From the NCBI RefSeq assembly GCF_010983895.1, contig NZ_CP048836.1:2542001-2606000 (forward strand): a stretch of 64,000 bases of DNA, given 5' to 3'. This DNA is from Nitrogeniibacter mangrovi. Lineage in GTDB: Bacteria > Pseudomonadota > Gammaproteobacteria > Burkholderiales > Rhodocyclaceae. The notes under the pieces are model-generated. The model was not told the origin of the DNA and ran no database searches. It saw nothing but the letters and a program-made list of their open reading frames with translations. Made by a program: the position numbers and the translations under genes. This document shows positions 1-64,000 of this stretch, in pieces; positions within the stretch are counted from its first letter, which is position 1; every line of letters begins with the position of its first letter.

Positions 1-76
1 AAAGGGAAAGAGGCGCCATCGATTCGTCGTGCACTGCAACAAACCTTGACAAACAAAATTCGGTGTGGATTCCCGA

Positions 77-91
77 TACAATGCCGCCCCA
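77..91 (+). promoter_or_regulatory. Possible -10 element placing the xseA start codon at the transcript 5' end
   Basis: TACAAT (77-82) matches five of six bases of the sigma-70 -10 box and ends eight bases before the ATG at 91. No Shine-Dalgarno is visible before that ATG. A TTGACA lies at 46-51, but the 25-base gap is too long for it to be the matching -35. If the -10 is real, xseA mRNA would be leaderless or nearly so. Confidence 0.35.
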
Positions 92-1455
92 TGGATACCC
101 CCGTCGCCGCTCCGACCACCCCGATCTCGGTCACTGAACTGAACCGCATGGCACGCGAAGCGCTTGAGTCGCGCTTCCCGCCGCTGTGGGTGTGTGGCGA
201 GATCTCCAACCTCACCCGCGCCCCCTCGGGCCACCTGTATTTCACGCTCAAGGACGCCGGCGCGCAGGTGCGCTGCACCCTGTGGCGCAACCGCGCCCAA
301 CGGCTCGAGCTGGCGCCGGCCAACGGGATGCGGGTCGAGGCCCGCGCCACGGTCAGCCTCTACGAGCCGCGCGGCGACTACCAGCTCAACGTCGAGTCCC
401 TGCGTCAGGCCGGCCTGGGCAACCTGCACGAGGCCTTTCTGCGCCTCAAGGCCAAGCTGGAAGCCGAAGGCCTGTTCGAGCCGACCCTCAAGCGCCCCAT
501 CCCCCGCTACCCGGCCAGCCTGGCGCTGATCACCAGCCCCCAGGCCGCCGCGCTGCGCGACGTGATGGCGGCACTGGCACGCCGAGCACCGCACCTGAGC
601 GTGGAACTGCTCCCGACCCCGGTGCAGGGCGAAGGGGCCGGCACCCGTATCGCCGGCGCCCTCGGGAGCATCCAGGCGATGCCGGACACGGCGCGGCCGG
701 ACCTGGTCCTGCTGGTGCGTGGCGGCGGCAGCCTGGAGGATCTGTGGGCCTTCAACGAAGAAGTCGTCGCCCGCGCCATCCGAGCTTGCCCGGTGCCGGT
801 CATCGTCGGCGTAGGCCACGAAACCGACTTCACCATCGCCGACTTCGCTGCCGACCATCGCGCCGCCACGCCCACCGCGGCGGCAGAACTGGCCAGCGCC
901 GGTTTCGCCGAGGCCGCCGGCCGCCTCGCCCACCTGGCCATCGTGCTGCAACGCGCGATGCAACGTCACCTCGACACGGCGCGCCAGCGCATGGACCGCC
1001 AGGCCCTGCGCCTGATCCACCCACGCGAGCGAATCGGCCGCACCCGCAAGGAGCTCGGCAGCCTAGAAACCCGTCTGCGCCATGCCCTGCGCGTGCAGCT
1101 CGATGACGCCCGCACCCGCCTGCGCCACCTCGACCGCCAGTTGCACGGCCGTCGCCCCGACCTGAAGTCACAACACCAACGGCTTGAACACCTCGCCCAT
1201 GCGCTGGTCACACGAACAGGCCGGCAACTGGACGCGCGCCGCACCCGGCTGGCCGCGCTGGGTGCGCATCTGGAGCACCTCAGTCCCGAGGCGGTCCTGG
1301 CCCGCGGCTACAGCATCACGCGTGCTGCCGACGGCACGATCTTGCGCGATGCGTCACGGGCACCAACCGGCTCGGAGATCCACGTGCAGTTGCATCGCGG
1401 CGAAATCGATGCCACTGTCCATGCCGTCCGCACTGCGGCGCACAAGAACGACTGA
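91..1455 (+). CDS. xseA: Exodeoxyribonuclease VII large subunit
   Basis: Large, catalytic subunit of exonuclease VII, which with several copies of XseB degrades single-stranded DNA to oligonucleotides in the cytoplasm (mismatch repair, recombination). The 454-residue protein has the family plan: an N-terminal OB-fold (about residues 10-110) followed by the Exonuc_VII_L catalytic domain. Visible family motifs are RGGGSLEDLWAFNEE and the GHETDFTIADFAAD block followed by TPTAAAE. The C-terminal half is rich in Arg, Gln and Leu, as expected for the long coiled-coil part. An in-frame reading continues upstream to 46, but the MDTPVAAP start at 91 fits the family N-terminus. XseB is not in the window. 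Confidence 0.96.
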   Translation: MDTPVAAPTTPISVTELNRMAREALESRFPPLWVCGEISNLTRAPSGHLYFTLKDAGAQVRCTLWRNRAQRLELAPANGMRVEARATVSLYEPRGDYQLNVESLRQAGLGNLHEAFLRLKAKLEAEGLFEPTLKRPIPRYPASLALITSPQAAALRDVMAALARRAPHLSVELLPTPVQGEGAGTRIAGALGSIQAMPDTARPDLVLLVRGGGSLEDLWAFNEEVVARAIRACPVPVIVGVGHETDFTIADFAADHRAATPTAAAELASAGFAEAAGRLAHLAIVLQRAMQRHLDTARQRMDRQALRLIHPRERIGRTRKELGSLETRLRHALRVQLDDARTRLRHLDRQLHGRRPDLKSQHQRLEHLAHALVTRTGRQLDARRTRLAALGAHLEHLSPEAVLARGYSITRAADGTILRDASRAPTGSEIHVQLHRGEIDATVHAVRTAAHKND

Positions 1456-1469
1456 AGCCGACGATCCGG

Positions 1470-1509
1470 TTGTCAGCCTGTCACAATCCCGACTAACATG
1501 GTCGGGTTA
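1470..1509 (+). promoter_or_regulatory. sodB promoter with overlapping IscR/Rrf2-like palindrome
   Basis: A palindrome CCCGAC-TAACATG-GTCGGG occupies 1488-1506, with flanking AAT and TTAG. It resembles the type 1 IscR site (GACT, A/T-rich centre, GTC, with flanking CC/GG). It overlaps the expected -10 (CTAACA, 1493-1498) of a promoter whose -35 would be TTGTCA (1470-1475), with a 17-base spacer. The site lies between xseA and sodB with no following T-run, so a terminator is less likely. Regulation by an Fe-S sensing Rrf2 protein is inference. Confidence 0.5.
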
Positions 1510-1566
1510 GACTCGGGCCTGTACCGAACAGGCCCTGTTACCCCCATTGCAACCAAGGAGAGACAC

Positions 1567-2151
1567 ATGGAACACGTTCTGCCCGAACTGCCCTATGCCA
1601 AGGACGCCCTGGCCCCGCACATTTCTGCCGAGACCATGGAGTTCCACTACGGCAAGCATCACCAGGCCTACGTGACCAACCTGAACAACCTGGTCAAGGG
1701 CACCGAATACGAAAACCTGGATCTGGAAGCCATCGTCAAGAAGGCACCGGCCGGTGGCGTGTTCAACAACGCCGCCCAGGTGTGGAACCACACCTTCTTC
1801 TGGAACAGCATGTCCCCCAACGGCGGCGGCGAACCCGCGGGCGCCCTGGCCGACGCCATCAAGGCCAAGTGGGGTTCCTTCGAAGACTTCAAGAAGGCCT
1901 TCACCGCTTCGGCCGTCGGCAACTTCGGCTCCGGCTGGACCTGGCTGGTCAAGAAGGCGGACGGCGCCGTGGACATCGTCAACACGACCGCCGCCGCCAC
2001 GCCCCTGACCACCGGTGACAAGGCGCTGCTCTGTATCGACGTGTGGGAGCATGCCTACTACATCGACTACCGCAACCGTCGTCCGGACTTCGTGGCCACC
2101 TTCCTGAACAGCCTGGTCAACTGGGAGTTCGCGGCGAAGAACTTCGCTTGA
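1567..2151 (+). CDS. sodB: Superoxide dismutase, Fe type
   Basis: Cytoplasmic iron superoxide dismutase, which converts superoxide to oxygen and hydrogen peroxide. The 194-residue length is typical of bacterial FeSOD. Metal ligands can be placed at His27 (EFHYGKHH), His75 (QVWNHTFFW) and the Asp and His of [13 protein letters not shown]. Gln71 in NNAAQVWNH is the Gln position characteristic of Fe rather than Mn enzymes, as is GSGWTWLV. A strong AAGGAGA (1556-1562) precedes the ATG and decides the start. The upstream palindrome suggests Fe-S-responsive control. The gene runs directly into the 79-bp repeat array. Confidence 0.97.
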
Positions 2152-2159
2152 GGTGAATT

Positions 2160-2750
2160 GACGGCCCCCACGCTCGCATCCGCTCGCTGCCCCCCGAGGG
2201 GGCGGCGCCGCCCTTGGGGCGGCCCGGCGGACGGCGCGGACGGCCACCACGCTCGCATCCGCTCGCTGCCCCCCGAGGGGGCGGCGCCGCCCTTGGGGCG
2301 GCCCGGCGGACGGCGCGGACGGCCCCCATGCTCGCATCCGCTCGCTGCCCCCCGAGGGGGCGGCGCCGCCCTTGGGGCGGCCCGGCGGACGGCGCGGACG
2401 GCCCCCATGCTCGCATCCGCTCGCTGCCCCCCGAGGGGGCGGCGCCGCCCTTGGGGCGGCCCGGCGGACGGCGCGGACGGCCCCCACGCTCGCATCCGCT
2501 CGCTGCCCCCCGAGGGGGCGGCGCCGCCCTTGGGGCGGCCCGGCGGACGGCGCGGACGGCCCCCACGCTCGCATCCGCTCGCTGCCCCCCGAGGGGGCGG
2601 CGCCGCCCTTGGGGCGGCCCGGCGGACGGCGCGGACGGCCCCCACGCTCGCATCCGCTCGCTGCCCCCCGAGGGGGCGGCGCCGCCCTTGGGGCGGCCCG
2701 GCGGACGGCGCGGACGGCCCCCACGCTCGCATCCGCTTGCTCCCATTGAC
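2160..2750. repeat. 79-bp GC-rich tandem repeat array, seven full copies plus a partial eighth
   Basis: Copies begin (at GCTCGCATCC) at 2172, 2251, 2330, 2409, 2488, 2567 and 2646, exactly 79 bases apart, and a truncated eighth starts at 2725. Copies are almost identical, differing at one or two bases such as CCCCCACG, CCCCCATG or CCACCACG at the junction. Each unit carries two adjacent hairpins: CCCCC-GA-GGGGG, and GCCGCCC-TTG-GGGCGGC. The unit has no stop codon in any of the six frames, so spurious reading frames cross it. It lies between the sodB stop codon and an intrinsic terminator and is not a CRISPR array, because there are no spacers. Confidence 0.95.
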
Positions 2751-2769
2751 GGATCGAGTCGGAGGCCGG

Positions 2770-2799
2770 AAAAAAGGACCGCTTCGGCGGTCCTTTTTT
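2770..2799. terminator. Bidirectional intrinsic terminator downstream of sodB and the array
   Basis: Stem GGACCGC (2776-2782), TTCG tetraloop, GCGGTCC (2787-2793), preceded by six A and followed by six T. This is a textbook Rho-independent terminator usable on both strands. It separates sodB plus array from the sigma factor gene. Confidence 0.93.
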
Positions 2800-2862
2800 C
2801 TGCCTGTGGGGTGGGGCTTTGCTACACTTGGCGCGCCCGCCACGATCACAGGACCGCGCGCC

Positions 2863-3474
2863 GTGCCCGCCTCCGAATCCCCCGCCGACCGCGTCACCCC
2901 CGAGGCGCTCGAAGCGTTGCGTACCGACATGCTGCGCTTCGCCACCTTGCAGCTGCGTGACGAGCACCTGGCCGAGGATCTGGTGCAGGACACCATGATC
3001 ACGGCGCTGTCCAAGGCCGGACAGTTCGCCGGCCGCTCGACGGTCAAGACCTGGGTGTTCACCATCCTGCGCAACAACATCATCGACGCCATCCACAAGC
3101 GTTCGCGCACCATCAACGCCTCGGACTACGCGGCCGAGGGCGAAAGCCTCGATGCCGCCTTCGACAAGCTGTTCAAGGAGAACGCCCACTGGTCGCCCGC
3201 CTCGCGCCCGACCGACTGGGGCCGGCCCGAGGAGGCCATGGAGGAGCAGCAATTCTGGGCGGTGTTCGATGCCTGCATGGAGCATTTGCCCGAGAACACC
3301 GCGCGCGTGTTCATGATGCGCGAAGTGCTCGAGCTCTCCAGTCAGGAGATCTGCGACACCCTGGCCATCACCATGAGCAACTGCCACGTCATCCTTCACC
3401 GGGCGCGCAACGCCCTGCGCCGCTGCCTGGAAGGTAACTGGTTCGCCGACGGGGAGGCCTGCCCGTCATGCTGA
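2863..3474 (+). CDS. ECF-type RNA polymerase sigma factor
   Basis: Extracytoplasmic-function sigma factor, 203 residues. Region 2 is the segment with AEDLVQDTMITAL and KTWVFTILRNNIIDAIHKR (promoter melting and core binding). Region 4 is LPENTARVFMMREVLELSSQEIC followed by a helix-turn-helix ending RARNALRRC. The chosen start is GTG 2863 with AGGA just upstream. The frame is open far upstream through the repeat array, so automated callers may over-extend it; ATG 2929 is the other option. The stop overlaps the next gene, a short zinc-finger protein that is probably its anti-sigma factor, an arrangement like Neisseria RpoE-MseR. The regulon cannot be read from the sequence. Confidence 0.9.
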   Translation: MPASESPADRVTPEALEALRTDMLRFATLQLRDEHLAEDLVQDTMITALSKAGQFAGRSTVKTWVFTILRNNIIDAIHKRSRTINASDYAAEGESLDAAFDKLFKENAHWSPASRPTDWGRPEEAMEEQQFWAVFDACMEHLPENTARVFMMREVLELSSQEICDTLAITMSNCHVILHRARNALRRCLEGNWFADGEACPSC

Positions 3475-3662
3475 GCTGCAAGGACGCCACCCGCCTCATG
3501 TCCGAGGCCCGGGACCGTGACCTGAGCCTGCGCGACCGCTTGCGGCTGCGGCTGCATCTGGCCATCTGCGCCGGCTGCGCGAACTTCGACAAACAGATGG
3601 ATTTCCTGCGTCGGGCCTGTCGCGGCTACCTGAAACGCAACGATTTCACCGACGAGTCGTGA
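3468..3662 (+). CDS. Short zinc-finger (zf-HC2 type) putative anti-sigma factor
   Basis: A 64-residue soluble protein with Cys4 and an H-x3-C-x2-C motif (His30, Cys34, Cys37), the zinc signature of ZAS-type anti-sigma factors. It has no membrane segment, so it would sense a cytoplasmic signal, plausibly thiol or metal stress through its zinc site. It overlaps the sigma gene by seven bases and its TGA overlaps the GTG of truC, so the three genes are translationally coupled. Function follows from position and motif; partner binding has not been shown here. Confidence 0.8.
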   Translation: MLSCKDATRLMSEARDRDLSLRDRLRLRLHLAICAGCANFDKQMDFLRRACRGYLKRNDFTDES

Positions 3663-4414
3663 GCCCGGCACCGGCGGACGACACGCTGGAGATCCTCTAT
3701 CGCGACACGCACCTGGTCGCGGTTCACAAGCCGGCCGGCCTGCTGGTGCATCGCTCCGACATCGATCGCCACGAGACCCGCTTTGCCGTCCAGCTGCTAC
3801 GCGACCAGATCGGCCAGCACGTGTGGCCGGCGCACCGCCTCGATCGCGGCACCTCGGGCGTGCTGCTGTTCGCTCTCGACGCACGCACCGCGGCGCAACT
3901 CGGACGCCAGTTCGAGGCGCAGACCGTGGGCAAGCGCTACCTCGCGGTGGTGCGCGGCTACCCGCCAGAGACAGGTCTGATCGACCATCCCCTGAGCCGC
4001 AGGCACGATGCGAAGCACTGGCGCGACCCACGCGCCGAGGCGGCCGCGCCGCAGCCGGCGCGCACCCGTTACCGGTGCCTGGCCACGATCGAACTGCCGA
4101 TCGCGGTGGACCGCTATCCCACGAGCCGCTATGCCCTCGTCGAGCTCGAACCGGAGACCGGACGGCGTCACCAGATCCGTCGCCATCTGAAGCACATCGC
4201 CCATCCGATCATCGGCGACGCCACCTATGGCAAGGGACGCCACAACCGCATGTTCGCGCAGAGCTTCGGCTGCACGCGCCTGCTCCTGGCGTGCACGCGG
4301 CTGAGCTTCGCGCATCCGCTCGGGGGCCATCCGCTCACGATCGAGGCGCCCCCGGCGGCTGATTTCCTCGCCCTGATGGCGCGCTTCGGCTGGACGGTTC
4401 CGGCCGAGGGCTGA
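3659..4414 (+). CDS. truC: RluA-family pseudouridine synthase, TruC-like (tRNA U65)
   Basis: Isomerises uridine to pseudouridine; the closest family is TruC, which modifies U65 of tRNA. The 251-residue protein has the catalytic motif HRLDRGTSGVLLFA with the nucleophile at Asp62. It also has the KPAGLLVHRS start and RRHQIRRHLKHIAHPIIGDATYG of the RluA fold, and lacks an S4 domain, as TruC does. The GTG start at 3659 overlaps the anti-sigma stop (GTGA), so it probably belongs to the sigma factor operon. The rRNA-specific RluA branch is the alternative assignment. Confidence 0.87.
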   Translation: MSPAPADDTLEILYRDTHLVAVHKPAGLLVHRSDIDRHETRFAVQLLRDQIGQHVWPAHRLDRGTSGVLLFALDARTAAQLGRQFEAQTVGKRYLAVVRGYPPETGLIDHPLSRRHDAKHWRDPRAEAAAPQPARTRYRCLATIELPIAVDRYPTSRYALVELEPETGRRHQIRRHLKHIAHPIIGDATYGKGRHNRMFAQSFGCTRLLLACTRLSFAHPLGGHPLTIEAPPAADFLALMARFGWTVPAEG

Positions 4415-4738
4415 TCAGTCGTGCAGCGGAAAGGTGTAGACCGGGTCGTCCGCCTGGATGTAGCGCAACGAACGCCACTCGCGGATGCTTTCCACGGCCA
4501 TTTCGAAATCCCGGTAGGACAAGCTGTCCAGACGGGAAAGATCGAAGGTCTCGCCCCGTTCGAGTGCGTGGACCAGGTCGCCGAGTACGCTGGCGGTGGC
4601 GGGATCCTGTGGCTCCCTGAGTTGAGCCCTGAGGTGCTGGAGGTAAAACATCTGACACTCCTCGTACAGTTTCGGATGGTCGATCCAGAACACTGTCTCC
4701 ACGACCTTCTTGTGAGGTCTGCCACTACAGTAGCGCAT
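4415..4738 (-). CDS. Conserved-looking hypothetical protein, 107 residues
   Basis: I do not recognise a family. The protein begins MRYCSGRPHKKVVETVFW and is soluble and charged, with a predicted helical centre (leucine-rich LGDLVHALERGE) and a C-terminal stretch DFEMAVESIREWRSLRY. Codon use matches its neighbours. Its stop codon directly abuts that of truC, so the two genes converge without an obvious terminator between them. The ATG at 4738 was chosen; the frame is open to 4843, but there is no Shine-Dalgarno to help. Confidence 0.6.
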   Translation of the reverse strand: MRYCSGRPHKKVVETVFWIDHPKLYEECQMFYLQHLRAQLREPQDPATASVLGDLVHALERGETFDLSRLDSLSYRDFEMAVESIREWRSLRYIQADDPVYTFPLHD

Positions 4739-4919
4739 GGCGTCGGCTCGCAGGTTACAGTTTGGTGACGCCGCGACCGTCCATGCGACGCGCCGCAAAG
4801 CCCGCGTCATGCCGGCCGGCGCACCCGCGCGCGCTGTAAGCAATGGTCCGCCCCGGCGGTCTCATGCATCGAGGCCTCCGGGCTCACGACACCGCCACTG
4901 AACAACCCCAGGAGACGGC

Positions 4920-5885
4920 ATGCTCGCCACCCTGCCCCTGCTCAAGAAAACCGCCTTCCCGCCGCTGACCCGCGGCCGCATCGACACCCTGCAGGTGAAT
5001 CTCGGCTACCGCTGCAATCAAAGCTGCCTGCATTGCCACGTGAACGCCGGCCCCACGCGCACCGAGGCCATGGACGCCGACACGGTCGATCTGGTGCTGC
5101 GCTTCGTCGACGCCAATCCCGGCATCGGCACCCTGGATCTCACCGGCGGCGCCCCCGAACTCAATCCGCACTTCCGGCGCCTGGCCGGCGCGGCGCGGGC
5201 GCGTGGCCTGCGCGTCATCGACCGCTGCAATCTCACCATCCTGAGCGAACCCGGGCAGGAGACCCTGGCCGCGTTCCTCGCCGATCAGGGCATCGAAGTG
5301 ATCGCCTCCCTGCCCTGCTACCTCGAGGACAACGTCAACGCCCAGCGCGGCAAGGGCGTGTTCGACGCCAGCATCGCCGGTCTCAGGCAGCTCAATGCCC
5401 TGGGCTATGGCCAGCCCGACACCGGCCTCGTCCTCAACCTGGTCTACAACCCGCAGGGACCCAGCCTGCCGCCGCCCCAGGACGGCCTCCAGGCCGCCTA
5501 CAGAACCCACTTGGGGGAACAGTTCGGGATCGTGTTCAACGACCTGTTCACCCTGGCCAACATGCCCATTCAGCGCTTCGGCTCGACCCTGCTCTCCAAG
5601 GGCCAGTTCAACCGCTACATGGACCTGCTGCGTTCGGCGCATCGCGACGACAACCTGGACGGGGTGATGTGCCGCAGCCAGCTGAGCGTGGACTGGCGCG
5701 GCCAGCTCTACGATTGCGACTTCAACCAGATGCTGGATCTGCCCATCACCGACCCGGCGGCGCGGCCACTGCATCTGCGCGACGTCACCGCCGCGGCCCT
5801 CGCAGGCGGACGGATCGCCGTGGCCGGCCACTGCTACGGCTGCACCGCCGGCCAGGGTTCGAGCTGTGGTGGTGCGCTGAGCTGA
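4920..5885 (+). CDS. arsS: ArsS-like radical SAM/Cys-rich protein (arsenosugar biosynthesis type)
   Basis: Radical SAM enzyme of the family annotated as arsenosugar biosynthesis protein ArsS. Known members are thought to attach the SAM-derived adenosyl or sugar group to methylated arsenic. The [4Fe-4S] motif is C32-x3-C36-x2-C39 (RCNQSCLHC), followed by DLTGGAPELN. The C-terminal Cys-rich region has MCRSQLSVDW, LYDCDFNQ and CYGCTAGQGSSCGG, the usual auxiliary region. Length (321) is normal, and CAGGAGA precedes the ATG. A symporter and a phosphoesterase-like gene follow closely. No arsM methyltransferase is in the window, so the true substrate may not be arsenic. Confidence 0.85.
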   Translation: MLATLPLLKKTAFPPLTRGRIDTLQVNLGYRCNQSCLHCHVNAGPTRTEAMDADTVDLVLRFVDANPGIGTLDLTGGAPELNPHFRRLAGAARARGLRVIDRCNLTILSEPGQETLAAFLADQGIEVIASLPCYLEDNVNAQRGKGVFDASIAGLRQLNALGYGQPDTGLVLNLVYNPQGPSLPPPQDGLQAAYRTHLGEQFGIVFNDLFTLANMPIQRFGSTLLSKGQFNRYMDLLRSAHRDDNLDGVMCRSQLSVDWRGQLYDCDFNQMLDLPITDPAARPLHLRDVTAAALAGGRIAVAGHCYGCTAGQGSSCGGALS

Positions 5886-5921
5886 TCGCGCGCCGACAGA
5901 ACAACAACACGGACCACCGCC

Positions 5922-7322
5922 ATGACCTCCCCCGACCCGTTCCAGGGCCTCTTCTTCTGGGGCTTTCTCATCGTCTTCGGCCTCGTCATGTACGCCGTCT
6001 CGCCGCGGGCAAAGGACGAGGACGGCTTCTTTCGCGGCACCGGCACCAACGGGCGGCCCGCATCGCCGTGGGCGCTCACGATGAGCGTGTTCATCAGCTG
6101 GATCTTCGCCAAGTCGGTGACCAACGCGGCCAATCTCGGCGCCGCCTACGGCATCGTCGGCGGGCTGGCCTATGCCACCTACTGGCTGTCGATTCCCTTC
6201 GCCGGCTGGGTGATCCATCGCCTGCGCACCCGCCAGGGCGCCACCGGGCTGGTGAGCTTCCTGGTGGGCAAGTACGGGCGCTTCGCCGCCCTCGCGTTCT
6301 CGGTGGCGATCCTGGTGCGCCTGTACAACGAGGTGTGGAGCAACACCGCCGTGGTCGGCGGCTACTATGGCGAGACCGGCTCCTTCGGCTTCATCGGCGC
6401 GGCGCTGCTGTTCACCGCCGCGGTCCTGCTCTACAGCCTCAAGGGCGGCCTGCGCAGTTCCATCTTCACCGACGTGATCCAGGCGGTGGTGTTCGTGCTC
6501 TTCCTCGCCCTGGTGCTGGCGTGGGTGGTGCCGACCCACGGCGCGGCACGACTGCTCACCGAGGGCACGTTCACGCTGGACGCCGGCGCCGACCTGCTGC
6601 TGGTCGCGCTGCTGCAGGTGCTCTCCTACCCCTTCCACGACCCGGTGCTCACCGATCGCGGTTTCATCACCCACGAGAAGACCATGCTGCGCGCCTTCGT
6701 GGCGGCTGGCGTGCTCGGCTTCGTCGCCATCCTCGCCTTCAGCCTGGTCGGCGTCCATGCCCGCCTCGAAGGCATCGCCGCCCACGGCAACGTTCCCGCC
6801 CAGGTGGCCCGGGCGATGGGCGTCACCGGCTTCTTCGCCATGGCGGTGGTGATGATCTCCTCGGCCGCCTCCACCCTCGATTCGACCTTCACCGCCTTGT
6901 CCAAATCGGTGGCCCACGAGTTGCCCCTGCTGGCCGGACGCACGCCGGGCCGGCGCGCCATCCGCAACGGCATCGTGACCATGGCCCTGTTCGCGCTGCT
7001 GGGCAACCTGCCGATGATGGCCGGCACCGACATCCTCAAGGCCACCACGCTGTCGGGCACCATGGTCATCGGTCTGGCGCCGGTGTTCCTGCTCTCACGC
7101 TGGGTGGGCTATTCGCCCCTGTCCTTCCACCTGGCGTTCTGGACCGGCATGGTCCTCGGCGTGCTGCTCGCGCTGGGCGCCATCCCCCCGTCCTGGGCCA
7201 TCGGCACGGGCAGGTACGGCCTGCTGCTGGGCACGAATCTGTATGGGCTGGCGCTGTGCACCGCCGGCTTCCTGGCACCGCTGGCCTTCGGCGGCCGGCG
7301 CGCGGCGGCGCAGGGCGCATGA
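5922..7322 (+). CDS. Na+/solute symporter family permease
   Basis: Inner-membrane transporter of the sodium:solute symporter (SSS) family, 466 residues with about 12-13 hydrophobic segments. It starts with a membrane helix after FQGLFF and contains the family-like AKSVTNAANLGAAYGIVGG, SLKGGLRSSIFTDVIQ and SSAASTLDSTFTALSK (Na+-site region) stretches. It starts 36 bases after arsS and its TGA overlaps the ATG of the next gene (ATGA), so the three form an operon. The substrate is unknown. Context suggests it imports or exports a precursor or product of the radical SAM pathway. Confidence 0.83.
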   Translation: MTSPDPFQGLFFWGFLIVFGLVMYAVSPRAKDEDGFFRGTGTNGRPASPWALTMSVFISWIFAKSVTNAANLGAAYGIVGGLAYATYWLSIPFAGWVIHRLRTRQGATGLVSFLVGKYGRFAALAFSVAILVRLYNEVWSNTAVVGGYYGETGSFGFIGAALLFTAAVLLYSLKGGLRSSIFTDVIQAVVFVLFLALVLAWVVPTHGAARLLTEGTFTLDAGADLLLVALLQVLSYPFHDPVLTDRGFITHEKTMLRAFVAAGVLGFVAILAFSLVGVHARLEGIAAHGNVPAQVARAMGVTGFFAMAVVMISSAASTLDSTFTALSKSVAHELPLLAGRTPGRRAIRNGIVTMALFALLGNLPMMAGTDILKATTLSGTMVIGLAPVFLLSRWVGYSPLSFHLAFWTGMVLGVLLALGAIPPSWAIGTGRYGLLLGTNLYGLALCTAGFLAPLAFGGRRAAAQGA

Positions 7323-8245
7323 ACACACCCGGGCGCAGTTGCCCGCTGCGCTATCGCTACGGCGCCGCCGCGATCGCCCGCGCCCCCGAGCGCGTTGCCG
7401 AGGTGCTGTACGTGGTCGGCGGGCTCTACGGCAACCTCCCCGCGCTGGAGGCGCTGCAGGCGCTCATCGCGCAGGAATCGGCGCCGGTGCGGCTGTGCTT
7501 CAACGGCGACTTCAACTGGTTCAACGTGGATGCCACGGACTTTCGCCGCATCAACGAGACCGTGCTCGCCCACGACGCCCTCGTCGGCAACGTGGAGGCC
7601 GAACTGCAGCCCGGGGCCGACGACGCGGGCTGCGGCTGCGCCTATCCGCCGGACGTCGACGCCGGCCTCGTCGAACGCTCCAACCGGATCCACGCCCGCC
7701 TCAAGGCCACGGCAAGCGCCCATCCGGATCTGCTTGCGCGTCTGGCCACCTGCCCCATGTTGGCGCGCTACCGGGTGGGTGCGCTGCGCATCGGCGTGGT
7801 GCACGGGGATGCCGACCGCCTGGCCGGCTGGGACTTCGACGCGGCGCGCCTCGACGACGCCGCACATCGGGCGTCGATCGTGCCCCGCTTCGCCACCGCC
7901 GATGTCGACCTGTTCGCCAGCAGCCACACCTGCCTGCCGGTGTGCCGCCTCATCGCCCCCGGTCGCGCCGTCATCAACAACGGCGCGGCGGGCATGCCGA
8001 ACTTCCGCGACACCGGTTTCGGCCTCGTCACGCGCATCGCACGCACGCCCGCGCCCTGTGCCCCCCTTTACGGCCTGACGATGGCCGGCACGCACGTGGA
8101 TGCCCTGGCGTTGCACTACGACACCGGGGCGTGGCTCGAGACCTTTGCCAGGCACTGGCCACCGGGGTCGGCGGCCCATGTGTCTTATGCCGAGCGGATC
8201 CGCAACGGCCCCGCCTACCGCATCGAACAGGCGCGCCCGAGCTGA
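7319..8245 (+). CDS. Calcineurin-fold phosphoesterase-like protein with altered metal site
   Basis: A 308-residue protein that follows the metallophosphoesterase plan, but key ligands are changed. The usual D-x-H-G-N box reads GGLYGNLPALEAL, so both Asp and His are gone. The second box keeps GD (NGDFNWF) but not the following Asp. GNH(D/E) is GNVEAEL, and GHTH is SSHTC; only VVHGD looks normal. Either it has a different metal set or it is a non-catalytic binding protein. Its ATG overlaps the symporter stop codon, implying coupling to transport and to ArsS-like chemistry. The distant fold assignment is mine, from motif order. Confidence 0.65.
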   Translation: MNTPGRSCPLRYRYGAAAIARAPERVAEVLYVVGGLYGNLPALEALQALIAQESAPVRLCFNGDFNWFNVDATDFRRINETVLAHDALVGNVEAELQPGADDAGCGCAYPPDVDAGLVERSNRIHARLKATASAHPDLLARLATCPMLARYRVGALRIGVVHGDADRLAGWDFDAARLDDAAHRASIVPRFATADVDLFASSHTCLPVCRLIAPGRAVINNGAAGMPNFRDTGFGLVTRIARTPAPCAPLYGLTMAGTHVDALALHYDTGAWLETFARHWPPGSAAHVSYAERIRNGPAYRIEQARPS

Positions 8246-8332
8246 ACAGCGGCGTGGCGCCCCCCGCCGCATCTGCTACAACACAGATCAACCCCCCCCG
8301 GCATCTCTCGCCCCGTCCGAGGAGACCGCCCC

Positions 8333-9319
8333 ATGCGCATCGCCAGCTTCAACGTCGAGAACCTCGACACCGACGAAGACGACAAGAACCCCATGCTGGC
8401 GCTGCGCGTGCCGGTGCTGCGCGGCGCGTTCGTGCGTCTCGATGCCGATCTCCTGTGCCTGCAGGAAGTGCATGGCCAGGAGCTGGCCGATCACACCGGC
8501 GACCGGCCCAGCCGCGCGCTGATCGCCCTCGACACGGTGCTCGCCGGCACCCCGGCGGCCGGTTTTCATCGCGCGTGTACGCTCACCTCGGGCGTGCCCT
8601 ACAACGAGCGCAACCTGGTGGTGCTGTCGCGCTATCCGATCGTCTCCGCGAGCCAGTACCGCAACCATTTCATCGACCACCTGCTGTACCGCAAGGTGAC
8701 CGCCATCCCCGCCGAGACCGACGCCAGGGACGTGCGCTGGGAACGGCCGATCCTCCATGTGCAGGTGGACCACCCGCACTTCGGTCTCATCCATGTCATC
8801 AACCTGCATCTGAAGTCTCGGCTGTCCTCCAACATCGAGGGCCAGCGCGCCGGCTATGCCTGGCACAGCGCCGCCGGCTGGGCGGAAGGCTATTTCCTCT
8901 CGTCCATGAAGCGGGTGGGCCAGGCGCTCGAGACACGCATGCTCATCGACCACCTGTTCGACCTCGAGCCCGAGGCGCGCATCCTGGTGTGCGGCGACTT
9001 CAACTCGGAGCCTGGCGAAGTGCCGGTCGAGGCGATCTGCGGGCGGGTGGAGAACACCGGCAATCCGGCGCTGCGCGAGCGGGTGCTGATCTCCTGCAGC
9101 CGCTCGGTGGCCGCATCGATCCGCTTCAGCCACCTGCACGAAGGCCACGGCAACCTGCTCGACCACCTGCTCATGTCGCAGGCCATGTTGCCCTATTTGC
9201 ACCGGGTGCAGATCCACAACGAGGATCTGCACGACGAGAGCCTGCCATTCACCAGCGACCGCAAGTATCCCGAGTCGGATCACGCCCCCTTCCTCGCCGA
9301 ATTCACCGAGCCGGCCTGA
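8333..9319 (+). CDS. Endonuclease/exonuclease/phosphatase (EEP) family protein
   Basis: Member of the Mg2+-dependent EEP superfamily (DNase I, exonuclease III and inositol phosphatase fold), 328 residues with no signal peptide. Motifs are RIASFNVENL (metal Asn), LLCLQEVHGQEL (catalytic Glu), HVINLHLKSR, VCGDFNSEP (Asp/Asn pair) and a terminal SDHAPFLAEF (Asp/His). The substrate could be nucleic acid or a phosphoester; the sequence does not say. GAGGAG at 8318-8323 supports the start. It follows the ArsS-symporter cassette by 87 bases and may be transcribed with it. Confidence 0.85.
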   Translation: MRIASFNVENLDTDEDDKNPMLALRVPVLRGAFVRLDADLLCLQEVHGQELADHTGDRPSRALIALDTVLAGTPAAGFHRACTLTSGVPYNERNLVVLSRYPIVSASQYRNHFIDHLLYRKVTAIPAETDARDVRWERPILHVQVDHPHFGLIHVINLHLKSRLSSNIEGQRAGYAWHSAAGWAEGYFLSSMKRVGQALETRMLIDHLFDLEPEARILVCGDFNSEPGEVPVEAICGRVENTGNPALRERVLISCSRSVAASIRFSHLHEGHGNLLDHLLMSQAMLPYLHRVQIHNEDLHDESLPFTSDRKYPESDHAPFLAEFTEPA

Positions 9320-9391
9320 CCCGCGCTCAAGGCGAATACGCATTTGTCGTTAATTCCGGCACGACCCGACTGGCCGGAGGCTGCCTCGACG

Positions 9392-10339
9392 ATGCCGGAC
9401 ACCCCTGACGCTCCCACCCTGCGGCTGAGCACCCTGCATGCGCTCAACCTGCTCGATACGCCCGCCGAGGAGCGTTTCGACCGCGCGGTCCGGCTCGCCC
9501 GGTGCATGTTCCAGGTCGCCATGGCCGGCATCGGCCTCGCCGACGCACAGCGCCTGTGGTTCAAGTCGAGCATGGGCCCCCTGCCGCGCGAACTGCCCGG
9601 AGACGACCCCTTCTGTGTCGAGGCCATCGCCGAGGGCACGCTCCTGATCGTACCCGACGCGTGCGCCGACAGTCGCTTTGCCGGCCACCCCCTGGTCACC
9701 GCCGCACCGCATGTGCGGTTCGCCGCGGCCCAGCCGCTGAGCGCACCGAACGGTTGCCGCATCGGCGCGCTGCTGCTTTTCGATCCGTCGCCGCGCCAGC
9801 TCGACCCGGCCTTGCGCGAAGCCCTGTGCGACCTGGGTGCGATGATCGAACGCGAACTGCCGAAGATCTCACCCAACACCCTCGACACCCTCACCGGCAT
9901 CACCAACCGGCGCGGCTTCCTGGCGCTGGCACAGCGCAGCCTGAACCAGTGCGTCCGCCAGGAGCAGCCGGCCGCCCTGGTGCTGTTCTGCCTCGCCGAG
10001 GCGCCGCACGAGCGCAGCCTCGCGCCCGCCGAAGCCGAGCTGGTCGTGACCACCTTTGCCGAGACCATGCAGCGCAGCTTCCGCGAGTCCGACGTCTTCG
10101 CCCGCCTCGGCGACACCGAATTCGCCTTGCTGCTCTCGCGTGTCGACGCGACCGGGGCGAAGCGCTGCGTCGACCGTTTCCTGGGCCGCATCGCCGCGGA
10201 AAACGTCGCTTTGCCGCCGGAGACGCAGGTGTGCTTCGCCTGGCAGATCAGCGCCTTCGACCCACGCTGCCACACCACGGTGGACGCCCTGCTGGGCGCG
10301 GCCCGAAAAGCCCTGCTGAAACAGCGCCGCATCAGCTGA
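9392..10339 (+). CDS. GAF domain protein with degenerate GGDEF domain
   Basis: The N-terminal half (about residues 1-155) is a GAF sensor domain of the type that starts with LHALNLLDTPAEERFDRAVRLA and includes DDPFC and PHVRFAAAQPL. The C-terminal half is a GGDEF-type fold beginning DTLTGITNRRGFL, but its signature reads RLGDTEFALL instead of GGDEF. It is therefore probably not an active diguanylate cyclase and may act as a nucleotide or c-di-GMP-related sensor. ATG 9392 is preferred; a TTG-initiated extension to 9344 is possible. It stands alone between an EEP gene and nhaA. Confidence 0.8.
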   Translation: MPDTPDAPTLRLSTLHALNLLDTPAEERFDRAVRLARCMFQVAMAGIGLADAQRLWFKSSMGPLPRELPGDDPFCVEAIAEGTLLIVPDACADSRFAGHPLVTAAPHVRFAAAQPLSAPNGCRIGALLLFDPSPRQLDPALREALCDLGAMIERELPKISPNTLDTLTGITNRRGFLALAQRSLNQCVRQEQPAALVLFCLAEAPHERSLAPAEAELVVTTFAETMQRSFRESDVFARLGDTEFALLLSRVDATGAKRCVDRFLGRIAAENVALPPETQVCFAWQISAFDPRCHTTVDALLGAARKALLKQRRIS

Positions 10340-10456
10340 CCGGTCCCGGTGGCCCGTGCACCGGCGAACCATTCCCGACCGCTCCGGTCCATCTGCAGAC
10401 ACGACTCGTTCAGAGCCCGTGTCCCATTGACTTCCGGACCGACAACGCGCCGAGCC

Positions 10457-11740
10457 ATGACCCACGCCACGACTTCGCCCCTTGCCCGTCTGCTCAAACA
10501 CGATGCCACCCCCGGCCTCCTGCTTGTCGCCACGACCCTGCTCGCCATCGCCATTGCCAACTCCCCGGCCTCGGCGCATTACGACCTGCTGGTCGGCACC
10601 CCGGTCGAGATCCGCATCGGCGAACTGGAACTGGCCAAACCGCTCCTGCTATGGGTCAACGACGGCCTCATGGCGGTGTTCTTCCTGCTCGTCGGCCTCG
10701 AACTGAAGCGCGAATTCCTCGAGGGCGAACTGTCCGACTGGCGCAAGGTGGTGTTGCCGGGCCTGGGCGCGCTCGGCGGCATGGCGGTGCCCGCCCTGGT
10801 GTACCTGCTGTTCAACCATGACAGCGCCGTCGCCCGCGAAGGCTGGGCGATTCCGGCCGCCACCGACATCGCCTTCGCGCTCGGCGTGCTGATGCTGCTG
10901 GGCAAGCGCGTGCCGCTCGGCCTGAAGGTTTTTCTCACCTCCCTGGCCATCTTCGACGACGTCGGCGCCATCATCATCATCGCCCTGTTCTACACCAGCA
11001 CCATCTCGCTCACGGCCCTGCTCGTGGCCGGTGGTGCCATGCTGGTGCTGCTCGGGCTCAACCGTGGCCGCATCACCCACCTGGGCCTGTACCTCGCCGT
11101 GGGCACGCTGATGTGGGTCGCCACCCTCAAGTCCGGCGTGCACGCAACGCTCGCCGGCGTGCTCCTGGCGCTGTTCATCCCCATGCGGACACGCGCCGGC
11201 GGATCGGTGTCGCCCCTCAAGCACCTGGAACATGAACTCCACCCGCTCGTGACCTACCTCATCCTGCCGGTCTTCGCCTTCTGCAACGCCGGACTCGATC
11301 TTCGTGGGGTGGGGCTCGATCAGGTCTTCCACCCGGTGCCGGTCGGCATCGCGCTCGGCCTCTTCCTCGGCAAGCAGATCGGCGTGTTCGCCTTCTGCTG
11401 GATCGGCATCCGGCTCGGGCTGGCGCGCCTGCCCGCCGGCGTCGGCTGGGCGGCGCTCTACGGCACCGCCGCGCTGTGCGGCATCGGCTTCACCATGAGC
11501 CTGTTCATCGGCTCGCTCGCCTTCGAAAACAGCGGCGTGAACCGGATGTTCGACGAGCGTCTCGGCATCCTGGTCGGCTCGCTGGCCTCCGGCGTGCTCG
11601 GCTACGCGGTGCTCCGGCGCGCATTGACCCGCACCCCGACTACCGCGATGGCGTCTCCGCCATCAGGCGAGACGCTGCGCCACCCGGTGGCGACCCCATC
11701 GCCCCAGCGCACCGCCAACCGCGCCGCCTCGCGCCCGTAA
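10457..11740 (+). CDS. nhaA: Na+/H+ antiporter NhaA
   Basis: Inner-membrane antiporter that expels Na+ (or Li+) in exchange for two protons, controlling internal pH and salt. The 427-residue protein has the NhaA hallmarks: GLELKREFLEGELSDWRK, PAATDIAFALGVL (first key Asp), LAIFDDVGAIIIIALFYT (the Asp-Asp pair), LKSGVHATLAG, and GIGFTMSLFIGSLAF near the end. The C-terminal tail of about 40 residues is unusually rich in Pro, Thr and Ala. Start ATG 10457 (MTHATT) gives the normal N-terminus; the open frame continues upstream. It appears monocistronic. Confidence 0.96.
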   Translation: MTHATTSPLARLLKHDATPGLLLVATTLLAIAIANSPASAHYDLLVGTPVEIRIGELELAKPLLLWVNDGLMAVFFLLVGLELKREFLEGELSDWRKVVLPGLGALGGMAVPALVYLLFNHDSAVAREGWAIPAATDIAFALGVLMLLGKRVPLGLKVFLTSLAIFDDVGAIIIIALFYTSTISLTALLVAGGAMLVLLGLNRGRITHLGLYLAVGTLMWVATLKSGVHATLAGVLLALFIPMRTRAGGSVSPLKHLEHELHPLVTYLILPVFAFCNAGLDLRGVGLDQVFHPVPVGIALGLFLGKQIGVFAFCWIGIRLGLARLPAGVGWAALYGTAALCGIGFTMSLFIGSLAFENSGVNRMFDERLGILVGSLASGVLGYAVLRRALTRTPTTAMASPPSGETLRHPVATPSPQRTANRAASRP

Positions 11741-11742
11741 GA

Positions 11743-11760
11743 CGCGCCCCACCGGGCGCG
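11743..11760. terminator. Hairpin just after nhaA
   Basis: Perfect seven-base stem CGCGCCC (11743-11749) and GGGCGCG (11754-11760) with a four-base loop, starting two bases after the nhaA stop codon. There is no T-run, so it is a weak or Rho-assisted terminator or an mRNA-stabilising hairpin. The rest of 11761-11960 holds no gene I can support. Confidence 0.4.
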
Positions 11761-11962
11761 CCACCCTGGCTCACACCCGACGGGGCCCACACGCCAAGCC
11801 CCGATCATGATGCCGAACGGCGCGACGCCCCTGCGCCGGGGGCTGCGGACATTGATCCGCCGGCGCTGAGCCCATCAGCCCCTCAGCCGGGCGTGCACGG
11901 CGCCTGGCACCTCACACGATGCCGGCATTCCCCTCGACCGACGTGGCCACATAGATTTGCTA

Positions 11963-11992
11963 TTGCGACTGATTCTCATTGTCGTTATCATT
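11963..11992 (+). promoter_or_regulatory. Fur-box-containing promoter of the porin gene
   Basis: A -35 TTGCGA (11963-11968) and -10 TATCAT (11986-11991) are 17 bases apart. Between and across the -10 lies GATTCTCATTGTCGTTATC (11971-11989), which matches 13 of 19 bases of the Fur consensus and is followed by ATTC. This AT-rich stretch stands out from its surroundings. Fur with Fe2+ would block RNA polymerase here, so the downstream porin should be induced by iron starvation. Confidence 0.7.
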
Positions 11993-12035
11993 CGCAAACT
12001 CAAATCAATTAAACCTGCTCAAGGAGTTTCACCCC

Positions 12036-13418
12036 ATGACCCCGATACGCCACGCCCTGGTCGCGGCCCTCATCGCCGCCCCCACGGCCGGCCACGCGGC
12101 CCAGCCCACTCAGGCGGAACTCGTCCGGATGGTCGAACGCCTCGCCAAGCGCGTCGAGAGCCTCGAGCATCGCAATGCGGAGCTCGAATCCCGTCTCGCC
12201 GGCACACCGGCACCCGCCGACACCGGCCTCACCGCACGCGTCGAAGCGCTGGAGAGCGCCAACGAACGGCTGGCAGGCGAAGGCGGCCATGGCGGCTCAC
12301 TGCTCGACGGCATCGAGGTCGAAGGCAACGTGGTCGGGGTGCTTCAGGGCGCCAGCGGCAGCGGCAACGACGAAGTCGTCACCAACTGGCGTGGCGACGT
12401 GGGCATCGCGCTGCCGGCCGGCACCATTGGCCGCTCCACCGGCAGCTTCTACGTGCAGCTGCGCGCCGGCCAGGCCGAAGGCCCGAGCGCGCTGCCGCCG
12501 ACCTTCACCGGCACGGTCAACACCGCCAGCTTCCAGCAGGTCGATACGCCCTCCTCCAACGCCAACGCGATCGTCGCCCAGGCCTTCTACCAGCTCGACA
12601 CGCCGCTCGGGGCCGAGGGGACCGAATCGAAAAGCCACCTGCAGCTGACCGTCGGCAAGCAGGACCCCTTCGTCTTCTTCGACCAGAACGCGGTCGCGGA
12701 CAACGAAGTGGAGAAGTTCATGAACAACGTCTTCGTCCACAACCCGATGCTCGACTCGGGCGGCGCCATCGGCGCCGACGACTACGGCTTCACCCCGGGC
12801 GTCCGCGTGGCCTACACCAACGAACACGACGCGGCCAGCCCATGGGGCGTGTCCGCCGCGGTGTACGGCACCCAGGACGGCGCCACCTTCGGCCGCAGCT
12901 TCACCACGCCGCTGTACATCGGCCAGGTGGACCTGGGCTCGCGTGCCGGTGGCAAGGAAGGCACCTATCGCCTGTACGCCTGGCACAACGGGCGCTACGA
13001 GGGCTTCGACGGTTCGAAGGACAAGAACGTCGGCTTCGGCATCTCCATCGACCAGCAGATCACCGAGTCGCTGACCCTGTTCGGTCGCTACGGTCACACC
13101 CTCTCCGGCAAGGTGTCCTTCGACCGCGCCCTCACCCTGGGCGGCGAGCTGGCCGGAACCGGCTGGGGCCGCGAGGACGACGGCCTCGGCTTCGCCTGGG
13201 GCTGGCTGCGCTCGGCGAGGGACTTTCGCCGTGCCGCCGTGGCCGACTACGGTCACGAGGCCCGCGGCGCGGAACAGGTGGCCGAGCTCTACTATCGCTA
13301 TGCGGTGAACGAGCAGCTCGCGCTGAGCCCGGATCTCCAGCTCATCCACCGCCCGGGTGCCGACCCCGACGCCGACAGCATCTACACCTTCGGGGTGCGC
13401 GCCCTGTACGGCTTCTGA
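12036..13418 (+). CDS. Outer-membrane porin with N-terminal coiled coil, iron-regulated
   Basis: 460-residue outer-membrane beta-barrel protein. Residues 1-20 form a Sec signal peptide ending GHAA. Residues 22-80 form a heptad-rich coiled coil (RMVERLAKRVESLEHRNAELESRL and on), probably periplasmic and peptidoglycan-facing. The rest alternates short strands and turns and ends in a C-terminal Phe (VRALYGF), the BAM signal. It looks like the carbohydrate-selective (OprB-like) or phosphate-selective porin groups; the solute is not evident. AAGGAG at 12021-12026 fixes the start. A Fur box upstream suggests a role in iron-limited growth. Confidence 0.78.
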   Translation: MTPIRHALVAALIAAPTAGHAAQPTQAELVRMVERLAKRVESLEHRNAELESRLAGTPAPADTGLTARVEALESANERLAGEGGHGGSLLDGIEVEGNVVGVLQGASGSGNDEVVTNWRGDVGIALPAGTIGRSTGSFYVQLRAGQAEGPSALPPTFTGTVNTASFQQVDTPSSNANAIVAQAFYQLDTPLGAEGTESKSHLQLTVGKQDPFVFFDQNAVADNEVEKFMNNVFVHNPMLDSGGAIGADDYGFTPGVRVAYTNEHDAASPWGVSAAVYGTQDGATFGRSFTTPLYIGQVDLGSRAGGKEGTYRLYAWHNGRYEGFDGSKDKNVGFGISIDQQITESLTLFGRYGHTLSGKVSFDRALTLGGELAGTGWGREDDGLGFAWGWLRSARDFRRAAVADYGHEARGAEQVAELYYRYAVNEQLALSPDLQLIHRPGADPDADSIYTFGVRALYGF

Positions 13419-13452
13419 GCCGATGGCAGCGCGTTCGCCGCGTCAACGCAAA

Positions 13453-13478
13453 ACGCCCGGCCAGTGCCGGGCGTTTTT
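13453..13478. terminator. Bidirectional intrinsic terminator between porin and infA
   Basis: Stem ACGCCCGGC (13453-13461), loop CAGT, GCCGGGCGT (13466-13474), with T-run after and A-run before. It serves the porin gene on the plus strand and infA on the minus strand. Confidence 0.92.
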
Positions 13479-13495
13479 GCATTCAGATCCGATGC

Positions 13496-13738
13496 TCAGT
13501 GTGCGACCGCGCGGCGGATTTCCTTGTGGCGGTAGCAGATCCGGGCCTTGGTCAGGTCGTAGGGCGACATTTCCAGAGTGACGCGATCGCCGGCGAGGAT
13601 GCGAATGCGGAACTTGCGCATCTTGCCGGACGCGTAGGCCGCCACGTCCATGCCATTGTCGAGCTTCACGAGAAAACGGGCATCCCGCAACACTTCCTGA
13701 ACAACGCCTTCGAACTGAATCAGATCTTCCTTTGCCAT
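13496..13738 (-). CDS. infA: Translation initiation factor IF-1
   Basis: 80-residue IF-1, an S1-like OB-fold protein that binds the ribosomal A site during initiation with IF-2 and IF-3. It begins [17 protein letters not shown] and shows the typical [41 protein letters not shown] pattern in segments. AAGGAG eight to nine bases before the ATG decides the start. It is not in a ribosomal-protein operon, so it is probably the stand-alone infA copy that many betaproteobacteria have. It shares a terminator with the convergent porin gene. Confidence 0.96.
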
Positions 13739-14061
13739 ATATGTGCTCTCCTTGTGTGTATCCATGCCTTCGGACCTCGCGTGAAACCACAGCACACGAG
13801 AGCCCGGCGCGCCCCGCCTGGACGAGCGCGCAAACAAAAAACGAAGCTGACGGCCTTCGCCAGAAGGCAATCGGCCGGCTGACGGATCCGGGATCGCCCC
13901 CGGATCGTGCTGACGGGGCCCGGCCCGACATGACCACACCAACCCGGGCGACAGCCCTGGCGGCGGGATGGACGGCGCCAATGGGCGCCAGGCGCGCGGC
14001 TGCGGAACACTGGGCCCTTGACGACCCACCGCAGCGGCATTGATAAGAGCTTCATTCTACA

Positions 14062-14086
14062 GGACTTTGTGCGAGGCACAAAGTCC
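14062..14086. repeat. Perfect 11-bp palindrome in a 470-base intergenic region
   Basis: GGACTTTGTGC (14062-14072), GAG, GCACAAAGTCC (14076-14086). There is no T-run on either side, so this is not a standard terminator. It lies between the divergent infA and the VTT/FAD fusion gene, about 125 bases before the latter, and could be an operator for the downstream operon or an RNA hairpin in its leader. Nothing else in 13739-14209 looks like a gene. Confidence 0.6.
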
Positions 14087-14209
14087 GCGTGCACTCGTGC
14101 GGACAAAACGATGTCAGGATTTGCCCGCCAGACCAGTCTATTCAAGCGAGACGGCCGCATTGCCCGGCCACCCCGGAACTCCTGCAAGGACCTGGCGACA
14201 AGGAAGGCC

Positions 14210-16360
14210 ATGGACAAGAAAAAACTCGGACTCGCCGCGCTCCTGATCGCGCTCGTCGCGGCGTATTTCCTCCTCGATCTGGGCCGCTTCTTCAGCCTCG
14301 ACTACTTCAAGAGCCAGCAGGCGGCCATCGACGCCTACCGCAACACCCACCCGTGGACCACGGCGGGCCTGTTCTTCGCCGTCTACGTGGCGGTCACCGC
14401 CCTGTCGTTTCCCGGCGCCGCGGTGCTCACCCTGGTTGCCGGGGCCATCTTCGGGTTGTGGTGGGGCACGCTGATCGTGTCCTTCGCCTCGACCCTGGGC
14501 GCCACCCTGGCCTTCCTGGTCTCCCGCTTCCTGCTCCACGACTGGGTGCAACAACGCTTCGGCGACCGCCTCAAGGCGATCAACGAAGGCGTGCGGCGCG
14601 AAGGCGGCTTCTACCTGTTCACCCTGCGCCTGGTACCGGCCTTCCCCTTCTTCGTCATCAACCTGGTGATGGGCCTGACGCCGATCCGCACCCGGACCTT
14701 CTACTGGGTCAGCCAGCTGGGCATGCTCGCCGGCACCGTGGTGTATGTGAACGCCGGGCTGCAGCTGAGCCAGATCGATTCGCTGGCCGGCATCCTGTCG
14801 CCAGGGCTGCTCGGCGCCTTCGCCTTGCTCGGGGTGTTCCCGCTCATCGCCCGGCGCGTCGTCGCCGCGGTGCAGGCGCGCAAGGTGTTCGCCCCGTGGG
14901 CGGCGCGCCGGCCGGCGCGCTTCGAGCGCAACCTGATCGTGATCGGCGGCGGCTCGGCCGGGCTGGTCACCGCCTACATCGCCGCGGCGGTGAAAGCGAA
15001 GGTCACCCTGGTTGAGCAGCACAAGCTCGGCGGCGACTGCCTGAACACCGGCTGCGTGCCCTCCAAGGCGCTCATTCGCTCGGCCAAGTTCCTGTCCCAT
15101 GTCCAGCGGGCCAACGACTTCGGTATCGACGCGGCCGAGGCGCGCGTCGATTTCGCCCGCGTGATGGAACGGGTGCAGTCGGTGGTGCGCGCGGTCGAGC
15201 CCCACGACTCGGCCGAGCGCTACACGGCGCTGGGCGTGGACGTGATCCAGGGCTCGGCGAAGATCGTCACCCCCTGGGCGGTCGAGATCACCGGCGCGGA
15301 CGGCCGTACGCAGACCCTCACCACCCGCGCCATCGTCATCGCCACCGGTGCCCGCCCGTTCGTGCCGCCGATCCCGGGCATCGACGACGTCGGCTACCTC
15401 ACCTCCGACACGCTCTGGGAGCTGCGCGAACGGCCACGCCGCCTGCTGGTGCTCGGCGGCGGGCCCATCGGCTGCGAGCTGACCCAGGCCTTCGCCCGCC
15501 TCGGCAGCCAGGTCACCCAGGTGGAAATGCTGCCACGCCTCATGGCGCGCGAGGACGAGGACGTGGCCGAAGCCGTCATGGCCCGCTTCGTCGCCGAGGG
15601 CATCGACGTGCGCGTCGGCACCAAGGCGGTCCGGTTCCTCGTCGAGGACGGGGAGAAGATCCTCGTCGCCGAACGCGAGGGGCACGAGGAGCGCATCGCC
15701 TTCGACGCGGTCATCGTCGCCGTCGGCCGCGCCGCCAACCTCACCGGCTTCGGGCTCGAAGATCTGGGCATTCCCACCGCCAAGACGGTGGACACCAACG
15801 CGTTCCTGCAGACCCTCTATCCGAACATCTATGCCGCCGGCGACGTCGCCGGCCCCTACCAGTTCACCCACACCGCCGCGCACCAGGCCTGGTATGCCGC
15901 GGTCAATGCCCTGTTCGATCCGTTCAAGACCTTCAAGGCCGACTACTCGGTCATCCCCTGGGCCACCTTCGTCGAACCCGAGGTGGCGCGGGTGGGTCTC
16001 AACGAACAGGACGCGAAGGCGCAGGGCATCGCCTACGAACTCACCCGCTTTGGCATCGACGACCTGGATCGCGCCATCGCCGACGGCGAGGCGCACGGCT
16101 TCGTCAAGGTGCTCACCGTGCCGGGCAAGGATCGCATCCTCGGCGTCACCCTCGTGGGCGAGCATGCCGGCGACCTGATCGCCGAGTATGTGCTGGCCAT
16201 GAAGCATGGCATCGGCCTGAACAAGATCCTCGGCACCATCCACATCTACCCCACCCTGGCCGAGGCCAACAAATACGCTGCCGGGGAATGGAAGCGGGCG
16301 CATGCGCCGCAGAAGCTGCTCGAATGGGTCGAACGCTTCCATGCCTGGCGCAGACACTGA
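14210..16360 (+). CDS. Fusion of TVP38/TMEM64 (VTT) membrane domain and FAD-dependent disulfide oxidoreductase
   Basis: 716 residues. Residues 1-225 form a DedA-like VTT membrane domain with about five to six hydrophobic segments (FPGAAVLTLVAGAIFG, RLVPAFPFFVINLVMGLTPI). Residues 240-716 form a complete class I pyridine nucleotide-disulfide oxidoreductase. It has an FAD motif VIGGGSAG, the redox pair GGDCLNTGC, an NAD motif VLGGGPIGCEL, AAGDVAG, and a C-terminal HIYPTLAEANKYAAG with the catalytic His. The cytoplasmic reductase is thus tethered to the membrane. It resembles mercuric-reductase or lipoamide-type enzymes but lacks the mercuric reductase N-terminal HMA domain and C-terminal vicinal Cys. 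It heads the operon that includes the arsenosugar-type glycosyltransferases; the substrate is unknown. Confidence 0.9.
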   Translation: MDKKKLGLAALLIALVAAYFLLDLGRFFSLDYFKSQQAAIDAYRNTHPWTTAGLFFAVYVAVTALSFPGAAVLTLVAGAIFGLWWGTLIVSFASTLGATLAFLVSRFLLHDWVQQRFGDRLKAINEGVRREGGFYLFTLRLVPAFPFFVINLVMGLTPIRTRTFYWVSQLGMLAGTVVYVNAGLQLSQIDSLAGILSPGLLGAFALLGVFPLIARRVVAAVQARKVFAPWAARRPARFERNLIVIGGGSAGLVTAYIAAAVKAKVTLVEQHKLGGDCLNTGCVPSKALIRSAKFLSHVQRANDFGIDAAEARVDFARVMERVQSVVRAVEPHDSAERYTALGVDVIQGSAKIVTPWAVEITGADGRTQTLTTRAIVIATGARPFVPPIPGIDDVGYLTSDTLWELRERPRRLLVLGGGPIGCELTQAFARLGSQVTQVEMLPRLMAREDEDVAEAVMARFVAEGIDVRVGTKAVRFLVEDGEKILVAEREGHEERIAFDAVIVAVGRAANLTGFGLEDLGIPTAKTVDTNAFLQTLYPNIYAAGDVAGPYQFTHTAAHQAWYAAVNALFDPFKTFKADYSVIPWATFVEPEVARVGLNEQDAKAQGIAYELTRFGIDDLDRAIADGEAHGFVKVLTVPGKDRILGVTLVGEHAGDLIAEYVLAMKHGIGLNKILGTIHIYPTLAEANKYAAGEWKRAHAPQKLLEWVERFHAWRRH

Positions 16361-16372
16361 GGAGTATCCGCG

Positions 16373-17107
16373 ATGAGACCCCTGCCATCGATCATCCTCG
16401 CCGGCCTGCTGGCCGCGCCGCTCGGCGCCGCCCTGGGCGGCAGCTGCGAAGTCACCAGCGCGCCCACGCGCACCCCGCTGATCGAGCTGTACACCTCGGA
16501 AGGCTGCAGTTCCTGCCCGCCGGCGGATCGCTGGCTCGGCCATTTCCGCCAGGCGGACGACGTGGTCGCGCTCGCCTTCCATGTGGACTACTGGGACAAC
16601 CTGGGCTGGCCCGACCGCTTCGCCGACCCGCGCAACAGCCAGCGCCAGCGCGACTGGGCGCGGCTGACCGGCGCGAGCACCGTCTATACCCCGCAGATCC
16701 TCGTCAATGGCGTGGACGCCCGCGCCTGGCGTGGCGGCGATCCGTTGGCCGGCCAGCACGGCCGGCCCGCCGGGGCACGCATCCATTTGCAGGCGCGGAT
16801 GGACGACAGCGGCACCACGGTGACCGCGAACGCCAGCAGCGCCGATGCCCACACCCGCCTGCTCGTGGCCCGCTATGAAAACGGCCACGAGACCGCCGTA
16901 CATGCGGGCGAAAACCGCGGCGCCACCCTGCACCACGATTTCGTCGCCCGCGAGTGGTTCACCCGAGCCCTGCCCGCGAGCGGCCCCTTGAAGGCACAAT
17001 GGCGGTTCCAGGCGGGCGAACACGCCGGGGGCATCGCCGCCTTCGTGGAAGACACACGCACGGGCGAGGTGCTGCAGGCGGTCGCCCTGCCCGATTGCCG
17101 CGGCTGA
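16373..17107 (+). CDS. DUF1223 thioredoxin-like secreted protein
   Basis: 244 residues with a signal peptide (residues 1-22, ending LGAALGG). The DUF1223 thioredoxin-like domain has LIELYTSEGCSSCPPADRWL with a CxxC pair and FHVDYWDNLGWPDRFADP. It is likely a periplasmic thiol or disulfide protein. GAGGAG eight bases before the ATG marks the start. It begins 12 bases after the membrane FAD-reductase gene, suggesting the two work on the same redox route. The reaction is unknown for the family. Confidence 0.85.
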   Translation: MRPLPSIILAGLLAAPLGAALGGSCEVTSAPTRTPLIELYTSEGCSSCPPADRWLGHFRQADDVVALAFHVDYWDNLGWPDRFADPRNSQRQRDWARLTGASTVYTPQILVNGVDARAWRGGDPLAGQHGRPAGARIHLQARMDDSGTTVTANASSADAHTRLLVARYENGHETAVHAGENRGATLHHDFVAREWFTRALPASGPLKAQWRFQAGEHAGGIAAFVEDTRTGEVLQAVALPDCRG

Positions 17108-17111
17108 GATC

Positions 17112-17806
17112 ATGCACAACAGCGTCCCCACCCTGTCGATCGTCATGCCCGTGCTCGACGAAGCGGCGGGCATCCGTGCCGCCCTGGCGCCGCTGCAGGC
17201 GCTCCGTGCCGTCGGGGTGGAGCTGATCGTGGTCGACGGCGGCAGCGCGGATGCCACCGGCGCCCTGGCCCGCGATTGGTGCGACGCCCTGATCACCGCC
17301 CCCCGGGGCCGCGCGCGGCAGATGAACGCCGGCGCCGCCCACGCGCACGGCGACCTCCTGCTGTTCCTGCATGCCGACACCCGGCTGCCCGACGACGCCC
17401 TGGTGCACATTCGCCATGCCATTGCCGCCGGCGCCGCATGGGGCCGGTTCGATGTGCGCATCGAGGGGCGCCATCCCATGCTCGGCGTGATCGCGCGGCT
17501 GATGAACGCGCGCTCGCGCCTGACCGGCATCGCCACTGGCGATCAGGCCATGTTCTGCACCCGCGCGGCCTTCGAGGTGGCCGGCGGCTTTCCCGACCAG
17601 CCGCTCATGGAGGACATCGCCCTCAGTGCGGCCCTGCGGCACATCGCCCCCCCGCCTGCCTGCGCGCCCGGGTGCGCACCTCGGGCCGGCGCTGGGAGCG
17701 CCACGGCGTGTGGCGCACCATCGGCCTCATGTGGCGGCTGCGCACCGCCTACGCGCTCGGCGCCGACCCGGCCGACCTGGCGCGCCAGTACGGGTACCGC
17801 CCATGA
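17112..17806 (+). pseudogene. TIGR04283-type (arsenosugar biosynthesis) family 2 glycosyltransferase, frameshifted
   Basis: GT2-like glycosyltransferase: SIVMPVLDEAAGI, VVDGGSADAT, PRGRARQMNAGA, FLHADTRLPDDA, then TGDQAMFCTRAAFEVAGGFPDQPLMEDIAL. After ALRHIAPP the frame breaks within a run of seven C at 17647-17653. Adding one C restores the expected ending ACLRARVRTSGRRWERHGVW, then LMWRLRTAYALGADPADLARQYG to the stop at 17806. The original frame otherwise runs into the next gene to 18257. The lesion may be a sequencing error, a real mutation, or a site of transcriptional or ribosomal slippage; both halves keep good codon use, so decay is recent at most. It overlaps the next start (ATGA). 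Confidence 0.85.
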
Positions 17807-18432
17807 GCCGCCCCCAGGTGGCCATCGCGGTGTTCGCGAAGGCGCCGGTCGCGGGCCAGGCCAAGACCCGGCTGATCCCCGCGCTCGGTGCGGCGCGCGC
17901 CGCCCGGCTGCATCAGGCCCTGCTCGAACGCACGGTGCACACCGCCTGCGCCGCCGGGCTCGGCCCGGTGACCCTGTGGTGCGCCCCCGACACCGACCAC
18001 CCGGTCTTCACCGCGCTCGCCCGCCGCCACCCCATCGGCCGGCAGGCCCAGGTCGGGGCCGACCTGGGCGAACGCATGCACCACGCCTTCGCCCGCCACG
18101 ACGCGGCGGGCCCCATGCTGCTGATCGGCACCGACTGCCCCGCCCTGGCGACGGCGGACCTCCAGGCCGCGGCGACGCGCCTGTGCGCCGGCGAGGATGC
18201 GGTGTTTACGCCCGCCGAAGACGGCGGCTACGTGCTCGTCGGCCTTCACCGCCCTGAAAAGCGCGTGTTCGACAATGTGCGCTGGGGCGGCGCGCAGGTA
18301 ATGGCCCGCACCCGCGACAATCTGCGCGCGGCGGCGCTGCGGTGGACCGAACTGCCCATGCGCTGGGACGTGGACCGCCCCGTCGATCTGGCCCGCCTGA
18401 ACACCCTGCGCCCCGCTCTGACCGACTGGTGA
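17803..18432 (+). CDS. TIGR04282-type (arsenosugar biosynthesis) nucleotidyl/glycosyltransferase
   Basis: 209-residue GT-A fold protein of the family named with ArsS and TIGR04283 by gene association. Motifs are VFAKAPVAGQAKTRLIPALG (nucleotide-sugar binding, lysine-rich loop), LIGTDCPAL (metal-binding Asp) and FTPAEDGGYVLVGL. Its ATG overlaps the TGA of the preceding glycosyltransferase, the pairing usually seen for these families. It probably handles an activated sugar or sugar phosphate. The arsenic link is an association in the literature, not something this sequence proves. Confidence 0.87.
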   Translation: MSRPQVAIAVFAKAPVAGQAKTRLIPALGAARAARLHQALLERTVHTACAAGLGPVTLWCAPDTDHPVFTALARRHPIGRQAQVGADLGERMHHAFARHDAAGPMLLIGTDCPALATADLQAAATRLCAGEDAVFTPAEDGGYVLVGLHRPEKRVFDNVRWGGAQVMARTRDNLRAAALRWTELPMRWDVDRPVDLARLNTLRPALTDW

Positions 18433-18440
18433 ATGCGCCC

Positions 18441-19166
18441 ATGATTCGACCCCTGATCCTGCTCCTGACCGGACTCCTCGTCGCCCTGCCGGCCTCGGCC
18501 ACGATGTCGCAACCGCCCGCGGTGGCCGACGCGCCGCCGGGGCCGCCCCCGTCGGGCTGGGTGCACACCCAGATCAACGAGGACACCACGCCGACCCGCT
18601 TCAGCGTCGTGCGCGATCACGGCGAGGGCGTCATCCAGGCTCGTTCCGAGGCCGGCGCCTCGAGCCTGGTGCACACCCTGAGCGCACCGGTACCTGCCAG
18701 CGCGCAGCTGCGCTGGCGCTGGAAGGTGTCGAACGCGGTGCCCGGCTCCGACATGGCGCACAAGGCCACCGACGACTACGCGGCGCGGGTCTACGTGTTC
18801 TTCGATCTGTCGCGCGACAAGCTCTCGCTGGTGGATCGCATCAAGATCGACGCCGCGCGCACCCTGTGGGGTGCCGAGCTGCCCACCGCGGCCCTGTGCT
18901 ATGTGTGGGGCACCAAGAATGCCATCGGCAGCATCGGCCCCAACCCCTACACCGACCGGGTGCGCATGATCGTGCTCGAGCGCGGCAACGCGCGCAGCGG
19001 CCAGTGGGTGATGGAGCAGCGCGACCTGGCGGCGGACTTCAAGGCGGCCTTCGGTGAGGACGCCCCGCCGGTCACCGGCATCGCCCTGGGGGCCGATACC
19101 GACAACACCGGTGCCGAGGTCGAGGCACGCTTCGCCGACATCCGCTTCGAGGCGCCGGCGCAGTGA
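18441..19166 (+). CDS. DUF3047 family secreted protein
   Basis: 241 residues with a signal peptide (residues 1-21, ending ASA). The remainder is a beta-rich DUF3047 domain with LRWRWKVSN, KATDDYAARVYVFFDL, LCYVWGTKN, and NPYTDRVRMIVLERG. The family is typically periplasmic and of unknown function. It starts eight bases after the glycosyltransferase and its stop overlaps the GTG of the following oxidoreductase (GTGA), so translation is coupled. Confidence 0.85.
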   Translation: MIRPLILLLTGLLVALPASATMSQPPAVADAPPGPPPSGWVHTQINEDTTPTRFSVVRDHGEGVIQARSEAGASSLVHTLSAPVPASAQLRWRWKVSNAVPGSDMAHKATDDYAARVYVFFDLSRDKLSLVDRIKIDAARTLWGAELPTAALCYVWGTKNAIGSIGPNPYTDRVRMIVLERGNARSGQWVMEQRDLAADFKAAFGEDAPPVTGIALGADTDNTGAEVEARFADIRFEAPAQ

Positions 19167-20251
19167 AGCGCCTGGTGCTGCTCGGCGGCGGGCACGCCCA
19201 TGTGCATGTGCTCGACGCCCTCGCCCGCACCCCCCTGGGCGAGGCGGTGGCCGTCACCCTCGTCTCACCGTACGCGCGCCAGATCTACTCGGGCATGCTG
19301 CCGGGCTGGATCGCCGGCCACTACCCCATCGACGCCTGCGCCATCGACCTGACCCGACTGACCCGGCGCGCCGGCTGCGGCTTCCGGCGCACGAGCGCGG
19401 TCGGTCTCGACCTGGCATCGCGCGAGGTGCTGTGCGAGGACGGCGCGCGCGAAGCCTTCGACTGGCTGTCGATCGACGTCGGCCCGAGTACCGGCAGCGC
19501 CGGCATCGACGGTACCAGCGCCCTCGCCGTGCGCCCGATCGAACACTTCATCGACGCCATCGACCGTCTGCTCACGCGGCTCGCCAACGCCCCGGAGACC
19601 CCGATCGCGCTGATCGGCGGCGGCGCCGCGGGGGTGGAACTGGCGTTCGCGCTGCGCCACCGCTGCCCGGGTGCCGCGATCAGCGTGATCGGCAGCACGC
19701 CCGAACCGCTCGACGGCCTGCCCCGGCGCCTGCAGCGCCATGCCGCGCGGCTCATGGCGGCACGCTCGATCCGCTGGATCGGATCGGCGCGGGCCGTCGC
19801 CGTCGATGCCGGGGGCGTCACCCTGGCCGACGGTGCCCGGGTGCCCGCGGCAGATGTCCTCCAGGTCACCGGCGCCGCCGCGCCCACCTGGCCGGCGGCG
19901 GCCGGGCTGGCCACCGACGCGCGCGGGTTCATCGCCGTGGACGCGACGCTGCGCTCCCGCTCCCATCCTTTCGTGTTCGCCGCCGGCGACATCGCCAGCT
20001 ATCACACCCCACGGCCCAAGTCGGGCGTCTTCGCGGTGCGCGCCGGCCCGCCGCTGGCCGCCAACCTGCGCCGCGCGATTCGTGGCGAGCCGCTCGCGGC
20101 CTGGTCGCCCCAGCGCCGCGCCCTGTATCTCATCAGCTCCGGCGACCGCCACGCGCTGGCGGCCTGGGGGCCGCTGGCCTGGTGGGGCGACTGGGTATGG
20201 CGCTGGAAGGATCGCATCGACCGGCGCTTCATGGCCCGGTTCGGCACATGA
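19163..20251 (+). CDS. FAD/NAD(P)-binding oxidoreductase of the SelD-associated (TIGR03169) type
   Basis: 362 residues, NDH-2-like two-dinucleotide-fold flavoprotein: LVLLGGGHAHVHVL (FAD motif), SGMLPGWIAGHY, IALIGGGAAGVELAFALR (NAD motif), FVFAAGDIASY. The C-terminus WRWKDRIDRRFMARF is characteristic of the group that is often fused to, or next to, selenophosphate synthetase SelD. Here it is a stand-alone protein and no selD is in the window. There is no redox Cys pair near the FAD motif. It starts with GTG overlapping the DUF3047 stop and is the last gene of the operon that begins at 14210. Confidence 0.82.
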   Translation: MKRLVLLGGGHAHVHVLDALARTPLGEAVAVTLVSPYARQIYSGMLPGWIAGHYPIDACAIDLTRLTRRAGCGFRRTSAVGLDLASREVLCEDGAREAFDWLSIDVGPSTGSAGIDGTSALAVRPIEHFIDAIDRLLTRLANAPETPIALIGGGAAGVELAFALRHRCPGAAISVIGSTPEPLDGLPRRLQRHAARLMAARSIRWIGSARAVAVDAGGVTLADGARVPAADVLQVTGAAAPTWPAAAGLATDARGFIAVDATLRSRSHPFVFAAGDIASYHTPRPKSGVFAVRAGPPLAANLRRAIRGEPLAAWSPQRRALYLISSGDRHALAAWGPLAWWGDWVWRWKDRIDRRFMARFGT

Positions 20252-20339
20252 GCCGACCGGGGGCCGAGCGCACCTCCTTCGGTTTGACACGAAATGCAGG
20301 CACAATGGGTGTTTTGAACCATGCCTCAACCCACTCGCC

Positions 20340-21422
20340 ATGAACCGCCTGCTTGAAGTCCGCAAACAGGGCCAGCAAATCTGGCTCGACAACCTGTCCC
20401 GCAGCCTGATCCGCGACGGCCATCTCGCCCGCCTCGTTGAAGAGGACGGGGTCGCCGGGGTGACCACCAACCCGGCCATCTTCGAAAAGGCCATCGGCGG
20501 CGGGCAGTACTACGAGGGCGATCTGGCACGGCTCAAGACGCAGGATCTGAGCGCGGAGGCGCGCTACGAGGCGCTGGTGATTCCCGACGTGCAGGCCGCC
20601 TGCGACGTGCTCCGCCCCACCTGGGTCGACAGCGGCGGCGAGGCCGGCTACGTGAGCCTGGAAGTCTCCCCCGACCTGGCCCATGACGAAGACGCCACCG
20701 TCGCCGCGGCGCACCGATTGCACGCGGCGGTGGCACGCGACAACGTGCTCATCAAGGTGCCGGCCACGCCGGCCGGCGTGCGCGCGGTCGAACGGCTCAT
20801 CGCCGACGGCATCAGCGTGAACGTGACCCTCATGTTCTCCCTCGCCCACGTGGACGCGGTCGCCTCGGCCTACGTGCGCGGCCTGCAGCAGCGCGCCGGC
20901 GCCGGCAAGGACATCTCCAAGGTGTTCTCGGTGGCGAGCCTGTTCCTGTCGCGGGTCGACACTCTGGTCGACGGCTGGCTGGAGGAGAACGGCAAGCCCG
21001 AGGCGCTCGCCCTGCGCGGCCGCAGCGCCGTCGCCATGGCCAAGCGGGCCTACCAGATGTACTGCGAACGCTACGACGAGGATCCGGTCTTCGCCGCCCT
21101 GCGCGACAAGGGCGGGCGGCCGCAGTACATGCTGTGGGCCAGCACCGGCACCAAGAACCCGGCCTACAGCGATCTGCTCTACGTGGAGCCGCTCATCGGT
21201 CCGGAGACGGTCAACACCCTGCCTGACGCGACCCTGGCGGCCCTGCTCGACCACGGCCAGGTGGCGGCGCGGCTGGACGAGGATCTGGACGCGGCGGTGG
21301 CCCAGTACGAGGCGCTGGCCGCCTTCAACATCGACATGACCGAAGCGGGTGAAACGCTGCAGGCCGCGGGCGTGAAGCAGTTCGAGGACGCCTTCGCCAA
21401 GCTGCTGGCGGTCACCGCCTGA
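20340..21422 (+). CDS. tal: Transaldolase
   Basis: Pentose-phosphate pathway enzyme exchanging a dihydroxyacetone unit between sugar phosphates, 360 residues (TalB/Tal clade with a C-terminal extension). N-terminal IWLDNLSRSLIRDG and GVTTNPAIFEKAI are the family start. YVSLEVSPDLAHD and NVLIKVPATPAGVRAVERLIADGISVN include the Schiff-base lysine region (IKVPAT). LWASTGTKNPAYSDLLYVEPLIGP is also typical. The ATG at 20340 is 88 bases after the previous operon and probably has its own promoter. It converges with the DUF3135 gene. Confidence 0.95.
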   Translation: MNRLLEVRKQGQQIWLDNLSRSLIRDGHLARLVEEDGVAGVTTNPAIFEKAIGGGQYYEGDLARLKTQDLSAEARYEALVIPDVQAACDVLRPTWVDSGGEAGYVSLEVSPDLAHDEDATVAAAHRLHAAVARDNVLIKVPATPAGVRAVERLIADGISVNVTLMFSLAHVDAVASAYVRGLQQRAGAGKDISKVFSVASLFLSRVDTLVDGWLEENGKPEALALRGRSAVAMAKRAYQMYCERYDEDPVFAALRDKGGRPQYMLWASTGTKNPAYSDLLYVEPLIGPETVNTLPDATLAALLDHGQVAARLDEDLDAAVAQYEALAAFNIDMTEAGETLQAAGVKQFEDAFAKLLAVTA

Positions 21423-21443
21423 GGCACTCCGCGGGCGCCGCCT

Positions 21444-21797
21444 TCAGGGATGGGGCCGCTCGCCCTCGTCGTCGCGCGGCGGTAGCTGATCGAGCTTGAC
21501 CAGCTGCGCCTGCAGGGCTTCCAGATCGCGGGCCGCCGTTCGCAAGGCCATGAAGCGCGAGGCCATGGCCTCGAGCCGATCGCTCATCATCACCATCATC
21601 TGACGGGTCGCCCCCAGCGGCGAGCCGGCGTTGGCGCGCAGGCAATCGATTTCGAGCTGGAACTCGCGTAATCGCGCCCGGGCCTCCACGGGGAAGCCGT
21701 CGATCACGCTGTTGAGATAGCGCTCGCGGGCGTGGAAGTAGGCTCGCGGACTGCGCCTGGCCAGGTTCGCCCATGCATCGAAATCGAACTGTGACAT
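21444..21797 (-). CDS. DUF3135 domain protein
   Basis: 117-residue soluble helical protein. FDFDAWANLARRSPRAYFHARERYLNSVI in segments, then RLREFQLEIDCLRANAGSPLGA and MMVMMSDRLEAM match the DUF3135 pattern (FD..LA..DP..FE..R...I, RL...Q..ID). Function is unknown. The ATG at 21797 was chosen because the domain begins there; the frame is open further upstream. It converges with transaldolase with 21 bases between stops and lies downstream of the chemotaxis block. Confidence 0.78.
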   Translation of the reverse strand: MSQFDFDAWANLARRSPRAYFHARERYLNSVIDGFPVEARARLREFQLEIDCLRANAGSPLGATRQMMVMMSDRLEAMASRFMALRTAARDLEALQAQLVKLDQLPPRDDEGERPHP

Positions 21798-21882
21798 GTG
21801 CCGGTGCCTCAAAAAAGGACCCTTCCCGACCGATCGTACGGACAGTTTTCCCATCCGACAAGGCGATCATGTCACACATGGC

Positions 21883-21923
21883 AGCGCGCCCCGGTCAGGT
21901 CAAAGAGACCTGCGGGGCGCGCT
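21883..21923 (-). terminator. Long GC-rich hairpin ending the chemotaxis block
   Basis: AGCGCGCCCCG (21883-21893) pairs perfectly with CGGGGCGCGCT (21913-21923), and inside it CAGGTC (21896-21901) pairs with GACCTG (21907-21912) around AAAGA. This gives 17 pairs with a two-base bulge. It lies 24 bases past the cheA stop in the direction of transcription. It lacks a T-run, so it is a strong hairpin terminator-like or 3'-end protecting structure. Confidence 0.6.
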
Positions 21924-21946
21924 GGGAGACAACTTTTATCGAGGAA

Positions 21947-23857
21947 TCAGGCGGCTAGCAGCGGCTGCTTGATCAGTTCGGCACGCGGGACGCCATGGCG
22001 TTCACCCGGCCCGCCGAGCAGTTCCTTCATGTCGAGAATGAGCACGATCTGGCCGTTGGACAGGGTCGTGACCCCGGCCACGCCGTTGGGGCGGAAGTCG
22101 TCGAGCGACTTGATGACCGCATCCTCGCGACCGGCGAAGCTGTCGATGGCGAGAATGAAGCTCTGCTCCGCGGTCTGCATGAGCACCCCGTACTCGGGCT
22201 GGTTTTCCTGCGGCCAGCCGAGCAGATTGGCCAGCGGGAGGATGGGCAGCACTTCGCCGCGCACCACCATGGTGGCACGCCCGCCCACCTCCTGGACCTC
22301 GTCGGCCTCGATCGGCAGGATCTCGCGCACCATGGACAGGGGCACCGCCAGCGGCTGTTCGCCCAGGCGCACCAGCAGCACCGGCAGGATGGCGAGGGTC
22401 AGTGGCAGGCTGATGATGAAACTGGTGCCCTGACCGGCGGAGGACTTGATGTCGATGGCGCCGTTGAGCTTCTGGATGTTGGTGCGCACCACGTCCATGC
22501 CCACGCCGCGCCCCGACACGTCGGAGATCTGGCCGGCGGTGGAGAAGCCGGGCAGGAACACCAGGTTGTAGCTCTGGCGCTCGTCCATGGTGTTGGCTTC
22601 CTCATCGGTGATGAGGCCCTTGGACAGGGCCGAGGCGCGCAGCTTCTCGGCATTCATGCCACGGCCGTCGTCGGCCACCATGATGATGATGTGATCGCCT
22701 TCCTGGCGGGCGCTGAGGCGCAGGACGGATTTGGTCGACTTGCCGTTGGCCTTGCGCTCGTCCTTGCCTTCGACACCGTGATCCACCGCGTTGCGGATCA
22801 GGTGGATGATGGGATCGGACAGATCCTCGATCATGGTCTTGTCGATCTCGGTCTCTTCGCCCTCGAGCACCAGCTCGACGTCCTTGCCCAGGTTGCGGGC
22901 CAGATCGCGGGCGATGCGCGGATACTTCTGGAACAGGCGGCCGATGGGCTGCATGCGGGTCTTCATGACCGCGTTCTGCAGGTCGGAGACGAGCAGGTCG
23001 AGCTGGCTGACGGCCACGTCCAGCGCATGCAGGGTGTCGTTGTCGTTGTCGCCGTTGAGAATCTGGCTGCGCAGGGCGTTGAGCCGGTTCTTGGTCAGGC
23101 CGATCTCGCCGGACAGGTTCAGCACCTGGTCCAGGCGTACGGTGTCGACGCGGATGGAGTTGTCGCGTTGCTTTTCGCCTTCACGACGACCGCTCGGGCC
23201 GGAATAGCCGGGTTTGTCGGTGGCGCGGCGGCCGATCGCAGCCTTGATGATCTGCTCGGGCGGCTCCTTGGGTTGCGCGGGCGGCACGTCGATGAGCTCG
23301 GTCTTGGCAGGACCGGCCGGCGCCGCAGTCGCGCTGCTCGTGGCCGGCACGCCGGTGACCAGCTGATGCAGCTGCCCCCAGTCGGGACCGCCTGTGGCCG
23401 CCGGTGCGGCCGCGGCGGGTGCGTCGGCGGCCGGCGTTTCGGCCGCGGCGCCCTCGGCGTCCAGTTCGCCGGCCAGCGCCAGGCGCAGGTTTTCGATCAG
23501 ATCCGGGTTGGCAGCGGGCGGCTGGGTCCCCTGTTCGAGATAGCCGAACATGTCGCGCACCCCGGCGGTGGCGGAGAGGATGACATCCATGGTCCCCTGC
23601 GACACCACCAGTTCGCCGTTGCGCAGCTTGTCGAACAGGTTCTCGGTCAGATGGCACAGCTCGACCAGATGGGAGGCCGCCAGGAAACCCGCACCCCCCT
23701 TGATCGTGTGGAATCCACGAAAGATCTCGTTGAGCAGGGCGGTATCGTCCGGCGCACGTTCCAGATCGACCAGCTTGTTGTCCACTTCCGACAACAGGTC
23801 GCCGGCCTCGACGAGAAAGTCCTGAAGAAGGTCTTCCATTCCAGCGAAATCACTCAT
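21947..23857 (-). CDS. cheA: Chemotaxis histidine kinase CheA, Pseudomonas F6-like
   Basis: 636-residue CheA. The P1 domain (residues 5-105) has the phosphorylated His50 in GFHTIKGGAGFLAA; then an Ala/Pro-rich linker with little sign of a normal P2. P3 begins SIRVDTVRLDQVLNLSGEIGL, and the P4 kinase has HLIRNAVDHGVE (N box), VADDGRGMN (G1) and VSGRGVGMDVVRTNI (G2). The P5 CheW-like domain is at the C-terminus. The P1 start EDLLQDFLVEAGDLL is like Pseudomonas CheA of the cheYZA (F6) system. It lies immediately downstream of cheY and cheZ, matching that order. Confidence 0.95.
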   Translation of the reverse strand: MSDFAGMEDLLQDFLVEAGDLLSEVDNKLVDLERAPDDTALLNEIFRGFHTIKGGAGFLAASHLVELCHLTENLFDKLRNGELVVSQGTMDVILSATAGVRDMFGYLEQGTQPPAANPDLIENLRLALAGELDAEGAAAETPAADAPAAAAPAATGGPDWGQLHQLVTGVPATSSATAAPAGPAKTELIDVPPAQPKEPPEQIIKAAIGRRATDKPGYSGPSGRREGEKQRDNSIRVDTVRLDQVLNLSGEIGLTKNRLNALRSQILNGDNDNDTLHALDVAVSQLDLLVSDLQNAVMKTRMQPIGRLFQKYPRIARDLARNLGKDVELVLEGEETEIDKTMIEDLSDPIIHLIRNAVDHGVEGKDERKANGKSTKSVLRLSARQEGDHIIIMVADDGRGMNAEKLRASALSKGLITDEEANTMDERQSYNLVFLPGFSTAGQISDVSGRGVGMDVVRTNIQKLNGAIDIKSSAGQGTSFIISLPLTLAILPVLLVRLGEQPLAVPLSMVREILPIEADEVQEVGGRATMVVRGEVLPILPLANLLGWPQENQPEYGVLMQTAEQSFILAIDSFAGREDAVIKSLDDFRPNGVAGVTTLSNGQIVLILDMKELLGGPGERHGVPRAELIKQPLLAA

Positions 23858-23927
23858 TGTTCTCGCTCCGCTTCCCATTCGGTCGTGCTACGACGCGTGC
23901 CGCAAACACGAAAGCCTTGTTCGTTGG

Positions 23928-24824
23928 TCAGAATCCGAGGGACTCGAGCAGGTCGTCCACCTGCTCCTGACTGGTCACCACGTCGTCCCGCCCTTCGGAG
24001 GTCACGACCGGCCCGTTCATGAGCCCCTCATCGCCCTTGCGCTGCGGTTTCTTGTCCTGCGGCGCGGTTTCGATCAGCACGTTGAGCAGTTGCGACTCGA
24101 CCATCTGCGCCATGTCGACGACGCGCTTGATGACCTGCCCGGTCAGATCCTGGAAGTCCTGCGCCATCATGATCTCGGTGAGCTGGGCATTGGTCGCCCG
24201 GCTGTCGTCCACCGCGGCCCCCAGGAAGGTCCGGGTGCGCTCGGCGAGCGACTTGAACTCGTCCTGCGAGAGCTGGTTGGCGAACAGCTTGTCCCACTGC
24301 GCCTTGAGATCGGCAGCGCCATTCTCGATGCGATCCTGCATCGGCTTGGCGATGTCGGTGGCGTTGAGCACGCGGCTGGCCGCCTGCTCGGTCATCTGGG
24401 CGATGTAGGTCAGGCGCTGACGGGCATCCGGCATGACTTCGGCCGCGTCCTGGAGCGCCTGGTCGAAACCCAGTTCGGAGAGCGCATTGTGTACTTTTCG
24501 CGTCATCTGTCCGATTTTCTGATAGACGACGTCACAGCTGTGCTCGGCCATGGCGTCTGGGATCGGCGCGCTCGCCGATGCGAGGGCCGGCTCGGTCACG
24601 GCCACATCGTCAGCTGGCGCCTCGGCGACGGCGCCTGCGGTCTCGAACTCGCTCGCGACCGAATCGAAGAGCGATTGCAGCTCGTCGGAGTCGCCACCGG
24701 CTGTCGGCTTGGCGTCGACGACCTCCAGTTTCGGCTTCTCCGCCGGGGTACCGGCGATGCTGTCGAACAGGGCCTGCAGATCGTCCGAGTCTCCGGTTTC
24801 GTCGAATTTCGTGCGTTTGGTCAT
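23928..24824 (-). CDS. cheZ: Protein phosphatase CheZ
   Basis: Removes phosphate from CheY-P to end the motor-reversal signal. The 298-residue protein has the catalytic helix MAQDFQDLTGQVIKRVVDMA with the Asp-x3-Gln pair (DLTGQ). Its C-terminal CheY-binding helix is QVDDLLESLGF. The N-terminal 80 residues are an acidic extension longer than in E. coli, containing two similar segments, SDDLQALFDSIAG and SDELQSLFDSVAS. It lies between cheY and the F6-like cheA. Confidence 0.95.
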   Translation of the reverse strand: MTKRTKFDETGDSDDLQALFDSIAGTPAEKPKLEVVDAKPTAGGDSDELQSLFDSVASEFETAGAVAEAPADDVAVTEPALASASAPIPDAMAEHSCDVVYQKIGQMTRKVHNALSELGFDQALQDAAEVMPDARQRLTYIAQMTEQAASRVLNATDIAKPMQDRIENGAADLKAQWDKLFANQLSQDEFKSLAERTRTFLGAAVDDSRATNAQLTEIMMAQDFQDLTGQVIKRVVDMAQMVESQLLNVLIETAPQDKKPQRKGDEGLMNGPVVTSEGRDDVVTSQEQVDDLLESLGF

Positions 24825-24851
24825 GGTCGGCCTCCCTTCAGTTCATGGCGT

Positions 24852-25253
24852 TCAGGCGGCCGCCTGCTTTCCCATTTTCTCGAAGATCTTTTCCAGTTTC
24901 TCGGACAGCGTCGCCGCAGTGAAGGGCTTGACGATGTAGCCACTGGCGCCGGCCTGGGCCGCCGCGATGATGTTTTCCTTCTTGGCCTCGGCGGTGATCA
25001 TGAGCACCGGCAGATCCTTGAACTGCGGGGTCTTGCGGATCGTCTGCAGCAGGGTCAGGCCGTCCATGTTGGGCATGTTCCAGTCGGTCACGACGAAGTC
25101 GAAGCCGCCGCTGCCCAGTTTCTGCAGCGCCACGACGCCGTCCTCGGCCTCGTCGACATTCGTGAACCCCAGCTCCTTGAGGAGGTTGCGCACGATCCGC
25201 CGCATGGTGGAAAAGTCATCGACAACGAGAAATTTCATGTTGGGATCTGCCAT
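24852..25253 (-). CDS. cheY: Chemotaxis response regulator CheY
   Basis: 133-residue single-domain receiver. [25 protein letters not shown] carries the acidic pair, [13 protein letters not shown] the phosphorylated Asp, MITAEA the Thr/Ser switch region, and VKPFTAATL the Lys. It is very close to E. coli CheY including the DWNMP box, so it is the likely FliM-binding motor regulator. It is co-transcribed with cheZ and cheA. Confidence 0.95.
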
Positions 25254-25290
25254 AGTTTTCTCCGGTGTAATTCGTTACGCCCGATACCGC

Positions 25291-26268
25291 TCACCGGTTT
25301 CGCAGCAAGAGCGGACGCAAGGTGTCCGCCAGGTTGTCCGCATCGAACTTGGCCACGTAGGCATCGACGCCGACGCGCTTGCCCATGGCCCGGTTGGCTT
25401 CGGACGACAGGGACGAGTGCATGACCACGGGGATGCCCTCGAAGCGGGCGTCGTCCTTGATGTTGCGCGTCAGCACGTAGCCATCCATCTCCGGCATTTC
25501 GGCATCGACAAGGATGAGGTCGACCTCGTCCTTGAGCGGTCGTTCGCAGGCCTGCGCATGCTTGGCCATGCCCTCGAGCCGGGTCCAGGCCTCGAGTCCG
25601 TTCTGCGCGTGCTTGTGGCGCACGTTCAGCTTGTCGAGCACCTCGGCGATCTTCTTGCGCGCCACCGCGGAGTCATCGACGAAGAAGACATTGACGTCGT
25701 GCTCGGTGTTGAGCGGCGAAATGTTGCCGATGACGGCCTCGCCGAAGGTGTTGGCCAGGATCGTCTCGACGTCGAGGATGGACACCAGCGTGCCGTCGCC
25801 CAGTTCGGTGATCGCGGTGATGTAACTGTGCACGCCGGGAGAGACGTTCTCCGGGGTGCGCACCTTGTCCCATTCGACCCGGATGATGCGATCGACCTCA
25901 TCGACCAGAAAGCCCAGGGTGCGTTTGCTGTATTCGGTCACCATCATCGACTGGCCGAGCTCCGCGCCGGGCTTGGCCAGACCGAGCACCTTGGCCAGTT
26001 CGAGCACCGGGATGACGTTGCCGCGCAGGGAGATGAGCCCTTCCACCCCGTTGGGCATGTTCGGCGCCTTGGTGATGAACGGGGTCTTGGAGACTTCACG
26101 CACCTTGAAGACGTTGATGCCGAAGGTCTCGCCGGTGCCCAGGGAGAACAGCAGGATCTCCATGCGGTTCGAGCCGGCCAGCTTGGTCCGGGCGTCGACG
26201 TCGTCGAGCAGGTTCTTCTCCGCCTCCTCGAGCGCGGCGTGCATCTTCTTGGTAGCCAGATCACTCAT
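25291..26268 (-). CDS. cheV: Chemotaxis coupling protein CheV (copy 1)
   Basis: 325 residues. The N-terminal CheW-like domain (about 20-180) has ILLFSLGTGETFGINVFKVREV and LISLRGNVIPVLELAKVLGL. A C-terminal receiver domain (about 190-320) has NVFFVDDSAVARKKI, LILVDAEMPEMDGYVLTRNI and VMHSSLSSEANR. CheV couples receptors to CheA and can be tuned by phosphorylation, acting in adaptation. It is adjacent to a second CheV with the same layout; the two differ throughout, so this is an old duplication. Confidence 0.94.
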   Translation of the reverse strand: MSDLATKKMHAALEEAEKNLLDDVDARTKLAGSNRMEILLFSLGTGETFGINVFKVREVSKTPFITKAPNMPNGVEGLISLRGNVIPVLELAKVLGLAKPGAELGQSMMVTEYSKRTLGFLVDEVDRIIRVEWDKVRTPENVSPGVHSYITAITELGDGTLVSILDVETILANTFGEAVIGNISPLNTEHDVNVFFVDDSAVARKKIAEVLDKLNVRHKHAQNGLEAWTRLEGMAKHAQACERPLKDEVDLILVDAEMPEMDGYVLTRNIKDDARFEGIPVVMHSSLSSEANRAMGKRVGVDAYVAKFDADNLADTLRPLLLRNR

Positions 26269-26288
26269 GTTCGGAATTCCTTCCTGGT

Positions 26289-27254
26289 TCAGGCGGCCGC
26301 CGCGTCCTCGCCGGACGCGAGCAGTCGACGCAGCGTGGTGGACAGGCGCTGGGGTTCGAATTTCGGCACATACTCATCGACCCCCACTGACAGGCCCAGC
26401 TGCTGGTTGGACATGCTCGACAGGGACGAATGCATCAGGACCGGAATGCCTTCGAAACGCGGATCGGACTTGATCCGCTTGGTCAGGATGTAGCCATCCA
26501 TCTCCGGCATCTCGATGTCGGTGAGAATGACGCGCACCAGTTCCTTGACCTTGCGGCCGGTCGATTCGGCCACGCTGGCCATCTTGAGCAGCTCTTCCCA
26601 GGCCATGCGCCCGTTGACCGCGCCGATACCCCGGGCGCCGAGCGCGTCGAGCGTGCGCTGGATCTGGTTGCGCGCCACCGAGGAATCGTCGGCGTACAGC
26701 ACGGTCACATCCGGCTGTTCGAGCGGAACGATGCCCTTGAACAGGTATTCGTCGTCGTAGCCGGAGGTCTCGGAGAGCACCTTCTCCACGTCGAGCATCA
26801 TCACCAGCTCGTTGTTCTTCAGTTCGGTGACCGCGGTGACGAGGCCGCCCATCTTGGCCACCAGCATCTCCGGCGGCACGCGCATCTGCGACCAGTCCAG
26901 GCGCAGGATGGTGTCGACCGCCTCGACCAGGAATCCCTGGGTGTGACCGTTGTATTCGGTCACGATCATGATCTCGCGCTTGGTGTCGGTGCCGATGCCG
27001 GTGTATTTGGCCAGATCCACCACCGGCACCAGGGCGCCGCGCAGACTGACCATGCCCTCGACCGCGGACGGCATCTCCGGCGCCGCGGTGATCGGCGGCG
27101 TGCGCATCACCTCGCGCACCTTGAACACGTTGATGCCAAAGGTCTCCCGCCGGCCGGTCCGTGAATCCGAACCGAGCGAGAACAGCAGGATCTCCAGCTT
27201 GTTGGTCCCCGCCAGGCGGGTCCGGGCATCAATGTTTTTCAGCAAGTCCGACAT
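26289..27254 (-). CDS. cheV: Chemotaxis coupling protein CheV (copy 2)
   Basis: 321 residues with CheW-like domain (EILLFSLGSD, ETFGINVFKVREVMRTPPIT, MVSLRGALVPVVDLAKYTG) and C-terminal receiver (VLYADDSSVARNQI, VILTDIEMPEMDGYILTKRI, LMHSSLSSMSNQQ). Compared with copy 1 it lacks the first 20 residues and has an insert DSRTGRR in the first hairpin. Two CheV proteins beside a single CheW suggest that CheV shares the coupling role. Confidence 0.94.
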   Translation of the reverse strand: MSDLLKNIDARTRLAGTNKLEILLFSLGSDSRTGRRETFGINVFKVREVMRTPPITAAPEMPSAVEGMVSLRGALVPVVDLAKYTGIGTDTKREIMIVTEYNGHTQGFLVEAVDTILRLDWSQMRVPPEMLVAKMGGLVTAVTELKNNELVMMLDVEKVLSETSGYDDEYLFKGIVPLEQPDVTVLYADDSSVARNQIQRTLDALGARGIGAVNGRMAWEELLKMASVAESTGRKVKELVRVILTDIEMPEMDGYILTKRIKSDPRFEGIPVLMHSSLSSMSNQQLGLSVGVDEYVPKFEPQRLSTTLRRLLASGEDAAAA

Positions 27255-27339
27255 GTATTTTCTCCGAGGGCGCGCCCGCTTCGATGGGCACGCTCAGCTC
27301 CGCAATCAAGGCTGTCTACGGCAGGGCTCCGTTCATCCT

Positions 27340-29019
27340 TTAGGCGCGATAGCCAACCCGCAGTCCGCCCCAGTGGCGGCCTTTCACATACACCGGGGAC
27401 GAGACGTCGTGCATGATCTCGCCGGTGTCGCGGCGGTAGGTCTGAATCAGGAACTCCAGTTCGTGCGCGCCGCACTGCTTGCCGACCGGGTCGTCGAAGA
27501 TCCGCTTGCTGCGGTTGCCGACGAAGTCCTTGTCATAGTCGCCGGTCAGCGGCTGGCAGAAGGCGCTGTTGTGCGTCGGGACGTAGCCCCGGGTGTCGCA
27601 GCCGATCGCATAAACGATGCCCGGATCCTCCTTGAGCAACGCCTCCTGGATGACCGGGAAGAGCTCGTCGGTCAGCTTGTCGAAGCGCGTGGAGTATTTC
27701 TGCGGCTTGGTGTTGGGGATCGGCTGGTAGTTGTGATCGAACAGGGCGGCTTCGTCGATGCGGCCGCTGGCGATGGCCTTCTCCAGTGCCTCGCCGATGC
27801 GCTGGGCGCCTCGGGTGGCGACGGTCGGCATGCGTCCGTGGGCCTGCATCGCCGCTTCACCCGCGGCCCCCAGGCGGAACACATTGCTGATCTCGTGGAG
27901 GTTGGCGGCCAGGGACTCGAGACGGCGCGCCTCGGCCTGGGTGCTCGACGCGCCCTCGGTGTTGCGCTCGACCATGTGGATGATCTCGCGCACGTTGGCG
28001 ACCACGCCGTCGGCCTCGCGGCTTTGCTGGTTGATGGAGGTGGCGATGGCGTCGATCTTCTCCATCGTCTCGGTCGCCCCCTGGTTGATCTTCTCGAGCG
28101 CGCCGGCCGCCTGACGGGCCAGTTCGGCACCGGAGCGCGCCTGGTCGGAGCCGGCACGGATCGAACCGATCGCAGTGCGGGTCTCCTCCTGGATCGCTTC
28201 GATCATGGTGCTGATCTCGGTGGTGGCGGTCGAGGTCCGCTCGGCCAGCTTGCGCACCTCGTCGGCCACCACGGCGAAACCACGCCCCTGTTCGCCGGCG
28301 CGGGCCGCCTCGATGGCGGCGTTGAGCGCCAGCAGGTTGGTCTGGTCGGCAATCTCGCGGATCACCTTGACGATGCCGCTGATGGCCTCGGAGCGCTCGC
28401 CGAGGGCGCCGATGACCTGGGCGGACTGTTCCACCGAGCGGGCGATGCGCTCGATCTCCTCGGAGGCCCGGATGACGATCTCGCCGCCTTCCATGGACAG
28501 CTCGCGCGCCTGCTGGGCGTTGCGTGCGGTCTGGCTGGCGTGGTCGGCCACGGCGTTGACGCCGGCGGTCATCTCTTCTATTGCGCGCGCCATGCTCTCC
28601 GAGGCGCTGCGCTGGGTCTGCGAGCCCTCGGCGACCATGTCGGCCTGCGAGGACATCTGATCGGCCGACTCGGCGACCCGGTTGGCGTCGTAGATCACCT
28701 TGCCGATGATGCCCTGGAAGCTCTCGACGAGATCGTTGAAGCGGTCGCCACAACGCCCCACCGGGCCCGTACCCAGCTCGACGCGGTGCGACAGGTCGCC
28801 CTGCTTGTACATCCGCACGAACGCATCGCTGAGCGACTGCAGCGGTTGGGTCACACGTGAGTTGAACAATGCCGCCAGGACGCCAGCGACGATCGCGCCG
28901 ACGATGACATGCCCGACGACAAGGGTCACCGAGAGGCCGGCTCCACCGATGGCGGCGACAGCCACCCCCAATGCAGCGACCGCGGCACACACCAGTGCCC
29001 ACACCAGAGTCATACCCAT
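27340..29019 (-). CDS. Methyl-accepting chemotaxis protein with C-terminal sensor-like domain
   Basis: 559 residues. Two membrane helices within residues 1-55 leave almost no periplasmic loop; then comes a HAMP-like segment ([22 protein letters not shown]). The signalling domain contains [40 protein letters not shown] in segments. Unusually, about 150 residues follow ([15 protein letters not shown] to [17 protein letters not shown]), a Cache/PAS-like domain placed at the C-terminus, so it senses cytoplasmic or membrane-linked signals. The ATG at 29019 is chosen because GGAGG lies eight bases before it; a GTG-started 20-residue extension exists. There is no C-terminal CheR-binding pentapeptide. 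Confidence 0.9.
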
Positions 29020-29257
29020 CTTCGAATCCTCCACCGATTCAGCAAACGAGGTGCGAATTTGTAATAGCTTTCCATGCACCAGTAAGCCGGATTACGGAAC
29101 GGGGGCCGTTTTCTTTAGCGGTTCGTTACCGTGGCATGACACGACGAAAGTTAGATGCGCCGCAGCATCGACGACGGCGCAAAGACGACGAAGGCCGTCG
29201 CTCCGATGAGAAGCGACGGCCTCGATCGCATCCGGCAAGCGGCCTGCGCCGCCCGGT

Positions 29258-29557
29258 TCAGGCGATGGCGAACAGCTTGCTGAAATTGGCGATTTCAAGC
29301 ACCTGACGCACGCTGCCACGCGCATTGACCAGGCGCACCTCACGGCCGGCACTCTTGGCCTTGTCGCGCAGCATCAGCAACATCCCCAGCGCCGAGCTGT
29401 CCAGATACGCCACCTCGGCCAGGTCCACGTCGACCCGTCCTTCCTTCTGCAGCACGCTGTCCACGCCGTCGCGGAATTCGCGGTGGGCATTGAAATCGAA
29501 GCGTCCGCCCAGCTTGAGCACCGTGCCTTCCTGCCCCTTGGTTACCGTCACATCCAT
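29258..29557 (-). CDS. STAS-domain anti-sigma factor antagonist-like protein
   Basis: 99-residue STAS domain: VTVTKGQEGTVLKLGGRFDFNAHREF, VDVDLAEVAYLDSSALGMLL (phosphorylatable Ser region), VRLVNARGSVRQVLEIANFSKLF. Such proteins are switched by a serine kinase/phosphatase pair, as in SpoIIAA or the HsbA systems. AGGAGG before ATG 29557 fixes the start; the longer frame begins inside cheB. No kinase or phosphatase partner is in this window. It is nested between cheB and a receptor gene. Confidence 0.88.
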   Translation of the reverse strand: MDVTVTKGQEGTVLKLGGRFDFNAHREFRDGVDSVLQKEGRVDVDLAEVAYLDSSALGMLLMLRDKAKSAGREVRLVNARGSVRQVLEIANFSKLFAIA

Positions 29558-29583
29558 GTCTGTTCCCTCCTGTTCAGTTAATG

Positions 29584-30651
29584 TCACCGCTGGCCCGAGG
29601 CGCGCAGCGCGCCCCCGTGCGCCAGCGCATTGACGAGACGGCTCGCAATCTCGTCGAGCGGCGCCACTTCCTGCGCTGCCCCGATCCGTGCCGCTTCACG
29701 CGGCATCCCATACACGACGCAGGACGCTTCGTCCTGCGCCACTGTCCAGCTACCAGCCTCACGCATGGCGAGCATGCCCTGCGCGCCATCCTTGCCCATG
29801 CCGGTGAGCAACGCCCCCACCGCGGCCCGCCCGGCCAGGCGGGCGGCACTGTGGAACAGGACATCCACCGAGGGCCGGTGGCGATTGACCGGCTCGGCGC
29901 CGGACAGTTCGCACACGTAGCGGCCGCCCCGCTTCGCCAGCAGCAAATGGGAATGCCCGGGGGCCAGATAGGCATGACCGGGCAGCACCGGCTCGCCATG
30001 TTCGGCCTCCTTCACGCTCAGCGCACACAGGCTGTCGAGGCGCTTGGCGAAGGAGCCGGTGAACATCTCCGGCATGTGCTGCACCATGAGCACCGGTGGA
30101 CACTGCGCCGGCAACCGGGTGAGCACCTGGCGGATGGCCTCGGTGCCGCCCGTGGACGCGCCCAGGCAGATGAGGCGACTGGCGACGACCTGCGGCGGAA
30201 GCGCCCCCAGGGTGTCGCCCGAGGCAGGCGTCGACGGATTCGAACGCCCGATCCGGGCCCGGCAGGCGGTACGGATCTTGTCGCAGATCTCCTTGGCCGA
30301 GGCTTCGAACGCGGCGGTGTTCGACGCGCGCGGCTTGGCGACGAAGTCGACGGCGCCCAGTTCCAGCGCGCGGATGGTGGCCTCGGACCCCAGCGCGGTC
30401 AGCGTCGACACCATGACCACCGGCATGGGCCGCAGGCGCATGACCCGCTCGAGAAAATCGAGCCCATCCATCTTGGGCATCTCGATATCGAGCGTCATCA
30501 CGTCCGGATTGGTTGCCTTGATCATGTCGCGGGCGACGAGCGGATCGGGCGCCAGCCCGACCACGGTCATGTCCGGCTGACTGTCCACCACCGCCTTGAG
30601 CATGGCGCGGATCAATGCAGAATCGTCACAGATGAGCACCTTGATGGTCAT
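29584..30651 (-). CDS. cheB: Chemotaxis protein-glutamate methylesterase CheB
   Basis: 355 residues. The receiver domain (1-125) has [39 protein letters not shown] and AKPRASN. The C-terminal methylesterase has the catalytic Ser in [10 protein letters not shown], His in [17 protein letters not shown] and Asp in [13 protein letters not shown]. It removes methyl groups from, and deamidates, receptor glutamates and is activated by CheA. The ATG at 30651 ([10 protein letters not shown]) is taken; it overlaps the 3' region of cheD by a few bases less than the longer option would. Confidence 0.95.
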
Positions 30652-30661
30652 GAGCCCGGAT

Positions 30662-31282
30662 TCATCCAAACAGTTCGACGTCGCCGGACACCGGCGCAGC
30701 CGAGAGCCGGTCGGCGTATTCGCGTTCGCGCTCGAGCACGGTGTCGTTGCGGGTACGCATCATCTTCTTGAGCATCACCCGCCCTTCGAGCGGGAAGTAG
30801 TACACCTTGCGCGGATAGACATCGAGCAGATCCTCCGCAAGGACGGGAATGCGCTCCTTGGCCAGGTACTCGCGCACGAAGTCCACGTTGCGCTGTCCCA
30901 CATCGCTGCCGGCCAGTGACGCCATGACCCGTCCGCCCCCGAAGATCTTGGCTTCCAGGTCGTCGCGCCGCGCGCCCATCTTGAGCAGGTGGTTGATCAA
31001 CACCTCCATGGCATAGGCACCATATCGGGCCGACGGGGACAAGGCCTCGGATGCACGGTCGGTCTTCGGCAGCATGAAGTGGTTCATGCCCCCGATGCCC
31101 AGACGGCGGTCGCGGATGCAGGCCGACACGCATGAGCCGAGCACGGTGACCAGCACCATCTCCTGACCGGTCACATAGTACTCGCCCGGCAGCACCTTGA
31201 CCGCCTCGCATTCGAAGGTCCGGTCGAAATACTGGTTGGTCGCCAGATGTTCCGCAAAGGCGGGGTCGTTACGCACCGGCAT
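30662..31282 (-). CDS. cheD: Chemoreceptor glutamine deamidase CheD
   Basis: 206 residues. The catalytic Cys is in [12 protein letters not shown] and the His in GGMNHFMLP, with the following IFGGG and GQRNVDF typical of CheD. It deamidates receptor glutamines to methylatable glutamates and may aid dephosphorylation signalling. It starts inside the 3' end of cheR (14-base overlap). The C-terminus reads VSGDVELFG, nearly the same tail as the receptor-like protein at 39702-40907 (SGDIELF). Confidence 0.94.
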
Positions 31283-32165
31283 CGCTGCGCTCGTAGACCG
31301 TGCGTCCCAGCGAGCGGAACAGGTCCGACGCATGCAGGAAGCTTTCCGAATGGCCGGCAAACATGAGCCCCTCCTTGCGCAGCAGCGGCACGAAGCGCTT
31401 GAGCACCGCGTACTGGGTGGGCTTGTCGAAGTAGATCATCACGTTGCGGCAGAAGATGAAATCCAGCGGCCCCTGGATGGGATAGCTCGTATCGAGCAAG
31501 TTGATGCGGCGGAAGCGCACGATCTCCTGCAGCTCGGGACGAATCCGCACCTGGCCGGACTGGGTGCCGGCGCCTTTGAGAAAGTACTTGCGCAGGCGCT
31601 CCGGGTCGAGCCGGTCGACCCGGTCGGCACGAAACACGCCGGCCTCGGCCTGGGCGAGCACCTGGGTGTCGATATCGCTGGCAAGGATCTGCACCGGCGG
31701 GCGCAGGGTGTTGAACGCTTCGCATGCGGTCATCGCCAGCGAATACGGTTCTTCCCCGGTGGAGGCGGCGGCGCACCAGATCTTGATCGGGCGCGACAGC
31801 CCTTTCATTGCGCGCAGTTTGTCGGCGAGCAGGTCGAAGTGGTGCGATTCGCGAAAGAAGGAGGTCAGGTTCGTGGTCAGCGAGTTGGTGAAGGTTTCCC
31901 ACTCGTCGTGATCCTGATCGAGCCGCCTCAGGTAGCCGGCGAAGGTCCGCTCGCCACAGGCGCGCAGGCGGCGCGCGAGCCGGCTGTAGACCATGTCCTG
32001 CTTGGCCGGCGAGAGCGAGATCCCGGCGTGCTTGTAGATGAGCTGCCGGATCTTCTCGAAATCGTCGGCGGTGAAGTGGAACTCCCGATCGCCGGCGCCG
32101 GCAGCCGCCGGGGCGCGAGGCGCATCCACGGCCTTGGTGCTTCGATCACGCACGGGGGCGCTCAC
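31269..32165 (-). CDS. cheR: Chemotaxis protein methyltransferase CheR
   Basis: 298 residues; SAM-dependent methylation of receptor glutamates. An N-terminal all-alpha CheR_N domain (FEKIRQLIYKHAGISLSPAKQDMVYSRLARRLR) precedes the SAM-binding domain with WCAAASTGEEPYSLAM, DIDTQVLAQAEAGVF and DFIFCRNVMIYFD. GTG 32165 is preferred over an upstream GTG because GGAGGAG lies about ten bases before it. It begins two bases after the stop of the preceding receptor, whose C-terminal pentapeptide should bind CheR. Confidence 0.95.
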   Translation of the reverse strand: MSAPVRDRSTKAVDAPRAPAAAGAGDREFHFTADDFEKIRQLIYKHAGISLSPAKQDMVYSRLARRLRACGERTFAGYLRRLDQDHDEWETFTNSLTTNLTSFFRESHHFDLLADKLRAMKGLSRPIKIWCAAASTGEEPYSLAMTACEAFNTLRPPVQILASDIDTQVLAQAEAGVFRADRVDRLDPERLRKYFLKGAGTQSGQVRIRPELQEIVRFRRINLLDTSYPIQGPLDFIFCRNVMIYFDKPTQYAVLKRFVPLLRKEGLMFAGHSESFLHASDLFRSLGRTVYERSDAGA

Positions 32166-32167
32166 GA

Positions 32168-34021
32168 TCAGAACTCCTCCCACTCGTCGGTCACCGGACT
32201 GGCCGAGCCCTTGACCTTCGGCAGCGGCGTACTGCGTTCCGTGCGTGCGGCCCCCCGGGCAGGCAGCCGGGACACTTTCGCCGGCGTCTTGGCACGCGGG
32301 GGCGGCGGCGCCTCGACGGCGTCGAAGTCCTCGTCGCCGAGGCGGAACATGGCCACCGTCTGCGCCAGCGCCGAGGCCTGGTCCTGCAGACTTTCGGCTG
32401 CGGCGGCGGCTTCCTCCACCAGTGCCGCGTTCTGCTGGGTCACCTCGTCCATCTGGGTGATCGCAATATTGACCTGCTCGATGCCACTGGCCTGCTCGAC
32501 CGAGGCGTTGGCGATCTCGGCCATGATCTCGGTGACCTTGCGCACCGAGTCGACCACCTGCTCCATGGTCTGCCCGGCCTTGTTGACCAGTGCCGAACCG
32601 GAACTGACCTTATCCACCGAATCGGAGATCAGGGTCTTGATTTCCTTGGCTGCGGAGGCGCTGCGCTGCGCCAGGTTGCGCACTTCGGCGGCCACCACCG
32701 CGAAGCCGCGCCCCTGCTCGCCGGCACGCGCCGCCTCGACGGCCGCGTTCAGGGCGAGGATGTTGGTCTGGAAGGCGATGCCGTCGATCACGCCGATGAT
32801 GTCGGCAATCTTGTTCGAAGCCTGCGAAATCTCGCTCATGGTCGAGACCACCTCCCGCACCACGTCGCCACCCTTGGAGGCCACGTCGGAAGCGCCCGCG
32901 GCCAGCTGGTTCGCCTGCTTGGCATTGTCCGTGTTCTGACGCACCGTCGAGGTCAGCTCCTCCATGGAACTGGCGGTCTCCTCCAGACTGGACGCCTGGT
33001 TCTCGGTCCGCCCCGACAGGTCGGCGTTGCCCTGGGCGATCTCGTGCGAGGCAGTGTTGATGGCGCCGGTCGCCTCCTTCACCCGCGCCACCACATCGGC
33101 CATGCTGTCGACCAACGCGTTGACGCCGGAGCACAACGTCTCGATCGAACCGTGCTTGCCTTCAAGCGGAATGCGCCGGGTCAGATCGCCTTCCTGGGCC
33201 GCTGCCACGACTTCCTGCGTCTGCGCCACCGCCTCCTCCATGGCGCGCGCCTCGCGCACCTGCTCGGTGACGTCGGTGGCGTACTTGACGACCTGGAAGA
33301 CACGACCGTTCTGGTCGAAAATCGGGTTGTAGCTGGCCTGGATCCAGACTTCGCGGCCGCCCTTGCCGATGCGCTTGTATCGTCCGGCGTCGAACTCGCC
33401 ACGCCCCAGTTTCTCCCAGAAGGCGCGATAGGCCGGCGAAGCCACGTCCTCCGGGTCTACGAAAATGCTGTGATGCCGGCCGCGAATCTCCTCGAGGGTG
33501 TAACCCATGGCCTCGAGGAAGTTGCTGTTGGCGCCGACGATCGTACCGTCGAGCTTGAACTCGATCACCGCCTGGGCCCGGTCGATGGCCGCGAGTTGAC
33601 CGGCGTTGACGCGCATTTCGGTCACATCCGCCCATTGCAGCATGTTGCCGACGTAGTCGCCCTGTGCATCGAACATGGCGGTCACGTTGAGGGAAATCTT
33701 CATGTCGCCGACGGAAATGTCGGTCTCGTAGGGCAGGCGCGACGGATCGGACAGCAAGCGCCGCTGGTGCTCCGGCCTTTCATGGAATTTGTCGATGCAC
33801 TCCCCGAGCATGCGCTCCGGATCGAAGTCCGGCCACACGGATCGGAACATGTCGATCCGCGCACGGAACAGATTCGTGGTGGCCTGATTGACATAGGTGA
33901 TCACCAGATCACGATCGACCGTCATGATGGCGTTGGTCACGTTGTCGGCCAGGGCCTTGTAGAAGGCCAATTCGGCGCTGGGCGCCTTGCCCGTGTCCGC
34001 CCTGGTATCGCGCTCATTCAT
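32168..34021 (-). CDS. Soluble PAS-PAS chemoreceptor (BdlA-like) with CheR-tether tail
   Basis: 617 residues, no membrane segment. PAS 1 (about 20-135: [25 protein letters not shown]), PAS 2 (about 140-255: [41 protein letters not shown]), then a receptor signalling domain with [43 protein letters not shown] in segments. It ends DEWEEF, an x-W-x-x-F pentapeptide like the NWETF tether of E. coli receptors, at the extreme C-terminus. The PAS domains resemble those of Pseudomonas BdlA, a biofilm-dispersal receptor, suggesting redox or energy taxis. The gene is directly upstream of cheR. Confidence 0.92.
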
Positions 34022-34133
34022 GGTTCATTCCCTCGCTGCACATCCCGACGCGCCTCGCTCATCGGCGCATCCGTCGACATTCATCCATCCCGCCGGCACA
34101 TGAGGCCTGCTCGGCGACCACCGGCCCATCCGG

Positions 34134-36338
34134 TCAAAACTCGTCCCACTCGTCGTCGAGCCCGCCGATCGCACGCTTGACCTTGGTCACGGGCGTGCTT
34201 CGCGCCGTGCCGCGCAGCGGCAGGCGAGACACCTTCGTCGGCGTCACGGCACGCTGGCGCGGCGCGGCCGCGACAGCGCCGACCTCCTCTTCGCCCAGAT
34301 GGAACATCGCGACGGTCCGGGACAGCCCGTCGGCCTGGTCCTGGAGACTCTCGGCCGCCGCTGCCGCCTGCTCCACCAGCGCCGCGTTCTGCTGGGTCAC
34401 TTCGTCCATCTGCGTGATCGCGTTGTTGACCTGCTCGATACCGCTGGCCTGCTCGATCGACGCATTGGCGATTTCGGCCATGATCTCGGTGACCTTACGC
34501 ACCGATTCGACCACTTCCTTCATGGTCTCACCCGCCTTGTTGACCAGTTCCGACCCGGAATTGACCTTGTCCACCGAGTCGGAGATCAGGCCCTTGATCT
34601 CCTTGGCGGCACCGGCACTGCGCTGGGCCAGGTTGCGCACCTCGGCGGCCACCACGGCGAAGCCGCGGCCCTGCTCGCCGGCCCGCGCTGCCTCGACCGC
34701 CGCGTTCAGGGCCAGAATATTGGTCTGGAAGGCAATGCCGTCGATCACGCCGATGATGTCGGCGATCTTCCTGGAAGCGGTGGATATCTCGGCCATCGTC
34801 CTGACGACCTCGCTCACCACCTGCCCGCCCTTGCCGGCCACGTCGGACGCACCCACGGCCAGGTGGTTCGCCTGGGTCGCATTGTCCGAATTCTGGCGCA
34901 CCGTCGACGTCAGCTCTTCCATCGAACTGGCGGTCTCCTCGAGACTGGAGGCCTGGTTTTCGGTCCGGCGCGACAGATCCGCGTTGCCCTGGGCGATTTC
35001 CTGCGACGCCCCGTTGATGGCGGTGGTGGCCTCTTTCACCCGCGCGACCACGTCGGCCATGGCGTCGACCAGCGAATTGACCCCGGCGCACAACGCCTCG
35101 ATGTTGCCGTCCTTGCCCTCCAGCGCAATCCGCTGCGTGAGGTCGCCCTCACGGGCGGCGGCGACCACCGCCTGGGTCTGGGCGACGGCCTCTTCCATGG
35201 CATGCGAAGCACGCACCTGGGCGGTCACGTCGGTCGCGTACTTGACGACTTTGAACGGCGTTCCGTTCATGTCCAGAATGGGGTTGTAGCTGGCCTGGAT
35301 CCACACTTCCCTGCCCTGTTTCGACAGGCGCATGTACTGGCCCGCGTCGTATTCACCGCGAGCGAGCTTGTCCCAGAACTGACGGTACTCGGCGCTCTGG
35401 CCGTACTCCGCCGTCACGAACATGCGGTGGTTCTTGCCCACCACCTCGTCGCGCCGGTAGCCCATGACGTCGAGAAAATTGTCGTTGGCCGAAAGAATGG
35501 TGCCGTCGAGCGCGAATTCGATCACCGCCTGAGCCTTGTTGATCGCCTTGATCTGCCCTTCGTTCGACGCGTTTTCGAGCCGCTGGCGGGTCACATCGGT
35601 CGCGTACGTGACCACGCGAATCACACGGCCCGTCGCGTCGATGATCGGGTTGTAGTTCGACTGGAACCAGACCTCGTCCCCGTTCTTGGCGATCCGCTTG
35701 TATTGCCCCACGGCCAGTTCGCCCCGACCCAGCTGCGCCCAGAACGCCGCGTACTCGGCCGTTTCGGCATAAGCGGGATCCACCAGCACGCGGTGGTGGC
35801 GCCCGATGAGCTCATTGCGCCGGTAGCCCAGGATGGTCAGGAGATTTTCGTTCGCCTCGAGGATCTTGCCCTCGGGATCGAATTCGAGAATGGCGCGCGC
35901 ACGGTCGATGGCGTCGAACTTGCCCTGGTCGAGTCGGGCGGTGGTGACATCGGCCCACTGGAGGACGATGTCGTCGGCTCCGCCTTGGGCATCGGTGCGC
36001 ACATGACGCCGTACCGAGAACGTCTTGGTACCCAGCTGGACATCCGTGACCACCGGCCCCTGCACCGTCGCGTCCGGCAGGTTCAGCGCAGACAGATCCA
36101 CACGTTCACCGATGGCCGTGGCAGGATCGAAACCCGCCCAGACGGTCTGAAACGCCGCCGCGTTGTCACCAAAGAACTCCACGGCGGCCGGATTCAGGTA
36201 ACGGATTCCATGGTTCCGGTCGAGTACCATCACCGCGCACGAGACCAGCTCCACCAGCGCCGCGAGAAAGGCCGGTTCAACGCTTGCTTCCGCCTCGGTG
36301 GAACGATGGGGCGTCGACGTGTCTTTCACTTCGCTCAC
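34134..36338 (-). CDS. Soluble triple-PAS chemoreceptor with CheR-tether tail
   Basis: 734 residues, no membrane segment. Three PAS domains (about 25-140, 145-265, 268-390). The second and third are close copies of each other and of PAS 2 in the neighbouring receptor (QSNYNPIID and QASYNPILD). The signalling domain is nearly identical in wording to its neighbour, so the two arose by duplication plus gain of one PAS. It ends DDEWDEF, again an x-W-x-x-F CheR/CheB tether. It starts at GTG with AAGGA upstream. It is probably a cytoplasmic redox or metabolic sensor. Confidence 0.92.
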
Positions 36339-36410
36339 TTTGGTTTCCTTTTTCTTGTCCCTGAACGAACCGTCACGACGGGACGGCGAATGTGGTTGCC
36401 CCGATCGCGA

Positions 36411-36926
36411 TTACTGAACGGCCCGGTCGGTCAGGCCAAGCTCGGGACTGAGCAGCAGACGCTCGATATCGATGAGGATCAGCATGCGTTCGTCCATGGT
36501 GCCGATGCCGCGAATGTGGCCGCTATCCATGGCTGAACTGAATTGCGGCGCCGGCTTGATCTGTTCGGCGTCGAGCGTGATCACGTCGGAGACGCTGTCG
36601 ACCACGACGCCCACGACCCGCTCGCCCACGCTGAGGATGATCACCACGGTGAATTCGTTGTAGGTCACGTCACCGAGACTGAACTTGATGCGCAGATCGA
36701 GGATGGGCACGATGGTGCCACGCAGGTTGATGACCCCCTTGATGAAGGACGGCGTGTTGGCAATTCGGGTCACCGCGTCGTAGCCACGAATCTCCTGCAC
36801 CCGGAGGATGTCGATCGCGTACTCCTCCTCTCCCAGGGTGAAGGTCAGGAACTCCTGGGCCACCGCGCCCTCGTCCACGCCCTCAACTCGGGCCATCGCG
36901 CTCGCCGCGTTCAGTTGCTGCAACAT
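36411..36926 (-). CDS. cheW: Chemotaxis adaptor CheW
   Basis: 171 residues; scaffold linking receptors to Che[55 protein letters not shown] in segments is the canonical CheW start, with [13 protein letters not shown] later. The ATG at 36926 is chosen because AAGGAG lies seven bases before it; a GTG two codons earlier is less likely. A sigma-28-type promoter sits directly upstream. It is the only cheW in the window, although two cheA genes are present. Confidence 0.95.
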
Positions 36927-36958
36927 TTGCACGCTCCTTCTGTTCGTGTCCGGCAGTG

Positions 36959-36985
36959 GTATCGGCCAGCCACATCAACTCTTGA
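36959..36985 (-). promoter_or_regulatory. Sigma-28 (FliA) type promoter for cheW
   Basis: Read on the minus strand: TCAA, 15 bases, GCCGATAC. The flagellar sigma-28 consensus is TAAA, 15 bases, GCCGATAA. The start would be about 36952, 26 bases before the cheW ATG. Just upstream, 36981-37009 is an almost pure A/T stretch in a very GC-rich genome, a possible UP element. Confidence 0.72.
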
Positions 36986-37009
36986 TATTTTTAATATTGT
37001 TATTGATTT

Positions 37010-39271
37010 TCAGGCCGCCAACGGCACTGCACTCTGCGACAGGGCGATCACGCCGGCCACGTCGATGATGAGTGCCACACGGCCATCGCCCATGATCGTG
37101 GCGCCGGAGATGCCCTGCACTCGGCGGAAGTTCGCATCCAGGCTCTTGATCACGACCTGATGCTGCGCCAGCAGGGCATCGACGAACAGCGCGGCCTTGG
37201 CGCCATTGGCCTCGACGACGATCATCAAGCCATGGGTCAGCTCGGCTGGCGCGTTCTGACACCCCAGAACCTCGTGCATACGAATCACCGGCAGGTACTC
37301 GCCACGTACCTGGATCACGTGACCGAGCTTCGCCAAAGGCCGGATCTGCGAGCTCTCCGGCTGAAGCGATTCGACGATGTAATTGAGCGGAAGCACATAG
37401 GTTTCGCCCCCCACGTCGATCGACATGCCGTCGAGAATCGCCAGGGTGAGCGGCAGGCGCACCGAGATGCGGGTGCCGATCCCGGTCATCGATTCGATGT
37501 CGACCGTCCCGCCCATCTGGGCGATGTTGCGCTTGACCACATCCATGCCCACACCGCGGCCGGACACGTCGGTCACCTGGTCGGCAGTGGAGAAGCCGGG
37601 TTCGAAGATCAGTTGCCAGACCTCCGCGTCGCTCATCCCCTCGGACACATGCAGCCCGCGCTCGCGCGCCTTGGCGAGGATCTTGTCGCGGTTCAGGCCG
37701 GCGCCGTCGTCGCCGACTTCGATGATGATGTAACCGCCTTGGTGGGAGGCATTGAGGGTGATCGTGCCGGTCTCGACCTTGCCCGCGTCGCGTCGGCGTT
37801 CGGGGTTCTCGATGCCGTGGTCGAGACTGTTGCGGACCAGATGCGTGAGCGGATCGGCAATCCGTTCGATCAGGCCCTTGTCCAGTTCGGTGCTCTCGCC
37901 GCTGACCTTCAGCTCGACCTTCTTGCCGAGCTTGCGCGACACGTCCCGCACCACCCGCGGGAAGCGGGAGAACACCATGGAAATCGGCATCATGCGGATG
38001 GACATGACCGACTCCTGCAGATCGCGGGTATTGCGCTCCAACTGCCCCAGCCCGGACATGAGGCGCTCGTAGAGCACCGGATCGATGTCGCTGGCCGACT
38101 GCTGCAGCATGGCCTGGGTGATCACCAGTTCGCCGACCAGGTTGATCATCTGGTCCACCTTCTCGACGCTGACCCGGATCGAGCTGTCGCCGGCCGGTTT
38201 GCCACTGGCGCGTGCCGGCGCGGCGCCGCGCTGCGGGGCCGACTCGGCCGGTTTGACCGCGGCCGGCGCGGCAGCGCCTTCAGGGCCCGCCGGGACCGGT
38301 GCGAAAAAGCCGAAATCGGCCTCCTGCCCGGCTGCCTCGCCGGCCGCCTCGGGCACCACCGGCGCATCGAAGAAGCCGAAACCGTCGTCGTCCTGCGCCG
38401 CCGTCTGCGGATCGGCGGCCTCGACGGGTGTGTCGGCGTCGAACAGACCGAAGCCGTCGTCCTCATCCGCCGTGCCGGTGGCCGCGACCGCGGGCAGATC
38501 ATCGAAAAATCCGAAACCGTCGTCATCGGCGTCGTCCGCCGGGGTTGTTGCGCTCTCGCCCGGGTCGTCGAAAAAGCCGAAATCGTCGTCGCCCGCCGCA
38601 TCGGCCGGCGACACCGCCTCCTGCAGCAGCTCCACGTCGAGCGAGTCCGCCGCGGCCACGAAGCCGATGATGCCGGCCACGTCGGCCGGATCGGCATCGG
38701 TCTCGAGGCGCAGACGCCACGGGCCATCCACATCGTCGGGCTCGGTCACCGTCAAGGCGCCGTGGGCACGCAACTCGTCCATCATGGCCTCGATGAGGCT
38801 GCGATCGCCCCGGGCCCGTTCGTCGAGTACGAAGCGGATGTCAAGCGCCGACGGGGGCGCCGGATCGCTGGCGGACGGCGCCTCGCCGTTGCACAGGGCT
38901 TCGAGCCGGGTACGGATGGCATCGGCGGCGTCGGTGTCGGCGGTCGCCTCGCCGCGATGGGCGGCGAGCAGATTCTGCAGCACGTCTCCGGCCGACAGGC
39001 AGGCGTCGACGATGTCGGAGGACAACCTCATCGAGCCCTTGCGCACCATGTCGAGCAGGGTTTCGGTCACATGGGTCACGTCCGCCATGTCGTGAAAGCC
39101 GAAGGTGCCGCTGGACCCCTTGATGGAATGCGCCGCCCGGAAAATGGCGTTCAGGTCTTCCGGATCGGGTGCATCGATGTCCACCGCCACGAGGAGCGAT
39201 TCCATGTCGCGCAGATGCTCCGCGGTCTCCTCGAAGAAGACCTGATAGAACTGGCTCATGTCGATGGTCAT
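37010..39271 (-). CDS. cheA: Chemotaxis histidine kinase CheA, E. coli-like, with FGFFD linker repeats
   Basis: 753 residues. P1 has His48 in AIFRAAHSIKGSSGTFGF, as in E. coli CheA. A P2-like domain (about 143-218) follows. The linker (225-325) then holds five copies of an acidic FGFF(D) motif at about 228-236, 249-258, 270-279, 294-302 and 318-323. P3 starts SIRVSVEKVDQMINLVGELVITQ. P4 has HLVRNSLDHGIE, VGDDGAGLN and VSGRGVGMDVVKRNI; P5 is at the end. It autophosphorylates and passes phosphate to CheY and CheB. It sits in a cheY-cheA-cheW-receptor-cheR-cheD-cheB order. Confidence 0.95.
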   Translation of the reverse strand: MTIDMSQFYQVFFEETAEHLRDMESLLVAVDIDAPDPEDLNAIFRAAHSIKGSSGTFGFHDMADVTHVTETLLDMVRKGSMRLSSDIVDACLSAGDVLQNLLAAHRGEATADTDAADAIRTRLEALCNGEAPSASDPAPPSALDIRFVLDERARGDRSLIEAMMDELRAHGALTVTEPDDVDGPWRLRLETDADPADVAGIIGFVAAADSLDVELLQEAVSPADAAGDDDFGFFDDPGESATTPADDADDDGFGFFDDLPAVAATGTADEDDGFGLFDADTPVEAADPQTAAQDDDGFGFFDAPVVPEAAGEAAGQEADFGFFAPVPAGPEGAAAPAAVKPAESAPQRGAAPARASGKPAGDSSIRVSVEKVDQMINLVGELVITQAMLQQSASDIDPVLYERLMSGLGQLERNTRDLQESVMSIRMMPISMVFSRFPRVVRDVSRKLGKKVELKVSGESTELDKGLIERIADPLTHLVRNSLDHGIENPERRRDAGKVETGTITLNASHQGGYIIIEVGDDGAGLNRDKILAKARERGLHVSEGMSDAEVWQLIFEPGFSTADQVTDVSGRGVGMDVVKRNIAQMGGTVDIESMTGIGTRISVRLPLTLAILDGMSIDVGGETYVLPLNYIVESLQPESSQIRPLAKLGHVIQVRGEYLPVIRMHEVLGCQNAPAELTHGLMIVVEANGAKAALFVDALLAQHQVVIKSLDANFRRVQGISGATIMGDGRVALIIDVAGVIALSQSAVPLAA

Positions 39272-39304
39272 GCTCTGCTCCCGCGCCGGTTGTCTGTCAT
39301 GGGC

Positions 39305-39670
39305 TCAGCCGATGACCTTCTTGACCACTTCGATCAGCTTGTTCGGATCGAAGGGCTTGACCAGCCAGCCGGTGGCGCCGGCGGCGCGCCCCTGCGACTT
39401 CATCGCATCGGACGATTCGGTGGTCAGCATGAGGATGGGCACGCTGCGGTAGTTGGCCATGCCGCGCAACGACTTGATCAGCGTCAGGCCGTCCATGCGC
39501 GGCATGTTCTGGTCGGTGAGCACCAGGTTGAAGGCGCGGGTCTTGGCCTTGTCGAGCCCTTCCTGCCCGTCGGCCGCCTCGACCACCTCATAGCCTGCGC
39601 TCTTGAGCGTAAAGGACACCATCTGGCGGATGGAGGCGGAGTCATCGACTGCGAGAACTGTCTTGGCCAT
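39305..39670 (-). CDS. cheY: CheY-like response regulator
   Basis: 121-residue single receiver domain: VLAVDDSASIRQMVSFTLKSAGY, LVLTDQNMPRMDGLTLIKSLR (phosphorylated Asp), LMLTTESSD and VKPFDPNKL. It belongs to the short CheY group found just upstream of E. coli-like CheA in many betaproteobacteria and differs from the motor CheY-type protein at 24852-25253. It could be a phosphate sink for this CheA or a second motor signal. It lies between a receptor-like gene and cheA. Confidence 0.93.
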   Translation of the reverse strand: MAKTVLAVDDSASIRQMVSFTLKSAGYEVVEAADGQEGLDKAKTRAFNLVLTDQNMPRMDGLTLIKSLRGMANYRSVPILMLTTESSDAMKSQGRAAGATGWLVKPFDPNKLIEVVKKVIG

Positions 39671-39701
39671 CTTGATCTTCCTGTCTTGCGTTACGCCGGC
39701 A

Positions 39702-40907
39702 TCAGAACAACTCGATATCGCCGCTCTGGACGCTATCGGCCTTCTTCACCGGATGGGTTTCACTGAATTCGGCCAACTCGTCCAGCATGCGCACCACGCC
39801 GGACAAGCGGGCGGAGAGTCGATCGAAGGTTTCATCGTCGCAGGCACGGGCCGCTTCCTGGGCCACGCCGCCGACCTCGTGGATCGCGTCACGCATGCGC
39901 GTCAGGCGCTGGCCCACATGGCCGATCATCTGCGAGACCATGTCCTGGAACTGCAGCGCGGTGATCGCCCGTCCGACTTCGGCGTCCACCGAGCCGGCAT
40001 GGACCGACAGCTGCCCGATCGCCTCGGTGCGCTCATCGTTCATGCGCTCGATCGCGGACAGCATGACTTCCACCTGGCTCTTGCTCTCGAGCGCGAAGTT
40101 CATGTCCTGTGAGGCCATACGTTCGATGGCCGTCTCGGTCTGCTTGACCGACGCCAGCATGGTGCTCATGGTCTGCGAGATCTGCTCGCTGAACTGGGCG
40201 GTGCGGGACGACAGGTCGCGCACCTCGTCGGCCACCACAGCGAACCCGCGCCCCGCCTCGCCGGCACGGGCCGCCTCGATCGCCGCGTTGAGGGCGAGCA
40301 GGTTGGTCTGCTTGGCGATGCCGCCGATCTCGTCGAGGATGCTCTCCACCTCGTGCGCCCGCCGGGCGATGTCGTCGGTCAGCTCGACCAGCTCCATACC
40401 CAGTTTGCTGTTGGTCACCACACTGTCGACGATGCGCTGCATGGTGTCGGAGGTACGGGTGACGAATTCGTTGAACTGGAGCGCCTCGCCGTCGCTGTCG
40501 GTCGCATCCATGGACATGATCGACATGGCGATCTTGCGCTGTTGGCCGGTCGACGCGTGCATGCCGTGGAAACTACTGGTGAGCTCGTCGATCGCGTTGG
40601 ACAGCACCCCGAGCACCCGGTTGAATTCACGTTCCGCCAGTTCGAACTGGGTGTTGAACTCGCGCACGCAGCCACCGAAGGCGGCGTCCATCCCGTTGGC
40701 GCTCTGAACACCGCTACGCTCGGCCGGGGCGGCGAGCCCGGATGCTTCCTCGTTGCCGACCATGAGCGCCACGGCCCAGCCGAGCGCCGCGACCAGGGCC
40801 GCCAGCCAGCCGAGCCCGGCCAGAGCGGGAATCAGGGCGAATGCCATGGCGACGGCCACGGACCAGACGGAACCGCCGATCAGCTTCTTCAGGTGTTTGT
40901 TTGGCAT
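39702..40907 (-). CDS. Membrane receptor-like protein with CheZ-like Asp-x3-Gln motif
   Basis: 401 residues. Two closely spaced membrane helices (about 12-50) and no periplasmic sensor. The receptor tip [44 protein letters not shown] is at about 192-236. Outside the tip it is unlike classical receptors: the second half has [15 protein letters not shown] (residues 317-331), matching the CheZ catalytic wording QDFQDLTGQVI with Asp322 and Gln326 spaced alike. An earlier ALQFNEFV occurs at 142-149. The C-terminus is SGDIELF, shared with CheD. It is preceded by a sigma-28-type promoter and followed by cheY. It may be a receptor with built-in CheY phosphatase activity; that is inference. Confidence 0.85.
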
Positions 40908-40948
40908 GGCTCGATGTGCTCGGATGATTCGGGATTGTTCTGGGAAAA

Positions 40949-40975
40949 ATAACGTCTTCCGGACGGCGGACTTTA
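40949..40975 (-). promoter_or_regulatory. Sigma-28 type promoter for the receptor-like gene
   Basis: On the minus strand: a perfect TAAA, 15 bases, GACGTTAT (five of eight to GCCGATAA). The predicted start is about 40942, 35 bases before the ATG at 40907. It would drive the receptor-like gene, cheY and cheA. Confidence 0.55.
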
Positions 40976-41016
40976 ACGAGGAGAGGATGTTTCCCCACCC
41001 GAAGCGCCGCGGCCGG

Positions 41017-42081
41017 TCAGCGCATCGACGGCATCGTGATACGCGGTTTCAACGGCGCATGAGGCGTCTCGGGACGCGCAGGAGGGCGCTGCTCGACCGC
41101 CCCGTCCCCGGCCGTCTGGCTACCCTCGAGTTGCGTGCGCAAACGAGATGAATCGATTGGGCGCCCCTCGCCCACCTGCACCTTGCGATTGGTGCCCAGC
41201 ACCGCCTGTTCGGTCTTCCGGTTCATCACGATGATGCTGATGCGCCGGTTGGTCGGATCGTAGGGATCGTCGGGTTTGAACGGAATGATGTCGGCCAGCC
41301 CCACCACGCGGATGACCTTGCCCTCCTCGAGCCCACCGGCGATCAGTTCGCGCCGCGCCGCGTTGGCCCGATTGGAGGACAGCTCCCAGTTCGAGAAGCC
41401 CCGCTCCCCGCCCGCATACTGGCTCGCGTCGGTGTGCCCGGAGATGCTGATGCGGTTGTCCACGCTGTTCAGTGCCTTGCCGATGGCGCGCAGCAGTTCC
41501 TGGGTGTAAGGCTGCAGCCGGTCGCTCGACTGGGCGAACATGGGCCGGTTCTTCTCGTCGACGATCTGGATGCGCAGGCCTTCCGGCGTGATGTCCATGA
41601 TCAGCTGGTTGCGCAGCGCACGCAGGGTCGAGCTGGCCTCGATCAGCGCTTCGATCTGGCCCTTGAGGTCGATCAGCTGGGCGCGTTCGCGTTGCTCGAA
41701 TTCGTAAGCGTCCTTGCCCTTGGACACGGCGGACGGGTCGCGGGCCGCATCGAGGTTGATGGTCTTGTGCCCTTCCACGTCGCCACGCTTGACCTGCCCG
41801 ACCGAGCGCGTCAGATCCTCGCCGCCGCCCTTGATGATGCTGGAGCTGTCGCCCGAACCCTCGCCCCCGTTGAGGCTGACCTTGAGCGGATTCTTGAAGA
41901 ATTCGGCAATGCCCTCCATGTCGCCCTTGGCCGTGGAGCCAAGCAGCCACATGAGCAGGAAGAAGGCCATCATGGCCGTCACGAAGTCCGCGTAGGCGAT
42001 CTTCCAGGCGCCGCCGTGCGCGCCGCCCCCACCTTTCTTGATCTTCTTGACGACGATGGGTTGTTGGGTATCGTCACTCAT
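41017..42081 (-). CDS. motB: Flagellar stator protein MotB
   Basis: 354 residues. One membrane helix near the N-terminus with the proton-carrying Asp in [22 protein letters not shown] periplasmic OmpA-like peptidoglycan-binding domain follows ([36 protein letters not shown] in segments). Together with MotA it forms the proton channel that turns the flagellum. The C-terminal tail of about 50 residues after NRKVQVGEG is Pro/Arg-rich. It is directly downstream of motA. Confidence 0.96.
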
Positions 42082-42106
42082 GATTGCGCCGACTCAAGCA
42101 CGCCGC

Positions 42107-42961
42107 TCAGCCCTTGCGGCTCTTGACTTCTTCCTCCAGCTCGGTGAAGGACGGTCGGTCGGTGGAGAACAGCACCTTGCGACCGAATTCGATCGCCACC
42201 TGGGGCGCGTATCCGTTCATGCTGGCGAGCAGCACCACCTTCATGCACTCGTAGATCTTGCCGCCCTCGTCCACCTTCTGCTCGAGCTGGCCAGCGATCG
42301 GGGCCACGAAACCGTAGGAGACGAGAATACCGAGGAAGGTCCCCACCAGCGCGCCGCCGATCATCTTGCCGAGCACCGCCGGCGGCTCGCCGACCGAGCC
42401 CATCACGTTCACCACCCCCATCACCGCCACCACGATACCGAAGGCGGGCACCGAATCGGCCACCTTGGACATGACATGCGCCGGGCCATGGGCCTCGTGG
42501 TGATGGGTCTCGATCTCCATGTCCATGAGATTCTCGATCTCGAAGGCGTTGAGGTTGCCACCCACCATCATGCGCAGGTAGTCGGTGAGGAACTCCACCG
42601 CGTGGTGGTCGCCCATGAAGTTCGGGTACTTGGAGAAGATCGGGCTCGATTCGGCGTTCTCGATGTCGCCCTCGATCGACATCAGGCCCTCCTTGCGCAC
42701 CTTGGAGAGCAGTTCGTACATCAGCGAGAGCACGTCCACGTAGAAGGCCTTGTTGTAGCGCGAGCCCTTGAACACCGTGGGCAGCGCACCGACGGTGGAC
42801 TTGATGGCCTTGCCCCCGTTGCCCGCCACGAAGCCACCGGTCATCAGCCCCACGATGGCGATGTATTCGGTGGGCACCCACAGCGCCGCGAGGGAACCGT
42901 GAACGGCATAGGTGCCGAGCGAGGCGGCGAGCACGATGACGTATCCGATGATGAGAAACAT
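42107..42961 (-). CDS. motA: Flagellar stator protein MotA
   Basis: 284 residues with four membrane helices: MFLIIGYVIVLAASLGTYAV, AALWVPTEYIAIVGLMTGGF, and after a large cytoplasmic loop VADSVPAFGIVVAVMGVVNVMGSVGEPPAVLG and MIGGALVGTFLGILVSYGFVAPIA in segments. The Pro residues of helices 3 and 4 are in place, as are Arg/Glu charges in the loop for FliG contact. The H+-type stator is inferred from similarity to E. coli. The start at 42961 fits the family; the open frame extends far upstream without family similarity. Confidence 0.96.
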   Translation of the reverse strand: MFLIIGYVIVLAASLGTYAVHGSLAALWVPTEYIAIVGLMTGGFVAGNGGKAIKSTVGALPTVFKGSRYNKAFYVDVLSLMYELLSKVRKEGLMSIEGDIENAESSPIFSKYPNFMGDHHAVEFLTDYLRMMVGGNLNAFEIENLMDMEIETHHHEAHGPAHVMSKVADSVPAFGIVVAVMGVVNVMGSVGEPPAVLGKMIGGALVGTFLGILVSYGFVAPIAGQLEQKVDEGGKIYECMKVVLLASMNGYAPQVAIEFGRKVLFSTDRPSFTELEEEVKSRKG

Positions 42962-43052
42962 CGCAACAACCCTTGTTCTTCTGATCGACCCCGGGGGGGA
43001 TGCACAGAGCCTGACGCGTGGCGCTTGCCACGCCACATATCCTTCAGTGCAG

Positions 43053-43079
43053 GTATCGACCCTGCCTCGCAAAACTTGA
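43053..43079 (-). promoter_or_regulatory. Sigma-28 type promoter for motAB
   Basis: On the minus strand: TCAA, 15 bases, GTCGATAC (six of eight to GCCGATAA). The start would be about 43046, some 85 bases before the motA ATG. Confidence 0.65.
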
Positions 43080-43177
43080 GCCCCCGAACGGCTGAAAACC
43101 GCGTCAATCAAGGCTGGTGACCGATCGGGGCCGGACATGCACCCGCGCCTGCGGAGCGCCGACCCGGGCGATGGCGC

Positions 43178-43205
43178 AAAAAAAAACCGCCGGAAACCCC
43201 GGCGG
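43178..43205 (-). terminator. Intrinsic terminator after flhDC
   Basis: On the minus strand: CCGCCGG, five-base loop, CCGGCGG (stem 43187-43193 and 43199-43205), followed by nine T. It lies about 30 bases beyond the flhC stop and separates flhDC from motAB. Confidence 0.92.
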
Positions 43206-43235
43206 CTTGGAACCCCTTGCTGAGCAAGGAGGAGG

Positions 43236-43790
43236 TCAGACCATGGCAGTACTACGATCAGATACCACCTTGCGCGACCGGCGACCCTTTCCGGCACGCG
43301 AAGGCATGTTGCACAGCCCACACACATACTCATGCGTCGGGTCATACGCATGCGCGACATAACGGCCACCGCAACACGTGCAAGTGGTCTGCTGCAACAA
43401 ATCGGCGTCGAAGAAGCGCACCAGCGTCCACGCGCGGGTCAGGCTGAGCACGTCTTCGAGTCCCTCCGCCTCGATGTGATCCAGATACAGGCGGTAGCCC
43501 TTGAGGATCGCGTCCAGGTCGGCGAGCCCTGCGGTGTCCTTCATGAAGCGGAAGAAGGCCATGAACAGGGAGGAATGTACGTTGGGCTGCCAGGTCATGA
43601 ACCAGTCGGTCGAGAACGGCAGCATGCCCTTCGGGGGCGAGACGCCACGAACTTCCTTGTACAGCTTGAGCAGGCGTTCGCGGCTGAGTTTGGTTTCGGA
43701 TTCGAGCATCTGCATGCGCGCGCCGAGACGGATCATCTCGACCGCACGCTGGATGTCTTCGGCTTCGGCAAGAACGCTCTTGTTACGCAT
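43236..43790 (-). CDS. flhC: Flagellar master transcriptional activator subunit FlhC
   Basis: 184 residues. Forms FlhD4C2, which activates class II flagellar promoters. RLGARMQMLESETKLSRERLLKLYKEVRGVSPPKGMLPFSTDWF in segments is characteristic, and the C-terminal zinc site is CTCCGGRYV with VCGLCNMPSRAGK. It lies 18 bases after flhD. The C-terminal basic patch GKGRRSRK is likely for DNA contact. Confidence 0.97.
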   Translation of the reverse strand: MRNKSVLAEAEDIQRAVEMIRLGARMQMLESETKLSRERLLKLYKEVRGVSPPKGMLPFSTDWFMTWQPNVHSSLFMAFFRFMKDTAGLADLDAILKGYRLYLDHIEAEGLEDVLSLTRAWTLVRFFDADLLQQTTCTCCGGRYVAHAYDPTHEYVCGLCNMPSRAGKGRRSRKVVSDRSTAMV

Positions 43791-43808
43791 TGTGTCGTCT
43801 CCGTCCGG

Positions 43809-44126
43809 TCAGGCCAGGTTCTGGACCGGCTGTGCAGCGGCAACGATCGCCGCGTGCAGCGAGGAGGTCGCGGCGTCGCGCCCCTTGCCGGTCAGCATGC
43901 CGACCAGGGCGGCGTCGTCGAAGCGGAAGCGGCACAGCACCATCTGCTGCCCCGCCATGCGGGCGATCTGCGAGGTGGACAGACCTTCGATGAGCTCGGC
44001 GACCTCGGCGGAAATTCCGAGGCGGAACATGGCCTCTTCCCGATCCTCGCGCACCATCTGTTGAGCGAGCATCAGATAGGCAAGATTCAGTTCCCTGATT
44101 TCTTCCTGCATGTCCATGCTTTTCAT
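43809..44126 (-). CDS. flhD: Flagellar master transcriptional activator subunit FlhD
   Basis: 105 residues; DNA-binding specificity partner of FlhC. EEIRELNLAYLMLAQQMVREDREEAMFRLGIS and DEL-like LSTSQIARMAGQQMVLCRFRF are typical. The ATG at 44126 has AGGAGG five bases upstream and fixes the start (MKSMDMQEE). The 180-base upstream region carries an inverted repeat that may be a regulator site. Confidence 0.96.
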   Translation of the reverse strand: MKSMDMQEEIRELNLAYLMLAQQMVREDREEAMFRLGISAEVAELIEGLSTSQIARMAGQQMVLCRFRFDDAALVGMLTGKGRDAATSSLHAAIVAAAQPVQNLA

Positions 44127-44250
44127 CGAGACCTCCTGGCGTCGCGCGTTGTCGCGCTTGTCTTCATCGTGGGGGTCATTGTGCTCGGAGGCAAAAATTG
44201 CCGGTATCGGCCAGGCTTGTAAGATCCTGTAACAAGCCTTTTACCTTTTC

Positions 44251-44271
44251 GTGTAGGAATTTGTCCTACAC
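44251..44271. promoter_or_regulatory. Inverted repeat upstream of flhDC, candidate operator
   Basis: GTGTAGGA (44251-44258), ATTTG, TCCTACAC (44264-44271): a perfect eight-base dyad, 125-145 bases before the flhD ATG. The core TAGGA-N5-TCCTA looks like a binding site for a dimeric LuxR/NarL-type response regulator, RcsB-box-like in spacing. It could also act as a hairpin at the end of the upstream gene; there is no T-run. Confidence 0.5.
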
Positions 44272-44310
44272 GGCACGTCGAAGAGCGGCCACGGGGCCAC
44301 CGGGCAGGAC

Positions 44311-46056
44311 TCAGGCGACGGGGGCGTCCTGACTTTCCAGGCGCTCGAGCAACTGCGCGAAGGCCATCGGGCGACCGTAGTAGTAGCCCTGGAAGTATTC
44401 GCAGCGCTCGCGCTTGAGCAGCTCGATCTGGGCCTCCGTCTCGACCCCTTCGGCAATGGTCGAGCGGCGCATGCTGTGCGCCAGCGCAATGATCGCGCGA
44501 ACGATGGCGGCGTCCTCCTCGTCGGTGCACAGGTCGCGCACGAAGGACTTGTCGATCTTGATGACGTCGATGGGAAAGCGCTTCAGGTAGGACAGCGAGG
44601 AGTAACCGGTGCCGAAGTCGTCCACCGAAATGCGCACCCCCATGTTGCGCAGGGCACGGAGCATCCCGGCGGTGGACTCGGCATCCTGCATGAGGGAGGA
44701 CTCGGTGATCTCCAGCATCAGGCACCCGGGACGCAGTCCGGTGCGCGCCAGCGTGTCACGCACCGATTCGAGCAGCCGCGGCTGGCCGAACTGCATGGCG
44801 GAGACGTTGACCGACACGTTCATGTCGGTGAATCCGGCTTCGTGCCAGGCGTGGCAGCGGCGCGCCGCCTCGTTGAGCACCCAGTCGCCGATCTCGACGA
44901 TCAGGCCGGTCTCGTCGGCGATGGCGATGAAGCGGTCCGGCGGCACCCGGCCGAGGCGCGGATGGTTCCAGCGCACCAGCGCCTCAGCGCTGACGATCCG
45001 GCCGCTGGCCGCCTCGAGCACCGGCTGGAACTCGAGGAACAGCTCGTCGCGCTCCACCGCGTGGCGCAGATCGGCCTCCAGCGCCACCCGCTCCGCCGAG
45101 GCGGCATTCATGGTGCGATCGTAGAAGCGGAATCCATTGCCGCCACGCCGCTTGACCTGGGCGCTGGCGGTCTCCGCGTTCATGAGCAGGTCGTACACCT
45201 GGGTGCCGTCGACGGGGACCAGGGCGATGCCGATGCTGGGCGTCAGAAACAGCTCGATGCCGTCCTTCATGAACGGCGCCTCGAACACCTTGCTGATCCA
45301 GCGGGCGAACACCTCGGCGCTGGCACGCTCGCCGATGCCGGGCACGAACACGCCGAACTCGTCCCCGCCCAGGCGCGCCAGCACCACATCCGACTGCAGC
45401 ACCTCGAGCAGCCGGACGCTGATCTGGCAGATGATGTCGTTGCCGCTCTCGTAGCCGAAGCTGGCATTCACCCGCAAGAAGCGATCGATGTCGATCACGA
45501 ACAAGGCACCACGCACCGCGCGACCGCGCTGCAACGCACCGTCGAGCCAATCGGACACCTTGGTGCAGAACAGATTCTGGTTGGGCAGCTTGCTCAGCTT
45601 GTCGAAATAGGACAGCTGCTGGATGCGGTCGTCCGCCTGGCGCACCGCCCGGCGCGCCGCCGCACCGCGCAGCTCACGCTCAATGACCGGCACCATGCGC
45701 TCGTACTGTCCCTTGGGGATCACGTCGTGCACGCCGTCGTACATGGCGGAGATCGCGAGCTGGTCGCTGATATGGCCGGAATGCAGGATGAACGGCAGAT
45801 CGCGGCCGCTGCGCTTGAGCACTTCGAGGGCCGCCAGCGCGTCGAAGCCCGGCATGTTGTGGTCGGAGATCACCAGATCCCAGTCGTCGGCAGCGAGCGC
45901 CGCGGCCATGTCGAGCTCGCTGTCGACGCGCCGATAGTCGATCGCCACCCCACGCTGGGCCAGTTCGGCCTTGAGCAGGAAGGCATCGTCTTCGGAATCA
46001 TCCACGACGAGGGCGCGAATGGGCGCGTCGGTCGTGGTGGCGGCGGTCTGGGTCAT
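44311..46056 (-). CDS. Response regulator with GGDEF and EAL domains (c-di-GMP turnover)
   Basis: 581 residues. Receiver (about 12-130: ALVVDDSEDDAFLLKAEL, LVISDHNMPGFDALAAL). GGDEF (about 155-315) with intact LGGDEFGVF but no RxxD inhibitory site before it (LQSDVVLA). EAL (about 325-575) with EALVRWNHP, MLEITESSL, SVDDFGTGYSSLSYL, IKIDKSFV and EGVET, all catalytic positions present. Probably a phosphodiesterase that lowers c-di-GMP, perhaps bifunctional, controlled by phosphorylation. It is located just upstream of flhDC, fitting a switch between motility and sessile life. Its histidine kinase partner is not obvious. Confidence 0.93.
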   Translation of the reverse strand: MTQTAATTTDAPIRALVVDDSEDDAFLLKAELAQRGVAIDYRRVDSELDMAAALAADDWDLVISDHNMPGFDALAALEVLKRSGRDLPFILHSGHISDQLAISAMYDGVHDVIPKGQYERMVPVIERELRGAAARRAVRQADDRIQQLSYFDKLSKLPNQNLFCTKVSDWLDGALQRGRAVRGALFVIDIDRFLRVNASFGYESGNDIICQISVRLLEVLQSDVVLARLGGDEFGVFVPGIGERASAEVFARWISKVFEAPFMKDGIELFLTPSIGIALVPVDGTQVYDLLMNAETASAQVKRRGGNGFRFYDRTMNAASAERVALEADLRHAVERDELFLEFQPVLEAASGRIVSAEALVRWNHPRLGRVPPDRFIAIADETGLIVEIGDWVLNEAARRCHAWHEAGFTDMNVSVNVSAMQFGQPRLLESVRDTLARTGLRPGCLMLEITESSLMQDAESTAGMLRALRNMGVRISVDDFGTGYSSLSYLKRFPIDVIKIDKSFVRDLCTDEEDAAIVRAIIALAHSMRRSTIAEGVETEAQIELLKRERCEYFQGYYYGRPMAFAQLLERLESQDAPVA

Positions 46057-46081
46057 CGAGCGGTGTCGGAATCCGGTTTAG

Positions 46082-48136
46082 CTATTTCGAATTAGCGGTT
46101 TCCCGCGGGGGAACTTGAGGCACGGCCCCACCGTCCGTCGGCTCGACCGCCGACGCCGCTTCGGCCGCCCCGGCCACGCGTTGCTGCACGGTCGCCACCT
46201 GGTCGCGCCCCTGGGCCTTGGCCACGTAGGCCCCCTGGTCGGCCCGCTTGATCATGGCATCGGCGTCGGGCATGGAGGCGTCGCGCTCGGCCACCCCCAC
46301 GCTGATGGTGACGCGCAGGTTCAGCCGGCTGACCGACACCCGGGCGCCATGGACGGCCTCGCGCAGGCGCTCGGCGCAGTGCATGGCGGCGCGCAGGTCG
46401 GTATCCGGGCACAGCACGAGGAATTCATCACCCCCGGTGCGCGCCACCACGTCCTGCGAGCGCAGCCCCAGCTTGATCGCGCTGGCGGCCTGGCGCAGGA
46501 CGGCATCGCCGACGTCATGGCCGTAGGTGTCGTTGATCTGCTTGAAGTTGTCGATGTCGATGACCATGCATGAGAGCGGCCGCCGCGAACGCATGGACGC
46601 CGACCACTCCTGGGCGATCCGGTCGATGGCGTAACGGCGGTTGCGAAACCCGGTCAGCTGATCCGTGAGGGCCACTTCCTGCAGGCGCCGGTTGGTCACC
46701 GCCAGTTCGGCAGCGAAGCGCCGGATCTCCTCGCGGTCGCGCTCCACTTCCTGCTGCAGGCGGATCACCCGGTGTCCGGCCCGCAGGCGCGCGGCGAGCA
46801 CGCGACTGCGGATCGGTTTGGTGACGAAATCGTCCACACCGTTCTCGAAGGCCTCGATGAGTCGTTCGTCGTCCTCGCGGGAGGTGAGCAGGAGGATGTA
46901 GATCGAGCGCCCGATGCGCGTCTGCCGCAGGGCCCGCGTGAGGGCGATGCCGCCCACCCCGGGCATGTGCGCATCCACGAGCATCATCTGCGGCTGCACC
47001 TCGAGCGCCAGCTCCATGCCGTGACGCCCGTCGTCGGATTCGAACACCCGATGACCGGCGCGTTCGAGCACGCCGCGCAGGGTCGCGCGCACCTTGGCAT
47101 CGCGTTCGACCACCACGACCCGCATCGACACGCCGCTGGCCGGTGGCACGCACGGGGGCGCCTCCCCCGGACGCGTGCTTTTGGCCGTGCCTGCGGCGCC
47201 GGCCTGGGCATGCACCGGCTCGACGAAGCGCTGGGTCGCCACCTGCAGCACCTTGCCCCATTCGGTCCACTCACGGGTCACCTCTTCGATGAAGGTGTCG
47301 AGCGCCTCCGGCGCCATCCCGGTGCGATCGGCCACCGGGGACAGGTGCTCCATGAGCGCGGGTCGGGCGGCCGGATCGGCCAGACAGAGCTGGGCAATCT
47401 CGTGGGCCAGACACAGCGCGTCGAGAATCTTCGCCTCGCGGCTCTCCTCGCCGAAGGCGGCCCCCAGCGGCGCCTCGAAATGATAGGCCACCTCCTGGTA
47501 GATCACCGGCAGCCCCCAGTCGGCCAGCATCGCCGCGGTCAGCTCCCGGTGGTTCATCGCGAAGGCCTTGCGCTCCATGGCGATGAGTTCGTCGGCATCG
47601 CGGGCCCGCCCCTCGACAAGCACCTCGCTGTATTCCCTGGGAAACAGGGTGGCCAGCGCCAGCTCACCGATGCGCGCCAGCAGACCGAGGCAGAACATCT
47701 CGTCGGGCGAAGCGCATCGCAGGCGTCGCCCCAACCCCTGGCAGACGATGGCCATCACCAGCGATCCGGACCAGTAGCGCTCGTAGTCGAAGTGCTCGCA
47801 GCCGCCACTGCGGTAGTTGGACAGCAGCGAGAACCCCAGCGCCATGTTGCGCACCGCCGGCAGCCCCACCACCATCAGGGCCTCCTGCACCGACGCGATC
47901 GGCCGCCCGGGCGAGATCGCCACCCCGTTGGCCGCCTTCACCAGACGCCCGACGAAGGCCGGATCGGTCTTGATCACCCGCGCCAGCTCGGCCAGCGACA
48001 GATCCTCCTTGCGCGTCAGGCGGATGATCGCGAGCGCGGCCCCCTTCGGCGAAGGCAGATCGCCGGAGGCCTTGAGCTGTTCGAAGTGGCTGATCTTGAT
48101 CGGTGGCGACATGGCGGATCGGGTTGAATACGGCAT
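46082..48136 (-). CDS. HDOD - receiver - GGDEF signalling protein
   Basis: 684 residues. HDOD domain (about 15-260: ISHFEQLKASGDLPSPKGAALAIIRLTRKEDLSLAEL in segments, MVVGLPAVRNMALGFSLL). Receiver (about 335-455: VVVERDAKVRATLRGVL, MMLVDAHMPGVGGIALTRAL, FVTKPI). GGDEF (about 495-655) with ARTGGDEFLVL and an RxxD inhibitory site (RSQD) nine residues before, so an active, product-inhibited diguanylate cyclase is likely. The start could also be ATG 48112. It is the first gene of the minus-strand motility block and opposes the phosphodiesterase-type gene next to it. Confidence 0.92.
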   Translation of the reverse strand: MPYSTRSAMSPPIKISHFEQLKASGDLPSPKGAALAIIRLTRKEDLSLAELARVIKTDPAFVGRLVKAANGVAISPGRPIASVQEALMVVGLPAVRNMALGFSLLSNYRSGGCEHFDYERYWSGSLVMAIVCQGLGRRLRCASPDEMFCLGLLARIGELALATLFPREYSEVLVEGRARDADELIAMERKAFAMNHRELTAAMLADWGLPVIYQEVAYHFEAPLGAAFGEESREAKILDALCLAHEIAQLCLADPAARPALMEHLSPVADRTGMAPEALDTFIEEVTREWTEWGKVLQVATQRFVEPVHAQAGAAGTAKSTRPGEAPPCVPPASGVSMRVVVVERDAKVRATLRGVLERAGHRVFESDDGRHGMELALEVQPQMMLVDAHMPGVGGIALTRALRQTRIGRSIYILLLTSREDDERLIEAFENGVDDFVTKPIRSRVLAARLRAGHRVIRLQQEVERDREEIRRFAAELAVTNRRLQEVALTDQLTGFRNRRYAIDRIAQEWSASMRSRRPLSCMVIDIDNFKQINDTYGHDVGDAVLRQAASAIKLGLRSQDVVARTGGDEFLVLCPDTDLRAAMHCAERLREAVHGARVSVSRLNLRVTISVGVAERDASMPDADAMIKRADQGAYVAKAQGRDQVATVQQRVAGAAEAASAVEPTDGGAVPQVPPRETANSK

Positions 48137-48312
48137 TTGTCCCGGGCGACGGCCCGGGCAATGTTCATCGCCTTATTCATCGGTTCGATCGCGGCCCAAC
48201 TTGAGCCCTTTGTCATGTATCCCCCGCCCGCCCACCGGGCCAGAGCACGCGACCACAAAGATGTCCAGCCTCGGGCAAACGCCTGATAGAATCGTCCAAA
48301 CCGGAGACATAC

Positions 48313-48861
48313 ATGAATTTCTGCTCAGCATGCGGCGCGACGGTCAGCTTTCGCATCCCCGAGGGGGATTCGCTACCGCGCCACGTGTGCGACACCTGCG
48401 GCGAAATTCATTACTCCAATCCCAAGATGGTCGTCGGCGCCATCGTCGAATCCGGTGACCGGATCCTGCTGTGCAAGCGGGCCATCGAGCCCCGCCATGG
48501 CCTGTGGACCCTGCCCGCCGGGTTCATGGAAAACCGCGAAACGACCGCCCAGGCGGCGGCGCGCGAGACCCTCGAGGAAGCCTGCGCCCGCATCACCGTC
48601 GGCGAGGCCTTCGCCATGGTCAGCATTCCCCACATCAGCCAGGTGCACCTGTTCTATCGGGCGCGCCTGGCCGAACCCGGTTTCTCGCCGGGCGACGAAT
48701 CACTGGAGGTGGCCCTGTTCGACGAGCAGGACCTGCCCTGGAACGCGCTCGCCTTTCGGTCTGTCGACCTGGCCCTGCGCCGCTATTTCGAAGACCGGCG
48801 ACATCAGCGTTTCACCTTTCACGCGGAAGATCTCGACTACGACGCCAGGCAAAACATGTGA
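48313..48861 (+). CDS. Nudix hydrolase with N-terminal zinc ribbon
   Basis: 182 residues. A zinc ribbon (Cys4, Cys7, Cys26, Cys29) precedes a Nudix domain with the box GFMENRETTAQAAARETLEEACA (positions about 75-97), giving G-x5-E-x7-RET-x-EE. This layout is found in ADP-ribose/NADH pyrophosphatase-like and RNA-cap-like Nudix families. It hydrolyses a nucleoside diphosphate linked to another moiety; the substrate is not readable. A TAGAAT at 48287-48292 may be its -10. It is divergent from the HDOD gene. Confidence 0.9.
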   Translation: MNFCSACGATVSFRIPEGDSLPRHVCDTCGEIHYSNPKMVVGAIVESGDRILLCKRAIEPRHGLWTLPAGFMENRETTAQAAARETLEEACARITVGEAFAMVSIPHISQVHLFYRARLAEPGFSPGDESLEVALFDEQDLPWNALAFRSVDLALRRYFEDRRHQRFTFHAEDLDYDARQNM

Positions 48862-48936
48862 GGCGCGGAACCGGCGCCGCTCGGGAACGATCAAATGAGC
48901 AGACATACGCGCCAACGGCCCAACGACCAGGAGGAC

Positions 48937-49569
48937 ATGCAGACGATGCAAGCGGTTGACGTTTCTTCGCATGGAGACGCCCGGGTCCCGGTGCGCCACC
49001 CCTGGATTCTCACGCTCGACGTCAACGGCCGCCCGCACCGCTGGGTCAGCTGGCAGGCGGCCTGCACCTACCATGCGCGCGACATGGTCGCCTGGTCGAC
49101 CGGCGAACAGGCTTTCCGCATCCTCGGCGGCACCTGTCGCATCACCGGCGAGCGCTCCTCGCTGAGCAGCCAGAGCATCATCGCCATCAAGGGCCGTGCG
49201 CTGCGCCCGGCCAGCTTTCGCCAGGTGCCGCCCCTGAGCAACCGCGAGCTGTTCCGCCGTGACCGCCACACCTGCGCCTACTGCGGCAGCACCCTGCCCG
49301 GCGCGCAGCTGACCCGCGACCATGTCGAACCGGTCTCGCGCGGCGGGCGCGACGTGTGGATGAACGTGGTCACCGCCTGTCGGCACTGCAACCAGAAGAA
49401 GGACAACAAGCGCCCCGAACAGGCCGGCATGGCCCTGCTCTACGCGCCCTACGTGCCCAACAAGGCGGAGTTCCTGATCCTGTCCAACCGCAACATCCTG
49501 GCCGACCAGATGGATTTCCTGCTCCAGCATCTGCCCACGCAGAGCCGGGTCCGCCATCTGGACGGCTGA
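48937..49569 (+). CDS. HNH endonuclease family protein
   Basis: About 210 residues. The C-terminal half has the HNH zinc-type motif: CAYCGSTL, TRDHVEPVSRGG (catalytic His), WMNVVTACRHCNQKKDNKRP (Asn and second Cys pair). The N-terminal half (WILTLDVNGRPHRWVSWQAACTYHARD) is the extra domain of the stand-alone bacterial HNH group. AGGAGG at 48929-48934 leaves ATG 48937 or ATG 48946 as start, and ATG 48895 gives a longer form. Cellular role is unknown; it is not next to any phage or restriction gene. Confidence 0.85.
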   Translation: MQTMQAVDVSSHGDARVPVRHPWILTLDVNGRPHRWVSWQAACTYHARDMVAWSTGEQAFRILGGTCRITGERSSLSSQSIIAIKGRALRPASFRQVPPLSNRELFRRDRHTCAYCGSTLPGAQLTRDHVEPVSRGGRDVWMNVVTACRHCNQKKDNKRPEQAGMALLYAPYVPNKAEFLILSNRNILADQMDFLLQHLPTQSRVRHLDG

Positions 49570-49578
49570 GACCGCCTC

Positions 49579-51474
49579 TCAGGCGTCCTGACGCGCCGCC
49601 CCCGAGGCGGGCGGCGCGCCCGGCAGGTCGGGCTTGATGTCCGCCGTCCTGGCCGGCCCGGTCTTGGCGGCACGCTTGGGCACCTCGGCCGGGTCCGGAT
49701 CGATCAGCGCCAGCACCACCCAGCCGGCCTTGGGCGCGAAGGTGTTGTCGTCGGTAAAGACCTCCACCCGCCCTTTCGGGTCGATCGCGAACAGCGGCGT
49801 CGCCCGCTCGCCGTACTTCTCGCCGAACTGCTCGAACCCGAAGGCCTCGGACAGGTTGGTCTGCCGGATCTCGGCACCGCGGGCGACCCGCCGTGACAGG
49901 TCCACGAAGGTGGCGCGCTCCCCGAAGGTCCACTGCCCGCCTCCGGCAGAGACGCTCTTGCGCCCCTTCTCGGTGTGGCTCACGCGCAGGGCGAAGGTGC
50001 GCTTGGGGCCAAAATAGGCCCGGAACCGGGTGCACGCCAGCTCGTTCAGGTGCTCGTCGGCGGTCAGCGCCAGCACCCGCCCGAGGCCCGAGGTGTCCAG
50101 GTAGATCTCGGCGTGTTCCGACAGCGGGTTGCCGTAGTAGGTCTTGAGCCCGGCCATGCGCGCCCGGCTCACGTTGTCCCACAGGGTGTCGGTCAGGCGC
50201 ACCGACACCTCCTGCTGCGCCAGCGCCTGCGCGATCGCACGCGCGAGCGGATTGGCACCGACGATCAGGAAGCCGCCGGAACCCGGCTCGGCCACCTTCA
50301 ACATCCGCGCCAGCGGGCCCGCGGTCAGGCTTTGCAGCACCACCGTGCCGATGATGACCACGAAGGTGAGCGGGACGAGCAGGATGGCGTCCTTGAAGCC
50401 CTGCTGGTCGAGCTGGATCGAGAACAGCGCCACCACCGCCGCCGCGACGATGCCGCGCGGCGCGATCCAGCCCAGCAGCGCCCGCTCGCGCCAGTTCAGC
50501 GAGGAGCCGCGGGTGGCGAAGAACACCTTCACCGGCCGCGCTACGAACTGCATCACCAGGAAGATCTGCACCGCCACCCAGCCGATGTGCTCGAGCAGTC
50601 CCAGATCCAGCCGCGCCGCGAGCAGGATGAACAACGCCGTGATCAGCAGCAGGCTGAGGCTTTCCTTGAAGGCCAGGATCTCCTCGACCGGCACGCCCTT
50701 GCGGTTGGCCAGATAGATGCCCATCGCGGTCACCGCCAGCAGCCCCGACTCGTGCGCCACCGCGTTGGAGAGCGCGAAGGCCCCCATCACCGCCGCCAGC
50801 GTCGCGACGTTGAACAGGTAGTGCGGCAGCCAGTCGCGCCGCAGCGCCTCGCCGAGGAAATAGCCCACGCCGATGCCGACCAGCAGCCCCGAGCCGATCA
50901 GGCGGAAGAAGGTCATGAAGGTCTCGACCCAGGCACCACCTGCGCTCGTGGATACCAGGAATTCATACACCAGCACCGCCAGCAGGGCACCGATCGGGTC
51001 GATGATGATGCCCTCCCAGCGCAGGATGCTCGCCACCTTGGCGGTGGGGCGCACGGTGCGCAGCATGGGCTGGATGACGGTCGGCCCGGTGACCACCATG
51101 ATCGCCCCGAACAGGGTCGCCAACCCCCAGGAGAAGTCGGTCAGCCAGCGGGTGGCCAGGGTGGTGATGAGCCAGGTGATCAGCATGCCGGTGGTCACGA
51201 AGCGGCGCACCACCTTCTCCAGCCCCGCGATCTCGGAAAACTTGAGCGTGAGGCTGCCTTCGAAGAGGATCACCGACACCGCCAGCGACACGAAGGGGAA
51301 CAGCAGGTCGCCGAGCAGCGCGTCCGGGTCGAGGATGCCCGCCACGGGGCCGACGACGATGCCGGACAGCAGCAGGAAGAGAATGGCCGGCAGGCGCATG
51401 CGCCAGGCCAGCCACTGGCACGCGCCGCCCAGCACGGCGATCCCGGCGAGCAAGGCAATCGTCTGTTGGGTCAC
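49579..51474 (-). CDS. Monovalent cation:proton antiporter (CPA family) with C-terminal RCK-like domain
   Basis: 631 residues. About 12 membrane helices (residues 1-400: LPAILFLLLSGIVVGPVAGI, LFEGSLTLKF, AIMVVTGPTVIQPMLR, WEGIIIDPIGALLAVLVYE, LGWIAPRGIVAAAVVALF), the NhaP/CPA1 style. A TrkA-N/RCK-like nucleotide-binding segment follows (GGFLIVGANPLARAIAQALAQ). A TrkA-C-like tail and about 40 disordered residues complete the protein. Exchanges Na+ or K+ for H+, probably gated by nucleotide. It starts at GTG with GGAGG ten bases before. Confidence 0.9.
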   Translation of the reverse strand: MTQQTIALLAGIAVLGGACQWLAWRMRLPAILFLLLSGIVVGPVAGILDPDALLGDLLFPFVSLAVSVILFEGSLTLKFSEIAGLEKVVRRFVTTGMLITWLITTLATRWLTDFSWGLATLFGAIMVVTGPTVIQPMLRTVRPTAKVASILRWEGIIIDPIGALLAVLVYEFLVSTSAGGAWVETFMTFFRLIGSGLLVGIGVGYFLGEALRRDWLPHYLFNVATLAAVMGAFALSNAVAHESGLLAVTAMGIYLANRKGVPVEEILAFKESLSLLLITALFILLAARLDLGLLEHIGWVAVQIFLVMQFVARPVKVFFATRGSSLNWRERALLGWIAPRGIVAAAVVALFSIQLDQQGFKDAILLVPLTFVVIIGTVVLQSLTAGPLARMLKVAEPGSGGFLIVGANPLARAIAQALAQQEVSVRLTDTLWDNVSRARMAGLKTYYGNPLSEHAEIYLDTSGLGRVLALTADEHLNELACTRFRAYFGPKRTFALRVSHTEKGRKSVSAGGGQWTFGERATFVDLSRRVARGAEIRQTNLSEAFGFEQFGEKYGERATPLFAIDPKGRVEVFTDDNTFAPKAGWVVLALIDPDPAEVPKRAAKTGPARTADIKPDLPGAPPASGAARQDA

Positions 51475-51531
51475 GGAAAGAGTCCTCCGATGGGCGCGTG
51501 CGCGATCAGCATACCCGAATCCAATGTCGTA

Positions 51532-52134
51532 TCAGAGACGTCGACGCCGACGCTGCGGGGCATGTTCCCGCGCCGGACGCGACCATTCGTCGGGCACCTG
51601 GCCGTCGCACCATTGCCCCGGTCCGAGCGCATCGAGCCGCCACGGCCCGATCGCGGTGCGGATCAGCCGCAGGGTCGGAAAACCGGTCCGGGCGGTCATG
51701 CGCCGCACCTGCCGGTTCTTGCCCTCGCGGATCACCAGCTCGATCCAGGCGGTGGGAATGGCCTTGCGCTCGCGGATCGGCGGCTGGCGGGGCCACAGCC
51801 AGGCCGGTTCCTCGACCAGACGCGCCTCGGCCGGCCGGGTGCGAAACCCCCCCAGGTCGACGCCGCGCCGCAAGGCTTCGAGGGCGGCCTCGTGGGGAAT
51901 CCCTTCCACCTGGGCCAGATAGGTCTTGGGCGCCTTGTGGCGCGGGTCGGCGATGCGCGCCTGCAGGCGACCGTCGTCGGTCAGCAGCAGCAGGCCCTCG
52001 CTGTCGGCATCGAGCCGGCCCGCCGGATAGACGCCGGGCACCTCGATGAAGTCCTTCAGGGTGTGCCGCTCGCCCTCGGGCGAGAACTGGCACAGCACGT
52101 TGAAGGGTTTGTTGAAGAGGATCAGGCGGGACAT
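51532..52134 (-). CDS. rluE: 23S rRNA pseudouridine synthase RluE-like (RsuA family)
   Basis: 200 residues, no S4 domain. [13 protein letters not shown], the catalytic [26 protein letters not shown] and [23 protein letters not shown] are RsuA/RluE-like. RluE makes pseudouridine 2457 in 23S rRNA. The terminal [10 protein letters not shown] is a basic tail suited to RNA binding. It lies between the antiporter and desaturase genes, all on the minus strand. Confidence 0.9.
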
Positions 52135-52173
52135 GATGTGCGCCCCGCCGTGCGGGCCGCCGACCGGCGTCGG

Positions 52174-53340
52174 TCAGGCGGCGTAGCAGCGCAGGCGCTG
52201 CGAGAATTCCTGCAGCTGCGCAATGCCGCTGCGTTCGGCGCGCTCGATCCAGTCGCGCAGCTGCGCCAGCAGCTGGTCGCGCGAGGCGGTGGAACGTGCC
52301 CACAGGGCGTTGAGTTCGGCGCGCATGGTCTCGAGCAGGGCCAGCCGTTCGCTGTGTTCGAGCGCGGCCTGGCGCTGGGCGGCGGCATCCTCGGGCAGGT
52401 TGTCGGAGAGGATCAGGCGGCGCAGCTCGCGCGCCTTGAGGGTGAAGGTGCCCGCGTGGCGGCGCTTGAGATGCGCGATCTCCTCGGCATAGGTGTTGCG
52501 CAGCGAGCGCAGGTAGCGGGTCATCACGTCGTAGCGATGGGTGATGATGGCCTGCAGCATGTCGCCGTCGGGCACCGGGCGCGCCGGCGCGAAGCGCGGC
52601 GTCGGGATCACCTTCTTCGGCCGCGCCAGCCCCACCGCCTGCAGCAGGCGGATGTACATCCAGCCGATGTCGAATTCGTACCAGCGCGCCGACAGCTTGG
52701 CGGAGGTGGCGAAGGCGTGGTGATTGTTGTGCAGTTCCTCGCCACCGATGAGGATGCCCCAGGGCACCAGGTTGGTGGCCGCGTCGGCGCAGTTGAAGTT
52801 ACGGTAGCCCCAGAAGTGCCCCACACCGTTGATCACCCCGGCGGCGAAGAACGGAATCCACATCATCTGCACCGCCCACATGGTGAGCCCCACGGGCCCG
52901 AACAGCAGCAGGTCGATGATCAGCATCAGGCTCACGCCGAGGATGTTGCGCCGATAGACGTGACGCTCGATCCAGTCGTCGGGGGTGCCGTGGCCGTAGC
53001 GGTCGAGGGTCTCCTGGTTCTTCGCCTCGGCGCGGTAGAGCTCGGCGCCCTGCCACAGCACCTTGCGCAGGCCCCGCGTCTGCGGGCTGTGCGGATCCTC
53101 TTCGGTCTCGCACTTGGCGTGGTGCTTGCGGTGGATGGCGGCCCACTCCTTGGTGACCATGCCGGTGGTCAGCCACAGCCAGAAACGGAAGAAATGGCTC
53201 GGCAGCGGGTGCAGGTCCAGCGCCCGGTGGGCCTGGTGGCGATGCAGGAAGATGGTGACGGCGGCAATGGTGACGTGCGTCATCGCCAGGGTCACCAGCA
53301 CATAGCCCCACCAGGGCAGATCGATCAGACCGGACAACAT
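52174..53340 (-). CDS. Membrane fatty acid (acyl-CoA) desaturase
   Basis: 388 residues. Di-iron integral-membrane desaturase with the three His boxes HRHQAHR, HRKHH and HNNHH (in EELHNNHHAFATSAKLS), and paired membrane helices before and after the second box. The last 120 residues (from YLRSLRNTYAEEIAHL) are an unusual charged helical extension. It introduces a double bond into membrane acyl chains, likely delta-9. Nothing else in the operon is obviously lipid related. AAGGAG precedes the ATG and a perfect TATAAT lies 36 bases upstream. Confidence 0.93.
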   Translation of the reverse strand: MLSGLIDLPWWGYVLVTLAMTHVTIAAVTIFLHRHQAHRALDLHPLPSHFFRFWLWLTTGMVTKEWAAIHRKHHAKCETEEDPHSPQTRGLRKVLWQGAELYRAEAKNQETLDRYGHGTPDDWIERHVYRRNILGVSLMLIIDLLLFGPVGLTMWAVQMMWIPFFAAGVINGVGHFWGYRNFNCADAATNLVPWGILIGGEELHNNHHAFATSAKLSARWYEFDIGWMYIRLLQAVGLARPKKVIPTPRFAPARPVPDGDMLQAIITHRYDVMTRYLRSLRNTYAEEIAHLKRRHAGTFTLKARELRRLILSDNLPEDAAAQRQAALEHSERLALLETMRAELNALWARSTASRDQLLAQLRDWIERAERSGIAQLQEFSQRLRCYAA

Positions 53341-53375
53341 GCGCGGATGCGCTCCTTGAAAAAATTCGTTGGGAG

Positions 53376-53381
53376 ATTATA
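53376..53381 (-). promoter_or_regulatory. -10 box of the desaturase promoter
   Basis: A perfect TATAAT on the minus strand; the start would be near 53369, leaving a leader of about 29 bases with AAGGAG. No convincing -35 is visible at 16-18 bases. It sits next to the hairpin that ends the upstream PLD gene. Confidence 0.5.
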
Positions 53382-53415
53382 CGTGAGGCCGGGGCACGGA
53401 AAGTGCAAGCCCCGA

Positions 53416-53432
53416 ACCGCCCGGCGGGCGGT
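53416..53432. terminator. Hairpin after the PLD gene
   Basis: ACCGCCC (53416-53422), GGC, GGGCGGT (53426-53432), beginning 12 bases beyond the PLD stop codon. Only a weak pyrimidine run follows on the minus strand, so termination efficiency is uncertain. Confidence 0.5.
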
Positions 53433-53443
53433 CTGGGCCACCG

Positions 53444-54007
53444 TCAGTCCACGAGATGAACGGGCAGGCGTCGAATCGGCGTGGCGGCGTCGAAATGCCG
53501 CTGCCAGTTGGCCAGATAGGTGCGCGCGATCCTCGGGCTGGCGTGGAAGATGACCACGTTCTCGGCGTTGCGCGCGCCCGCCGACCAACTGAAATTATAG
53601 GACCCCGTCACCACCACGCTGCCGCGCGTGGCCGCGTCGATCAGCAGAACCTTGTTGTGGGCGGTCCGGTAGGCGGTCTCGAGCGCCACCGGCACCCCGG
53701 CATCCAGCAGCAGCGGCAAGGCGTTGCGCCCGCGCTGGTTCTGATGCGCATCGGCCAGCACCTGGACGCGCACGCCACGTGCCTGGGCCGCGATCAGCGC
53801 CTGCGCGATCGGCTTGCGGGTGAAGGTGTACATCTGCACCCGGATGCTGCGGCGCGCCTGGCCGATGAGGTCCAGCAGACGCGCCTCGACCGGATCGTCA
53901 GGCGAGAACAGCACCTCGACGCGCCCCTCGGCCGGCTGCGGCGCCAGCCCAGCCCAGGCCGGTGCCACACCGAGCAGCCACAGGAGCAGGACGAATCCCG
54001 CCCTCAT
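53444..54007 (-). CDS. Secreted phospholipase D-family (HKD) nuclease-like protein
   Basis: 187 residues with a signal peptide (1-19, ending AWA). A single HKD motif, HNKVLLID followed by GSVVVTGSYNFSWSA, is typical of Nuc/PLD-like endonucleases that act as dimers. QMYTFTRKPIAQALIAAQARGVRV is the usual first-half pattern. It is likely a periplasmic or secreted non-specific nuclease or phosphodiesterase. Its ATG overlaps the stop of the rRNA methyltransferase gene (ATGA), so it is the last gene of the purN string. Confidence 0.9.
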   Translation of the reverse strand: MRAGFVLLLWLLGVAPAWAGLAPQPAEGRVEVLFSPDDPVEARLLDLIGQARRSIRVQMYTFTRKPIAQALIAAQARGVRVQVLADAHQNQRGRNALPLLLDAGVPVALETAYRTAHNKVLLIDAATRGSVVVTGSYNFSWSAGARNAENVVIFHASPRIARTYLANWQRHFDAATPIRRLPVHLVD

Positions 54008-55206
54008 GCCGCCCGCACCAGGCGGACGCCATAGAAGGCGTCGGTGTCGTGATGCAACGGATCCAGATGCAGCGCGTCGCGCTCATCGGCCGGCAGGGCC
54101 ACCCCCTGCTTCTCGAGCACCGGGCGGCACGGCTCGAGGCGAAACGCCTCATGCGCGGCGACAAAGCGGTCGACCACCTGCTCGTTTTCCTCGGCGAGCA
54201 TGCTGCAGGTTGCGTAGACCAGCACCCCACCGGGCTTCACCAGGCGCGCGGCGGACTCGAGGATGGCGCTCTGCACGGCCGCCCGCGCGTGCACGTCCTC
54301 GGGCCCCTGGCGCCATTTCAGGTCCGGCGCACGACGCAGGGTGCCCAGTCCGGAACAGGGCGCATCGACCAGAACCCGGTCCGCCTTGCCGGCAAGCCGC
54401 CCCAGGCGGGTGTCGCGTTCGTCGGTGATCGCCATCGGATGGACGATGCTCAGGCCCGCGCGGCGGGCCCGCAGCGACAGCGCCGACAGGCGCCCGGCGG
54501 AGACGTCGAAGGCGTGGATGCGCCCGGCGTTGCGCATCATCGCCCCCATGTGCAGCGCCTTGCCACCGGCGCCGGCACAGAAATCGACCACCAGCTCGCC
54601 GCGCCGCGGCGCGAGCAGAAAGCCCAGCAGCTGGCTGCCCTCGTCCTGCACCTCCAGGGTGCCGTCGTTCATCAGCGGGTGACGCTGCAGTGCCGGCTTG
54701 CCCATCACGCGCAAGGCATGGGGCGACCAGCGCCCCGCCTCGGTCTCGATGCCGTCGCGTGCCAACGCCGCCTGCACCGCGTCGCGCTTGGCCTTGGCGA
54801 TGTTCACACGCAGGTCGAGCGGCGCCGGGACGTTGAAGGCCTCGGCCATGGCCTGGGCCTCGGCGGCGTCCTGCCAGGGCCAGGCGGCGAGCAGCCAGGC
54901 GGGCATGTCGGCGGCGCTGGCCCGGTCGAGGGTGGCCGCGTCGAGGCTCGTCCAGCCGCCGTCGAGCCAGGCTTCGACCAGCGCCGCGGCGTCGGCGTCC
55001 GCGCCGGCCACCACCCGCAGCCGCGGCAGGTGCCGCAGGCAGCCGAACACGAGATCGGAGAGCCGGGCGCGGTCGCGGGCGCCGAGGCGACGCTCGCGCT
55101 TGAGATACTGCTGGACCACGGTGTCGGCGGGCAGCTCGAAGCGCAGCACCTGGGCCAGGAGCGCAGCGGCATGGGCGTGGAGTGCCTGGGGCAGAGATTC
55201 GCTCAC
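54004..55206 (-). CDS. RsmB/NOP-family RNA (cytosine-5) methyltransferase
   Basis: 400 residues. The SAM domain has VVDFCAGAGGKALHMGAMM, the catalytic DAPCSGLGTLRRAPDLKW and the second Cys in VYATCSMLAEENEQVV, the two-Cys arrangement of m5C methyltransferases. The N-terminal 90 residues (LPQALHAHAAALLAQVLRF, RDRARLSDLVFGCLRHL) look like a shortened NusB-like RNA-binding domain. The rRNA site is not certain; C967 of 16S rRNA is the RsmB target, but many betaproteobacteria have a second family member here. GTG start 55206 overlaps the upstream TGA (GTGA). Confidence 0.88.
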   Translation of the reverse strand: MSESLPQALHAHAAALLAQVLRFELPADTVVQQYLKRERRLGARDRARLSDLVFGCLRHLPRLRVVAGADADAAALVEAWLDGGWTSLDAATLDRASAADMPAWLLAAWPWQDAAEAQAMAEAFNVPAPLDLRVNIAKAKRDAVQAALARDGIETEAGRWSPHALRVMGKPALQRHPLMNDGTLEVQDEGSQLLGFLLAPRRGELVVDFCAGAGGKALHMGAMMRNAGRIHAFDVSAGRLSALSLRARRAGLSIVHPMAITDERDTRLGRLAGKADRVLVDAPCSGLGTLRRAPDLKWRQGPEDVHARAAVQSAILESAARLVKPGGVLVYATCSMLAEENEQVVDRFVAAHEAFRLEPCRPVLEKQGVALPADERDALHLDPLHHDTDAFYGVRLVRAA

Positions 55207-55952
55207 GGGACCGGCTTCTCCGCGCCCAGTTCGATGCGCTCGGCCTGCTGGTCGAGCACCTCGCCCTTGCGATCGGTGATGCGGATGCGCACCGGCAGCA
55301 GATGCTGCCCGGTCGCCAGCCACAGATCGAGGGACACGCCGCCGTCCTGCGAGCGCACCGACAGATGCCGCGCACGCAGCTCGCCCAGGGGCAGCTTCAC
55401 GGTCTCGACCCCCTGGTCGCGGATGCGCGACACCGAAGCCGCCTTGTTGTTGACCACGGTCAGGGTCCGGTCGATGCCCTCCAGGGGCTGGCGCGCGAGC
55501 TGGTGCCAGATGCTCAGCACGTCCTGGTCACCGGCGTGGATGTCGGCTTCGCGCTTGCTGTCGCCACGGTCGATGAACACCCGGCCGGCGGCCCAGTCGA
55601 AGCGGGCCGACTGCGGCGGCTTGCCCTGCTGGTCGGCGGAAAAGCGCTCCGGCCGCAGGCCCTCCGGCGTCACCGTGCCGACGCTCTTCTGCACCAGGCG
55701 AAAATTCTTGAACAACGCCGCCAGCCCGGTGGTCTCGACCACCGAACTCATCCGGTAGTGCTTGGCGTCGTGGGACCAGGTGTGCGTGGTCTGCCCCAGG
55801 CGCAGGCCGCTGTCGCCGTGATAGACGCGATACACGATGCGCCCCTGGGCCGGCCAGGGGACTGCGCCGCCAGCGCCCTGCGCCAGCAGCGGCGCAGCGA
55901 CGGCCAGCAGCGCCGTCAGTGCTCCCAGGATGCGTCGTCGCAGCGGGTTCAT
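55203..55952 (-). CDS. DUF3108 periplasmic protein
   Basis: 249 residues with a signal peptide (about 1-26, ending AQG). The beta-rich body has IVYRVYHGDSGLRLGQTTHTW, HYRMSSVVETTGLAALF, ARFDWAAGRVFIDRG and VLSIWHQLARQPL, the DUF3108 pattern, whose fold is like lipid or cofactor-carrying outer-membrane-associated proteins. Function unknown. Overlaps purN by four bases (ATGA) and the methyltransferase by four (GTGA). Confidence 0.85.
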   Translation of the reverse strand: MNPLRRRILGALTALLAVAAPLLAQGAGGAVPWPAQGRIVYRVYHGDSGLRLGQTTHTWSHDAKHYRMSSVVETTGLAALFKNFRLVQKSVGTVTPEGLRPERFSADQQGKPPQSARFDWAAGRVFIDRGDSKREADIHAGDQDVLSIWHQLARQPLEGIDRTLTVVNNKAASVSRIRDQGVETVKLPLGELRARHLSVRSQDGGVSLDLWLATGQHLLPVRIRITDRKGEVLDQQAERIELGAEKPVP

Positions 55953-56590
55953 GCCGGCTCCAGCGCGGGGTTGACGAAACCGTTGGGCTCCGGCGCCGCC
56001 AGCACCTCGGCCCGCGCACCGTCGAGCCGGACCCGGCCGGCGATGATCCAGCGCACCGCCTGCGGATAGATCCGGTGCTCTTCGGCCAGCACCCGGGCGG
56101 CCAGCTCCGCCTCGGTGTCGTCGGGCAGCACCGGCACCACCGCCTGGACGACGATGGGGCCGCAATCGAGCTCGGGGGTCACGTAATGCACCGTCGCGCC
56201 ATGCACCCGCACCCCGGCCTCGAGCGCGCGGCGATGGGTGTGCAGGCCACCGAAGGCCGGCAGCAGCGAGGGATGGATGTTGATCAGCCGGCCGGCGTAG
56301 TGGCGCACGAAATCGGCGGTCAGCACGCGCATGAAACCGGCGAGCACCACCAGATCCGGCGTGTGGCGGTCGATGGCCTCGGCCAGCGCCGCATCGAAGC
56401 GCTCGCGATCGGGATAGGCGGTGTGATCGACCACCTCGGTGGCGATGTCGCGGGCCGCGGCAAAGGCGAGGCCCTCGGCCCCCGGACGATTGCTGATCAC
56501 GGCGGCGATGCGCGCCCCCGGAATGCCGGCGCGCACGATCGCCTCCATGTTGCTGCCACGACCGGAAATGAGGATCACGATGGACTTCAT
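55949..56590 (-). CDS. purN: Phosphoribosylglycinamide formyltransferase
   Basis: 213 residues; third step of purine synthesis, transferring formyl from 10-formyl-THF to GAR. ILISGRGSNMEAI binds phosphate, INIHPSLLPAFGGLHTHRRAL has catalytic His, and HYVTPELDCGPIVVQ has catalytic Asp. The ATG at 56590 (MKSIVILISG) is the family start although the frame is open upstream. It is the first gene of a chain of four genes linked by four-base overlaps. Confidence 0.96.
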   Translation of the reverse strand: MKSIVILISGRGSNMEAIVRAGIPGARIAAVISNRPGAEGLAFAAARDIATEVVDHTAYPDRERFDAALAEAIDRHTPDLVVLAGFMRVLTADFVRHYAGRLINIHPSLLPAFGGLHTHRRALEAGVRVHGATVHYVTPELDCGPIVVQAVVPVLPDDTEAELAARVLAEEHRIYPQAVRWIIAGRVRLDGARAEVLAAPEPNGFVNPALEPA

Positions 56591-56619
56591 GCCAAAACCC
56601 GAACTGAAATCGATACGCC

Positions 56620-57330
56620 CTACAAGGGCAGGAAAACGGCGGTGGCCGCATTCTGGATGACACGCGTGATGGTGCGCCCGTCGCGCTGCTCGAGCATGTC
56701 GGCCATCACGTCGAGCAGGCCGATCATGCGGCCGAATTCGCGCTCGAAGCTCAGGTTGGGCACCGGCTCCATCGCGTTGGAGAGCAACAGCAACCGCCCC
56801 TGCGCGTCGCGGGCGTGGGCCAGCTTCCACGCCGCCACCTCGAAATTTCGAGCCGCATTGTACAGCCGTTGCGGATCCAGGTCGTCGAGCAGCAGGAAGG
56901 CGCTGCGATCGCCGATCGCCTGCTGCACCATGCCGGCCAGCCCGACCATGAAGGCCTGCACCCGGTCACCGGGGTAGTCGGGGTTGAGCGCGATCTGCAC
57001 CGCTTCGGCGCCACGCCGGTAATTGAGCGTCTCGAGGCGCCAGCGGTGATCGCGGTCGAACAGGTCGGACACCGCCGCCTCGGCGCTGGCCTTGCCGCCC
57101 TTGCGCCATTCGGCGGGGTTGCGCAGGTAAAGCTTGAGCGCGAGCCGGCGCAGGGAGGCGAAGATGGCGCGGTGATGGATCTCGGCCACCGTGTCGATGT
57201 CCGACTTGACCAGGTCTTCCATGGAAAAGCCGTTACCCGGATCGCGCTCGGGGCCCGAGCCGGGCGCGGCGCAGGCCGCCAGCGCCAGCGCGAACGCCAG
57301 CACCAGCAGGACGCGACCGGCGAGCCTCAA
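56620..57330 (-). CDS. Lipoprotein of unknown function
   Basis: 236 residues if started at TTG 57330, which overlaps the DedA stop (TTGA). This start gives a signal VLLVLAFALALAACAAPG with a lipobox LAAC, so the mature protein would be a lipid-anchored lipoprotein. The body is helical: RRLALKLYLRNPAEWRKGG, FDRDHRWRLETLNYRRGAEAVQIALNPDY, FLLLDDLDPQRLYNAARNFEVAAWKL. I do not recognise the family. No ATG start gives the signal peptide, so the rare TTG is favoured. Co-transcription with dedA is implied. Confidence 0.72.
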   Translation of the reverse strand: MRLAGRVLLVLAFALALAACAAPGSGPERDPGNGFSMEDLVKSDIDTVAEIHHRAIFASLRRLALKLYLRNPAEWRKGGKASAEAAVSDLFDRDHRWRLETLNYRRGAEAVQIALNPDYPGDRVQAFMVGLAGMVQQAIGDRSAFLLLDDLDPQRLYNAARNFEVAAWKLAHARDAQGRLLLLSNAMEPVPNLSFEREFGRMIGLLDVMADMLEQRDGRTITRVIQNAATAVFLPL

Positions 57331-57971
57331 GCGGCGACGCCGCGCCGGTGGCGCAACCAGGTGAGGAACAGCGGCAGCAGCGACAGGCCGATGATGCCGA
57401 AGATCACGAAGCTCAGATTGTTCTTGATGAACGGGATGTTGCCGAACAGATAGCCGGCGATCGTCAGCGAGAAGATCCAGATCGCGCCGCCGGCGATGTC
57501 CAGCGGCAGGAAGCGCCGGTAGGTCATCTTCGCCACCCCGGCCACGAAGGGCGCAAAGGTGCGCACGATGGGCAGGAAGCGGGCGATGATGATCGTCTTG
57601 CCGCCATGCAGCTCGAAGTAGGCGTGGGTGCGGTCGAAGGCGGCGCGGTTGAACAGTCGCGACTGCTCCCAGCGGAACACCCGCGGCCCGATGGCGCGCC
57701 CGATCCAGTAGTTGACGTTGTCGCCCAGCACCGCGGCGAGAAACAGCAGCGAGGCCAGGATGCGGATGTCGAGCCCGCCGGCCGCGGCGGCCGCGCCGGC
57801 GACGAACAGCAGCGAATCCCCGGGCAGGAACGGGGTCACCACCAGCCCCGTCTCGCAGAAGATGATGGCGAACAGGATCGCGTACACCCAGGCGCCGTAC
57901 TCGGCCAGCAACACCGCCAGATGCTTGTCCAGGTGGAGGACGATATCGAGGAAAGAGGTGATCAGTTCCAT
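57327..57971 (-). CDS. DedA family membrane protein
   Basis: 214 residues with about five to six membrane segments. FCETGLVVTPFLPGDSLLFVAG, GDNVNYWIGRAIGPRVF and ARFLPIVRTFAPFVAGVAKM are the DedA (VTT) signatures with the essential Glu, Arg and Pro. DedA proteins act in recycling of lipid carriers and proton-motive homeostasis. The ATG at 57971 is used; a TTG four codons earlier is the other option. It overlaps the lipoprotein gene by four bases. Confidence 0.93.
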   Translation of the reverse strand: MELITSFLDIVLHLDKHLAVLLAEYGAWVYAILFAIIFCETGLVVTPFLPGDSLLFVAGAAAAAGGLDIRILASLLFLAAVLGDNVNYWIGRAIGPRVFRWEQSRLFNRAAFDRTHAYFELHGGKTIIIARFLPIVRTFAPFVAGVAKMTYRRFLPLDIAGGAIWIFSLTIAGYLFGNIPFIKNNLSFVIFGIIGLSLLPLFLTWLRHRRGVAA

Positions 57972-58053
57972 GCCGCAGCGCAAAAAATCGGACTGACGGC
58001 ATCATACCGGACTCGCCTGTCCGTCGCCTGCGCGAACCGCACACGGTGGCGTC

Positions 58054-58059
58054 CGTATA
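58054..58059 (+). promoter_or_regulatory. -10 box of the mutL promoter
   Basis: A perfect TATAAT in a GC-rich region, 27 bases before the mutL ATG. The expected -35 position reads CGAACC and is poor. Confidence 0.55.
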
Positions 58060-58086
58060 ATCGTCGTTTTGCTCCGCGCTCTGCCC

Positions 58087-59877
58087 ATGCCCAGCATCCA
58101 CCGCCTGTCCGATCCGCTCATCAACCAGATCGCCGCCGGCGAGGTCGTCGAACGGCCGGCCTCGGTGCTCAAGGAGGTGCTGGAGAACGCGGTGGACGCG
58201 GGCGCCCAGGCCATCGAGGTGGCCCTGGAGGCCGGCGGCATCAAGCGCATCCGGGTGAGCGACGACGGCTGCGGCATCGACAAGGCCGATCTGGCCTTGG
58301 CGCTGGAGCGCCACGCCACCAGCAAGATCGCCTCGCTCGACGACCTGGAGTCGGTCGGCACCATGGGCTTTCGCGGCGAGGCGCTGGCGGCCATCTCGTC
58401 GGTGGCGCGCACCAGCCTCACCAGCCGCGCCGACGGCGCCAGCCACGCCTGGCGGGTGGACGGCCCCGGCCAGACGCCGGTGCCGGCCGCGCTCAACCGT
58501 GGCACCGTGGTGGACGTGCAGGAGCTCTACTACAACACCCCGGCGCGGCGAAAATTCCTCAAGACCGACAACACCGAATTCGCCCACTGCGACGACGCCT
58601 TCCGCCGCGTCGCCCTGGCGCGCCCCGACATCGCCATGCAGCTGTCGCACAACGGCCGCGTCAGCCAGCGCCTGGCCGCCGGCGACATGACCCGGCGCAC
58701 CGGTGCCCTGCTCGGCGACGACTTTCTCGCCCACGCCCGCGCCATCGAGGCCGACACCGGCCCGGTGCGGCTCACCGGCTTCGCCTCCCTGCCCGCCTAC
58801 TCGCGCGCCAGCCGCGACGCCCAGTACTTCTTCGTCAACGGCCGCTTCGTGCGCGACAAGCTCGTCACCCACGCCATCCGCGAAGCCTACCGCGACATCC
58901 TCCACGGCAGCCGCCACCCGGCCTACGTGCTGTTCCTCGACATCGACCCGCACACCGTGGACGTGAACGTGCACCCGGCCAAGATCGAGGTGCGCTTCCG
59001 CGACAGTCGCGCGGTGCACCAGTTCATCTACCACGCCCTCGAACGCAGCCTGGGGCAGTCCGGCGCCGGCGTGGCCGATCATGCCGGCACCGACCCGGCG
59101 GCCCCATCACCGGCGATGCCCCTGCGCCCCTCGCCCGGCTACCCGGCGGCACCGACGCCGGTGCAAAGCCCCCTGGCGATGGAAGCGGCCACCCGCAGCT
59201 ATTACGACTTCACCGCCCGCGCCAGCGACCGGCCCTCGGGCCTCGATGCGCTCCCGCGGGCGCCGGAGCCGATGCCCGCACCCACGCCGGGCGAAGCGCC
59301 GCCGCTGGGCTTCGCCCTCGCGCAGCTGCACGGGGTCTACATCCTGGCCCAGAATGCGCAGGGTCTGGTGCTGGTGGACATGCACGCCGCCCACGAACGC
59401 ATCCTCTACGAACGCCTCAAGAGCGTGCTCGACGGCCAGCCGTCGATCCAGCGCCTGCTCATCCCGGCGGTGCTCTCGCTGTCGGCCAAGGAGATGGCCA
59501 CCGCCGAGCGCTGCGCCGCGGTGCTGGCCGACATGGGCTTCGACGTCTCGGCCGCCGGCCCGCAGAATCTGGGCGTGCGCAGCGTGCCGAGCCTGCTCGC
59601 CGCCGCCGACGTGCCCGAACTGGTCCGTGCGGTGCTCGCCGATCTGGAGGACATGCCCGCCTCCGACGTGATCACCGCGCGCCGCAACGAACTGCTCGCC
59701 ACCATGGCCTGTCACGGCGCGGTGCGCGCCAACCGCACGCTCACGATTCCGGAGATGAACGCGCTGCTGCGCCAGATGGAAGCGACCGAGCGCGCCGATC
59801 AGTGCAACCACGGCCGCCCGACCTGGACCCAGTTCTCCATGGCCGAGCTGGACCGTTTCTTCTTGCGCGGACAATAG
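58087..59877 (+). CDS. mutL: DNA mismatch repair protein MutL with endonuclease motif
   Basis: 596 residues. The N-terminal GHKL ATPase has IAAGEVVERPASVLKEVLENAVDAGA, VSDDGCGI and GFRGEALAAISSVA. The C-terminal domain has DMHAAHERILYE, which fits the metal-binding DQHA-x2-E-x4-E motif with Gln replaced by Met. CNHGRPTW and the terminal FFLRG (FxR-like) are also in place. MutL of MutH-lacking bacteria nicks DNA itself, so this protein probably does. A Pro/Ala-rich linker lies at about 335-405. miaA lies downstream on the same strand, a common pairing, but a convergent gene separates them. Confidence 0.96.
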   Translation: MPSIHRLSDPLINQIAAGEVVERPASVLKEVLENAVDAGAQAIEVALEAGGIKRIRVSDDGCGIDKADLALALERHATSKIASLDDLESVGTMGFRGEALAAISSVARTSLTSRADGASHAWRVDGPGQTPVPAALNRGTVVDVQELYYNTPARRKFLKTDNTEFAHCDDAFRRVALARPDIAMQLSHNGRVSQRLAAGDMTRRTGALLGDDFLAHARAIEADTGPVRLTGFASLPAYSRASRDAQYFFVNGRFVRDKLVTHAIREAYRDILHGSRHPAYVLFLDIDPHTVDVNVHPAKIEVRFRDSRAVHQFIYHALERSLGQSGAGVADHAGTDPAAPSPAMPLRPSPGYPAAPTPVQSPLAMEAATRSYYDFTARASDRPSGLDALPRAPEPMPAPTPGEAPPLGFALAQLHGVYILAQNAQGLVLVDMHAAHERILYERLKSVLDGQPSIQRLLIPAVLSLSAKEMATAERCAAVLADMGFDVSAAGPQNLGVRSVPSLLAAADVPELVRAVLADLEDMPASDVITARRNELLATMACHGAVRANRTLTIPEMNALLRQMEATERADQCNHGRPTWTQFSMAELDRFFLRGQ

Positions 59878-59893
59878 CCCCGCCCGCCGAGTC

Positions 59894-60817
59894 TCAGGGC
59901 GAAGCAACCCGTCGCACCCGCCAGCCCAGGCGCGCCAGGCGCGCCGGGATGCCCTCGGCGCCGACCAGATGACCGCCACCCACCGCCACGAAGGCGGTGC
60001 CCGGCGCGCCAAGCAGGCGGTCGATGCGGGCGGCCATCTCGCCGTTGCGCTCGGTGAGCAGGGCCTCGATCAGCGGCGCCGCTTCGTCCGTGTCGAGCCC
60101 CTCGGCCATCGCCGCGCTGAGCGCCGCCTCGTCACCCGTGCGCCAGGCCGCCACGAGGCGGTCCAGGTAGGCGCTCATGCGCCCCGTGTTGATCATCTCG
60201 ACGGTCTGGCGCAACGCGGCGACCTGCGCCTGCGCGCCGCCGGCGGACAGCGCCGCCACCTGCCGTTCGGGCGTCTCCAGGGTCACCAGCGCCTTGCCGG
60301 CCGCGCGTGAGCGTGCCAGCAGCACCGCATCGACCCCCGCGGCATTGGAGTAGCCGGCCTGCTCCGCCGCGCTGGCCATGAGCCACGCCGACGCGAACCA
60401 CGGGCGCATGCGCTGCAGGATCGCCGCATCGAGCCCGAGCCGGCCTGCCGCGCCCTCGAGCGCGCGGAACAGCTCGGCCGGCAACTGCGCCTCGAGACGC
60501 CGGCCGGCCGGCAGCAACCCGGCCGCAGCCACCGTAGCCGCCACCGCCGGGTCGCCCGCGTCCAGCTCCACGATCAGCCGGTCGGCACTGTCGAAGGCGG
60601 CACGCACCGTGGCCGGCAGCGGATAGCAATCGGCCTTGCACAGGTGCACGGTGCCGAACAGGTGGCCGCGCACACGGCCCTGGGCGTCGCTCACCGCCCA
60701 CAGCGCCGGCGCCGCCCAGGCCGGCGCCGCGAGGGCGATCCAGCACACGGCCGTCCATCGCCGCAGCCTGCCCGCCCTCCGTTCCACCGCGATCTTCATG
60801 CGCATCAAATCGATCAT
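59894..60817 (-). CDS. TraB/GumN family protein
   Basis: 307 residues with an N-terminal hydrophobic segment (about 22-35, ending AWAAP) acting as signal or anchor. [17 protein letters not shown] and [27 protein letters not shown] are the paired conserved motifs of the family (TraB/PrgY/GumN, also called the TIKI fold), which suggest a metal-dependent peptidase. Start is uncertain: ATGs at 60817, 60805 and 60799 are in frame, none with a strong Shine-Dalgarno. It converges with mutL. Confidence 0.85.
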
Positions 60818-60877
60818 GACCCGGGGATTGTCGCGGCAAAACGGCCACGCGCAAACCTAGCGATGGCGCACTGGCCC

Positions 60878-60890
60878 TACAATGCGGCCA
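60878..60890 (+). promoter_or_regulatory. Possible -10 element placing the miaA start codon at the transcript 5' end
   Basis: TACAAT (60878-60883) ends six bases before the ATG at 60890, and no Shine-Dalgarno precedes that ATG. This is the same arrangement as at xseA, suggesting a leaderless message. No good -35 is visible. Confidence 0.35.
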
Positions 60891-61846
60891 TGTCCCAGTC
60901 ACACCCCCCCGCGCTCCTGCTCATGGGCCCGACCGCCAGCGGCAAGACCGCCGCCGCGCTGGCGCTGGCCGAGACCTTGCCGATCGAGATCATCAGCGTC
61001 GACTCGGCGCTGGTGTTCCGCGACATGGACATCGGCACCGCCAAGCCCACGGCGGCCGAGCAGGCGGTGTGCCCGCACCACCTGATCGACATCCTCAGCC
61101 CCGAGGCCGCCTATTCGGCGGCCCGCTTCCGTGACGACGCCCTGGCGCTGATGGCGCAGATCAGCGCCCGCGGCCGGGTACCGGTGCTGGCCGGCGGCAC
61201 CATGCTGTATTTCAAGGCCTTGCGCGAGGGGCTCTCCGACCTGCCCCAGGCCGACCCGGCGCTGCGCGCCGAGATCGACGCCGCGGCCCGCGCGCGCGGC
61301 TGGCCCGCCCTGCATGCCGAGCTGGCCCGGCTCGATCCGGCCGCGGCGGCCGGCCTCGAGCCCAACGACGCCCAGCGCATCCAGCGCGCCCTCGAGATCG
61401 TGCGCCTGACCGGTCGCCCGCTGGCGGAGAGTTACGCGCGGCGCGCCATGGAAGTGCCGCCCTACCGCTTCGTCGGCATCGCCCTCGACGCCGGCGAGCG
61501 CCAGGTGCTGCACGAGCGCATCGCGGCACGCTTCGAGGCCATGCTGGCGGCGGGTTTCGTCGACGAAGTGCGCACTCTGCGCGCCCGCTACCGCCTCGAT
61601 CCGCAGCTGCCGAGCATGCGCAGCGTCGGCTACCGTCAGGCCTGGGACTACCTGGATGGCGGAACCGATGCGGCCACCTTCCGTGACCGGGGTATCGCCG
61701 CCACCCGCCAGCTGGCCAAGCGCCAGATCACCTGGCAGCGCAAGTTTCTCGAGACCTGGCCCGACCTGACCGGCTTCGACTGCCTGCGCACCGACCTGCA
61801 TGCGGCGATCCGCACCCACGTGCTGCGCGCCCTCGACGCACCATGA
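60890..61846 (+). CDS. miaA: tRNA dimethylallyltransferase
   Basis: 318 residues; adds a dimethylallyl group to N6 of A37 in tRNAs reading UNN codons. P-loop GPTASGKT at residues 13-20, [45 protein letters not shown], and [17 protein letters not shown] are canonical. [14 protein letters not shown] and [13 protein letters not shown] complete the family. ATG 60890 gives the normal N-terminus. Confidence 0.97.
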
Positions 61847-61944
61847 GGTGACAATGCGGCCAAATATCACGGCCTCATGACGTGTGCACGGTTTCGGTGC
61901 GTCGAATTCCTTACAATACGGCTTTATTTGACAGGACCCAGACC

Positions 61945-62424
61945 ATGGCGATCCGTGGTGTCTTCCACGCCTTGCCGCCGCAGGTGTTCGGCGCACGCAT
62001 CCGCACCGCGGAGGACATTGCCCGCTTCATCGCGGGCGAGCACCCGATCCAGGCCCCCCGCCAGCTCGACGTCACCGACGCCTGGGCCTGTCTGGGCAAG
62101 CTGTGCGCCCACTTCGCCATGCCGCGGGTGATGGGCATCCAGCCCGTGCGCGTCTCCGGGCCGCTGGCCACCCTGCTCATTCCCGCCTACCGACTCGCGC
62201 CCATCAACGCCTGTTTCGACCGGGTCACACCAGGCCAGCTGGCCGAGGCCATCGCCCAGCTGGCCACCGAACCGCCGCCCGACGGGCGCGACTGGGCGCG
62301 CGACACCCGCGGCCTGGCGCTGCTGTTCCTGCGCCTCAAGCAGTTCTACCGCGACTGCGCGGCCGACGGCTGCGACATCCTCTTCGTCAAGGACAAGGGC
62401 GCCCCGGGCTGCCCGCACGACTAG
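61945..62424 (+). CDS. DUF1877 (YfbM)-like hypothetical protein
   Basis: 159 residues, soluble. MAIRGVFHALPPQVF, LDVTDAWACLGKLCAHF and the C-terminal LKQFYRDCAADGCDILFVKD recall the E. coli YfbM pattern (N-terminal G-x-F, LDI..RW..L, C-terminal helix ending in a hydrophobic strand). The match is loose and made from memory, so treat the family as tentative. ACAGGA nine bases before ATG 61945 supports the start; a TACAAT (about 61914) lies upstream. Function unknown. Confidence 0.55.
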   Translation: MAIRGVFHALPPQVFGARIRTAEDIARFIAGEHPIQAPRQLDVTDAWACLGKLCAHFAMPRVMGIQPVRVSGPLATLLIPAYRLAPINACFDRVTPGQLAEAIAQLATEPPPDGRDWARDTRGLALLFLRLKQFYRDCAADGCDILFVKDKGAPGCPHD

Positions 62425-62635
62425 GGCCTTTTCATCATCGCGCTCGCGGCGGCTCCGGCTCACGAGCACATCACACACCCGCCGCCCGTCGGTCGCCGGC
62501 CGCCACCGGAAAACCTTTGATCTGCCGCAATAACCGCGACACTCGGCGCGCGAAAATATTCGCACGTGCTGATGTTGCCGCACCGGCTCACCCTGAGCGG
62601 ATGCCATCGGCCGGACCTGTTTGCGGAGGTTCACC

Positions 62636-63379
62636 ATGCTTCCCCTGAAATATGCGCGCCTGGCGACCGCAGCGGTCGCCGTCCTCGGCGTCTCGTTCGC
62701 GGTCTCCACTCACGCCCAGACGCCCCCGCCGCCACCGCAGGGCCCCGAACCCTTCAGCGCCTTCGATCGCAACGGCGACGGCGTGGTCACCCCCGAGGAG
62801 TTCACCGCCCACCGCGAGGCGCGCCAGGCACAGCGCGCCGAGGCGGGCCGGCCCATGCGCCAGGCCGGACGCGGCCCGGAATTTTCCGATTTCGATCGCA
62901 ACGGCGATGGCCGCATCACCCCGGACGAGTTGTCCGCCGGCCAGCGCCGCGGCCCGATGCCGGGTGCCGGCGGCGGCCGGGGCCCCGGAAACGGGATGGG
63001 CCCCGGAAACGGGATGGGGCCCGGGAACGGACCGCGACCCGGGCCGGGCATGGGACCGGGCGCAGGCCCCGGACGGGGTCCCGGCGCAGGGATGGGCTCC
63101 GGCCAGGGCCCGGGTGCGCCCCGGGGCACGGCCATGCGCCGGAACATGCCGGCCTTCTCGGATTTCGATCTGAACGGTGACGGCCGCATCGACCCGCAGG
63201 AACTGCAGCAGGCGCGGCAGGCACGCATCACCGAGCGCGCCCAGGAAGGCCGCCAGATGCGGGGGCTTCAGGATGGCATGCCCGCCTTCGGCGACATGGA
63301 CAGCGACGGGGACGGCGGCATCAGCGCCGAGGAGTTCGGCCGCCATCAGGCGGCGCAGCCACCGCGCGAGGGGCGTTGA
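62636..63379 (+). CDS. Secreted EF-hand protein with Gly/Pro/Met-rich repeat
   Basis: 247 residues with a signal peptide (1-27 or so, ending THAQ). Four EF-hand loops: DRNGDGVVTPEEF, DRNGDGRITPDEL, DLNGDGRIDPQEL and DSDGDGGISAEEF, with all calcium ligands present. Between loops 2 and 3 is a low-complexity stretch built on repeats of GPGNGM and GPG (about residues 110-170), encoded by near-perfect 18-bp DNA repeats around 62985-63030. It probably binds calcium in the periplasm or outside. GGAGG eight bases before the ATG fixes the start. Confidence 0.9.
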   Translation: MLPLKYARLATAAVAVLGVSFAVSTHAQTPPPPPQGPEPFSAFDRNGDGVVTPEEFTAHREARQAQRAEAGRPMRQAGRGPEFSDFDRNGDGRITPDELSAGQRRGPMPGAGGGRGPGNGMGPGNGMGPGNGPRPGPGMGPGAGPGRGPGAGMGSGQGPGAPRGTAMRRNMPAFSDFDLNGDGRIDPQELQQARQARITERAQEGRQMRGLQDGMPAFGDMDSDGDGGISAEEFGRHQAAQPPREGR

Positions 63380-63400
63380 GCACCCTCGACGCGCCGAGGC

Positions 63401-64000
63401 TCAGGCCGTCAACGCCTGCCAGATCAGCCGCAGCGCCAGCGCGCTGAGCACGAGATTGAACAGCAGCCGGAAGTGATGGTCCGGCAGGCGCCTGAGCACA
63501 TGCAGGCCGAACCAGGTGCCCACCGCGCCACTGGCGACCATGGCGGCCCACAGGGGCATCCACGGCCACAGGTCGAATCCGGCGTGGGAGAACACCGAGA
63601 TCTTGAGCACGTTCTGCATCGACATGGCCGCCGCGAAGGTGGCCACGGTGCGGAAACGGTCCGCATGGATCTGCTTGATGAAGGCCGCCACCAGCGGCCC
63701 GGTCGCACCGGCGAACAGGGTCATGAAGGTGGTCACCGCGCCGGCGACGGCCACCCCGACCGGCCCCAGCACCAGCCTGGGCAGATTGGGCCCCCAGCAC
63801 AGGTAGAGCACGAAACCGGCGATGCTCAGGTACAGCACCGCCGGCGGCAGGCGCACCAGCACGAAGGAGCCGAGCAGCGCACCGAGCACGGCGCCCGGCA
63901 GGAAGGCACCCAGGGTGCGCCAGTCGATATGGCGCCAGGCCATGAGCGCCCGCCCGCCGTTGGAACCCAGCTGCACCACCCCGTGGATCGGGATGATCAC
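63401..64000 (-). CDS. Sulfite exporter TauE/SafE family permease (partial, cut by window edge)
   Basis: The C-terminal 199 residues of a membrane transporter of the TauE/SafE family, which moves small organosulfur or sulfite-like anions. It holds about six hydrophobic segments. IIPIHGVVQLGSNGGRALMAWRHIDWR resembles the mid-protein repeat, so the true N-terminus and the first helices lie beyond 64000. It converges with the EF-hand gene with 21 bases between stops and no visible terminator. Confidence 0.85.
   Translation of the reverse strand: MIIPIHGVVQLGSNGGRALMAWRHIDWRTLGAFLPGAVLGALLGSFVLVRLPPAVLYLSIAGFVLYLCWGPNLPRLVLGPVGVAVAGAVTTFMTLFAGATGPLVAAFIKQIHADRFRTVATFAAAMSMQNVLKISVFSHAGFDLWPWMPLWAAMVASGAVGTWFGLHVLRRLPDHHFRLLFNLVLSALALRLIWQALTA

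Follow-up and report, generated by a model that had tools for sequence, protein, structure and literature searches.

A probable BRE array behind sodB of Nitrogeniibacter mangrovi: a stop-anchored repeat family with a covarying fold and a possible action on the upstream mRNA

The tandem array behind sodB in the window (the whole stretch of 64,000 nt of the Nitrogeniibacter mangrovi genome analysed here) is very probably made of Beta-proteobacterial Repeat Elements (BREs), an identity judged from the published loci and descriptions. The best explanation overall, which we consider reasonably likely from sequence comparison, is that an amplified BRE lies in the 3′ untranslated region (3′ UTR) of sodB and acts on the upstream mRNA. 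Known as a repeat but unexplained in function, the BRE is here found at a new locus, that of sodB. Three features described below go beyond the naming paper and are new: its fold, the stop-codon rule and its placement in operons.

Organization of the sodB array

Tandem Repeats Finder (TRF) reported a 79-bp array at 2160–2741 with 7.4 copies, 99% match and no indels (score 1136). A 35-base core of the array had seven exact matches inside it, against none expected from shuffles. Substitutions did not exceed one per unit: units 1, 5, 6 and 7 share one sequence, from which unit 2 departs by a C>A and units 3 and 4 by the same C>T. The first-pass annotation had described a near-identical array of seven units plus a partial one after sodB, and both points hold; the first CCCCC is found 13 nt past the sodB TGA. 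The array lies 3′ of the sodB stop codon and 5′ of the intrinsic terminator of sodB (Table 1), and the final five bases of the linker, GACGG, reappear between the units. The likeness of neighbouring units is in keeping with tandem duplication or gene conversion. An assembly artefact is conceivable; against it speak the single-contig genome and the variants within the units.

Table 1. Features of the sodB region (window positions)
Feature	Position	Strand	Basis
sodB, Fe/Mn superoxide dismutase, 194 aa, upstream of the array	1567–2151	+	ORF, protein matches
13-nt linker, sodB stop to first CCCCC	2152–2164	+	sequence
Seven 79-bp BRE units, tandem	2160–2712	+	TRF, blastn, covariance-model matches (first 2165–2238)
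BRE unit limits	2160–2238, 2239–2317, 2318–2396, 2397–2475, 2476–2554, 2555–2633, 2634–2712	+	
Helix H2 of unit 1, GCCCCC-CGA-GGGGGC, recurring every 79 bp	2189–2203	+	covariance structure, sequence
Helix H3 of unit 1, whose stem differs between loci and encloses the conserved top CTTGGGRCGGCCCGGC, recurring every 79 bp	2205–2237	+	covariation
Eighth BRE unit, truncated to its first 32 bases	2713–2744	+	blastn
Intrinsic terminator, AAAAAA GGACCGC TTCG GCGGTCC TTTTTT	2770–2799	+	sequence, same arrangement in congeners
Sigma-factor-like gene, next downstream	2863–3474	+	named by sequence reading, without family search

The SodB protein matches in congeners have at least 90% identity, and the sigma-factor-like gene is the downstream neighbour of sodB in the congeners read too. 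Reading the sodB–sigma intergenic regions of seven congeners (L056, L057, L058, L059, L060, L061 and L065), we did not find the array in any of them; two further congeners, L062 and L063, were left out of this count, since their loci could not be read clearly beyond the matched part. In all seven, a short spacer separates the sodB stop codon from a hairpin, which mostly has a T-run, and the sigma gene comes next; terminator-like hairpins occupy the equivalent place in most congeners. Because the sodB–sigma regions of the congeners are without it, the array appears to have been gained in the studied lineage, inside the presumed 3′ UTR of sodB and upstream of the terminator.

The eight bases ATTGACGG occur on both sides of the array (2157–2164 and 2745–2752); this pair is possibly a target duplication or a remnant of the original single insertion. 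Elsewhere in the genome (1448980–1449561) there is a second SodB-like gene, which is 73% identical to the sodB of the window.

Identity of the repeat

BREs were named by Hot et al. (2011) as repeats of 75–91 bp, in tandem, with few bases between copies and in variable number; the paper gives no function, fold or stop-codon rule (PMC3110155). We built a covariance model from 18 units of different loci in the studied genome. In G428, a genome of 4.0 Mb in a single contig, this model found two units directly past the stop codon of lexA, in convergent orientation to the gene that follows. A transposase near this array is one that we take to be IS481-like, and for this reason G428 is very probably a Bordetella. 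The identity is confirmed by this locus, because the same model thereby recovers, in an inferred Bordetella genome, the published two-copy lexA array (locus 3 of B. pertussis, two repeats between BP1793 and lexA; PMC3110155). In Paracidovorax citrulli DSM 17060 we observed four model matches, the number published for strain AAC00-1 (PMC3110155).

The array shares with the BREs of Hot et al. the sequence family (by covariance model), the length class, the tandem copies, the variation in number and the lexA locus. It differs in that one array of the studied genome has 11 copies, above the published maximum of eight (PMC3110155), and in that the sodB locus is new. The sodB copy is also richer in GC: the model matches in its 79-bp units have 85–86% GC, and the published Bordetella range is 63.7–78.9% (PMC3110155). 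Rfam gave no family match above the gathering score in the window, and locally only sub-threshold matches. The literature search found nothing for the repeat core as a literal sequence, and no later paper on the BRE after Hot et al. 2011. The Bor-1 stem-loop family (Petrillo 2006, Cozzuto 2008; PMC1590033, PMC2267715) is likewise a structured intergenic repeat of Bordetella, but, as described, its 196 and 128 copies are far above the BRE numbers.

Distribution and copy number

A search of the genome and its relatives for the unit, as proposed by the first-pass annotation, was carried out with the covariance model. The studied genome (4.24 Mb) has at least 59 BRE units, spread over about 20 loci that carry 1–11 units each, and further copies were found in relatives; all counts from model searches are lower bounds. 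The expected related single copies are thus present, as are arrays across the genome. BREs were found in at least 33 of 300 genomes of the order and in at least 45 of 121 genomes of one family, and their spread is patchy between genera and species. Outside the order we observed one weaker match in a class sample of 229 genomes, and the model search found none in E. coli or phages. Across the order, family and class samples, BREs are thus confined to betaproteobacteria.

The nearest named relatives of the studied genome are Denitromonas species. At orthologous loci the copy number varies between species, in line with the earlier expectation of copy-number variation: 11/2/3/1/3 at a type II/IV secretion ATPase gene, 1/2/3/1/2/1/3 after cobT and 2/6/1/1/2 at another orthologous gene. 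The closest relatives of a unit are the other units of its array, and each locus has its own variant. Orthologous units are 86% identical, as against 80% between other loci. This difference indicates that most loci were passed on by descent and multiplied where they are. The tandem period of L036 includes even TGTTTAG, with which the upstream gene ends, stop codon included.

BRE units also lie at the ends of draft contigs of congeners (L247, at the end of contig 48 of G007, and the start of contig 7 of G009). The data suggest that BRE arrays break assemblies and that draft copy numbers are underestimates; such repeats may break short-read assemblies, which is a practical concern.

A covarying fold

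From the alignment of 18 units of the studied genome, we derived a fold of four helices: H1, H2, H3 and H3 top. H1 is short and variable, H2 is GCCCCC/GGGGGC, the H3 stem has about nine pairs that differ at nearly every locus, and H3 top is GGG/CCC around RCGG. The covariation score of these 18 units was 0.284, compared with 0.072 for shuffled and at most 0.076 for slid alignments, with double changes at 11 pairs and 93.5% of the cells paired. An order-wide set of 61 units from other genera and families scored 0.550 versus 0.121, with 19 of 22 pairs changed on both sides; this second alignment was fitted to the model and leans its way, whereas the 18-unit alignment was not. Among the cobT orthologues the stem has drifted with compensation, e.g. 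CCCTCC/GGAGGG versus CCATCC/GGATGG.

Energy calculations gave a different picture for the sodB copy. Its minimum-energy fold (−47.0 to −47.2 kcal/mol) has a z-score of −0.5 versus dinucleotide shuffles and differs from the covarying fold, which is weaker in this copy (−33.7 kcal/mol); in GC-rich copies, that of sodB included, alternative folds are thermodynamically better than the covarying one. The two strong GC hairpins previously read in each unit do appear in the minimum-energy fold, but their energy is no better than that of shuffles. Since the energy of the sodB copy matches that of shuffled sequence, fold stability alone is no proof of structure, and we rejected it as evidence here. The evidence for BRE structure is the covariation between loci. 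A pseudoknot of the 5′ CCCCCA with the TTGGGG of H3 was also rejected: where GGG has become GAG or CGG, the compensating change is within H3, and the 5′ CCCCC is unchanged.

Most BREs begin just past stop codons, and many lie inside apparent operons

Coding-like open frames were recognised by their third-position GC, and for each array we took the distance to the nearest stop codon on its strand. The loci were every array of the studied genome and a set in relatives, chosen by match score and not randomly; 100 of these 127 arrays begin −1 to 16 nt past a same-strand coding-like stop. In the genus set the figure is 67 of 80 arrays, with 34 different upstream gene clusters, and in the order set outside the genus it is 33 of 47. 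For random positions at the same loci the values were 1.5% (genus set) and 1.2% (order set), and on the opposite strand, at the other array end, 1/80 and 3/47 (4/127 in total). After 16 nt, the next stop distance is 133 nt in the genus set and 39 in the order set. Orthologous loci were counted separately, so that significance by the binomial p-values is overstated; the anchoring to stop codons is not in doubt. A start within 16 bases past a stop codon of the sense strand suggests that the BRE works in mRNA.

The linker between stop codon and BRE is purine-rich, and some arrays precede convergent genes. About a fifth of the arrays have no recognised stop codon 5′ of them. One such exception is a group of orthologous loci in several Denitromonas (L041, L223, L245, L246, L250 and L254), where the BRE seems to be at the start of a divergent gene.

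Many BREs lie between the genes of apparent operons. In the studied genome these include mraW|ftsL, mreD|pbp2, cobT|cobS, nifU|nifS, permease|permease and DUF934|PAPS reductase. Three units are found at ureB|ureC of D. iodatirespirans, and a plasmid of Azoarcus KH32C has a BRE just past a transketolase stop codon (transketolase subunits). On a plasmid of Variovorax PBL-E5, a BRE separates an ABC substrate-binding protein gene from a permease gene, as in malE-REP-malF. In Acidovorax temperans, one copy lies antisense to the neighbouring genes. The genes upstream of BREs include those for SodB, peroxiredoxin, aldolase and tRNA synthetases, and the genes downstream of some intra-operon BREs (mraW|ftsL, mreD|pbp2) are normally essential.

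Possible action on the upstream mRNA

Taken together, the sense orientation, the fixed closeness to the stop codon, the conserved fold and the operon placement point to an action at the mRNA level, and we consider it probable that the BRE acts as RNA on its upstream gene. In the studied lineage, a single BRE would have entered the sodB 3′ UTR ahead of the terminator, and tandem duplication with homogenisation would have multiplied it on the spot. Its stem-loops would form in the mRNA directly behind the stop codon once the ribosomes are gone and would block 3′-to-5′ exonucleases, so that the mRNA of the upstream ORF would be kept longer than the downstream part, as with the REP between malE and malF. 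Structures at 3′ ends that lack a U-tract do protect upstream operon segments (PMC5927463). The BRE resembles these malE-malF-type structures in being stable, free of a U-tract and placed between genes of one operon; it differs in that they are mostly individual, while the BRE is one repeat family with a shared fold.

A role as RNA stabiliser in the sodB 3′ UTR, as had been proposed from the sequence, is the reading that we favour. Protection from exonucleases, for which the abundance of the upstream proteins and the position of the strong helices beyond the terminating ribosome both speak, would be the main effect of BREs with a chance that we place just short of even. The closeness to the stop may instead slow ribosome release and dampen expression. 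The sign of the effect, and that seven copies would do more than one, are guesses on our part.

Three other explanations were weighed against this one. A transcription terminator or barrier, another role proposed by the first-pass annotation, would account for GC-rich stem-loops past stop codons and for the arrays before convergent genes. However, no T-run follows H3 and the units have no U-tract, the sodB array already has a standard intrinsic terminator 3′ of it, and copies lie inside apparent operons, where strong termination would silence the normally essential genes downstream; BREs are therefore unlikely to be strong terminators, and we regard this role as highly improbable. A ribosome-stalling element, in which a structure no more than about 15 nt from the stop codon would impede termination, so that the upstream gene is translated less, is unlikely but better founded. 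The −1 to 16 nt cut-off fits such an effect and equals the <16-nt rule reported for E. coli REPs that down-regulate translation, as cited in PMC12306157, and the linker is purine-rich. Against stalling, the strongest helices, H2 and H3, begin only about 24–40 nt past the start of the element, leaving the weak H1 alone near the stop, and the upstream genes include those of abundant housekeeping proteins.

It is also conceivable, though we think it quite unlikely, that the BRE is a MITE- or REP-like mobile element, non-autonomous and moved as single-stranded hairpin DNA, its position past stop codons being merely where insertion is tolerated. Hot et al. suggested past mobility (PMC3110155), the distribution is patchy between genera and species, the gain at sodB is lineage-specific, ATTGACGG flanks that array like a target duplication, and a unit rich in hairpins, with covariation, would suit single-stranded DNA as well. 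Yet tolerance alone explains neither the near-universal sense orientation nor the 16-nt cut-off; no general flanking duplication was found at the other loci; and no Y1 (RAYT-type) transposase was found in five BRE-bearing, BRE-rich genomes, while the Y1 transposase of the studied genome is flanked by a different palindrome, GTAGGGCGGG. We accordingly rejected a RAYT/REP origin as necessary. The REPs and BIMEs of enterobacteria and pseudomonads are similar in being dispersed 3′-end hairpin repeats, sometimes in tandem, of which a share lies at most 15 nt from a stop codon. In contrast to them, the BRE has no GTAG/CGTC tag or RAYT, is twice as long, asymmetric and strongly oriented; a terminal GTAG/CGTC tag on a 20–40 bp palindrome was not found in the 79-bp unit. 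On the best reading, the BRE is a 3′-UTR element that acts like a REP without belonging to the REPs.

The oriented position of the BRE close to stop codons, its covarying fold and its place in operons together yield a testable hypothesis on mRNA 3′ ends in a large group of environmental and pathogenic bacteria. More broadly, and doubtfully, the BRE might be an unrecognised, widespread structured RNA of Burkholderiales. Anchored at stop codons, it would have the ribosome that terminates there and the newly made 3′ end of the mRNA as its targets, and tandem copy number would serve as a tuning dial, e.g. at sodB. If copy number does set the mRNA level, tandem slippage would be a fast way of tuning genes like sodB.

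Other repeats of the genome

The only Y1 (RAYT-like) transposase of the studied genome (L165, genome 2413605–2413937) is encoded within an ABC-type secretion operon, between its genes. On its flanks are many GTAGGGCGGGTTTCANCCCGCC palindromes, which form a separate REP family of the GTAG type. Within the window, an 18-bp coding tandem repeat at 62980–63030 encodes a glycine/proline-rich linker between EF-hand-like DxDxDG motifs.
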